Of a DNA stretch of 35,186 nt, positions 1 through 35,186 are shown in pieces. The DNA comes from an uncultured SAR86 cluster bacterium. GTDB lineage: Bacteria; Pseudomonadota; Gammaproteobacteria; Magnimaribacterales; D2472. The notes below the pieces were generated by a model that made no database searches, was not told the DNA's origin, and worked only from the letters and a program-made list of their open reading frames with translations. The translations under genes and the position numbers were made by a program. Location: the NCBI GenBank assembly GCA_902558395.1, contig CACEDS010000002.1:162043-197228 (forward strand), given 5' to 3'. The number at the start of each line of letters is the position of its first letter. Positions within the stretch are counted from its first letter, which is position 1.

Positions 1-1
1 A

Positions 2-415
2 TTATCACCATCAACAATTAGAAATAAAGAAACAACTAAAATCGAAATAAATGAAATTAGGTCAAGAATTGTTAATGGTGAAGATTTTTCTAAATTAGCT
101 GTTGAATTCTCAGAAGACCCAGGTTCTTCCAAGCAAGGTGGTAAGTTAGATTGGTTGGGGAAAGGTGTTCTAGCTCCAGAGTTTGAAAAAGTTATGATTG
201 AAATCCCAGTTGGAGAAATTTCTGAAGTATTTGAAACTCAATTTGGTTTCCATTTTCTTGAAGTGTTAGAAAAAAGAAATCATGATATTACAAGAGATTT
301 AATTGAAGACAGAGCCTATCAAATTCTTTACGGTAGAAAATATGAAGAAGAGCTAGAAAATACCCTGCGCTCTATCAGAGCTGAAGCTTTTGTTGAAATT
401 AAAGATCTAGATTGA
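2..415 (+). CDS. surA: SurA periplasmic chaperone/peptidyl-prolyl isomerase, C-terminal part
   Basis: The reading frame is open from the left edge, so the 5' part of the gene lies outside the window. The visible ~137 residues begin in a parvulin-type PPIase domain (LSPS near the edge, then EDFSKLAVEFSEDPGSS, GGKLDWLGKG, APEFEKVM and GFHFLEVLEKR) and end in a helical C-terminal tail. SurA is known to help outer-membrane proteins fold in the periplasm. Its position just before pdxA and rsmA matches the gammaproteobacterial surA-pdxA-rsmA order, which favours SurA over another parvulin. A TTG at 155 would give an 86-residue protein but would cut the parvulin fold, so it is not the start. The stop overlaps the pdxA start by 4 bases. 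Confidence 0.88.
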   Translation, partial: LSPSTIRNKETTKIEINEIRSRIVNGEDFSKLAVEFSEDPGSSKQGGKLDWLGKGVLAPEFEKVMIEIPVGEISEVFETQFGFHFLEVLEKRNHDITRDLIEDRAYQILYGRKYEEELENTLRSIRAEAFVEIKDLD

Positions 416-1392
416 AAAAAATCATTTATTCTCCTGGGGAGCCCTCAGGCATAGGACCAGACCTAATAATACAACTTTGCAACTCCAAATTTTGGACAGA
501 TATTAAGCCTCCTATTGTTTGTCTTGCAGACCCTAAATTATTAAAAGATAGAGCTAGTAAATTAGGCAAAAAGATACAGCTATTGCAAATAAGTGATTTA
601 GACAATTTACAAAAAAATAGAAAAAATCATATTCAAGTGCTTTGTGTAACTAAATGTAATAACTTAAAACCTGGAAAACTCTATAAATCAAATGCATATT
701 ATGTTTTGAAAAACCTAGATTTTGCTATTGATAATGCGCTCAATGATAAAAATACTGCTCTTGTAACTGGCCCAATAAGCAAAGAGAATATTATTTCAAT
801 AAATAAAAAATTTCAGGGTCATACAGAATACATACAAAAAAAGACTGCAAGCGATGATGTATTAATGTTACTGGGCTCAGATAAACTTAAAGTGGCATTA
901 GCAACAACCCACCTTCCGCTTAAAAATGTTGCAAAAGCAATAACTAAAAAATTAATTATCTCTAAAGCAAAAATTTTAAATGATGAGTTAAAAAATAAAT
1001 TTAAGATTAAAAACCCAAAAATTATTTTGCTTGGACTGAATCCACATGCCGGAGAGGGAGGAAAAATTGGTTCAGAAGAAAAAGATATTTTAATACCTGC
1101 TGTAAAAGAGTTAAGACGAAAAAAAATTAATATATCCTATCCAAAATCTGCAGATACAGCATTTACAAAGAAAATATTAAATGAAACAGATGCTTACCTT
1201 GGTATGTACCATGATCAAGTTTTACCAGTTATCAAAGCTTTAAGCTTTGGTTCAACAACTAACATTACCTTAGGAGTTCCAATTATCAGAACATCCGTTG
1301 ACCACGGAGTAGCCTTAGATATTGCAGGGACTGCAAAATCTGACACATCATCTCTAAAAGAAGCAATTAAAATTGCTAAAAAAATAATTTAA
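412..1392 (+). CDS. pdxA: 4-hydroxythreonine-4-phosphate dehydrogenase
   Basis: PdxA oxidises 4-phosphohydroxy-L-threonine with NAD in the DXP-dependent pathway to pyridoxal phosphate, in the cytoplasm. Family signatures seen are SPGEPSGIGPDL at the N-terminus, TGPISKENI, GHTEYI, LGLNPHAGEGGKIGSEE, MYHDQVLPVIK and SVDHGVALDIAG. The histidines in GHTE, NPHAGE and VDHG correspond to the three metal-binding histidines of the family. At 326 residues the length is normal. The start is TTG at 412, inside ATTGA overlapping the surA stop; no better start lies upstream, and MKKIIYSPGEPSG gives the expected N-terminus. The stop overlaps the rsmA ATG by one base, so translational coupling is likely. Confidence 0.95.
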   Translation: MKKIIYSPGEPSGIGPDLIIQLCNSKFWTDIKPPIVCLADPKLLKDRASKLGKKIQLLQISDLDNLQKNRKNHIQVLCVTKCNNLKPGKLYKSNAYYVLKNLDFAIDNALNDKNTALVTGPISKENIISINKKFQGHTEYIQKKTASDDVLMLLGSDKLKVALATTHLPLKNVAKAITKKLIISKAKILNDELKNKFKIKNPKIILLGLNPHAGEGGKIGSEEKDILIPAVKELRRKKINISYPKSADTAFTKKILNETDAYLGMYHDQVLPVIKALSFGSTTNITLGVPIIRTSVDHGVALDIAGTAKSDTSSLKEAIKIAKKII

Positions 1393-2159
1393 TGATTTCG
1401 AGAGATATTAGAAGAAAATTTGGTCAAAATTACCTATCTGATCCAGCAATTATATTTGAAATAGGGCAAGCAATCTCACCCCAGACTAACTCAAATTTTT
1501 TTGAAATAGGGCCTGGTATGGGAGCTTTAACAAACACTTTAAATCAAGATGGTATTTTTATTAAGGCAATTGATATTGATCAAAATAATATCGACTATCT
1601 TTCAAAACAATTTACAGGTCCTGCAAAATTTGAATTTTTTCAAGGAGATATCTTATCTACGCCATTAAATTTTTTAGAAGATAAAAGATATAGGGTCGTT
1701 GGTAACCTTCCCTACAATATTTCAACACAAATAATTTTAAAATTTATAGACTGGCATAACGTGATTGAAGATATGCATTTTCTTGTTCAAAAAGAAGTGG
1801 CAGAAAAAATTAATGGAGCTGTTGGTACAAAAAATTGGGGCAAACTTTCTATTAAACTATCTGCATTTTTTAATACTCAAATTTTATTTGATGTTCCACC
1901 TGCGTCCTTTGATATTAAGCCCAAGGTAAACTCAAGCTTTATAAGGCTTTCACCCAAGAAAAATGTCATAGATGTATCAAGAAAAAATAATTTATTTAAA
2001 ATAATAGATATGTCATTTTCTTCAAGAAGAAAAAATATTAAAAATAACTTAAAGAAAGCTAATCTTGACTGGGATTCACTAGAAATTAATCAAAATCTTA
2101 GGCCTGAAGAGGTGTCATTAGAAAATTACTTAAAAATTGCAAAGCAGTATCAAGAATAA
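1392..2159 (+). CDS. rsmA: 16S rRNA dimethyladenosine transferase KsgA/RsmA
   Basis: RsmA dimethylates two adjacent adenines in the 3'-terminal helix (helix 45) of 16S rRNA using S-adenosylmethionine, a late small-subunit maturation step. The protein starts with the family's RRKFGQNYL motif, followed by the SAM-binding loop EIGPGMGALT and the catalytic motif NLPYNIS near residue 105. VQKEVAEKI and the PPASFDIKPKVNSSFIRL segment are also typical, and 255 residues is close to usual. ATG 1392 overlaps the pdxA stop. In Escherichia coli apaG lies between rsmA and apaH; here apaH begins at the next base and apaG is absent from this slot. Confidence 0.96.
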   Translation: MISRDIRRKFGQNYLSDPAIIFEIGQAISPQTNSNFFEIGPGMGALTNTLNQDGIFIKAIDIDQNNIDYLSKQFTGPAKFEFFQGDILSTPLNFLEDKRYRVVGNLPYNISTQIILKFIDWHNVIEDMHFLVQKEVAEKINGAVGTKNWGKLSIKLSAFFNTQILFDVPPASFDIKPKVNSSFIRLSPKKNVIDVSRKNNLFKIIDMSFSSRRKNIKNNLKKANLDWDSLEINQNLRPEEVSLENYLKIAKQYQE

Positions 2160-2966
2160 ATGGCACATTATGTAGTTGGTGATGTTCAGGGATGCTTTAA
2201 AGAATTAGAAGCACTATTAAAAAAAGTTAAATTTAATAAAGAGATAGACCAATTAATTTTTGCTGGAGATCTGGTTAATAGAGGCAGAGATTCTCATAAA
2301 GTTCTTGAATTCTGCATTAACAACAAAAAATCAGTATCAGGAGTTTTGGGTAATCACGATTTTTATTTGCTATATCTAATTGAGCATCAAAAAAAAGATA
2401 AGTCACTTAAAAAAGTTCTTGAATCAAAAAATTTACAACAATATCAATCTTGGTTGAAAACCCTTCCCTTGTTTCTTGAAATTAAAATAAAAGAAACAAA
2501 CGAAGTTTTTTGGATTTCACATGCTGGTATACCTTTTATTTGGAGCATTAATGATGCAAAAAGATTATCAGAAGAAGTTCAAGCTTCACTTAAAAATGAT
2601 GCATCAAATATTCTTGCAAAGATGTGGGGGGATACACCCAAGAAGTGGAACGAAAATTTAAAAGGATATAAGAGGCTAAGAGTAATTATTAATTACTTTA
2701 CAAGGATGAGATATTTATCAGAAGATGGGTCGCTTAAGTTAGATTTAAAAAGTAAAACTGCTAAAAAAGGATATATACACTGGTTTCATCAAACAAAAGA
2801 GAACTTAAATAATAATGAAAATGTAGTTTTTGGGCATTGGGCATCAATAAATGGTGAGACAAATATAGATAATATAATAGGGCTTGATACAGGATGTGTT
2901 TGGGGGAATAAACTTACAGCTATAAGATTGGAAGATAAAAAAATATTTCAAATTAAAAAACAATGA
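2160..2966 (+). CDS. apaH: Symmetrical bis(5'-nucleosyl)-tetraphosphatase
   Basis: ApaH splits diadenosine tetraphosphate into two ADP and removes Np4-type caps from RNA. The calcineurin-like metallophosphoesterase motifs are visible: GDVQGC at residues 7-12, AGDLVNRG, GNHDFYLL, HAG in WISHAGIP, and VVFGHWAS. The 268-residue length matches the family (E. coli about 280). The ATG directly follows the rsmA stop with no gap, and the gene's own stop forms ATGA with the cca start. The fixed neighbourhood (surA-pdxA-rsmA-apaH) supports ApaH over a generic Ser/Thr phosphatase. Confidence 0.95.
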   Translation: MAHYVVGDVQGCFKELEALLKKVKFNKEIDQLIFAGDLVNRGRDSHKVLEFCINNKKSVSGVLGNHDFYLLYLIEHQKKDKSLKKVLESKNLQQYQSWLKTLPLFLEIKIKETNEVFWISHAGIPFIWSINDAKRLSEEVQASLKNDASNILAKMWGDTPKKWNENLKGYKRLRVIINYFTRMRYLSEDGSLKLDLKSKTAKKGYIHWFHQTKENLNNNENVVFGHWASINGETNIDNIIGLDTGCVWGNKLTAIRLEDKKIFQIKKQ

Positions 2967-3982
2967 AGATATATGAGGTTGGTGGAGCCGTTAGAGACGC
3001 ACTGCTGGATAAAAAAGCTAAAGACAAAGACTGGGTTGTTGTCGGATCTTCGCCTGAAGAAATGGTATCTAATGGATTTAAACCCATAGGAAAAGATTTC
3101 CCTGTATTTCTCCATCCAACATCAAAAGAAGAATATGCACTTGCAAGAACTGAACGAAAGACTGGTCATGGCTATCATGGTTTTAATTTCTATTATGGTA
3201 AAGAGGTAACGCTAGAAGAAGACCTATCGAGAAGAGATTTTACAATAAATGCTATAGCAAAGGACTCTAATGGCAATATTATTGATCCCTATGGAGGCAG
3301 AGATGATATAAAGAATAAGATATTCAGACATGTATCAGATGCATTTTCAGAAGACCCGTTGCGGGCTATTAGGCTTGCCCGATTCCATACTTATGAACAT
3401 TTAAAAGATTTTGTTATTGATAAAGCCACTGAAAAGATGCTCAAAGAAATTGTTAGCTCCGGTGAAATAGCAAATCTGTCATCTGATAGAATTTGGACTG
3501 AGACTGACAGAGCATTAAGTTCAGAAAATCCAAATATATTTTTTGAGGTAATAATAAAATATAAGATGCACTCCCCCTTCTTTAATAAATTAAGAGTCCC
3601 AATATGTGATACAAGCTCAAATAACCTTGTTCGATGGGCCGAACTTCAAGTCAATAACGATTTTTCTTTAGGAGACTTTCTTCCAGTCCCTAATGCACAA
3701 AAGAACTCATCAGATGTTTTGATGAGATTAATAAAAATTACTAAAGATATGTCTAATGAATCACTTATAGATTTCCTGCCTAAGGTTAATATGCAAAGAA
3801 ATAAGTCACTTATAAGTGATTTATGCTGCTTACCACATCTTTCAGATTCGAAAGATTTAATATTAAGATTATTAGCAAATACAATTAAAGCTGATTTTTC
3901 TGTTCTTAAAAATATTCCAGCTGAGAAAATTTATGAAGAAAAGCATAAAATATATAAACAAATAGTTAGTCAATCTATATGA
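2963..3982 (+). CDS. cca: CCA-adding tRNA nucleotidyltransferase, short form without HD domain
   Basis: This enzyme adds or repairs the 3'-CCA of tRNAs without a nucleic acid template. The class II nucleotidyltransferase head is very close to E. coli Cca: VGGAVRDALL, KDKDWVVVG with the two catalytic aspartates, DFPVFLHP, EYALARTERK, EDLSRRDFTINAIA, IDPYGGRDD and EDPLRAIRLARF. The neck and body follow to about residue 195. The protein is only 339 residues against about 412 in E. coli, and I see no HD phosphohydrolase motif in the last 140 residues. The extra 2'-phosphatase and phosphodiesterase activities of the long enzyme are therefore probably missing. Both ends overlap neighbours as ATGA. 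Confidence 0.93.
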   Translation: MKIYEVGGAVRDALLDKKAKDKDWVVVGSSPEEMVSNGFKPIGKDFPVFLHPTSKEEYALARTERKTGHGYHGFNFYYGKEVTLEEDLSRRDFTINAIAKDSNGNIIDPYGGRDDIKNKIFRHVSDAFSEDPLRAIRLARFHTYEHLKDFVIDKATEKMLKEIVSSGEIANLSSDRIWTETDRALSSENPNIFFEVIIKYKMHSPFFNKLRVPICDTSSNNLVRWAELQVNNDFSLGDFLPVPNAQKNSSDVLMRLIKITKDMSNESLIDFLPKVNMQRNKSLISDLCCLPHLSDSKDLILRLLANTIKADFSVLKNIPAEKIYEEKHKIYKQIVSQSI

Positions 3983-4707
3983 ATAAAACCATATTAATTA
4001 CAGGAGCAGCAAAAAGAATTGGTAAGGAAATAGCCTTAACTTTTTCTCAAATGGGGTGGAATATCATTATTCACTATAATTCCTCAAAAAAGGATGCGCA
4101 GGATTTGGCAGATCAAATCAATACTCATAACCCCAAATCTGCAAAAATCATTCAAGCTAATTTAGACATCTCATCAGATGTTCAGCGATTGATTGATGAA
4201 TCTAAGCTATGCTTTGATTCAATCGATGTTCTAGTAAACAATGCTTCAACTTTTTATCCAACCCCTATTGATGAAATCTCTGAAGAGCACTGGGATAAAT
4301 TGATTGGAAGTAATCTTAAAGGTCCATTGTTTTTAATTCAGGGTCTAAAAGATAAGTTAATAGAATCAAGGGGTTCTATAGTAAATATTACAGATACAAA
4401 TTTAAGCAAAGGTGTTGCAAATTTTTCTATATACGCTTCTGCCAAAGGGGGTTTAGAATCAGTCACTAAGGTTCTTGCAAGAGAATTAGCTCCAGAGGTT
4501 AATGTTAATGCAATAGCACCTGGTGCAATGCTCGAACCACCTGATGTAACTTGGACTGATGAACAAAAGAAAAAAGTGATAGCTAACATCCCACTCAAGA
4601 AGATGGGATCTGAAAAAGATATTGCTAATACTGTTAAATTTGTTGTTAGTTCAAAGTATATGACAGGGCAAGTTATTAAAGTTGATGGAGGAAGATCACT
4701 CTCATGA
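3979..4707 (+). CDS. Pteridine reductase of the PTR1/FolM short-chain dehydrogenase group
   Basis: This is a 242-residue NAD(P)H-dependent SDR with TGAAKRIG at residues 9-15; Arg13 replaces the usual small residue of the Rossmann loop, as in PTR1. NNASTFYPTPI at 87-97 is typical of pteridine reductases. The catalytic set is Asp139, Tyr152 and Lys156, with Asp replacing the usual SDR Ser; Leishmania PTR1 likewise uses Asp, Tyr and Lys with 13 residues between Asp and Tyr. It probably reduces dihydropterins such as dihydromonapterin, or dihydrofolate. folB and folK lie 1.7-3 kb away on the other strand, which supports a pteridine role. The name folM is plausible, but the substrate is inferred. 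Confidence 0.82.
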   Translation: MNKTILITGAAKRIGKEIALTFSQMGWNIIIHYNSSKKDAQDLADQINTHNPKSAKIIQANLDISSDVQRLIDESKLCFDSIDVLVNNASTFYPTPIDEISEEHWDKLIGSNLKGPLFLIQGLKDKLIESRGSIVNITDTNLSKGVANFSIYASAKGGLESVTKVLARELAPEVNVNAIAPGAMLEPPDVTWTDEQKKKVIANIPLKKMGSEKDIANTVKFVVSSKYMTGQVIKVDGGRSLS

Positions 4708-5765
4708 CAACCGATGCTCAAAAATATGAAAAAATATTTTCAGGAACAAAAGAAGTTGCTGAAAATTTAAAAATAGATGCTTCAAAACTCCAACCATGGA
4801 TTGATGCTCATGTTCCTGGAGCTGGTTCTATAAAATCAATAGAGCAATTTAGGGGCGGTCAATCTAATCCTACCTATAAAATTATCACTGATAATAAAAA
4901 TCTAGTTTTAAGAAGAAAGCCACCGGGTATGCTTCTGCCCTCAGCTCATGCGGTCGACAGAGAATATAAAGTCATCACTGCTCTTGGTCAAACTGATGTG
5001 CCTGTTCCAAAAACCTATGGTCTTTGTGAGGATGAAGGTGTAGCTGGAACCACTTTTTTTGTTATGGATTGTATAGAGGGAGATATTTATTGGGATCATA
5101 TGCTCCCCTCCCTATCAAAAGAACAAAGGATTAAAGTCTATCAAAGTAAAAATAAAACTCTTGCTGCCCTTCATAGCGTAGATTACAAAAAAGTTGGATT
5201 AGAGGATTTTGGTAAACCTGGTAATTATGTTGCAAGGCAAGTTTCAAGATGGTCTAAACAATACCTAGCATCTGAAACAGATAATATTGTAGAAATGAAT
5301 AATCTTATAGAGTGGTTGCCAGAAAATATTCCTGATGATGATGAAACTTCAATTGTTCATGGAGACTATCGTTTAGATAATATGATAATGAAAAACCAAG
5401 AAGTCATAGGTGTTCTTGATTGGGAGCTTTCTACTTTAGGTCATCCAATTGCAGACTTTTGCTACCACTGTCTTACATGGAGAACAGAGCCATTATTTTA
5501 TGATCATGAAAAATTAAAAGAAATGGGCATTCCAAATGAAATGGAATATCGCGATATGTACTCTGAAATTACAGGAAAAGATCTATCAGCTAATTGGGAA
5601 TTCTATATGGCCTTCAGCTTATTTAAAGTAGGTGCTATATGCCAGGGCATTCTTGGCAGGGTTAGAGATGGAACTGCATCAAGCAAGCATGCTGAAGACA
5701 GAGGAATGAAAGTCTATCCTCTTTCACAGGCTGCTTGGTCTATTGTAGAAAATAACTTTAAATAG
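4704..5765 (+). CDS. Phosphotransferase of the aminoglycoside phosphotransferase (APH) fold
   Basis: This 353-residue protein has a kinase-like fold. It shows a nucleotide-binding lobe (EQFRGGQSNPTYKI, then VLRRKPPG), the catalytic loop IVHGDYRLDNMIM and the metal-binding LDWELSTLGHPIADF. The combination resembles the APH-family group related to the kinase domain of ACAD10/ACAD11, which acts on hydroxyacyl-CoA-type substrates, rather than true antibiotic kinases. The substrate here is unknown. It is the last gene of the coupled run (ATGA overlap with the pteridine reductase), but nothing visible ties it to pteridines. Its end overlaps the convergent PepSY gene by 8 bases. Confidence 0.78.
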   Translation: MTTDAQKYEKIFSGTKEVAENLKIDASKLQPWIDAHVPGAGSIKSIEQFRGGQSNPTYKIITDNKNLVLRRKPPGMLLPSAHAVDREYKVITALGQTDVPVPKTYGLCEDEGVAGTTFFVMDCIEGDIYWDHMLPSLSKEQRIKVYQSKNKTLAALHSVDYKKVGLEDFGKPGNYVARQVSRWSKQYLASETDNIVEMNNLIEWLPENIPDDDETSIVHGDYRLDNMIMKNQEVIGVLDWELSTLGHPIADFCYHCLTWRTEPLFYDHEKLKEMGIPNEMEYRDMYSEITGKDLSANWEFYMAFSLFKVGAICQGILGRVRDGTASSKHAEDRGMKVYPLSQAAWSIVENNFK

Positions 5766-6369
5766 TTTTTTTAAAAAAAAGGATTATTCCAGTAATTGAG
5801 CTAATTAAGGCAAGAACAGAAAATATCTTTAATAACAAATTGTTAATATTGTCTCTGTCTTTATAATCCATGATGTGTAAAGCCCATAAAAGATCCCACG
5901 TTCTCCATGAATCAGATCTTATAGCAGCTATATCTCCTGTTATAGAATCAACATAAATATTAATTCCATCATTGGTGTCCGTAGATACTTTATATATAGG
6001 CAGTCGTCTACCTCTATACTCAACGCCTCTCTCGACTTTTTCGATTAAGCTTGCGCTTAAAGGATTTAACGATGTTTTTTCTTTTGCAATTGTTATTGCT
6101 TCTTCAGGTGACAACATATCAACTGGAAAATTTTGAGGATGAGTAGAGTATGTTTTTACTCCATTATTATTTGTTTCAATAATATCTTGTCCTAGTCTTT
6201 TAAAAATTCTGTATTCGGTCTCTAAGGGTAATCGATATTGCTCTCCCCTAACCATCTCAATTTTATTAAATGCAAAATAAATTCCAGAGACTGTCCAAAG
6301 CAAAAGCTGAATAGCAATAAATATACTCAGGTATCTGTGAATTTTTCTAATTGTAAATTTTTTTGCCAT
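5758..6369 (-). CDS. PepSY-domain membrane protein
   Basis: The 203-residue protein has an N-terminal membrane segment (about residues 10-32, RYLSIFIAIQLLLWTVSGIY) and a C-terminal one (about 180-200, VLALISSITGIILFF), with a soluble domain between. The middle contains PepSY-like features: a helix with EEAITIAKEK and a two-strand stretch IYKVSTDTNDGINIYVDSITGDIAAI. PepSY-associated TM proteins are common in marine gammaproteobacteria, often near respiratory or iron-reduction genes, but their function is mostly unknown. The domain probably faces the periplasm. The gene starts directly after folK and is probably cotranscribed with tsaD-folB-folK. Confidence 0.7.
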   Translation of the reverse strand: MAKKFTIRKIHRYLSIFIAIQLLLWTVSGIYFAFNKIEMVRGEQYRLPLETEYRIFKRLGQDIIETNNNGVKTYSTHPQNFPVDMLSPEEAITIAKEKTSLNPLSASLIEKVERGVEYRGRRLPIYKVSTDTNDGINIYVDSITGDIAAIRSDSWRTWDLLWALHIMDYKDRDNINNLLLKIFSVLALISSITGIILFFKKTI

Positions 6370-6744
6370 TTATAAAACTTCTTTTAGTGGCTCTGATACA
6401 AATGAATATTTTTCTATCTCATCACTTTCATATAATATTTCGTCTTCGTCAATTTGCAGAACTATATCAATGTCTAATGTTCTAGCGCTAAACTTAGGAA
6501 CATCTCTTTTTCTGCCAGATTCATTTTCAATATCTTTAAGTTTTTTATTAAGATCATCAAAACTAAGATCAGAATCACCTGCTACTACTAAATTTAAAAA
6601 ATCATCACCCTCAAATCCTTCGGCTTTAGTTTTGTGAATAGATGAGAATTTGGTATTTGTTAATATTTTATTTAATTGCTCGATAGCAAAAATGATATTT
6701 GCTTCAGCATTTATGTTACTTCCTAAGGATAAGAAATATTGCAT
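6370..6744 (-). CDS. folK: 6-hydroxymethyl-dihydropterin pyrophosphokinase, short form
   Basis: FolK transfers pyrophosphate from ATP to 6-hydroxymethyl-7,8-dihydropterin, preparing it for DHPS in folate synthesis. The N-terminus FLSLGSN matches the pterin-binding start of the family, and the HPPK signature is present as RKRDVPKFSARTLDIDIVL, including the two metal-binding aspartates. At 124 residues it lacks about 35 C-terminal residues of the usual ~160-residue enzyme, ending at SFVSEPLKEVL where E. coli continues. The ATG overlaps the folB stop by one base, a common folB-folK pairing. Activity of the short form is likely from motif retention but not certain. Confidence 0.88.
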   Translation of the reverse strand: MQYFLSLGSNINAEANIIFAIEQLNKILTNTKFSSIHKTKAEGFEGDDFLNLVVAGDSDLSFDDLNKKLKDIENESGRKRDVPKFSARTLDIDIVLQIDEDEILYESDEIEKYSFVSEPLKEVL

Positions 6745-7091
6745 TATCTATGAATAATTAGGCCGACATCTTTTGAGCCTCTTATAGCTCCAGGTTTTGA
6801 TACCCTTAGCTTTATTGATTCAACTCCGTATTCATTTTTTACTAAAGAAGCTATGCCTTCAGCAAGACTTTCTTGAAGTTGAAATGATGACTCTTCTACA
6901 AATTTTATTACGCCTTTTGCAATAGCTTTATAATCGACTGTATCTTCAATTGAATCTGTCGCAGCTGCCTTTTTACAGTCAAATGGGAACTCTAAATCTA
7001 TGCTTACTTCCTGTTTAACTTTTCTTTCCCAATCAAATATGCCTATGATTGTTTTTACTCGAAGATCTTTGATATAAATAATGTCTTTCAT
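6744..7091 (-). CDS. folB: Dihydroneopterin aldolase
   Basis: FolB cleaves dihydroneopterin to 6-hydroxymethyl-dihydropterin and glycolaldehyde, the step just before FolK. The 115-residue length is normal. Visible signatures are DIIYIKDLRVKTIIGIFDWERK at the start, DTVDYKAIAKGV, ESLAEGIASLV with the catalytic-region glutamate, and VSKPGAIRGSKDVGLIIHR at the end. The start overlaps the tsaD stop by 4 bases and the end overlaps folK by 1 base, so translation is probably coupled along tsaD-folB-folK. Confidence 0.94.
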   Translation of the reverse strand: MKDIIYIKDLRVKTIIGIFDWERKVKQEVSIDLEFPFDCKKAAATDSIEDTVDYKAIAKGVIKFVEESSFQLQESLAEGIASLVKNEYGVESIKLRVSKPGAIRGSKDVGLIIHR

Positions 7092-8092
7092 GTAGTTAAT
7101 TCACTTAAAGGCCATCTTGCTCTTACATAAGAGGCCTTAGGTTCAATCTTATCAGAAGATCTTAAAGATCCAACAAAAGCAATCATTGCAGCGTTATCTC
7201 CACAATATTTTAAAGATGGATAAAAAACTCTTATTCCCAATGAATTTTCTAGATCTTTTATAGCAGCACGAAGAGCTTTATTAGCAGCAACTCCGCCAGC
7301 AATAATTACATCAGATCTTCCACTTGCTTCAACAGCTTTTTTAATTTTACGTGTCAAAACATCAATAACAGCTTGCTGAAAAGAAGCGGCTATATCTGCT
7401 TTAATCTCATCGGTCATATGTTCAATATCTCTTACGGTATACAAAACTGAAGTTTTCAATCCACTAAAGCTTAAATCTAAGTTATTGCTATGCATCATAG
7501 GCCTAGGAAAATCATAAGCATGAGGATTGCCATTTAAAGCAAGCTTTTCAATATGGGGGCCTCCTGGATATGGAAGATCTAGTAATTTTCCAACCTTATC
7601 AAAAGCCTCACCAACAGCATCATCTTGTGATTGGCCTAATGTTTCATATGCGCCCCTCTCTTTAACGTCAACAATCATGCTATGACCACCACTCACTAAA
7701 AGAGAGATATATGGAGTTTGTATTTCTGGAAATTCCATAACTGGAGACATTAAGTGCCCCTCTAGGTGATTAATTGGCAATAAAGGAATTTTTAGAGCAG
7801 CTGATAGACCCTGAGCAAAGCTTTCACCAATTAGCAAAGCTCCCAGCAGTCCTGGCCCTGATGTATAAGCGATTTGATCAATCGTATTGATATCAATATC
7901 ACCGAGAGCTTCTTCCAAAACTGTTACAATTTTTACGCAATGATCTCTTGATGCAAGCTCGGGGACAACGCCACCATATTCAGCATGTATTTTAATCTGA
8001 CTAAATACAGACTCACCGATAATACCATTTTCACTATCATATATTGCAATAGCGGTTTCATCGCAAGAAGTTTCAATTCCTAAAGTTTTCAT
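7088..8092 (-). CDS. tsaD: tRNA N6-adenosine threonylcarbamoyltransferase TsaD
   Basis: TsaD transfers the threonylcarbamoyl group to A37 of ANN-decoding tRNAs, working with TsaB and TsaE. The 334-residue protein opens with LGIETSCDETAIAIY, carries the metal-binding INHLEGH motif (HxxxH), LLVSGGHS and the ASKH-fold phosphate loop region, plus IAGGVAANKALR and CGDNAAMIA near the C-terminus. These are diagnostic of the Kae1/TsaD family. It is divergent from rpsU, as in many gammaproteobacteria, and the 60-base gap must hold promoters for both directions. Confidence 0.97.
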   Translation of the reverse strand: MKTLGIETSCDETAIAIYDSENGIIGESVFSQIKIHAEYGGVVPELASRDHCVKIVTVLEEALGDIDINTIDQIAYTSGPGLLGALLIGESFAQGLSAALKIPLLPINHLEGHLMSPVMEFPEIQTPYISLLVSGGHSMIVDVKERGAYETLGQSQDDAVGEAFDKVGKLLDLPYPGGPHIEKLALNGNPHAYDFPRPMMHSNNLDLSFSGLKTSVLYTVRDIEHMTDEIKADIAASFQQAVIDVLTRKIKKAVEASGRSDVIIAGGVAANKALRAAIKDLENSLGIRVFYPSLKYCGDNAAMIAFVGSLRSSDKIEPKASYVRARWPLSELTT

Positions 8093-8111
8093 AAATTTTT
8101 AATAAAATGTT

Positions 8112-8140
8112 TTGCAAATTTTCTAATTACAGCCTAAACT
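8112..8140 (+). promoter_or_regulatory. Putative sigma-70 promoter of rpsU
   Basis: TTGCAA (8112-8117), a 17-base spacer and TAAACT (8135-8140) give a reasonable -35/-10 pair. The predicted transcription start is near 8147, only about 6 bases before the rpsU ATG, and no Shine-Dalgarno sequence precedes that ATG. The mRNA would then be almost leaderless. Position and spacing were read by eye. Confidence 0.5.
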
Positions 8141-8152
8141 ACGCGACACATT

Positions 8153-8371
8153 ATGCCTTCAATTATAATAAAAGAAACAGAACATTTTGACATTGGTCTT
8201 AGAAAGTTCAAACGTGCCTGTGAAAAAGCAGCGATTGTCCCTGAAATCAGAGCAAGAGAGTTCTATGAAAAACCAACTGAAAAAAGAAAGCGACTAATGG
8301 CAGCAGCCGTTAAACGTGCGAGAAAATCAAATAGAAAGTTTTCTTTCCCAAGACAAAGATCCTTTAGATAA
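8153..8371 (+). CDS. rpsU: 30S ribosomal protein S21
   Basis: The 72-residue basic protein matches bS21, with a short N-terminal strand ([26 protein letters not shown]), [13 protein letters not shown] and the Arg/Lys-rich C-terminal helix ending [13 protein letters not shown]21 sits by the anti-Shine-Dalgarno end of 16S rRNA and helps initiation. It is divergent from tsaD and followed by yqeY, the usual gammaproteobacterial order, although dnaG does not follow. No Shine-Dalgarno is visible before the ATG, and the inferred leader is about 6 bases. Confidence 0.97.
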
Positions 8372-8373
8372 TC

Positions 8374-8820
8374 TTGACCCTTCTTTCTGAAATTCAATCT
8401 GATCTTAAACAAGCAATGCTTGATAAAGATGATATGACTCGCGACACTTTAAGAATGTTTAAGTCAGAAGTTCAAAAGTTTGAAATTGATAAACAAGAAA
8501 CTGTGGATGATGCAAAAGCCCTCTCCATTATCAATAAAATGATTAAACAAAGAAATGATTCTATCGCTCAATTTACAAATGGCGGCAGGTCAGATCTTGC
8601 TGAAAAAGAACAGCTTGAAGTTAACGTCTTGTCTAAGTACAAGCCAGCACAGCTAGACGAGTCTCAAATATCTGAAAAAGTTTCTAATGCTATCGCAGAA
8701 TCCGGTGCTACTTCTATGCAAGACATGGGTAAAGTCATGGGTATTCTAAAAAACTCAATTCCTGCTGGAACCGCTGATATGGGCTTAGTCAGCAAAATTG
8801 TTAAAGACAATTTATCTTAA
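8374..8820 (+). CDS. GatB/YqeY-domain protein
   Basis: The 148-residue protein consists almost entirely of the YqeY fold, the helical tail domain also found at the C-terminus of GatB. Typical segments are MLDKDDMTRDTLRMFKSEVQ, DAKALSIINKMIKQRNDSI, ELEVN-type hydrophilic linkers and QDMGKVMGILKNS. Freestanding YqeY proteins may bind tRNA or amidotransferase partners, but their role is not settled. The start is TTG at 8374, two bases after the rpsU stop; in many gammaproteobacteria yqeY likewise sits just downstream of rpsU. Confidence 0.9.
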   Translation: MTLLSEIQSDLKQAMLDKDDMTRDTLRMFKSEVQKFEIDKQETVDDAKALSIINKMIKQRNDSIAQFTNGGRSDLAEKEQLEVNVLSKYKPAQLDESQISEKVSNAIAESGATSMQDMGKVMGILKNSIPAGTADMGLVSKIVKDNLS

Positions 8821-8850
8821 TATTTGGATAATCATCCATAGGATAAAATT

Positions 8851-9555
8851 ATGGAAAGAAGCAACGACCGAAAGCTAAATCAACTAAGAAGCATAACCAT
8901 TGAACCAAATGTGAATATTCATGCAGAAGGATCTGTATTAGTCTCATTTGGAAACACCAAAGTGATATGTACTGCAACCATAGATACCAACGTTCCAAGA
9001 TGGATGCGAGGTAGTGATGAAGGCTGGGTTACTGCAGAATATGGCATGCTTCCAAGATCTACAAATGAAAGAATGAGCAGAGAGGCTGCAAGAGGTAAGC
9101 AAAGCGGCAGAACTCAAGAGATTCAAAGATTAATTGGTAGGTCGCTAAGACAAGCGGTAGATCTAAAATACATTAAAGGAAAAACCATTAATATTGATTG
9201 TGATGTAATCCAAGCAGATGGGGGCACAAGAACTGCTTCGATTACAGGTGGTTGCGTCGCATTATTTCTAGCTTTACAAAATCATCATGATGATCATAGA
9301 GCAATTAAAAGACATATAGCTGCTGTTTCATTGGGTATATTAAATGATGAAGTTGTCCTTGATCTTGATTACAAAGAGGATAGTAATGCTGAAACAGATT
9401 TAAACCTTGTTATGACAGATTCACTTGAACTGATAGAAATTCAAGGCACTGCTGAGGAAGCGCCTTTCACAAAAGATCAATTAAATCAAATGTTAGAGCT
9501 TGGAAGTTCTGCTATTGCTGATATTATTGAAAAACAAAAAGCCTGTTTGAAATAA
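8851..9555 (+). CDS. rph: Ribonuclease PH
   Basis: RNase PH is a phosphate-dependent 3'-5' exoribonuclease that trims tRNA 3' ends. The sequence matches E. coli Rph across its length: [80 protein letters not shown], and [11 protein letters not shown]. Length is 234 residues (usual ~238). The ATG follows AGGA with suitable spacing. It is immediately followed by pyrE, as in E. coli, but without the intergenic attenuator gap found there. Confidence 0.97.
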
Positions 9556-10194
9556 GTGGAAGACTATCAAAAAAAATTTCTTGAATTATCCTTAAATGCC
9601 AAAGTTTTAGAATTTGGTGACTTCACACTAAAATCTGGAAGACAAAGTCCTTATTTTTTTAATGCAGCTAGAATGCTTAATGGCGGTTATCTTTATGAGC
9701 TTGCACATTGCTATAAGCAAGCAATTGAAGCTGCTTATTTAAAGTTCGATTGTATATATGGACCTGCCTATAAAGGTATTTTTCTTGGTTCAATAATTGC
9801 TATGATTCTTGATAAAGATGGTTTCAAATATCCCTTATCATTTAATAGAAAAGAGATTAAAGATCATGGTGAGGGTGGAAGTGTAATTGGTAACAATCCT
9901 TCAGGAGACGTTTTAATTATTGATGATGTTATATCTGCAGGCACTGCTGCAAAAGAATCTATACAGATGATTAAATCAATTGAAGCTAATCCAAAAATAA
10001 TGCTTGTAGGATTAGACAGACAGGAAAGAGGCAGCGGTAATCTTTCTGCAAGAAGAGAGCTTGAAGAAGAATTTGACATGAAAGTTATATCTATAATTAA
10101 TTTAGATACTTTAATTACGTATTCAGAATCAACCCCAGGTTTTGAAGCCCATTTAGATAGACTTCAAGCATACAGAAACCAATGGGGTGCCTAA
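9556..10194 (+). CDS. pyrE: Orotate phosphoribosyltransferase
   Basis: PyrE joins orotate to PRPP to make orotidine 5'-phosphate in pyrimidine synthesis. The PRPP-binding motif VLIIDDVISAGTAAKES is clear, with FTLKSGRQSPYFFNAA near the N-terminus, IYGPAYKGIFLG, and FNRKEIKDHGEGG (catalytic loop). The length of 212 residues is normal. It starts with GTG directly after the rph stop, giving MEDYQKKFLELSLNAKVL. With no gap between rph and pyrE there is no room for the UTP-sensing attenuator known from E. coli, so control probably differs. Confidence 0.96.
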   Translation: MEDYQKKFLELSLNAKVLEFGDFTLKSGRQSPYFFNAARMLNGGYLYELAHCYKQAIEAAYLKFDCIYGPAYKGIFLGSIIAMILDKDGFKYPLSFNRKEIKDHGEGGSVIGNNPSGDVLIIDDVISAGTAAKESIQMIKSIEANPKIMLVGLDRQERGSGNLSARRELEEEFDMKVISIINLDTLITYSESTPGFEAHLDRLQAYRNQWGA

Positions 10195-10806
10195 ATGTTT
10201 TCAGGTATAGTTTCTCACAAGTCTAAGGTATTAAAGGTTGAAAATTTCAGTGATTTTATTCGCATTCATGTATCAACTCCTAAAAACTTTAATAAGGGCT
10301 TAAAAAAAGGAGCTAGCATCTCAGTCAATGGAGTATGCCTCACCGCAAAAGATAATGGCAGCAAAAATCTTAAATTTGATGTTATAGAAGAAACATTGCT
10401 GAAGACTAATTTAAAACATATCTCCAAAGGCGACATTGTAAATCTAGAAAGATCAATTAAAGCTTCATCTGAAATAGGGGGCCATCTTATGTCAGGGCAT
10501 ATTCATTTTACTGGAGAGGTAAAAAAAATATTTGAGAAAGAAAATACCAAAGATGTGAGAATATCAATTTCACGAAAATACTCAGACTACGTTTTAGAAA
10601 AAGGTTATATTGGCATTAATGGTTGTAGCTTAACTATAGGAAAGGTTTTCAAAAATCAATTTAACATTCATCTTATTCCCGAAACACTTAAAATTACAAA
10701 TTTAGAAAAACTTGAAGAAAAAAATTTGGTGAATATTGAAATTGATCAAACAACTATAGCGATAATTGATACGGTTAAGAAAACCCTAGCTGCTCAAAAA
10801 TCTTGA
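10195..10806 (+). CDS. ribE: Riboflavin synthase, alpha chain
   Basis: This enzyme dismutates two 6,7-dimethyl-8-ribityllumazine molecules into riboflavin and the diaminouracil precursor. The family start MFSGIV is present, and the two lumazine-binding repeats can be seen: SVNGVCLTA with GGHLMSGHIHFTG in the first half, and GYIGINGCSLTIG in the second. The 203-residue length is typical. It begins right after the pyrE stop (TAAATG). In E. coli nomenclature this chain is ribC/ribE. The last 21 bases overlap the 3' end of the convergent pyrB. Confidence 0.95.
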   Translation: MFSGIVSHKSKVLKVENFSDFIRIHVSTPKNFNKGLKKGASISVNGVCLTAKDNGSKNLKFDVIEETLLKTNLKHISKGDIVNLERSIKASSEIGGHLMSGHIHFTGEVKKIFEKENTKDVRISISRKYSDYVLEKGYIGINGCSLTIGKVFKNQFNIHLIPETLKITNLEKLEEKNLVNIEIDQTTIAIIDTVKKTLAAQKS

Positions 10807-11691
10807 TAAAACAGCCATTCGAATGGCAACACCATTTGCGATCTGGTTTCTAATTACAGATTGTTCAGACTGGTACACGCTTTCTGAAATTTCTACATAA
10901 TTCACAGGGCCAGGATGCATAATGATTGCGTCGCCTTTGGCTTGCTCAAGCTTCTCAGAAGTAAGTTGATATGCTTGTTTGTATTCATCTAGATCAAGAT
11001 CAAGCGTTTCTTCAAACCTTTCATATTGTATTCTTAGGGTCATAACCACATCGGCGTCATGAAGTGCGGCTACGAGATCGGGCTCATACGTTCCTAATGC
11101 AGGATTAGAAAATTTTGTAGACATGCTTGGATGACCACAAAAAGTTAGAGAATTAAATGAGAAATTTGAGACACCTTCAACAAAAGATGAAGTTACCCTC
11201 GAGTGATCAAGATCACCAACAATAACTATATTAAGATCATCTATGGTGCCTTTATGCTCAATTATTGTCATTAGATCAATCAAAGCCTGGGTTGGATGAG
11301 ATATTGAACCCTCTCCTCCATTGAGGAATATCATTTCTGGCAGATATTCTGCTAGATCCCTAATAACTGATTCAGGGTGCCTTAGGACACATAAGTCTAC
11401 ACCCATTAAACTTAGTGCGTCTACAGTCTCATAAATTGATTCACCTTTTTCAACAGATGAATTTGAAATATCAAAACCAACTACTGAACAGCCAAGATTT
11501 TTGGCTGCTATTTCAAAAGAGGATTTGGTTCTTGTGCTTGGCTCACAGAAAACATTTGCAATAGTTTTATCTGGAAATAAGTTTTCTTTTCGAAAAGAGC
11601 CATCATCTTGTTTAAAATTTTTTGCAAATTCTATGAGATCTAAAATTTCTTTTTTAGTTAAATCACTGATCGAGAGAAGATTTTTACTCAT
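10786..11691 (-). CDS. pyrB: Aspartate carbamoyltransferase catalytic subunit
   Basis: PyrB condenses carbamoyl phosphate with aspartate, the first committed pyrimidine step. The carbamoyl-phosphate motif FCEPSTRTKSSFE, the HPTQALIDLMTI segment, VGDLDHSRVTSS and the aspartate-binding VVMTLRIQYERF are present; length 301 is normal. Near the C-terminus the family's HPGP-N-R-G-V-E reads HPGPVNYVEI, so Arg-Gly is replaced by a single Tyr. No pyrI or pyrC-like partner is adjacent. The ATG overlaps the ridA stop region by 8 bases, and the 3' end overlaps ribE on the other strand. Confidence 0.94.
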   Translation of the reverse strand: MSKNLLSISDLTKKEILDLIEFAKNFKQDDGSFRKENLFPDKTIANVFCEPSTRTKSSFEIAAKNLGCSVVGFDISNSSVEKGESIYETVDALSLMGVDLCVLRHPESVIRDLAEYLPEMIFLNGGEGSISHPTQALIDLMTIIEHKGTIDDLNIVIVGDLDHSRVTSSFVEGVSNFSFNSLTFCGHPSMSTKFSNPALGTYEPDLVAALHDADVVMTLRIQYERFEETLDLDLDEYKQAYQLTSEKLEQAKGDAIIMHPGPVNYVEISESVYQSEQSVIRNQIANGVAIRMAVLSRFLSS

Positions 11692-12070
11692 GGCAAACTA
11701 AAACTGCATCCATTTCCACATTAACTCCAAGCGGCAAGGCTGAAACTTCAACCGTTGCTCTTGCTGGATAAGGTTCTGAAAAATATTTTTGCATTGTCTC
11801 ATTTACAACTGCAAAGTCATTCATATCGGTTATGTAAATTGTAAGTTTTACAATATCAGCAAGTGAGCCATTAGCCTCTTCACATATTGCCGTAAGATTT
11901 TTTATTACCTGCTCTGCCTGATCTTGAATTGAGGCGTTCATCAAGTCTCCGGTCTCTGGGTTGATAGCAACTTGACCAGAAACAAATGTGAATCCTCCAG
12001 CTGAAACAGCTTGAGAGTATGGCCCTATGGCTTTTGGGGCTTTTTCTGTGAAAATTATTTTCTTTGTCAT
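11684..12070 (-). CDS. ridA: RidA family 2-iminobutanoate/2-iminopropanoate deaminase
   Basis: RidA hydrolyses reactive enamine/imine intermediates released by PLP enzymes. The 128-residue protein shows APKAIGPYSQAV, FVSGQVAINPETGDL, QAEQVIKNLTAICEEANGSL and ARATVEVSALPLGVNVEMDAV, including the substrate-binding Arg of the family. It lies between spoT and pyrB; spoT-ridA adjacency is common in gammaproteobacteria. The 62-base gap before it contains no clear Shine-Dalgarno or promoter that I can call. Confidence 0.95.
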   Translation of the reverse strand: MTKKIIFTEKAPKAIGPYSQAVSAGGFTFVSGQVAINPETGDLMNASIQDQAEQVIKNLTAICEEANGSLADIVKLTIYITDMNDFAVVNETMQKYFSEPYPARATVEVSALPLGVNVEMDAVLVCHE

Positions 12071-12132
12071 GATTTATATATTAGATTTATTTTTTGATAT
12101 GCATTGTACATAAAATTGAATTTTAAGGTTTA

Positions 12133-14322
12133 TTATTTTTCGTTTATTAATCTTGTACAACTTGTTGTTATTTTTTTTGATCTAATCTTTAACATTACAT
12201 TATTTAATTCTTCAAGATCTTCGACATCTACCTCCATCTCAAAGGAGGCAAACGTGCTATCAATATTTTTTGTATTAATTTGTTCAATGTTTAGTCCTGC
12301 CTTTGTAAAAACTGAAACTAAATCAGCTAAAACACCCATTTCGTCAATAGTAACAATATTGATCTTTGCTGTGTAAACTAGGGTTTTGGTATTAACAGCC
12401 CACTTTCCTGGAATGTATCTTGGATCTTTAGAAATAAAAGGTGCAACCTGTTTGCATCGCTTATGGTGAATAACTATTCCTCTTTCTGTGTCAGAATGCG
12501 CTATTACAGGATCTTTATAGACAGGATGGCAGCATTTTGCAAAAACAACTGAAACTCCTTCAATATGATTATCATGAATGAAGACAGGTTTAATTTTCTT
12601 AGAGTCTTTGTCTTTTCTGATCTTTAAACCAGAATAAAATCTCTCTGCAACAATATTGCCAGTTCGCTTACCCGAGCCTAATTCTGTAAGAAGCTTATTT
12701 AGAGATGAAACCCCTATTGAATCTAGAACTCTCTTTAAAGTGCTGCCTCTGTAATCTTTTAAAGACTTTCCAGATCTTTGCAGCTCAGATTCCAGCATAA
12801 ACTTGCCCGCCTTTCTTGCCGATGAAACTTTTTGGGTTCTTAATCTGGCTCTGACTCCGCTCCTAGCTTTCCCTGTTACAACAAAGTTTAGCCATGCAGG
12901 ATCTGCTTCAACTAATTTACTTGATGTAATAATTTCAACTGTCTGGCCACTTTCAAGTTCTACATTTAAGGGGGCCTCTCTTCTATTTACCTTACAACCC
13001 ACAATACTATTTCCAAGACCAGTATGTACTTCATATGCGAAATCTATTGGAGTAGCTCCTGCTTTTAAAGCGTAAATATCTCCTTTAGGAGAGAATAAAT
13101 AGACCTCTGCAGGATCAAGATCTTTCTTAATAGAATCTGCAAACTCTGTAGGATTTGATGATTTCTTTTGCAGATCTATAAGACTTGATAACCACCTGCT
13201 AGCTCTTAACCCTGTTCCAATACCAGCATCATCATCTGTTTTATAACTCCAATGGGCTGCGATACCCATATTGGCAGTTGCCCACATGCTTCTTGTTTGA
13301 ATTTGAACTTCTATAGGAAAGGCATCTAACGCAAGTAAACTCGTGTGCAAGGCTTGATAGCCATTAGTTTTTGGAATAGCTATATAGTCCTTAAACTTAT
13401 TCTCAATTGGTGAGAAATAATTATGAATAATGCCTAAAGATCTATAACAATCATCGACAGAATCTACCAAAATTCTAAAACCATATACATCAAGTATTTC
13501 TGAAAATGGTTTATGTTTGGTTTTAATTTTATTGTAAATACTATAAAGATTCTTTTCCCTTCCCTTTACACCAGCATCTTCAACCCCATTGGACTTAAGT
13601 CGATTTTTTAGCTCTTTCCTTATCTTTTGTACTATTTTTTTTCTACCGCCGCTTGAAGTCTTAATTGCGCTTTTTAATAAATCAGCACGCATTGGGTGCA
13701 GGCATTTAAAAGCCCTGTCCTCAAGTTCTGCCCTCATATCTTGCATACCCACTCTTAGTGCTAATGGACCGTATAAATCTAAAGTCTCTTTTGATTTTTG
13801 TATTTGTTTTTTTCTGGGAACAAATTCAATGGTTCTCATATTATGCAGCCTGTCGCACAATTTAACCAAAATAACTCTTACATCATTTGCCATTGCTAAT
13901 GCCATTTTTTGAAGATTATTGGCATTTTTATCAGCTACATTTTTAAGATCTATTTTTCCTAATTTACTTACTCCGTCAACAATATGAGCCACATCATCAC
14001 CAAACATTTTAGCTAGGTTGCTTTTTTGAACATTACAGTCTTCGAGCACATCATGCATTAAAGCTGAACATACTGAGTCACAGTCCATTTTTAGTTCAAG
14101 TAATATTTCTGTAACAGCTACTGGATGAGTAATATAGTCTGAGCCATCTTTTCTTTTTTGGCCCATATGAGCATAAAAAGCAAATGAGTATGCTTTCTGA
14201 ATTTTTTTTATGTCTTCAGAGCTTAAGTATGTTTTACAAGTTTTATAAAGAGATGATGGGAGTTTTAATAGACTTTTATCGGAAAAATTAATCAGATGAT
14301 TTGGGAGAACCGATTCACTCAA
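12133..14322 (-). CDS. spoT: Bifunctional (p)ppGpp synthetase/hydrolase of the SpoT type
   Basis: This 729-residue alarmone enzyme has, in order, an HD hydrolase domain (HPVAVTEILLELK, LMHDVLEDC with His90-Asp91), a synthetase domain (DVYGFRILVDSVDDCY, KFKDYIAIPKTNGYQALHTSL), a TGS domain (EVYLFSPKGDIYALKAGATPIDFAYEVH), a zinc-finger/helical region and a C-terminal ACT domain (TIDEMGVLADLVSVFTKAGLNI). The intact HD and the KFKD form of the RxKD motif, rather than RelA's ExDD, point to a bifunctional SpoT. The start is TTG at 14322, supported by GGAGAG five bases upstream. The neighbour order rpoZ-spoT is conserved. Confidence 0.94.
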   Translation of the reverse strand: MSESVLPNHLINFSDKSLLKLPSSLYKTCKTYLSSEDIKKIQKAYSFAFYAHMGQKRKDGSDYITHPVAVTEILLELKMDCDSVCSALMHDVLEDCNVQKSNLAKMFGDDVAHIVDGVSKLGKIDLKNVADKNANNLQKMALAMANDVRVILVKLCDRLHNMRTIEFVPRKKQIQKSKETLDLYGPLALRVGMQDMRAELEDRAFKCLHPMRADLLKSAIKTSSGGRKKIVQKIRKELKNRLKSNGVEDAGVKGREKNLYSIYNKIKTKHKPFSEILDVYGFRILVDSVDDCYRSLGIIHNYFSPIENKFKDYIAIPKTNGYQALHTSLLALDAFPIEVQIQTRSMWATANMGIAAHWSYKTDDDAGIGTGLRASRWLSSLIDLQKKSSNPTEFADSIKKDLDPAEVYLFSPKGDIYALKAGATPIDFAYEVHTGLGNSIVGCKVNRREAPLNVELESGQTVEIITSSKLVEADPAWLNFVVTGKARSGVRARLRTQKVSSARKAGKFMLESELQRSGKSLKDYRGSTLKRVLDSIGVSSLNKLLTELGSGKRTGNIVAERFYSGLKIRKDKDSKKIKPVFIHDNHIEGVSVVFAKCCHPVYKDPVIAHSDTERGIVIHHKRCKQVAPFISKDPRYIPGKWAVNTKTLVYTAKINIVTIDEMGVLADLVSVFTKAGLNIEQINTKNIDSTFASFEMEVDVEDLEELNNVMLKIRSKKITTSCTRLINEK

Positions 14323-14342
14323 ATTAGCTCTCCAAAATTCAT

Positions 14343-14612
14343 TTATTCGACTGTTTCTGTTTCTTCAGTACCCGGTGCTGCAAAACCATCTAACAATACA
14401 TCTTCTTCTAGAGTTCTATCTAGTGTTTCTTTATCAAGAAGACCTGCTTCAATTTCTCTAAGTGCAACTAATGTTGGTTTATCATTATCCCACTCCACCA
14501 AAGGGTCTCTGCTAGTAGTTGTTAGCTGTCTAGCTCTTTTTGATGCCATGATAATGAGATCAAATCTACTTGGTACAACCTGTAAACAATCTTCTACTGT
14601 AATTCTAGCCAT
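14343..14612 (-). CDS. rpoZ: DNA-directed RNA polymerase omega subunit
   Basis: Omega helps assemble RNA polymerase by binding beta', and in gammaproteobacteria forms one ppGpp-binding site with it. The start [30 protein letters not shown] is diagnostic, followed by [14 protein letters not shown]; 89 residues is normal. AGGAG lies 8 bases before the ATG. It sits between gmk and spoT, exactly as in E. coli, placing a ppGpp-responsive polymerase part beside the ppGpp enzyme. Confidence 0.97.
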
Positions 14613-14633
14613 ATAATTTCTCCTAGGGAGCGT

Positions 14634-14662
14634 ATTCTATTTCTAATAAGACATTAAGACAA
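14634..14662 (-). promoter_or_regulatory. Putative sigma-70 promoter of rpoZ-spoT
   Basis: On the minus strand TTGTCT (14662-14657), a 17-base spacer and TAGAAT (14639-14634) form a -35/-10 pair that begins inside the last codons of gmk. It would give a leader of about 15 bases containing the AGGAG of rpoZ. Read by eye. Confidence 0.45.
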
Positions 14663-15271
14663 CATATCTCTTAATATCTTGATATTTATTTTATCGTTAT
14701 TTTTGGGTGATTTTCCATTAATAATAATATTAACTATTTCCTCATAGGCTTGCTCGAAGTTATCGTTTAATACTCTGTAATCAAATTCTTCAGCACACCT
14801 TAACTCTTCCTTTGCATTTTCAAGCCTGGTGTCAATTACATTTTCTGAATCTAAGCCCCTAGCTAGTAATCTTTTTTCTAGCTCTTCAATACTTGGAGGA
14901 ATAATAAATATTGAAATATGATCGGTGCCAGTATTTTTTATAAGCTTAAAGCCTTGAACATCTATATCACAAATTACATTTATTCCTTTATTTAGTCTTT
15001 CATCAATATATTTACGTAAAGTACCGTATTGATAGTTGTGAACTATTGCACATTCAATAAAAGCATCTTCTTCTTTCAAGGAATTAAACTCATTTTCAGT
15101 CACAAAAAAGTAATGTTTACCCTCTTCCTCTCCTTTTCTTGGCGATCTTGTAGTAGCTGATATTGAAAGTTCAATATTTTCAAAGTTGGCAAGGATTGAT
15201 TGAATTAAAGAAGATTTTCCCGCACCAGATGGAGCAGCAACGACGAATAACTTGCCCTTTCTATTATTCAA
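14654..15271 (-). CDS. gmk: Guanylate kinase
   Basis: Gmk phosphorylates GMP to GDP with ATP. The P-loop APSGAGKSSLI starts near residue 13; ATTRSPRKGEEEGKHYFFV is the GMP-binding region, with ECAIVHNYQYGT, and RLENAKEELRCAEEFDYRVLND is the C-terminal family signature. Length 205 is standard. The start is TTG at 15271, overlapping the yicC stop by 8 bases; no ATG lies closer that keeps the P-loop intact. Gmk acts on the guanine nucleotide pool next to ppGpp metabolism (rpoZ-spoT downstream). Confidence 0.96.
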   Translation of the reverse strand: MNNRKGKLFVVAAPSGAGKSSLIQSILANFENIELSISATTRSPRKGEEEGKHYFFVTENEFNSLKEEDAFIECAIVHNYQYGTLRKYIDERLNKGINVICDIDVQGFKLIKNTGTDHISIFIIPPSIEELEKRLLARGLDSENVIDTRLENAKEELRCAEEFDYRVLNDNFEQAYEEIVNIIINGKSPKNNDKINIKILRDMLS

Positions 15272-16115
15272 TATTTTGAGCCTGCTCGCGCATTTCCTCG
15301 ACTATAAGCTTCATATCTAAAGCTATTTGTTTATATTTGGGTATATCTAATTTAACTGATAATGTACTAGTTTCTCTGAATAATTCTTGTAAGATAAAAT
15401 CTATCTTTTTTCCGCTTCCACTTATGGACACCAACTCTTTTTTTAGAGAAGAAGTGTGAAAATTTATTCTTTCTATTTCCTCTGCAACATCATGCTTCAA
15501 AACAAGCAAGGCCACTTCTTGAGCAAGCCTGTCATTATCAACAGTTTCACATATATTATGAACTTTCTTTTTAAGAGATTCAGATCTTATTTTTAATAAT
15601 TTTTTATTAGAGCTTTCCAGCTTAGAAATACACTTATTAATTTTATTTAATTTAAATAAAAATAATTTATTTATTTTTTCTCCTTCTGCAGCTCTATTTA
15701 ATAAAAAAGTTTTAAAAGCATCTTTAAAAACTTTCTTTATTAAGTTTTGGTTAACTTGAATTTTTTGTTCTGTCTTAATGATTCCAGGAATGTCTTTAAT
15801 ATCTGAGAAAGCTAGCTTTTTAATTTCTAAAAGCTTAACTTCATCAATTGATTTACCCAAATTTCTTAAAGACTCTTTATTGATTATGTATGAATTGCTA
15901 GATGGAAATTTTAATTTTAGTCTTATGTCTAATGTTCCTCTTTTAACCTTTTTACTAATAGCATCTCTAATAAATAGATCAAGCTCACTGCTAATATCGT
16001 TAGGCTTGATAGATATATCTAAGAATCTGTGATTGACTGATTTAATTTCACAGTAAATTTCTGTTTCTTTGTTTATATGCCTTGAATGCCCAAAGCCCGT
16101 CATACTTGATGTCAT
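15264..16115 (-). CDS. yicC: YicC-family endoribonuclease-like protein
   Basis: The 283-residue protein has the YicC N-terminal signature (MTGFGHSR, EIKSVNHRFLDI, RGTLDIRLKL) and the C-terminal DUF1732 region (KKIDFILQELFRETSTLSVKLD, ALDMKLIVEEMREQAQNIE). YicC has been linked to RNA turnover and has endoribonuclease activity in E. coli. It lies directly before gmk, a pairing found across many bacteria. The ATG at 16115 gives four residues before MTGFG; the next ATG at that Met is a possible alternative start. Confidence 0.92.
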   Translation of the reverse strand: MTSSMTGFGHSRHINKETEIYCEIKSVNHRFLDISIKPNDISSELDLFIRDAISKKVKRGTLDIRLKLKFPSSNSYIINKESLRNLGKSIDEVKLLEIKKLAFSDIKDIPGIIKTEQKIQVNQNLIKKVFKDAFKTFLLNRAAEGEKINKLFLFKLNKINKCISKLESSNKKLLKIRSESLKKKVHNICETVDNDRLAQEVALLVLKHDVAEEIERINFHTSSLKKELVSISGSGKKIDFILQELFRETSTLSVKLDIPKYKQIALDMKLIVEEMREQAQNIE

Positions 16116-16161
16116 AACTTTATTGTATTTTGCCTAGAGTTATTGTTCTAGTTTAATTTTT

Positions 16162-16830
16162 TTAAAATTTAAATCCTGTCTGTTTTAACTTGGTATTTAT
16201 AATTGATTTTTCAGAAAAAAGAATTTCTGAATCCTCAGAACAGTTAATAATATTAGCTCGGCTGCTTTCAGATTTGTATTCAATAAAATGAGCTATTATT
16301 TTTGCAGCTTGATCTCTATGTAATTTATTATGAGAAGTCTTTTTTGATTGGTTGTCGTATAAACCTGAGAATCTAAGAATGGTGAGTTTAGGCCCAAGTA
16401 TTTGGGATAAAGCTATTTCATATTCTAGGATCAGTTTGCCTCTAAATTCAGAGGGTTTTTCTATTGATTTTTCATCTACAGCACCTTTATGGTGACCGCC
16501 ATAGACTCTAGTAGAAGATATTGCAATTACCTTATTAATATTTAGATTTGATAATAGGTTTAAGATATTTTTTGTGGCAATTATAAAGCCATCTTTATAA
16601 CCTTTCTCGTCAAGGCTGCTAGGCTTGGGGATTATTATTGCTGAATCAAAATTTTTAGCTTTTAAATCAATTTTTTTATCTGAAAGCCAGTCCCAGTTAA
16701 ATTTATTTATATTTGGATTGTTAGAATCATTTCTTGAAATAGCAGAAATATTTATTGATTCAGTACCGATAACTTTTATTAATCTTTTGGCAATATCTCC
16801 ATAGCCTATTATTAGGATATTTTTCTGCAT
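16162..16830 (-). CDS. NAD(P)-binding epimerase-like protein (extended SDR)
   Basis: The 222-residue protein begins with a Rossmann fold, ILIIGYGDIAKRLIKVIG, and has AISSTRVYGGH with an SDR-like YGG region, and ILRFSGLYD. This resembles the YeeZ/NAD-dependent epimerase group. The GxGxxG loop is present as GYGDIAK with the last Gly replaced by Ala. The expected YxxxK catalytic pair is not clear, so it may bind a nucleotide without classic epimerase chemistry. The substrate is unknown. It lies between hppA and yicC on the same strand, separated from hppA by a strong hairpin. Confidence 0.65.
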   Translation of the reverse strand: MQKNILIIGYGDIAKRLIKVIGTESINISAISRNDSNNPNINKFNWDWLSDKKIDLKAKNFDSAIIIPKPSSLDEKGYKDGFIIATKNILNLLSNLNINKVIAISSTRVYGGHHKGAVDEKSIEKPSEFRGKLILEYEIALSQILGPKLTILRFSGLYDNQSKKTSHNKLHRDQAAKIIAHFIEYKSESSRANIINCSEDSEILFSEKSIINTKLKQTGFKF

Positions 16831-16842
16831 CAGTTAATTTTA

Positions 16843-16875
16843 CACATGATCCAGAGAAGAATCTCTGGATCTGTG
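16843..16875 (-). terminator. Hairpin downstream of hppA
   Basis: A 10-bp perfect stem (GATCCAGAGA at 16848-16857 with TCTCTGGATC at 16862-16871, loop AGAA) is extended by CACA/TGTG across one bulged T. It lies 16 bases past the hppA stop and before the epimerase-like gene. On the minus strand the following bases are TGTGTAAAATT, without a long U run, so it may be a weak intrinsic terminator or an mRNA-stabilising 3' hairpin. Confidence 0.6.
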
Positions 16876-16890
16876 TTTATTTAGAAAAAA

Positions 16891-18873
16891 TTATATGCTT
16901 AGAAGCGGAGCTATTACCAAACTGACGATTGCCATAACATTAATTAAAATGTTCATGGACGGGCCTGAAGTATCTTTAAAGGGGTCGCCAACCGTGTCAC
17001 CAACAACTGCTGCCGCATGTGTGTCAGAACCCTTGCCACCGAGATTGCCCTTTTCAACATATTTCTTTGCGTTGTCCCATGCTCCACCAGCATTAGCCAT
17101 CATAAGTGCAAGCGAGACACAGCCAAGAAGACCTCCTGCTAACATGCCTCCTAAAGCTTGTGCTCCAAGACCAAAACCAACAATTGCTGGCATTGATACT
17201 GCTATTATTCCTGGCCATACCATTTTCTTTAAAGCAGCTTCAGTAGCAATTTCAACACATTTTTCTGAATCAGGTTCTGCTGTGCCTTCCATTAACCCAG
17301 GTATTTCTCTAAATTGTCTTCTTATTTCATTAATCATTTCAAAAGCAGCATCACCAACAGCTGTCATGGTTATTGAAGAAACCAAGAAAGGTATACACAC
17401 TCCAATAAACATCCCAACTAAAACAATTGGCTCTGTCAGAGCTAATGTAAATGAAGGATTTTTAGCCCCTACAACAGCTGAAAATGCCGAAATAATAGCT
17501 AGAGCAGCTAGGGCTGCGGCCCCGATTGCGAAACCTTTTCCAATTGCAGCAGTAGTATTTCCTAATTCGTCTAGAGAATCAGTAATTTCTCTAACCTCTT
17601 CACCCATACCTGACATCTCAGCAATACCTCCAGCATTATCCGCAACAGGACCATATGCATCAATCGCCATTGTGATACCTACAGTTGCAAGCATGCCAAC
17701 TGCGGCAATTCCAACGCCATAAATACCTGATAATTGAGTTGAGACAAGAATAATTCCAGCCAAAATAACAATAGGTATTACAACAGACTGCATTCCAACA
17801 GATAATCCAGAAATCATTACTGTCGCAGAACCAGTTTCTCCTGATTCAGCAATTTTTCTCACAGGACTTCCACCTGTGTAATATTCTGTGATGAGTCCTA
17901 TTAATACCCCACCAACAGCTCCGGCAATAACACACCACCAAACATTCATTCCAACTCCATTAAAAGAATCGATAATAAAATAGGCCATTGCTACAAATAT
18001 TACTGGAGCTAAAAGTGTGCCAGATCTTAAAGCACTTGCAGGTGCTTTCGCAGATTGAAGTTTTACTATGAATATACCAATAATTGATGCTATCAAACCA
18101 GTTGATGCTAGTGCCAGGGGAAGCATCATCATGTCTTCATTGCCTAAAGTATATGCTATTGCTATTGATGCGATCATAGAACCGCAATATGATTCAAATA
18201 TATCTGATCCCATTCCAGCTACATCACCAACATTATCACCAACATTGTCAGCGATAACGCCTGGATTTCTTGGATCATCTTCAGGAATTCCAGCTTCAAC
18301 CTTACCAACAAGATCAGCTCCAACATCTGCACTCTTTGTAAAAATTCCACCACCTACTCTAGAAAATAGAGCTACTATAGATGCACCCATGGCAAAACCT
18401 TCAAGTTTATGTGGGTCAATACCTGCTGGAACATAAAAATAATATAAAGCTCCTAAACCTATTAAGCCCAATGATGCAACACATAAACCCATTATTGAGC
18501 CACCATAAAATGAGACTGACAAAGCTGCTGCAGGACCATCTTTTTGAGCTGCTGTTGCTGTTCTGACATTTGCTTTAGTAGCTGCATACATGCCAATAAA
18601 ACCAGCAACTGATGAACAAATTGCTCCAATAATTATAGATATTGCTGTATAAGGTCCAAGCGCGAACCATGCCAAAAGAACTATAACCACAATAAAAATT
18701 GTTAAGTATTTATATTCGGTTTTCATAAAAGCAAGTGCACCAGCATGAATCTGATCACCAATTTTTTTTACTTTATCTTCGCCGTCTGGATATTTCATCA
18801 CTAGCATATAGACTAGAGCTGCTGCTAACATTCCAACAACGCCTAAGACCGGTGGTAAAAGTAAAGTATTCAT
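16891..18873 (-). CDS. hppA: Membrane-bound ion-pumping pyrophosphatase
   Basis: mPPase couples pyrophosphate hydrolysis to pumping H+ or Na+ out of the cytoplasm. The ~660-residue polytopic protein has the catalytic signatures [22 protein letters not shown] and DNVGDNVGD, then [11 protein letters not shown] and, near the end, [14 protein letters not shown]. The motif [10 protein letters not shown] has Ala where K+-independent enzymes have Lys, indicating the K+-dependent subfamily, which includes both Na+ and H+ pumps; the ion cannot be told here. I choose ATG 18873 because GGGGA lies 7 bases upstream; an in-frame TTG one codon earlier is less likely. gltP-like and rubredoxin genes lie upstream on the same strand. 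Confidence 0.95.
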
Positions 18874-18900
18874 CAATATATCCCCATTTTAAAAAGATGC

Positions 18901-18909
18901 ATTCTAGCA
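18901..18909 (-). promoter_or_regulatory. Putative extended -10 promoter of hppA
   Basis: Reading on the minus strand, TGC followed by TAGAAT forms an extended -10 element about 28 bases before the hppA ATG. No convincing -35 hexamer lies 17 bases upstream, which is acceptable for an extended -10 promoter but lowers confidence. It suggests hppA can be transcribed separately from the upstream symporter gene. Confidence 0.4.
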
Positions 18910-18938
18910 AATTATTATAAAAAAGACGTTATTTTTAA

Positions 18939-20189
18939 TTATTTATTGAATAAATTTTTATCAATTAGGTTCTCTGAATCTGCAACTATACATGCAACAG
19001 CAGCATCTCCTGTTACGTTAACTGAAGTACGTAACATATCTAAAATTCTATCAACAGCTAAAATTATTCCAATAGCTTCTAGCGGCAAGCCAAATTGCTG
19101 CAAAATAATTACTAAGGTTATTGTTCCTGCTGAGGGAACGGCCGCAGTACCAATTGAAGTTACAACAGCAAGAATCACTACTTGGATATATTGAAAAAGC
19201 GTTAAGTCTATTCCAGACATTTGTGCGATAAAAACTGTAGCCATGCCCTGCATAATTGCAGTTCCATCCATATTAATTGTAGCTCCAACAGGAATTACAA
19301 AAGAGGAAACGTTTTTATTTACCCCTAAATTATCTTGGACAGTTTTTAACGTTACAGGAATGGTTGCTGCGCTTGAGGATGTTGAAAAAGCAAATATAGC
19401 AACATCTTTCATTTTTTTGTAAAAAGTAGGCAAGCTTAGATTAGTAAATAACTTTAGGATTAGTGAATAGGTAAAGATTGCATGAATTAACAATACTATT
19501 ATTAGCAAAAGTACATATTTAAAAGCCTCTTGGAAGATATCTAATCCATCTGTAATTACAAATTTACCAATTAAGCAAAATACCCCAATTGGCGCAAAAG
19601 ATATAATCATTATGACTAGCTGCATAAACACAGTATTTAGTTTTTCAAATGATTCGCTGAAGTTATTTGTAAGATGGTTTGTTTTATTCAATGCAAGGCC
19701 AAATAAAATGCTAAAGAAAACAACTGCTAGCATCTGATTTTGTGCCATAGCTTCAATGATATTTGATGGAAAAATATCTAAAATTGTTTCATATATTCCC
19801 TGTCCTTTTGGTAGCTGATCTGGCGGTGCAATTTCTGACGAATACCCTGCGCCTGGTTTAAAGATGGAGCCAATAAATAAAGATAGAGAAACAGCTATAG
19901 CGGTAGTTGATAAATAAAGAGTGATTGTTTTTAAAGTTATATTGCCTAAGCTTTGCATACTAGTAAGAGATGAGATACCAGATACTAAAGAAAAGAATAC
20001 CAAAGGAACAATTAAAAGCTTAAGTAGATTTATAAAAATAGCACTACCTAAATTAAAGACATATACTTTAATAAACTCTAGGAAACTGTCTGAGAAAAAA
20101 CTTACATAGTATAGAAGAGAGCCAACTACAAAACCCAAAAACATTCCAAGTAAAATATTTCTTGTTAAATTTTTGGGAGTTTCAATCAT
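18939..20189 (-). CDS. Dicarboxylate/amino acid:cation symporter (DAACS family)
   Basis: The 416-residue inner-membrane transporter has many hydrophobic segments and the family signatures: a serine-rich re-entrant loop [14 protein letters not shown], the NMDGTA cation/substrate motif in [27 protein letters not shown] and [21 protein letters not shown]. The Arg in TM8 ([16 protein letters not shown]) typically selects acidic substrates, so glutamate, aspartate or C4-dicarboxylates are likely. It is GltP/GltT-like, but the exact substrate is not certain. Its ATG overlaps the TGA of the upstream rubredoxin gene. Confidence 0.9.
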
Positions 20190-20365
20190 TCTATCTCAAT
20201 CATATCAAAATCTTCTTTTCCAACACCACACTCTGGACACAACCAATCTTCAGGCACGTCTTCCCATCTTGTCCCAGGCTCTATTCCATCTTCAGGCCAG
20301 CCCAAAGCTTCATCATATATTAGACCACAAACAATACATTCATACTTTTTTAATTTCATATCCAT
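20186..20365 (-). CDS. Rubredoxin
   Basis: This 59-residue protein is a complete rubredoxin: [38 protein letters not shown] and GKEDF. Cys10, Cys13, Cys43 and Cys46 form the two CxxCG knuckles that bind one iron. Rubredoxins carry single electrons, for example to alkane hydroxylases or in oxidative-stress and haem/cofactor reactions; the partner here is not visible. ATG at 20365 (a second ATG two codons later is possible). Its TGA overlaps the ATG of the symporter gene as ATGA. The gene is easily missed because of its size; a plus-strand frame over the same bases has no recognisable content. Confidence 0.93.
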
Positions 20366-20401
20366 ATTTTTTAATTTTACTTTGATTAAAAGTGTGGGCG
20401 T

Positions 20402-20407
20402 TATAAT
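20402..20407 (+). promoter_or_regulatory. Putative -10 element upstream of ubiC
   Basis: A perfect TATAAT lies 21 bases before the ubiC ATG in the 63-base gap between the divergent rubredoxin and ubiC genes. The best -35-like hexamer, TTGATT at 20382-20387, is only 14 bases away, which is short, so the -35 is uncertain. Confidence 0.45.
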
Positions 20408-20428
20408 ATCAGATTTATCGAGTAATTA

Positions 20429-20926
20429 ATGAAGCTTAAGAAAATATCATCTTGGAAAAATTTTGAATCTATTGAATCAAAAATATCAAAAAATGAAATA
20501 CGTTCGTGGTTGCTTGAAAATGGCCCCATAACCAAAAGAATAAAAAAAAATGGATCATTTAAACTTCATCTTATTCAAGATGAATTATCTTTTATAGAAC
20601 AAGAAGATAAAGACTTTATCGACTGTACATCTAATGAAATAAAGTTAAGAGAAGTAATTCTTTTTTGCAATGATGAGCCAATAGTTTTTGCTCAAACAAT
20701 AATCCCTGTTGAAACAATTTCAAAAGGATTGGAGCAACTAGGAAATCTTGGAAATAAACCCCTTGGTGATATCCTCTTTGAGAAAGATATTTTTACTAAA
20801 GATAAAGTCGTTTATGCTTTGTTTAAAAACGCTTCAAGCTTGTATTGGGGCAGAAAAGCAAAATATTTAGTTAAAGGCTATAAATTCTCAGTGATGGAAA
20901 TTTTTTTAATAGATACAGATGATTAG
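20429..20926 (+). CDS. ubiC: Chorismate lyase
   Basis: UbiC converts chorismate to 4-hydroxybenzoate and pyruvate, the first step of ubiquinone synthesis. The 165-residue protein matches the family: REVILFCNDEPIVFAQTIIP (product-binding Arg in REV), LEQLGNLGNKPLGDILF and SSLYWGRKAKYLVKGYKFSVMEIFL. Its pairing with ubiA, overlapping by 8 bases, is the E. coli ubiCA arrangement and strongly supports the call despite the family's low sequence conservation. Confidence 0.93.
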   Translation: MKLKKISSWKNFESIESKISKNEIRSWLLENGPITKRIKKNGSFKLHLIQDELSFIEQEDKDFIDCTSNEIKLREVILFCNDEPIVFAQTIIPVETISKGLEQLGNLGNKPLGDILFEKDIFTKDKVVYALFKNASSLYWGRKAKYLVKGYKFSVMEIFLIDTDD

Positions 20927-21773
20927 TAAATTAATGATTTATTTAAGGCTTGCTAGGCTGGACAAGCCTGTGGGCATTTATCTTTTACTCTGGCCATCAC
21001 TAATGGGGCTTATGTTGGGAGCTCTCAATGAGGGTTATATCGATTTTGAAAATTACCTTATTGTATTAGCTGGGGCAATCCTAGTAAGGTCTTGTGGCTG
21101 TGTGATTAATGATATTAGTGATTATAAGTTTGATAAATTAGTTTCAAGAACGAAAGATAGGCCAATTGCTAAAGGTGAGGTAAGCCTCAAAGGCGCATGG
21201 ATATTTTTCTTCATAGTGGCATCTTTTTGTTTGAGTCTTCTGATGTTCGTACCAAAGACAACTGTTCAAATTTCATTGTTTATCGCCATTTTTATCTTAA
21301 TATACCCGCTGACAAAAAGATTTTTAAAAGCACCTCAATTTTTTCTGGGCATAACCTTTGGATCAGGAACTCTAATATCTTATAGTCTTGTATCAACAAA
21401 CTTCACCTTATCAATATTGCTTCTATTTATAGGAACGGTTTTGTGGATCATTAGTTTTGATACTATTTATGCGCTAGAAGACATAGAAGATGATAAATTA
21501 ATTGGAATTAATTCAACTCCAATATTGTGGGGAGATAAAGCAATAATAATTAGCAAGATTCTTCATTTATTATTTTATTTCTCTCTTTTATTAATATTTT
21601 TTATTAATCAATTTTCACCTTTGTTTCTTGCAATATTATTGCTATTGTTCTGTATTTATTTTTACCAAAATAGTCTTGTTAATCAGGGGAAATACTTAAA
21701 ATCATTCAAAATGAATAATTGGGTTGGCATGATAGCTTCGATTGGCTTTGTAATCGAAATTTTTCTGATCTAG
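20919..21773 (+). CDS. ubiA: 4-hydroxybenzoate octaprenyltransferase
   Basis: UbiA attaches the polyprenyl tail to 4-hydroxybenzoate in the inner membrane. The first Asp-rich motif NDISDYKFD (residues 64-72) and the second, DTIYALEDIEDD, are both present, as is RLDKPVGIYLLLWPSLMGL at the N-terminus. About eight hydrophobic segments fit the membrane prenyltransferase fold, and 284 residues is normal. It overlaps ubiC; an internal ATG five codons in (MIYLRLARLDKP) is an alternative start. Confidence 0.95.
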   Translation: MISKLMIYLRLARLDKPVGIYLLLWPSLMGLMLGALNEGYIDFENYLIVLAGAILVRSCGCVINDISDYKFDKLVSRTKDRPIAKGEVSLKGAWIFFFIVASFCLSLLMFVPKTTVQISLFIAIFILIYPLTKRFLKAPQFFLGITFGSGTLISYSLVSTNFTLSILLLFIGTVLWIISFDTIYALEDIEDDKLIGINSTPILWGDKAIIISKILHLLFYFSLLLIFFINQFSPLFLAILLLLFCIYFYQNSLVNQGKYLKSFKMNNWVGMIASIGFVIEIFLI

Positions 21774-21783
21774 GCATCTTGAA

Positions 21784-22920
21784 ATGAAAAGCAAATTTAT
21801 TGAAAGCTTATCTGAAATTTCATCTGTTGATTTCAATCAGATCATTGATGAAAAAGATGAGCCTTTCATGTCATATGAATATCTCTATGCATTGGAACAA
21901 AGTAAATCTGTTCACGCAAATAATGGCTGGCAATCATTTCACTTAACTCTGGCTGAAAAGGAAGATCTTTCAGGCTTTATTCCGATATACAAAAAAAACA
22001 ATAGTCATGGAGAATTTGTTTTTGATCATCAATGGTCTTATGCCCTAAGAAGAGCAAATAGAGATTATTATCCAAAATTACTTAGTGCTATTCCCTTTAC
22101 TCCTTGTGAGACAAGAAAATTTATAACTTCTCAATCTATTAACATCGAGAGTTTTACTAAACCAGTAATTGATTACATGAAAAAAAATGATATAGAGACA
22201 TGGCACATTCTTTTTCCAGACAAAAAACTTGCTAAAACTCTTATTGAAAACAATTTTATAGAGAGAAGTGGGTACAGGTTTGTCTGGAATAACAAAGAAT
22301 ATGAAAACTTTAATGACTTTCTTAAAATCTTTACTTCAAGACAAAGAAAAAATATTAAATCTGAAAGAAAGAAAATTCATGACTCAGGAATCAGTTTTTC
22401 AGTAAAAGATAATACTAATGTGACATTAGATGATTGGCTTGTTTTTTACGAATTTTATAAATCTACTTATCATGAACGAATGCAGGCGCCCTATCTTAAT
22501 TTTGATTTTTTTAATTTAGTCCACAAGTATAAAGATGCTCTTTGCCCTGTTATTTTTTTTGCTGAACTTGAAGGAAATAAAATTGCTGGATCACTATGCT
22601 TTCAAAGTAAAGATACTCTTTATGGAAGACATTGGGGCTCATCAATAAATATTGATAGCTTGCATTTCGAATGTTGTTATTATCAAGGGATTGAATACTG
22701 CATAAAAAATGGGATTAGCTTTTTTGATCCTGGCGTTCAAGGAGAACATAAAATTAGGAGGGGTTTTGAGCCAAGAGCCTCTAACTCATATCATTATGTA
22801 TTACATGAAGATTTTAGAGCAGCCATTGAATCTTTTTGTAAAGAAGAAGAAATTAGCATAAAAAAATATTTAGCAGCTTGCAGTGAATATACACCTATAA
22901 AAAAAGAATATAGAATTTAG
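21784..22920 (+). CDS. FemAB/GNAT-like protein of the COG3146 (DUF482) group
   Basis: The 378-residue protein looks like the family often labelled peptidogalycan biosynthesis or GNAT N-acetyltransferase. It has an early PFMSYEYLYALEQSKSV segment, SGFIPIYKKNNSHGEFVFDH, FTSRQRKNIKSERKKIH, and a C-terminal half with GRHWGSS, HFECCYYQGIEYCIKNG, FFDPGVQGEHKIRRGFEP. These proteins have two acetyltransferase-like halves, as in FemAB aminoacyl transferases. The biochemical role is not established. It lies between ubiA and yqiB on the same strand, with 10- and 2-base gaps. Confidence 0.8.
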   Translation: MKSKFIESLSEISSVDFNQIIDEKDEPFMSYEYLYALEQSKSVHANNGWQSFHLTLAEKEDLSGFIPIYKKNNSHGEFVFDHQWSYALRRANRDYYPKLLSAIPFTPCETRKFITSQSINIESFTKPVIDYMKKNDIETWHILFPDKKLAKTLIENNFIERSGYRFVWNNKEYENFNDFLKIFTSRQRKNIKSERKKIHDSGISFSVKDNTNVTLDDWLVFYEFYKSTYHERMQAPYLNFDFFNLVHKYKDALCPVIFFAELEGNKIAGSLCFQSKDTLYGRHWGSSINIDSLHFECCYYQGIEYCIKNGISFFDPGVQGEHKIRRGFEPRASNSYHYVLHEDFRAAIESFCKEEEISIKKYLAACSEYTPIKKEYRI

Positions 22921-22922
22921 GT

Positions 22923-23369
22923 ATGTTAAAAACATTGCCTGCAACTTCTCATCATCTGACAGTGTGTGAAGCAAATTTTATTAGGCTTAAAAAATTATTA
23001 AATAATTATTTATCAGATGAAGTCTTTTTTGAATCTATTAACCCAAATCAATCTTCTCTAAAAATTAATTTTCTTGTATTAAGTAAAACCAAACACACAA
23101 TAATTCTTGAAGCTAAACAGAGTGGAGATAAAAAAAATATTCACAGTAACTTTGTGCTAAGGGTTCAAATCAGCTTAGATGCAAAACTAGCAGAAGTTTT
23201 ATCTTATCAAGGTGAAAAACCTCTTCCTTTTTTTATGAATCAATCAAAAAGACAATCATTTGATGAGAAACTTCAGCAAAATAAATTCTTTACAGAATGG
23301 TTAGAAAGTATTTTTGTCTCAGGTATTTCAGGTAAGGAGCAAATTATTAGTTTATTAAATAATGACTAA
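22923..23369 (+). CDS. yqiB: DUF1249 protein YqiB
   Basis: The 148-residue soluble protein matches the YqiB/DUF1249 family: an N-terminal helical segment HHLTVCEANFIRLKKLL, then a beta-rich middle (FLVLSKTKHTIILEAKQ, RVQISLDAKLAEVLSYQG) and the end KRQSFDEKLQQNKFFTEWLESIF. Function is unknown. Its overlap with yqiA by 8 bases reproduces the yqiB-yqiA neighbourhood seen near parE/nudF in E. coli, although those genes are not in this window. Confidence 0.85.
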   Translation: MLKTLPATSHHLTVCEANFIRLKKLLNNYLSDEVFFESINPNQSSLKINFLVLSKTKHTIILEAKQSGDKKNIHSNFVLRVQISLDAKLAEVLSYQGEKPLPFFMNQSKRQSFDEKLQQNKFFTEWLESIFVSGISGKEQIISLLNND

Positions 23370-23937
23370 CACTATTCTTTATTTTCACGGATTTAAATCT
23401 TCTAGTGATTCTGGTAAAGCTCAGGAGTTTAAAAAATTTACAGAAAATAAGACATCTCAAACAAAGATTATAATTCCCGACTTAAAAGATGATTTCAAAG
23501 AAGCACACAAACAAATAGAAAGCCTTATTGATAAAAATAGTCCAAATATTTTATATATGGGGAGCTCATTAGGAGGTTATTATGCGCTTTATTTTGCGCA
23601 ACTTTATAAATCTAAATCAGTACTAATTAACCCGGCTATACCTCCACTGAAAGATTTTGAGATTCATCTTGGCAAAAATGAAAATTACGCTACTGGAAAT
23701 AAATTTACTATTTCAAAAGATGATATTTCTTATGTTAGAAGTCTTCATCATAAGAAAATTTTAGAACCGAAAAATAATTTAATACTATTAGAATCTGGTG
23801 ATGAAATTCTCAACTATGTTGAATCTTCTAGTTATTTCAGAGGTTCTTATATAGATATATTTTATGGTGGAAATCACTCATATACATCCATTAAAGAAAA
23901 ATTTACAAAAATCAAAGATTTTTTTAATCTAAAATAA
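23362..23937 (+). CDS. yqiA: YqiA-family alpha/beta hydrolase
   Basis: The 191-residue esterase-like protein has LYFHGFKSSSDSGKAQ (oxyanion-side HGF motif), the nucleophile elbow GSSLGG with Ser69, and C-terminal GGNHSY supplying the catalytic His; the acid is probably in LLESGDEIL. E. coli YqiA hydrolyses short acyl-CoA esters in vitro, but its true substrate is not known. It follows yqiB with an 8-base overlap. No T-rich terminator follows; the palindrome just after the stop is better explained as an NtrC-like site. Confidence 0.88.
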   Translation: MTNTILYFHGFKSSSDSGKAQEFKKFTENKTSQTKIIIPDLKDDFKEAHKQIESLIDKNSPNILYMGSSLGGYYALYFAQLYKSKSVLINPAIPPLKDFEIHLGKNENYATGNKFTISKDDISYVRSLHHKKILEPKNNLILLESGDEILNYVESSSYFRGSYIDIFYGGNHSYTSIKEKFTKIKDFFNLK

Positions 23938-23938
23938 T

Positions 23939-23955
23939 TGCATTAATTTAATGCA
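23939..23955 (+). promoter_or_regulatory. Upstream NtrC-like binding site of glnA
   Basis: TGCATTAATTTAATGCA is a perfect 17-bp palindrome (extended to 19 bp by flanking T and A) with the layout of the NtrC site TGCACC-N5-GGTGCA, differing at the inner bases of each half. Its centre (23947) is about 104 bp before the predicted sigma-54 start and 30 bp, nearly three helical turns, from the next site. Confidence 0.6.
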
Positions 23956-23968
23956 ATATCAATATAAA

Positions 23969-23985
23969 TGCACTAAAATAGCGCA
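23969..23985 (+). promoter_or_regulatory. Downstream NtrC-like binding site of glnA
   Basis: TGCACTAAAATAGCGCA matches TGCACC-N5-GGTGCA in 9 of 12 specified positions and keeps the two-fold symmetry except for one base. Its centre (23977) is about 74 bp upstream of the predicted transcription start. With the site at 23939-23955 it resembles the paired NtrC enhancer of E. coli glnA, whose sites are also about three turns apart. Confidence 0.7.
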
Positions 23986-23988
23986 CAA

Positions 23989-24020
23989 ATAGTTCAAATA
24001 TTGTGCATATAGTTCAAATA
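23989..24020 (+). repeat. Two direct repeats of ATAGTTCAAATA, 20-bp period
   Basis: Exact 12-base copies lie at 23989-24000 and 24009-24020, between the NtrC-like sites and the sigma-54 promoter. Extending upstream, 15 of 18 bases agree at the 20-bp period, placing both copies on the same helix face. No known site was recognised; they could bind a further regulator or a bending protein. Confidence 0.75.
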
Positions 24021-24024
24021 ATAA

Positions 24025-24040
24025 TGGCATGTAAATTGCT
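24025..24040 (+). promoter_or_regulatory. Sigma-54 (-24/-12) promoter of glnA
   Basis: TGGCATGTAAATTGCT matches the RpoN consensus TGGCAYRNNNNTTGCW at every specified position, with GG and GC at the required 10-base spacing. The predicted start is near 24051, leaving a leader of about 28 bases that contains AGGAG before the ATG at 24080. Confidence 0.9.
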
Positions 24041-24079
24041 TTATTAATAATGCTAAATAAAATTTTATTAGGAGAAATA

Positions 24080-25060
24080 ATGGCAGAATATAAAACTTAT
24101 GAATACATATGGCTAGATGGTTACCAGCCTGAAGCCAATATGAGAAGTAAGGTGAAGGCTACTGAAGCTGATACACCTCCAGATTGGTCATTTGATGGAT
24201 CATCTACACAACAAGCAGAGGGTGGTAGCTCTGATTGTTTACTTTTACCTGTTCAGACTTATGCTAACCCAAATGGACATGATATCGTTATGACTGAAGT
24301 TCAAGCAGCTGACCACACTACTCACCCATCTAATTACAGAGCAGCAGCCGCTGAGGTTGTTAGTGATGAATGGTGGTTTGGTTTTGAACAAGAATTCTTT
24401 TTTACAGACCCTGAGACAGGCGAGCCTCTTGGTTGGGAAAGTGGCACTCCTAAAGAACAAGGAGAATACTATTGCGGTGTTGGTGCGGGTAATGTTGTTG
24501 GAAGAGAAATTTCTGATGCACATCTACAAGCATGTCTTGATCTAGGAATTACGCTTACAGGTACAAATGCAGAGGTTGCTCTTGGACAATGGGAATACCA
24601 ATGTTTTGGTAAAGGTATTAAGGCAGCTGATGATCTTTGGGTTAGTAGATATTTGCTATTTAAAATTGCCGAAGAGTTTGGAGTTGGTGTAAACATTCAT
24701 CCTAAACCTAAAACAGGTGATTGGAATGGTTCTGGTATGCATACTAACTTCTCAAATGAAGCGATGAGAACTGGTGGTTCTGAAGAGCTATTTAACTCAT
24801 ACTGTGACAAGCTTGGTGAAGTTCATGAAGAAGGTATCGCGTCTTATGGATCAGATAATGACATGAGGCTTACTGGATTACATGAAACGCAAAGCATTGA
24901 TAAATTCTCATATGGTGTAAGTGACAGGGGTGCAAGTATAAGAATTCCTGTTTATACCGTTGAGCATAACTGGAATGGTTATTTGGAAGACAGAAGGCCT
25001 GCTTCTAATGCTGATCCTTATAAAATTTTGGCACATATTGTGGGAACATTAACCAAGTAA
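24080..25060 (+). CDS. glnII: Glutamine synthetase type II (eukaryote-like GSII)
   Basis: This enzyme forms glutamine from glutamate, ammonia and ATP. The 326-residue length, EYIWLDGY at the N-terminus, DWSFDGSSTQQAEG, GFEQEFFF, HPKPKTGDWNGSGMHTNFS and the C-terminal SIRIPVYTVEHNWNGYLEDRRPASNADPY are those of GSII, as in Rhizobium GlnII and eukaryotes, not the ~470-residue GSI of most gammaproteobacteria. GSII lacks the adenylylation tyrosine of GSI, so GlnE control cannot apply. ATG 24080 is chosen because AGGAG is 5 bases upstream and the sigma-54 start (~24051) excludes the in-frame ATG at 24050. ntrB and ntrC follow. Confidence 0.95.
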   Translation: MAEYKTYEYIWLDGYQPEANMRSKVKATEADTPPDWSFDGSSTQQAEGGSSDCLLLPVQTYANPNGHDIVMTEVQAADHTTHPSNYRAAAAEVVSDEWWFGFEQEFFFTDPETGEPLGWESGTPKEQGEYYCGVGAGNVVGREISDAHLQACLDLGITLTGTNAEVALGQWEYQCFGKGIKAADDLWVSRYLLFKIAEEFGVGVNIHPKPKTGDWNGSGMHTNFSNEAMRTGGSEELFNSYCDKLGEVHEEGIASYGSDNDMRLTGLHETQSIDKFSYGVSDRGASIRIPVYTVEHNWNGYLEDRRPASNADPYKILAHIVGTLTK

Positions 25061-25073
25061 TCTCACTAAAAAT

Positions 25074-25099
25074 ATCGACTCCTTGTAAAAGGAGTCGAT
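25074..25099 (+). terminator. Perfect hairpin between glnII and ntrB, overlapping the ntrB ribosome-binding sequence
   Basis: An 11-bp perfect stem (ATCGACTCCTT at 25074-25084 with AAGGAGTCGAT at 25089-25099, loop GTAA) lies 13 bases after the glnII stop. It is followed by TCTCTT, a poor U run, so termination is probably partial. Its right arm contains AAGGAG, the only Shine-Dalgarno-like sequence before the ntrB ATG at 25107. It may therefore lower both transcription and translation of ntrBC relative to glnII. Confidence 0.75.
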
Positions 25100-25106
25100 T
25101 CTCTTA

Positions 25107-26192
25107 ATGAACAATCCTGAAATATTTAATCAAAACATATTAAATCAAATTACCTCAGAGATTGTTGTCCTTGATAAAGATTTGAAAGTTGTTTGGATCA
25201 ACGATTCGGCAATTACAAATAACTGGAAAATATCAGATGAGAATACTGATATAAATTCTCAGTTTTCATTTCAAACCAATGCCGAATTAAAGCAATTAAT
25301 AGATGACTGTATTGATACTGGAAATACAATCATCAAAAGAGATTTCAAATTAGAAAAAGACAATGAAAAATATAGAATTGTAGATTTGACGGTAAATTGG
25401 TCTGAATCAGATCAATTGCTAATTTTAGAAGTTTTGTGCGTCGACAATTTACATAAAATTATTGATTCATCAAAAGTTTTTTCGACTCAAAAAATTGCAG
25501 CAAACTTAGCAAGAACATTAGCGCACGAAGTCAAGAATCCATTATCCGGGATAAAAGGTAGTGCACAAATCTTGATGAACAAACTTAATGATGATTTTTC
25601 AAAAAAATTTCTAGATATCATTATCAATGAAACAGAAAGATTGAATAATATTGTTACAAAAATACTCACGCCTCCAAAAAAACCAAAGCTGGAATTATTT
25701 AATATTCATTCAGCACTTGAAAAAGTATTTGCTTTATCGCAAGCCGATGAATATGAGAATTTAAAAATCCAAAGAGACTATGATCCAAGCATACCTGAGG
25801 TTTATGGAGATGAAGATCTTTTTATACAAGCCATTCTTAATATTTTTAAAAATGCTCAACAAGCATTAACTTTAACTGAAGAGCCTCTCATAACTATTAA
25901 ATCAAGAGTTACATATAGCCAGCCTATTAATGGTGTTATTCATTCAACTTTGTGTGAAGTAAGTATTATTGATAATGGACCGGGAATTCCACAGGACATT
26001 CAAGAGCAAATTTTCTTTCCTATGGTTTCATCAAAAGAAAGTGGGTCTGGGCTTGGTCTATCTATCTCTCAAGATATTATTAGAATTCATGGAGGAGCGA
26101 TATCTTTCAAAAGTGAATCGAGTGGAACAACTTTCTCAATTTTAGTTCCTATTAATATTGAATCCATAAGCGAGGAAGTAAAAAGTGCATAA
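25107..26192 (+). CDS. ntrB: Nitrogen regulation sensor histidine kinase NtrB
   Basis: NtrB (GlnL) is the soluble PII-controlled kinase/phosphatase of NtrC. The 361-residue protein has an N-terminal PAS-like domain (about 10-115), the dimerisation/phosphoacceptor motif TLAHEVKNPLSGIKGSAQIL with His140, and the HATPase motifs: N-box ILNIFKNAQQAL, G1 IIDNGPGIP and G2 GSGLGLSISQDI. There are no membrane segments, as expected. ATG 25107 lies just past the hairpin whose right arm holds AAGGAG. It overlaps ntrC by 8 bases. PII protein (GlnB) is not in this window. Confidence 0.95.
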   Translation: MNNPEIFNQNILNQITSEIVVLDKDLKVVWINDSAITNNWKISDENTDINSQFSFQTNAELKQLIDDCIDTGNTIIKRDFKLEKDNEKYRIVDLTVNWSESDQLLILEVLCVDNLHKIIDSSKVFSTQKIAANLARTLAHEVKNPLSGIKGSAQILMNKLNDDFSKKFLDIIINETERLNNIVTKILTPPKKPKLELFNIHSALEKVFALSQADEYENLKIQRDYDPSIPEVYGDEDLFIQAILNIFKNAQQALTLTEEPLITIKSRVTYSQPINGVIHSTLCEVSIIDNGPGIPQDIQEQIFFPMVSSKESGSGLGLSISQDIIRIHGGAISFKSESSGTTFSILVPINIESISEEVKSA

Positions 26193-27561
26193 AATTTGGG
26201 TATCTGATGATGACAATGCAATAAGGATAATCTTAGAAGAAAGTCTTAGCTCTTCTGGCTTTGATGTTAAAACTTTTTCATCTGGTGATGATGTTGTGAA
26301 TGAGTTGAAGAATGATAAGCCTGATTTAATTCTTACAGATGTCCAGATGCCAGGCATGCTTGGTTATGATTTACTCAAGCATATAAATGATAATTATGAA
26401 GATATCCCAGTCATAATTATGACTGCATTTACTGATATGCAAGCCGCAGTAGATTCATACGGTGGGGGTGCATTTGAATATATGCCAAAGCCGTTTGATC
26501 TTGATGATGCTATTCAGATTATAAACAGAGCTCTTGAAGATAAGCCAAAGACCAAAGGACTTAAGTCAAAACCTAAAACAGATATTATTGGAGAATCAGC
26601 TTCTATGCAGGCTGTTTTTAGAGCCATAGGCAAGCTATCAACAACAACAGCAACCGTTTTAGTTCAAGGTGAATCAGGGACTGGCAAAGAACTAATTGCA
26701 AAATCACTGCATAAAAATAGTCCAAGACACGACATGCCATTTATTGCTCTTAACATGGCCGATATTCCTAAAGAGCTTGTTGAATCTGAGCTATTTGGTC
26801 ATGAAAAGGGAGCTTTTACTGGAGCCGTTGACAGGCGCATAGGTAGATTTGAGCAAGCAAATGGTGGAACACTGTTTCTTGATGAAATTGGTGATATGCC
26901 ATTGGACTCTCAGACTAGGTTATTGAGAGTATTATCTAATAAAGAATTCTATAGGGTTGGTGGAGATAAACCAATAAAAGTAGATGTTCGAATTATTGCA
27001 GCCACTCACCAAAACCTTAATAACTTGGTATCTCAAAAATCATTCAGAGAAGATTTGTTTTATAGATTAAATGTTATAAAAATTAACGTTCCTCCTTTAA
27101 GAGATAGAAAGGAAGATATAGATGTTTTAACCAAATATTTCTTAAAAAATCATTCAGATTCCTTGGGTGAAGATTTAAGGGTCTTATCAAAAGAAGTTAT
27201 GGATGCCATAACAAAGTATGACTGGCCCGGTAATGTCAGACAGTTAGAAAATACATGTTATTGGTTAGCTTTAATGACACCAACTCAAAATGTAAAAGTT
27301 GAAGACTTACCTGAAGAAATTAAAGATCATGAAATCGCTGAAGTTCCATCTTCTTCTTGGGAAGAAGGTTTTAATAATTGGGTCACAAATGTTGCAACTT
27401 CTATAGACAAAGATCTGTTAGATATCGTAAATCCAAAAATAGAAAAAATCATAGTTAAAGCAGCCTTAGAAAAAAGTAATGGGAAAAAAAATGAGGCAGC
27501 TATTCTCTTAGGTCTTGGAAGAAATACTTTAGCAAAAAAAATGAAAGAACTTGGAATCTAA
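26185..27561 (+). CDS. ntrC: Nitrogen regulation response regulator NtrC
   Basis: NtrC (GlnG) is the sigma-54 activator phosphorylated by NtrB. The 458-residue protein has a receiver domain (phosphoacceptor Asp52 in LTDVQMPG, Lys102 in MPKPFD), an AAA+ domain with Walker A GESGTGKE (162-169), the sigma-54 contact loop GAFTGA (209-214), Walker [12 protein letters not shown] and the arginine-finger region, and a C-terminal Fis-type HTH ([21 protein letters not shown]). It starts with GTG at 26185 inside the end of ntrB. It is the natural activator of the sigma-54 glnII promoter upstream. Its stop overlaps the convergent rhodanese gene by 4 bases. Confidence 0.97.
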
Positions 27562-27968
27562 ATTAGAGGCAGATTATCCATTCTCCAATTATTAATTCCA
27601 CCAGATAAAATTAAAGTATCCTTGTGTCCTAAATTTTGAAGCTTCTCGCCAGCATTTGCTGACTGGCTGCCGGTCTCGCAAATTAATACCAAAGATACGC
27701 CCTCATATTTTTTTATTTCATGAGCTCTATCGTCAAGATTTGCAAAAGGAATGTTAATAGATCCTGTAATATGACCGTCATCAAAATCAGCACCAGGTCT
27801 CAAATCAATCAGTTTTACCCTATTCTGATTCGTTAAATTTATTAAATCTTGAGCAGTAATTTTCTTTCCGCCTTTTTTAGCACTTGATCTTATTAATAAA
27901 ACTATTGCTACTAGAAGTGGAGCAGAATAATAATAATGCTCAATTAGAAATAAAATAAACCTATCCAT
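27558..27968 (-). CDS. Membrane-anchored rhodanese-domain protein (YibN-like)
   Basis: The 136-residue protein has one N-terminal membrane segment (about residues 12-27, YYYSAPLLVAIVLLIR) followed by a cytoplasmic rhodanese domain: LIDLRPGADFDDGHITGSINIPF and the active-site loop ICETGSQSANA with Cys97. Such proteins carry sulfane sulfur, but the acceptor is unknown. In E. coli the similar YibN lies next to gpmM; here it is divergent from gpmA, giving a comparable neighbourhood. Confidence 0.87.
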   Translation of the reverse strand: MDRFILFLIEHYYYSAPLLVAIVLLIRSSAKKGGKKITAQDLINLTNQNRVKLIDLRPGADFDDGHITGSINIPFANLDDRAHEIKKYEGVSLVLICETGSQSANAGEKLQNLGHKDTLILSGGINNWRMDNLPLI

Positions 27969-28015
27969 GCGTGTATTATCTATTAAAATGAAGTAAAAGT
28001 ATTACAAAATTAAAA

Positions 28016-28648
28016 ATGAAATCTAGAAATTTAATATTGGTAAGGCATGGTCAAAGTGAATGGAATGCAAAAAATCTTTTTACAGGATGGAAAGATCCAG
28101 GGCTTACTGATCAAGGAATTTCAGAGGCAAAAAATGCAGGCAAATTAATCTTAGAACAAAACATAGAATTTGATGTTATGTATACATCTATGCTTTCAAG
28201 AGCTCAAAAGACTGGAGATATTATTCTTGGAATTTTAAATCATAAAGAAATACCAATAATAAAAAATGAGGCACTAAACGAAAGACATTATGGAAGTCTA
28301 GCAGGTTTAAATAAAGATGATGCAAGGAAAAAATGGGGAAAGGAACAGGTTCATATATGGAGAAGATCATTTGACATACCGCCTCCCGACGGAGAAAGTC
28401 TCAAAGATACAGCTGATAGAGTGCTCCCATATTTTGAAGCTGAAATTATGCCAAAGGTTGTAAGTGGTTCAAGCATATTAATTGCAGCTCATGGAAATTC
28501 TCTAAGAGCTTTAATAATGAAATTAGATTCTATTTCACCAGAAGATATTGTTAAACTTGAAATTCCTACCGGAGCTCCAATTCAATATGAATTCACTATA
28601 GACGGCATTGTGAATAAAAAAACAAATCTTTATGAAAAACAATTGTGA
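28016..28648 (+). CDS. gpmA: 2,3-bisphosphoglycerate-dependent phosphoglycerate mutase
   Basis: GpmA interconverts 3- and 2-phosphoglycerate in glycolysis and gluconeogenesis through a phosphohistidine. [27 protein letters not shown] holds the phosphorylated His11, [16 protein letters not shown] and [14 protein letters not shown] are family signatures, and [11 protein letters not shown] carries the second catalytic His. At 210 residues it is the shorter form (E. coli 250; many alphaproteobacteria ~210). The last 17 bases overlap mutY in another frame. Confidence 0.95.
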
Positions 28649-29651
28649 TCAAGATTCTCAATTATCAAAACAAATAATTCGGTGGTATTTAAAAAACGGT
28701 AGAAGCAATCTCCCTTGGAGAAAAAATGTAACTGCTTATAGAGTTTGGATTTCAGAAATCATGTTACAACAAACTCAAGTAAAAACTGTAATTCCTTTCT
28801 TTAAAAAATTTATAAGTAAATACCCAAACCTCAAATCACTTTCTTCAGCTAATGAAGAAGAAATCTTAGCTTTGTGGACAGGGCTAGGATTTTATAGAAG
28901 AGCAATTAATATATATAAAGCAAAAGAAATTATCTTAAATGATTTTAAAAATAGATTTCCAAAATCATTTGATGACATTGTCAAGCTTCCAGGAATTGGT
29001 GAATCAACAGCTGGAGCAATAATGTCTTTAGCATATCAAATTCCATATCCCATACTGGACGCTAATGTGAAGAGAGTTATTTCAAGATATGAATTAGTTG
29101 ATAACGATTCAACTCATAAATCAAATAAAAAGTTATGGGATTTATCTAATAAACATACTCCAAGAAAAAATATTTTTTCATATACTCAAGGAATAATGGA
29201 TTTAGGTGCAACGATTTGTCATAACTCAAAACCAAACTGTGGCATCTGCCCTTTGCAAAAAGGTTGTAAAAGTGCCTTCAAAGTTAAAGCAACCAAAAAA
29301 GAAACAAAAAAACAAAACCCAACCAAAAAAATAAATTATGCTTTAGCAAGAAGTAACGATTCATTTTTATTATTTAAAAAATTAGAAGAATCATTTTGGG
29401 AGGGATTGTGGACACCGCTTGAATTAAATCCCAACTATCCCTTGCCATGGAAAGATGATATTGAAACATTAGAAGAGATTAGTATGAAACATAAGCTATC
29501 TCATCTTAATTTGGATATAAAAATAAATATTTATAGTTACAAAAAGATCTTTAAACTAAAAACTAATGAAAAATATAAATGGGTTAATAAGAGTAATATT
29601 CATAAATACGGTATGCCAAAGCCTATTAAGTCTATAATAGAAGAATTATGA
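28632..29651 (+). CDS. mutY: Adenine DNA glycosylase MutY
   Basis: MutY removes adenine mispaired with 8-oxoguanine. The 339-residue protein has the catalytic Glu42 in [10 protein letters not shown], the helix-hairpin-helix [12 protein letters not shown], catalytic Asp143 in ILDANVKRV, and a [4Fe-4S] loop with Cys196, Cys203, Cys206 and Cys212 (C-x6-C-x2-C-x5-C). A C-terminal NUDIX-like domain (about 230-339, with [12 protein letters not shown] and [15 protein letters not shown]) recognises 8-oxoG. mutY-yggX overlap as ATGA is as in E. coli. Confidence 0.96.
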
Positions 29652-29917
29652 CAAAGAAAGTTTTTTGTAAAAAATATCAAAAAGAAATGATTGCTTTATC
29701 TATTCCTCCTATGCCTGGGCCAAAGGGAGTAGAAATACAAAGTAGCGTTTCTCAAGAAGCCTGGGATAAATGGAAGTCTCACCAAACAACATTGATAAAT
29801 GAAAAACACTTAGATATGTCTGATCCCGAGAATAGAAAGTGGTTAATTGAACAAATGGATAAATTTTTTAACAATGAAGATTATGAAAAAGCGTCTGGTT
29901 TCAAGGCGTTAGATTAA
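29648..29917 (+). CDS. yggX: Probable Fe(2+)-trafficking protein YggX
   Basis: The 89-residue protein matches YggX: an early VFCKKYQKEMIALSIPPMPGPKG with the single conserved Cys, VSQEAWDKWKSHQTTLINEKHL, and RKWLIEQMDKFFNNEDYEKASGF. YggX protects Fe-S enzymes and DNA from oxidative damage; it always tends to accompany mutY, whose Fe-S cluster it may help keep intact. ATGA overlap with mutY implies coupling. The 115 bases after it, up to the next gene, are very AT-rich and hold only a weak inverted repeat. Confidence 0.95.
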   Translation: MTKKVFCKKYQKEMIALSIPPMPGPKGVEIQSSVSQEAWDKWKSHQTTLINEKHLDMSDPENRKWLIEQMDKFFNNEDYEKASGFKALD

Positions 29918-30032
29918 AGAATATAAGCATTCAAAAAGATACCTCACACAACTCTAAAACATATTAAAACTTTAATTTTTTTCTAGTAAAAATTCTAATT
30001 TACAAAATAAAAAATTAGAGTTAAATTTAAGC

Positions 30033-32636
30033 ATGACTGAAAATACAAACTCAAAATTTCCATCAGAAGCAGATGTAGTCATAGTTGGTGTAGGCGGCAT
30101 TGTTGGCTCAATGATTGCATATTGGCTATCTGAATTGGGACAAAAAAATATAGTAGGATTAGAAAAATCCAGCGTAATACCATCAGATATTGCATCAACG
30201 GCTCACGCTTCTGATTTCGTTTATAACACTACTCATGACAAATTAGGCTGCTGGACAACAGCATATAGTCGAAAGTTTTATGAGGATAATGGCTTTTTCT
30301 TAAAGAAAGGTGGCTTAGAAATTTGCCGAAAAGGTGACGATGCTAGATGGGAAGAATTAAAAAGAAAGGTGGGATCTGGAAAGGCGTTTGGAACCAATGT
30401 ACGACTTATTTCAGCAGCTGAAGCTAAAGAAAAATTTCCATTGTTAGATGAAGAGTCTTTAATGGGTGCAATGTGGGATCCTGATGCTGGTTTAGTAATA
30501 CCGAGATCTCAAGATGTTGTGAGTTTTGCTGTTGAAAGTGCTAAAGATAAAGGAGCTTTAAAAACATTTACAGATACACCAGCAATAGATTTTGAAATTG
30601 AGAATGGACGGGTTACTGGTGTCAAAACTGATAAAGGGTTTATAAAAGCAGATAAAGTTGTAATTTGTTCAGGCATATGGGGGCCTTTGATGGGTAAAAA
30701 AGCTGGGGTTCCGGTTCCATTAATGCCGCTAGAGCATCCCTTATTATTTTTTGGACCACTTCCAGAAGCACAAGGCGCTGAAGATTTTCTTGTATACCCT
30801 CTTCTTCGCGATCAGGGCAACTCAGCGTATGTTAGAGATACTGGAAGACTTCATGGCGGAATGCTTGAGTGGGGTTTCTATGAAGACAAAGAACCGCGTC
30901 TAGTTGATCCTGAAGATATAGGCAATCCAGAGAAAACAATGGGCTCAGATTCGATGCGATATCTAGATTTAGAAGAAATAGCTGAGCCTTTAGAAAAAGC
31001 TTTTGAAACAACTCCAATACTAAATGAACTTGGTTGGGATGAAAGAAGTTCATTTAATGGCCTGTTGTCTGTTACTACTGATGCAGGATCTCTTATAGGA
31101 GAAAGTCCTGAAGTAAGAGGATTCTGGTTATGTGAAGCTGTTTGGGTCAAAGATGGTCCTGGATGCGCAAGACTATGTGCTGAACTTATGGTAAATGGTA
31201 AAACGCAAGTTGATATGCATTCATTTGATATTGCACGACTATACCCAGAGCAAAAAGAAAAAGAATTTGTTAAATCTAGAGCTTTTGAAAACTCTCAGAC
31301 TATTTATACTCCTGCTGTTCATCCTAGAGAGCCTTATATCTCTGAAAGAGAAAAATTTGTAAGCCCTTTTTATGAAAGAGAAAAAGAGCTTGGTGGATAT
31401 TTTGATAATGAAGTGGCCCGTTGGGAGCGAGCATTTGCATATGAAAGCAATAGAGAAAAACTCCAAGATTATTTAAAAGATATTCCAATTAGAGAAAATG
31501 AATGGGATAGTCGTCATGTGCCCTATCAGCTTGCAAATGCTGAGCATCTTGCGATGAGTGATTCTGTAGGAATGATAAACCTTTCCCATTTTCCAATTAT
31601 GGATATTGAAGGTCCAGATGCAGAGAAAATGCTTGAATATCTTTCAGTTGCTAAAGTCGGTGGCAATACCCCTATTGGAAAAGTTATATACACAAATTTT
31701 CTCGATGAAGATGGCGGTGTACATGCTGATTTAACAATATCAAGACTTGGTGATACAAAGTATAGAGTTGTAACAGGTGGTGCTGATGGAAATAGAGATT
31801 GGGTTACATTGCGTAATTATAGAGATGATAATAACCTTGATGCTGAAATCACAATTAGAACTCATGATATAGCTACTCTTGGTTTGTGGGGTCCAAAAGC
31901 TGAAGATGCATTAGGAAATTTTGTTGATGCAGATGAAATTAGTTTAGAGAATTTTCCATTTGTAACAGCAAAAAATTTAACTCTTAATTTATCGGGCGGA
32001 AAAACTATTGATGTCTGGGCTGCAAGAATATCCTATGTTGGTGAAAACGGTTGGGAAATTTATCTCAACAATAATAGCGATGAAGGTTTAGCATTATATG
32101 ATTCATTACTTGAGGTTGGAGTAATTCCAGTTGGAATAGAAACCTATGCTAACAGCAGACGTCTTGAAAAAAGTTTTAGGCTTCAGGGCGCTGATCTAGA
32201 AACTGAATACAATGCATGTGAGGCAGCTATTCAAAGACCTCTTGTCAAAGAAGCAGATTTTCATGGAAAAGCTGCTCATTTAAAACATAGAGAAGAAGAT
32301 CCATGTGCAATTTTGTGTACTATGACTGTTGATGATCTCAATGTATCAGGAATTCCTAGATATCCTGTTGGAATTTCTCCAATAGTTGATCCAGCTACTG
32401 GAGAAGTCCCGGTGGATAGTAAAGGAAGAAGGTCATACACCACTGGAATGTCTTACTGCCCTTCTATAAAAGAATTTGTTGTAATGGGTTATTTGCCTGC
32501 TGAGCTTGCAAAAGAAGGTCAAAAGCTAGCCATAGAATACTTTAATGAAGATGGCGACGGTGTTTATCCTATTACGGTTAAAATAGTTGGCAAAGGTTCG
32601 CTTTATGATCCAGAAAATAAAAAGGTTCGAAGCTAA
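30033..32636 (+). CDS. FAD-dependent dehydrogenase fused to GcvT-type domain (dimethylglycine/sarcosine dehydrogenase-like)
   Basis: The 867-residue protein has an N-terminal DAO-type FAD domain (GVGGIVGS near 19-26; STAHAS with His58 at the place of the covalent-FAD His of dimethylglycine dehydrogenase), an FAO_M-like linker around 370-430, and a tetrahydrofolate-binding GcvT part from about 480 (NLSHFPIMDIEGPDAEKML; RRLEKSFRLQGADL; EADFHGKAAHL) to the C-terminus. Family members oxidatively demethylate N-methyl amines and pass the carbon to folate. The exact substrate (dimethylglycine, sarcosine or another methylated osmolyte) is not decidable. No other catabolic gene is adjacent, and no Shine-Dalgarno is seen. 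Confidence 0.85.
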   Translation: MTENTNSKFPSEADVVIVGVGGIVGSMIAYWLSELGQKNIVGLEKSSVIPSDIASTAHASDFVYNTTHDKLGCWTTAYSRKFYEDNGFFLKKGGLEICRKGDDARWEELKRKVGSGKAFGTNVRLISAAEAKEKFPLLDEESLMGAMWDPDAGLVIPRSQDVVSFAVESAKDKGALKTFTDTPAIDFEIENGRVTGVKTDKGFIKADKVVICSGIWGPLMGKKAGVPVPLMPLEHPLLFFGPLPEAQGAEDFLVYPLLRDQGNSAYVRDTGRLHGGMLEWGFYEDKEPRLVDPEDIGNPEKTMGSDSMRYLDLEEIAEPLEKAFETTPILNELGWDERSSFNGLLSVTTDAGSLIGESPEVRGFWLCEAVWVKDGPGCARLCAELMVNGKTQVDMHSFDIARLYPEQKEKEFVKSRAFENSQTIYTPAVHPREPYISEREKFVSPFYEREKELGGYFDNEVARWERAFAYESNREKLQDYLKDIPIRENEWDSRHVPYQLANAEHLAMSDSVGMINLSHFPIMDIEGPDAEKMLEYLSVAKVGGNTPIGKVIYTNFLDEDGGVHADLTISRLGDTKYRVVTGGADGNRDWVTLRNYRDDNNLDAEITIRTHDIATLGLWGPKAEDALGNFVDADEISLENFPFVTAKNLTLNLSGGKTIDVWAARISYVGENGWEIYLNNNSDEGLALYDSLLEVGVIPVGIETYANSRRLEKSFRLQGADLETEYNACEAAIQRPLVKEADFHGKAAHLKHREEDPCAILCTMTVDDLNVSGIPRYPVGISPIVDPATGEVPVDSKGRRSYTTGMSYCPSIKEFVVMGYLPAELAKEGQKLAIEYFNEDGDGVYPITVKIVGKGSLYDPENKKVRS

Positions 32637-32657
32637 TTAATTAAAAATTTAATCTTA

Positions 32658-32686
32658 ATGACATTGGGTAGAATCTTTTCTATAAT
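32658..32686 (+). promoter_or_regulatory. Sigma-70 promoter of tRNA-Phe
   Basis: ATGACA (32658-32663, five of six consensus bases), a 17-base spacer and a perfect TATAAT (32681-32686) are followed by a C-rich discriminator. The predicted start is 8-10 bases before the tRNA 5' end. This is one of the strongest promoters in the window, fitting a stable RNA gene. Confidence 0.75.
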
Positions 32687-32701
32687 CCTCTTTCATTTAT
32701 T

Positions 32702-32777
32702 GCCCAGATAGCTCAGTTGGTAGAGCAAAGGACTGAAAATCCTTGTGTCGGTGGTTCGATCCCACCTCTGGGCACCA
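32702..32777 (+). tRNA. tRNA-Phe (GAA anticodon)
   Basis: A complete 76-base tRNA with encoded CCA. The acceptor stem GCCCAGA pairs perfectly with TCTGGGC; the D loop AGCTCAGTTGGTAGAGC, the anticodon loop CTGAAAA with anticodon GAA, and the T arm GGTTCGATCCC are canonical. It closely resembles E. coli tRNA-Phe. It marks the border between core genes and the restriction-modification cassette; no duplicate of its 3' end is visible in the remaining 2.4 kb. Confidence 0.97.
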
Positions 32778-32805
32778 TTCTTACAGTATTCCATCTCATT
32801 TAGTG

Positions 32806-32833
32806 TTTTGAATACTAGGTTTAGTATTCAAAA
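32806..32833. repeat. Perfect 12-bp inverted repeat at the end of the nuclease gene
   Basis: TTTTGAATACTA (32806-32817) and TAGTATTCAAAA (32822-32833) form a 12-bp stem with loop GGTT. It overlaps the stop codon of the minus-strand nuclease gene and lies 29 bases beyond tRNA-Phe. Neither strand has a clean U run after it; it could still stop or slow convergent transcription, or be a relic of an insertion junction. Confidence 0.7.
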
Positions 32834-33361
32834 ATCAGATAAACCCAACTCATTCAATGGAATAAAATCAATGAAATATTTACATCCTACGTTTTCAATA
32901 TATTCAAAAACATCTCTATAAACATCCTGATTAAACCAGTCATTAAGAAGGTAATAATATTCAGTTTTTAAACCAGTTGGTTCTATTAATTTTTTATAAA
33001 CTGTTTTTTTAAAACTACAAGTTTGTAGTTTTTCATCTACTGACCCAGCACCTGCCTGATATTTTTTTTCTATTACATAAATAGTTTTATTTGAATGATT
33101 GTAAAAAATAGAATCAGGGAGATATTTTTTTGAGTTTATTGTTTTCCAATCTATGTTATGTTTTTGAAGAAAGAGATTATAAAACCCATGTTTTTCAAAA
33201 TATTCTCCTATCAACTTATCTTTTTGATAAACCTTATATCCTGCAACATTAAATGCAGGATTGTTTTGAAGAGATTCTAATAAGTCTGTTCTCCCCTCAA
33301 AAGATAGACCGTTTAAATTTGTTTTTGAACCACCACCAACTGTATTTGGTTTTTTTCGCAT
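32828..33361 (-). CDS. Putative restriction endonuclease with PD-(D/E)XK motif, 177 residues
   Basis: The protein has an N-terminal GGGSKTNLNGLSFEGRTDLLE segment and a PD-(D/E)XK core: Pro82-Asp83 in LPDSIFY and Glu98-Lys99-Lys100 in YVIEKKYQ, separated by 14 residues, followed by KLQTCSFKK. This fits a type II nuclease subunit. It follows two methyltransferases on the same strand, which supports a restriction role. It is far shorter than DpnII/MboI nucleases (about 280-290 residues) and I see no resemblance to them beyond the core. Cleavage specificity is unknown, with GATC only inferred from the methyltransferases. No Shine-Dalgarno precedes the ATG. Confidence 0.7.
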   Translation of the reverse strand: MRKKPNTVGGGSKTNLNGLSFEGRTDLLESLQNNPAFNVAGYKVYQKDKLIGEYFEKHGFYNLFLQKHNIDWKTINSKKYLPDSIFYNHSNKTIYVIEKKYQAGAGSVDEKLQTCSFKKTVYKKLIEPTGLKTEYYYLLNDWFNQDVYRDVFEYIENVGCKYFIDFIPLNELGLSDF

Positions 33362-33367
33362 AAATAA

Positions 33368-33376
33368 ATTATGCCA
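33368..33376 (-). promoter_or_regulatory. Putative extended -10 promoter of the nuclease gene
   Basis: On the minus strand TGG followed by CATAAT forms an extended -10 element whose predicted start falls on or next to the nuclease ATG at 33361. There is no -35 of note. This would produce a leaderless mRNA separate from the methyltransferase transcript. Confidence 0.35.
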
Positions 33377-33406
33377 TCAATATTAATTTGATTGGAGAGT
33401 ATGTTT

Positions 33407-34288
33407 CTAATTATTTTTTAAACTATTTCCTAAGACCAGGTATTCAGGAATTTTTCCTCTTTTATCAGATTTACTATTAATGCTTCTTCCACAAAATACT
33501 TCTTGAATTCTATTTTCACTATAAATCTCTTTTATAAATGGTGCAGAGGAATTAGATAAAATTACATGGACTCCTTTTTGATTTAATTCTTGAAAGTAAT
33601 CTCTTAGTCGTATCTGTTCTTCTCTGCCAAACGCACCACTGTAAGAAGTAAAGGATGAAGTTTCATTTAAGGGATGATATGGGGGGTCAAAATAAACTAA
33701 ATCACCCTTTTCTATATCTTTTATCTCATCAAATTCTTGGCATCGAATATTTTCTGTTTTTGGAAGTAGATTAGAAAGTTTATATAAATTCTCCTCATCT
33801 ATGATGGTTGGATTTTTATAACTACCCTTAGGCACATTGAAAAGTCCTTTACTGTTAACTCTATATAATCCATTGAAGCAGGTTCTATTAATTACAATAA
33901 GTGCTGCTGAACGTTCTATTCCTTCATACCTATCTATTTTATTTTTCTCACCATCTACACCATTGAATTTTTCACGAATGTAATAGTAATCATATTTCTT
34001 ATAATCTTTTTCTAATGCATTACAAAGGTAGATAAGTTCTTCAGGACTGCTTTTGATATTTTTATACATATCAATTAAATCTTGATTCACATCATTAATT
34101 ATTGCTGTTTCTTTATGCTCTAAACCTAGAGTATTTAAGATATCAAAATAGACTGCACCACCACCAAAAAAAGGTTCTACATATTTATTTGGAGAAAGAT
34201 TTTTATAAAACTCTCTAATATCAGGGACTAATTGTCTTTTACCACCCACCCATTTAAGAACGGGTTTAACATCATAATCTACAGTCAT
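33407..34288 (-). CDS. Dam-family (D12 class) DNA N6-adenine methyltransferase
   Basis: The 293-residue enzyme has the alpha-class order: SAM-binding LKWVGGKRQL (11-20) and PFFGGGAV (39-46), NRTCFNGLYRVNSKGLFNVP, then catalytic DPPYHPLNETSSFTSY with DPPY at 201-204, and the C-terminal GRSINSKSDKRGKIPEYLVLGN. These match DpnM/Dam-like enzymes that methylate adenine in GATC in double-stranded DNA. It overlaps the upstream methyltransferase by 4 bases (ATGA). As a member of a two-methylase cassette it would protect the host from the adjacent nuclease. GATC occurs often in the neighbouring core genes, so protection would be needed if GATC is the target. Confidence 0.92.
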   Translation of the reverse strand: MTVDYDVKPVLKWVGGKRQLVPDIREFYKNLSPNKYVEPFFGGGAVYFDILNTLGLEHKETAIINDVNQDLIDMYKNIKSSPEELIYLCNALEKDYKKYDYYYIREKFNGVDGEKNKIDRYEGIERSAALIVINRTCFNGLYRVNSKGLFNVPKGSYKNPTIIDEENLYKLSNLLPKTENIRCQEFDEIKDIEKGDLVYFDPPYHPLNETSSFTSYSGAFGREEQIRLRDYFQELNQKGVHVILSNSSAPFIKEIYSENRIQEVFCGRSINSKSDKRGKIPEYLVLGNSLKNN

Positions 34289-35031
34289 AATTTTTTTGAT
34301 TGAACACTTTTAATTCTTTTTCTAGATAACTCACAATAGGATTTATCTGACTCTATACCTATATAGTTTCTATTATTTCTTGCACATACAACTCCTGTAG
34401 TGCCACTGCCATTAAACATATCTAAGACTATATCATTCTCTTGAGTAGAAGCATGAATCATCCTTTCAATAATCTCCTCAGGTTTTTGTGTAGGATGTTT
34501 ACCGAACTTCTTCTCATCTTTTTTTGGTCTGCCCATTATCCATACATCTTTCATTTGCTTACCATCGTTATGACTTTTCATTAAGTCATAATTAAAATGA
34601 TGTTTTGTTTTCTGACCTTTTCTTACCCATAGGATAGTTTCAGTAGAATGAGTGAAGAATCTGCAAGAAAGATTGGGGGGTGGAGCAGTTTTTACCCAAG
34701 TAATGTTATTCAAAATCCTAAAATCTTTGAAACTGCTAATTATCGAACCAATAATATAAATATTGTGATAAGTCCCACTAACCCATAAAGTCCCTCCAGG
34801 TTTTAGAACCCTATAACTTTCTTTAATCCACCCTGCATTAAACTGATAAACATCATCAAAATCATTTCCTTTATCCCAATCACCTTTATTTACTGAGACC
34901 ATTTTCCCACTTTTGCATGTAATTCCATCATTTGATAAGAAGTATGGTGGGTCAGTAATAATGCAATCTATCGAATCATTTTCTATCTTTGGAAGATATT
35001 TAAAACAGTCTTTATTATGTATTTTTATCAT
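34285..35031 (-). CDS. DpnA-like DNA adenine methyltransferase (beta class)
   Basis: The 248-residue enzyme has DPPY (27-30) near the N-terminus and the SAM motif DMFNGSGTTG (204-213) near the C-terminus, the beta-class order. Stretches such as GDWDKGNDF, ILNNITWVKTAPPPNLSCRF, FTHSTETILWVRKGQK and HFNYDLMKSHNDGKQMKDVW closely resemble DpnA, the second DpnII methylase that can modify single-stranded GATC during natural transformation. Its presence suggests a cassette adapted to protect incoming single-stranded DNA. The ATG lies 6 bases after the stop of a further upstream gene, so an operon is likely. Confidence 0.92.
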   Translation of the reverse strand: MIKIHNKDCFKYLPKIENDSIDCIITDPPYFLSNDGITCKSGKMVSVNKGDWDKGNDFDDVYQFNAGWIKESYRVLKPGGTLWVSGTYHNIYIIGSIISSFKDFRILNNITWVKTAPPPNLSCRFFTHSTETILWVRKGQKTKHHFNYDLMKSHNDGKQMKDVWIMGRPKKDEKKFGKHPTQKPEEIIERMIHASTQENDIVLDMFNGSGTTGVVCARNNRNYIGIESDKSYCELSRKRIKSVQSKKL

Positions 35032-35037
35032 TTCAAG

Positions 35038-35184
35038 TTAATTTAGACCCAAAAACCTTTTGGTGCACTCTTTATAATCTACTAAATGTGCGTAAGACTG
35101 CATTGTGTTTTTTTGATCCAAAACTATTTTTCTAAAAATGGATTCAGTCTTCCTGATAACAGCAGTTAAACCATGCTTCTTTTT
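35038..35184 (-). CDS. C-terminal end of an unidentified protein at the window edge
   Basis: A minus-strand frame open from the right edge encodes 48 residues (KKKHGLTAVIRKTESIFRK, then IVLDQKNTMQSYAHLVDYKE and CTKRFLGLN) and stops 6 bases before the DpnA-like methyltransferase. The other two minus-strand frames close early. The spacing suggests it belongs to the same operon. I do not recognise the family; a cassette regulator, a further restriction protein or a flanking accessory gene are all possible. Confidence 0.45.
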   Translation of the reverse strand, partial: KKKHGLTAVIRKTESIFRKIVLDQKNTMQSYAHLVDYKECTKRFLGLN

Positions 35185-35186
35185 AT

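Follow-up and report, generated by a model that had tools for sequence, protein, structure and literature searches.

Ammonia enters cell material through glutamine synthetase, whose gene, in enteric gammaproteobacteria, opens the glnA-ntrB-ntrC (glnALG) operon. In the SAR86 bacterium analysed here, the gene preceding ntrB and ntrC encodes a type II enzyme (GSII) instead of the type I enzyme (GSI), which raises the question of how it came to stand there and what became of nitrogen control. An earlier note on this DNA had proposed that a eukaryote-type GSII replaced the native enzyme by horizontal transfer with the operon kept, that control by GlnE would not apply, and that transcription through NtrBC would be the main control. 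The window, i.e. the whole stretch of DNA that was analysed, covers 35,186 nt; the features of the locus are collected in Table 1.

Table 1. Features of the glutamine synthetase locus (positions in the window)
Feature	Position	Strand	Basis
YqiA-like esterase, upstream flank common to f1, f2 and f4 loci	23362..23937	+	locus comparison, profile
NtrC-site-like dyad TTGCATTAATTTAATGCAA, contains TGCA-N9-TGCA	23938..23956	.	sequence; putative binding
Second NtrC-site-like dyad TGCACTAAAATAGCGCA	23969..23985	.	overlaps inverted repeat; putative binding
Sigma-54 -24/-12 promoter-like element TGGCATGTAAATTGCT	24025..24040	+	pattern and conservation
Ribosome-binding site AGGAGA	24070..24075	+	sequence
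GSII (type II glutamine synthetase), 326 aa	24080..25060	+	profile match, ORF, PDB alignments
11-pair hairpin between GSII and ntrB	25074..25099	. (listed on minus)	fold
ntrB (NR(II)) histidine kinase, 361 aa	25107..26192	+	NF008293, 254 bits (cut-off 240)
ntrC (NR(I)) sigma-54 activator, 458 aa, GTG start	26185..27561	+	TIGR01818, 636 bits (cut-off 559)
Rhodanese-domain protein, downstream flank common to SAR86 families	27558..27968	-	locus comparison

The reading frame extends from 24050 to 25060 on the plus strand, and the ATG at 24080 is the start with an upstream ribosome site. The product matches the GlnII profile NF041605 over residues 7-324 (E 1.2e-107) and, with its short length (about 320-370 aa being characteristic), belongs to GSII. 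Its score of 360 bits lies below the curated cut-off of 500, which is passed by none of 203 genomes of the order and none of 14 controls; judged by sequence, the protein is a GSII outside the curated NF041605 subfamily. In the PDB, its 16 best matches have chain lengths of 344-423 residues, led by 4bax (9.2e-89). Alignments to 4bax, 3fky, 7cpr and 2d3a show that the catalytic segments EQE, EV..QWE, DWNG.G.H.N, RLTG.HET, RG.S.R and EDRRP are all kept. Reading frame and profile matches thus confirm a 326-residue GSII in the glnA position, where GSI would be the usual first gene of the operon. The label ‘eukaryote-type’ fails as a statement of ancestry: yeast, fly and maize GSII form their own clade (100/99, three eukaryotic rows in the tree), and the SAR86 enzyme groups with GSII of marine phages. 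Downstream, NtrC falls just under the cut-off of a second NR(I) model (NF008176, 597 bits against 620) and has both GAFTGA and GESGTGK intact in translation and alignment. The names GNAT (21784-22920), gpmA, mutY, nnrD and acyl-CoA dehydrogenase for surrounding genes, and the glnB/glnK subtype of the PII genes, are assigned from the look of the sequences.

Both dyads upstream of GSII resemble the NtrC-binding consensus. In a span of 200 bp preceding the EYIWLDG codons, TGCA-N9-TGCA is present in 33/36 loci of group f1 with intact NtrC, against 2/44 other loci, and TGGC-N7-TTGC occurs 68-81 bp before the same codons in 29/36 against 0/44, these loci being mutually related and the counts therefore not independent. 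An exact sigma-54 match is absent from 7/36 of the f1 loci with intact NtrC, which counts against the best explanation given below, and the pattern alone is weak, with three exact matches in the window including 24025-24040. As patterns and by conservation, a sigma-54 promoter and NtrC sites precede GSII, so that nitrogen control of the enzyme is most likely transcriptional. The hairpin is followed by no long T run on the plus strand; it recurs after GSII in all 13 folded f1 loci with ntrBC and in most other folded loci, and may act as a partial terminator. Gene order, NtrB and NtrC families, sigma-54-type promoter, upstream NtrC-like dyads and a hairpin between synthetase and ntrB are all shared with enteric glnALG; the differences are the type of synthetase and GlnE, which was not found.

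A Gln-synt_C search of the window's genome (about 93% complete, so that absences are not final) returned one match, the GSII, and no GSI; GlnE had no match there, and two PII genes, RpoN and GlnD (568 bits, over cut-off) are present. GlnE was likewise found in 0/43 genomes, GSI-bearing ones included, with 3/14 controls positive (E. coli, Caulobacter and Corynebacterium). The proposal that GlnE control would not apply is borne out to this extent. RpoN had no match in G097 (same genus, 92% complete), which counts against the best explanation given below. Across the order, 30/203 genomes had no match to the GSII profile; among 40 high-quality genomes, 3/40 had none in the GSII search and 3/40 none in the Gln-synt_C search, which also counts against that explanation. 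A GlnA-like paralogue of group f3 (288-316 bits in PF00120, 27 f3 genomes) was rejected as a GSI: six of seven copies fetched match GSI at only 25-31% identity, the seventh (L126) has no match at 1e-20, and the window's flanking genes are near none of the seven.

Related loci were compared in a sample of the best 80 of 327 confirmed stretches, the rest of which could hold nearer bacterial GSII, with locus groups f1-f4 assigned from NtrC identity and matching contigs. A common frame emerged, in which the gene at 21784 and YqiA (not recognised in f3 loci) are followed by a synthetase slot, ntrBC where present, rhodanese and a gpmA-like gene. In most SAR86 loci the slot is filled by GSII; G191 and G193 have GSI there, and G123 and G130 a tandem GSII-GSI before ntrB-ntrC. 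Within gammaproteobacterial GSI, the SAR86 sequences form a group (97/94), with alphaproteobacterial GSI apart (100/100), and so look native; as the GSI of the tandem genomes belongs here, co-transfer of a GSII-GSI block from alphaproteobacteria was discarded. From these arrangements GSII appears to have replaced GSI in place in SAR86, with apparent halfway genomes still in existence; replacement by horizontal transfer with the operon kept thus gains support from intermediates at the same locus.

The best explanation (probability roughly 0.86) is that GSII became the sole synthetase by insertion beside GSI, followed by loss of GSI, with Ntr control retained. It builds on genes, motifs, synteny and trees, with promoter activity, enzyme activity and the role of the hairpin inferred. 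Horizontal transfer would have placed GSII immediately 5' of the native GSI, bringing it under the control region of the locus. GSI would have been lost afterwards, an order suggested by the intermediate arrangements, and with GSI and GlnE gone, adenylylation control would be gone too. The level of GSII would then most likely be set by the retained chain GlnD - PII - NtrB - NtrC - sigma-54 RNA polymerase at the promoter-like element, and the hairpin may limit read-through into ntrB. A tandem GSII-GSI already present in the SAR86 ancestor, then resolved by differential loss, fits equally well. That GSII is an extra isozyme beside a GSI under normal GlnE control elsewhere in the genome, the outcome named in advance as refuting replacement, draws on the incompleteness of the assembly and on the few relatives that retain GSI (G123, G130, G191, G193). 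It is very improbable and largely refuted by the failure to find GlnE in any of 43 genomes searched, despite positive controls, and by five single-contig relatives (G049, G053, G112, G190, G195) in which GSII is the one Gln-synt_C match. Just as improbable is an assembly or binning artefact, with the tandem genomes or the alphaproteobacterial copies being chimeric contigs: several records are metagenome bins and L273 looks chimeric, but G123 and G130 were assembled separately and each shows this tandem between two SAR86 flanks, and the many records with Pelagibacter-titled copies are distinct from one another but agree in gene context.

Where did the gene come from? Bacterial GSII (GSIIB) is described in passages of PMC2978018 from rhizobia, actinobacteria and some gammaproteobacteria. 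The SAR86 enzyme is of the same family, with 41-57% identity to gammaproteobacterial sequences and 49-52% to three rhizobial ones fetched; it differs in forming a separate clade and in being the only synthetase found, whereas in a survey of the class most genomes' matches were weak and to GSI-length proteins. The phylogeny suggested in the earlier note, against bacterial and eukaryotic GSII, placed this clade next to GSII genes of marine T4-like phages (68% and about 60% identity), among whose rows it is nested in the two best trees. Outside SAR86, no GSII above 59% identity appeared in class and phylum sweeps, which are not exhaustive, as the phylum sweep missed Pelagibacter-titled copies at 86-91%.

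An ancient origin of both GSI and GSII, with SAR86 simply keeping the latter, is improbable. Vertical retention of ocean type II enzymes was considered possible in 2007, in passages of PMC1821046, and GSII occurs in 17/321 sampled gammaproteobacterial genomes besides three SAR86 (43-59% identity). However, phage sequences lie between the cellular ones, and a single clade is rejected both for all 47 cellular rows (p = 0.0009) and for the 39 main bacterial rows (p = 0.0019), these groups having been chosen after the tree was seen; the mixing of GSII between SAR86 families, described below, also speaks against it. The reverse direction, in which phages took GSII from SAR86-like hosts and hold copies rather than sources, is a possible, somewhat doubtful reading that keeps real weight. 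The near phages as one clade are not rejected (p = 0.073 with 12 rows, p = 0.325 with 11), and viral acquisition of host genes is called widespread by the authors of the 2007 survey, in passages of PMC1821046. Against it, L207, then the phage clade (16 or 10 rows), then L229 fall outside the whole SAR86 clade in both trees with high support, and many phage contigs carry GSII in recurring T4-like neighbourhoods, which suggests long residence in phages. Transfer from phage to host is therefore favoured, not proven. In a literature search covering titles and abstract openings, with subscription papers mostly outside, no report of GSII in SAR86 or of a phage origin was found.

Once in SAR86, GSII has, judging from trees, been passed on alone, leaving its neighbours behind, from one SAR86 family to another and also to Pelagibacter-titled alphaproteobacteria. 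It is intermixed between families f1 and f2, whereas the neighbouring NtrB is not (a quick tree with long-branch warnings). A parallel to the replacement in SAR86 is one Pelagibacter-titled locus (L056), in which GSII follows a PII gene and GSI is cleanly missing, while 11 sister loci have it. Dating by synonymous sites was abandoned: between groups, four-fold sites have reached saturation (0.35-0.45; exception, 0.51 for f1 g7 against f2 g14), so that most transfers are too old for it. Adjacent GSI and GSII genes, of the kind seen in G123, G130 and Pelagibacter-titled loci, are known from Frankia alni (cited in passages of PMC1821046); the tandem here differs in looking like a stage toward GSI loss.

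Nitrogen control itself is not constant. Some SAR86 branches have, by their gene content, dismantled the Ntr system: NtrC lacks GAFTGA in some (GAFKGA and GAFAGA among five loops read) and the whole AAA+ domain in one, and NtrBC, PII, GlnD or RpoN was not found in others. RpoN was not found in searched genomes of the kinds with an altered loop. NtrC without GAFTGA is described for Caulobacter and Rhodobacter in passages of PMC10274813; there the loop is deleted, whereas in SAR86 it is substituted. Main control through NtrBC transcription, as first proposed, is therefore most likely for the window, where an Ntr/sigma-54-type promoter precedes GSII, and not for the several branches in which NtrBC is altered or lost.

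Collectively, it is tempting to propose, with odds a little short of even, that SAR86 owes its only glutamine synthetase to a marine T4-like phage, whose gene landed just upstream of glnA under an Ntr promoter and made GSI and adenylylation dispensable; that this gene later passed alone from SAR86 into an order of alphaproteobacteria, where GSI has again started to disappear; and that Ntr was then stripped stepwise in several SAR86 branches. SAR86 is described as ranking among the most abundant surface-ocean bacterial groups (PMC11582366). The 2007 ocean survey (GOS) reported abundant bacterial type II enzymes for an unclear reason; both the genes listed next to them (PII, histidine kinase, A/G-specific adenine glycosylase) and the type I and type II genes found there side by side are consistent with SAR86 and Pelagibacter-titled loci, and the passages concerned name no organisms (PMC1821046). 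The SAR86 findings would offer organisms behind this puzzle. From full Ntr through NtrC that lacks sigma-54 contact and NtrC that lacks AAA+ to no Ntr, the branches form a natural series of nitrogen-regulation loss in small genomes. It is rare to see a core enzyme exchanged at its own locus with before, during and after states all alive, and the findings make phages a possible origin for such a core enzyme of metabolism.

The position of a type II glutamine synthetase (GSII) gene at the head of a glnA-ntrB-ntrC operon, claimed in an earlier note, is borne out by open reading frames and profile matches. GSII scores 360 bits (1.2e-107) against the GlnII profile NF041605, below the cut-off of 500, and its top PDB match by sequence is itself a GSII, 4bax (9.2e-89). 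ntrB and ntrC exceed the cut-offs of the NR(II) profile (254 bits) and of TIGR01818 (636 bits). Records titled SAR86 supply loci that share the window's gene order and whose GSII is 97-100% identical to its own, which places the window in SAR86.

Features of the GSII-ntrB-ntrC locus (window positions)
Feature	Position	Strand	Remark	Basis
sigma-54 element TGGC-N7-TTGC	24025-24040		ends 40 bp 5' of GSII start codon	pattern match
GSII, 326 aa	24080-25060	+		NF041605 profile and PDB sequence match
hairpin	25074-25099		between GSII and ntrB	sequence folding / inverted repeat
ntrB	25107-26192	+	3' of GSII	NR(II) profile
ntrC	26185-27561	+	3' of ntrB	TIGR01818 profile

The check for type I glutamine synthetase (GSI) and its adenylylation enzyme GlnE left one glutamine synthetase in the window's genome (~93% complete): GSII is the sole Gln-synt_C match, and GlnE gave no match. 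GlnE was found in none of the 43 genomes searched, 40 of the SAR86 order and three 'Pelagibacter-titled' ones (alphaproteobacterial records titled Pelagibacteraceae or Pelagibacterales). Across the order, the GSII profile matches 173 of 203 genomes, including weak cross-matches (2e-9 to 3e-9) in G191 and G193, whose sole Gln-synt_C match is GSI; Gln-synt_C matches occur in 172 of 202. Each search left 3 of 40 high-quality genomes without a match. Strong GSI (435-441 bits, Gln-synt_C) is limited to G123, G130, G191 and G193. Five single-contig genomes (G049, G053, G112, G190 and G195) have one Gln-synt_C match, GSII. GSII in SAR86 is most likely a replacement of GSI rather than an extra isozyme. 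In G190 (family f4), the GSII profile match falls into two parts, owing to a sequencing error, a frameshift or a gene that is split. In family f3, 27 genomes have a paralogue resembling GlnA (288-316 bits, Gln-synt_C; 463-467 aa in six copies measured) (loci L126-L131, L149 and others), 25 of them also with a GSII match. A non-SAR86 gammaproteobacterium (G321:C39:76916-81622) has GSI and GSII matches ~3 kb apart.

Loci of all four SAR86 families (f1-f4) share a frame: the gene at 21784-22920, YqiA, a glutamine synthetase slot, ntrB-ntrC where present, rhodanese and a gene that we take, from its sequence appearance, to be gpmA-like. YqiA was unrecognised in f3 loci, and GSII is the sole frame gene recognised in one of them (L151, genome G155). 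The slot holds GSII in most SAR86 genomes; within f4, it holds GSI in G191 and G193 and GSII in G182, G195, G198, G200 and G202. The f2 genomes G123 and G130 have the order GSII, GSI, ntrB, ntrC, with GSII-to-GSI gaps (from ORF ends) of 17 and 14 bp. These four GSIs look like the native gene, because they cluster together (97/94) within the gammaproteobacterial GSIs, separate from Pelagibacter-titled GSI (100/100). At what we take to be the adenylylation site, the tyrosine is phenylalanine in G123 and G130 and is retained in G191 and G193, though without GlnE. The same-slot GSI and the tandem pairs uphold the proposal that a transferred GSII replaced GSI while the operon was kept.

In a class sample, GSII occurs in 17/321 genomes besides three of SAR86, at 43-59% identity. 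A phylum sample gave 33/398 genomes with matches, the window's own included (best other 56%), and missed the 86-91% identical Pelagibacter-titled copies, so that these sweeps are not exhaustive. Rhizobial plasmid GSII reaches ~52% identity; marine viral GSII shows 57-62% (contigs L208-L228) and 68% (L207). L207 carries phage DNA ligase and Hsp20 genes, and L222 clamp loader, RegA and DNA polymerase genes. Judged by similarity to L222, contigs L211-L214, L220-L222 and L234 carry GSII in one shared replication block; judged by similarity to L208, it lies near PhoH, exonuclease or dCMP deaminase in L208-L210, L215-L218, L223-L226, L228 and L231, several of the contigs compared being near-copies of each other. 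None of these neighbourhood genes was found in L227, L229, L230, L232 and L233. Near GSII, L222:7096-8586 and L214:7108-8247 hold a gene weakly similar to ribosomal protein S6 glutaminyl transferase (3.6e-9 in L222), a possible link to amino-acid metabolism.

In a careful unrooted tree (74 rows), SAR86 and Pelagibacter-titled GSII form one clade (100/98), followed outward by L207 (100/95), ten phages (100/93) and L229 (98/95). Two groupings chosen after tree inspection were rejected as clades: all 47 cellular rows (p = 0.0009) and the 39 main bacterial ones (p = 0.0019). For the 12 near phages, a single clade was not rejected (p = 0.073; p = 0.325 for 11 rows, omitting L229). Kinship of SAR86 GSII with phage GSII is therefore well supported, unlike the direction of transfer; that phages were the source may be proposed as the boldest reading. 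The viral contig L273:1-6323 begins SAR86-like (upstream gene, YqiA-like gene, GSII start in a 146-aa ORF), resembles phage structural genes in the remainder and is a probable chimera or, less probably, a real junction.

GSII occurs in 36/117 genomes sampled of the Pelagibacter-titled order, 86-91% identical to the window's. Rejection of a SAR86 clade excluding these copies (p = 0.0047) argues that they derive from within SAR86. Three such loci (L039, L050 and L101) have the order nnrD-like, PII, GSII, GSI, acyl-CoA-dehydrogenase-like, the first and last names being our presumption, and GSI lies 3' of GSII in 11 of the 12 Pelagibacter-titled loci among the best 80 of 327 stretches. In L056 (L056:5457-8136), PII and GSII are kept and GSI is cleanly gone between GSII and the dehydrogenase-like gene; in G549, whose GSII is identical and which is taken as the same genome, GSII is the sole match in the search of that order. 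Apparently, a second, parallel replacement is under way. Within SAR86, the GSII tree intermixes f1 and f2 (one clade rejected for f2, p = 0.0019; borderline for f1, p = 0.051), whereas in a quick tree of the adjacent NtrB f1, f2 and f3 are each a single clade, which suggests that GSII moves without its neighbours.

The sections consulted of the GOS report describe 1,021 type II enzymes, >90% on bacterial scaffolds, whose neighbours include genes for PII, a histidine kinase and an A/G-specific adenine glycosylase, with 19 adjacent type I-type II pairs and a viral group, and call the reason for so many unclear (PMC1821046); these neighbourhoods match the SAR86 and Pelagibacter-titled loci. Excerpts of other papers note GSII in some gammaproteobacteria (PMC2978018), viral glutamine synthetase genes in ocean samples (PMC9083009) and, for a SAR86 isolate, glnA, amtB, gltB and gdhA, the synthetase type not being given in that portion (PMC11582366). 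No report of GSII replacement in SAR86 or of GSII phage kinship was found in the literature searched.

Some relatives have lost parts of the Ntr cascade. Genus g3 (G005, G006 and G010) has GSII at a locus without ntrBC, and searches for PII, RpoN and GlnD gave no match, as in the f4 genomes searched, whose locus likewise lacks ntrBC. Among 12 f2 genomes searched, none has full GlnD (five of genus g14 give 17-18-bit matches only), and RpoN is complete in none, G112 and G128 giving fragments. NtrC from 31 f2 loci, some contigs counted twice, retains GAFTGA in 8, is full-length without it in 16, and in 7 (L029-L032, L080, L093 and L155) is reduced to 256 aa, with receiver and C-terminal HTH but the entire AAA+ sigma-54 domain lost. 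Where read, the altered loop is GAFKGA in L040, L073 and L154 (g14) and GAFAGA in L140 and L141 (G123 and G130). RpoN was not found in searched f2 genomes of either kind, nor in G115 and G120, the two genomes searched of genus g12, which has the AAA+-less NtrC. Three genomes >90% complete count against a clean pattern: G127 retains GAFTGA yet gave no RpoN match, G134 no PII match, and G097, of the window's genus, no RpoN match. NtrC without GAFTGA, active with sigma-70, is described for Caulobacter and Rhodobacter in the part consulted of PMC10274813.

Since the window holds three exact sigma-54 matches, the pattern 5' of GSII proves little alone; its conservation says more. The best 80 of 327 confirmed stretches (L022-L101) are related, some of them near-identical, and so not independent cases. 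Of these, 36 are f1 loci whose NtrC is intact, and 29 of the 36 have TGGC-N7-TTGC within 200 bp 5' of the EYIWLDG codons (the exceptions being L035, L059, L066, L068, L070, L074 and L084). The other 44, none of which has the element there, comprise 6 loci whose NtrC lacks AAA+, 6 f2 loci with GAFTGA, 7 without NtrC, 13 without GAFTGA and 12 Pelagibacter-titled. TGCA-N9-TGCA dyads occur in 33/36 versus 2/44; single-base shuffles give about zero. The hairpin 3' of GSII recurs in 13/13 f1 ntrBC loci folded and in most others folded. On contig C7 of the window's genome, an exact sigma-54 match (L158:1532-1547, minus strand), also obtained in 22/200 shuffles of that stretch, precedes a 209-aa gene, whose product looks secreted, and then a PII gene, a candidate second locus under NtrC control. 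This genome carries two PII genes, one RpoN and GlnD. The simplest reading would be that a retained Ntr cascade drives GSII.
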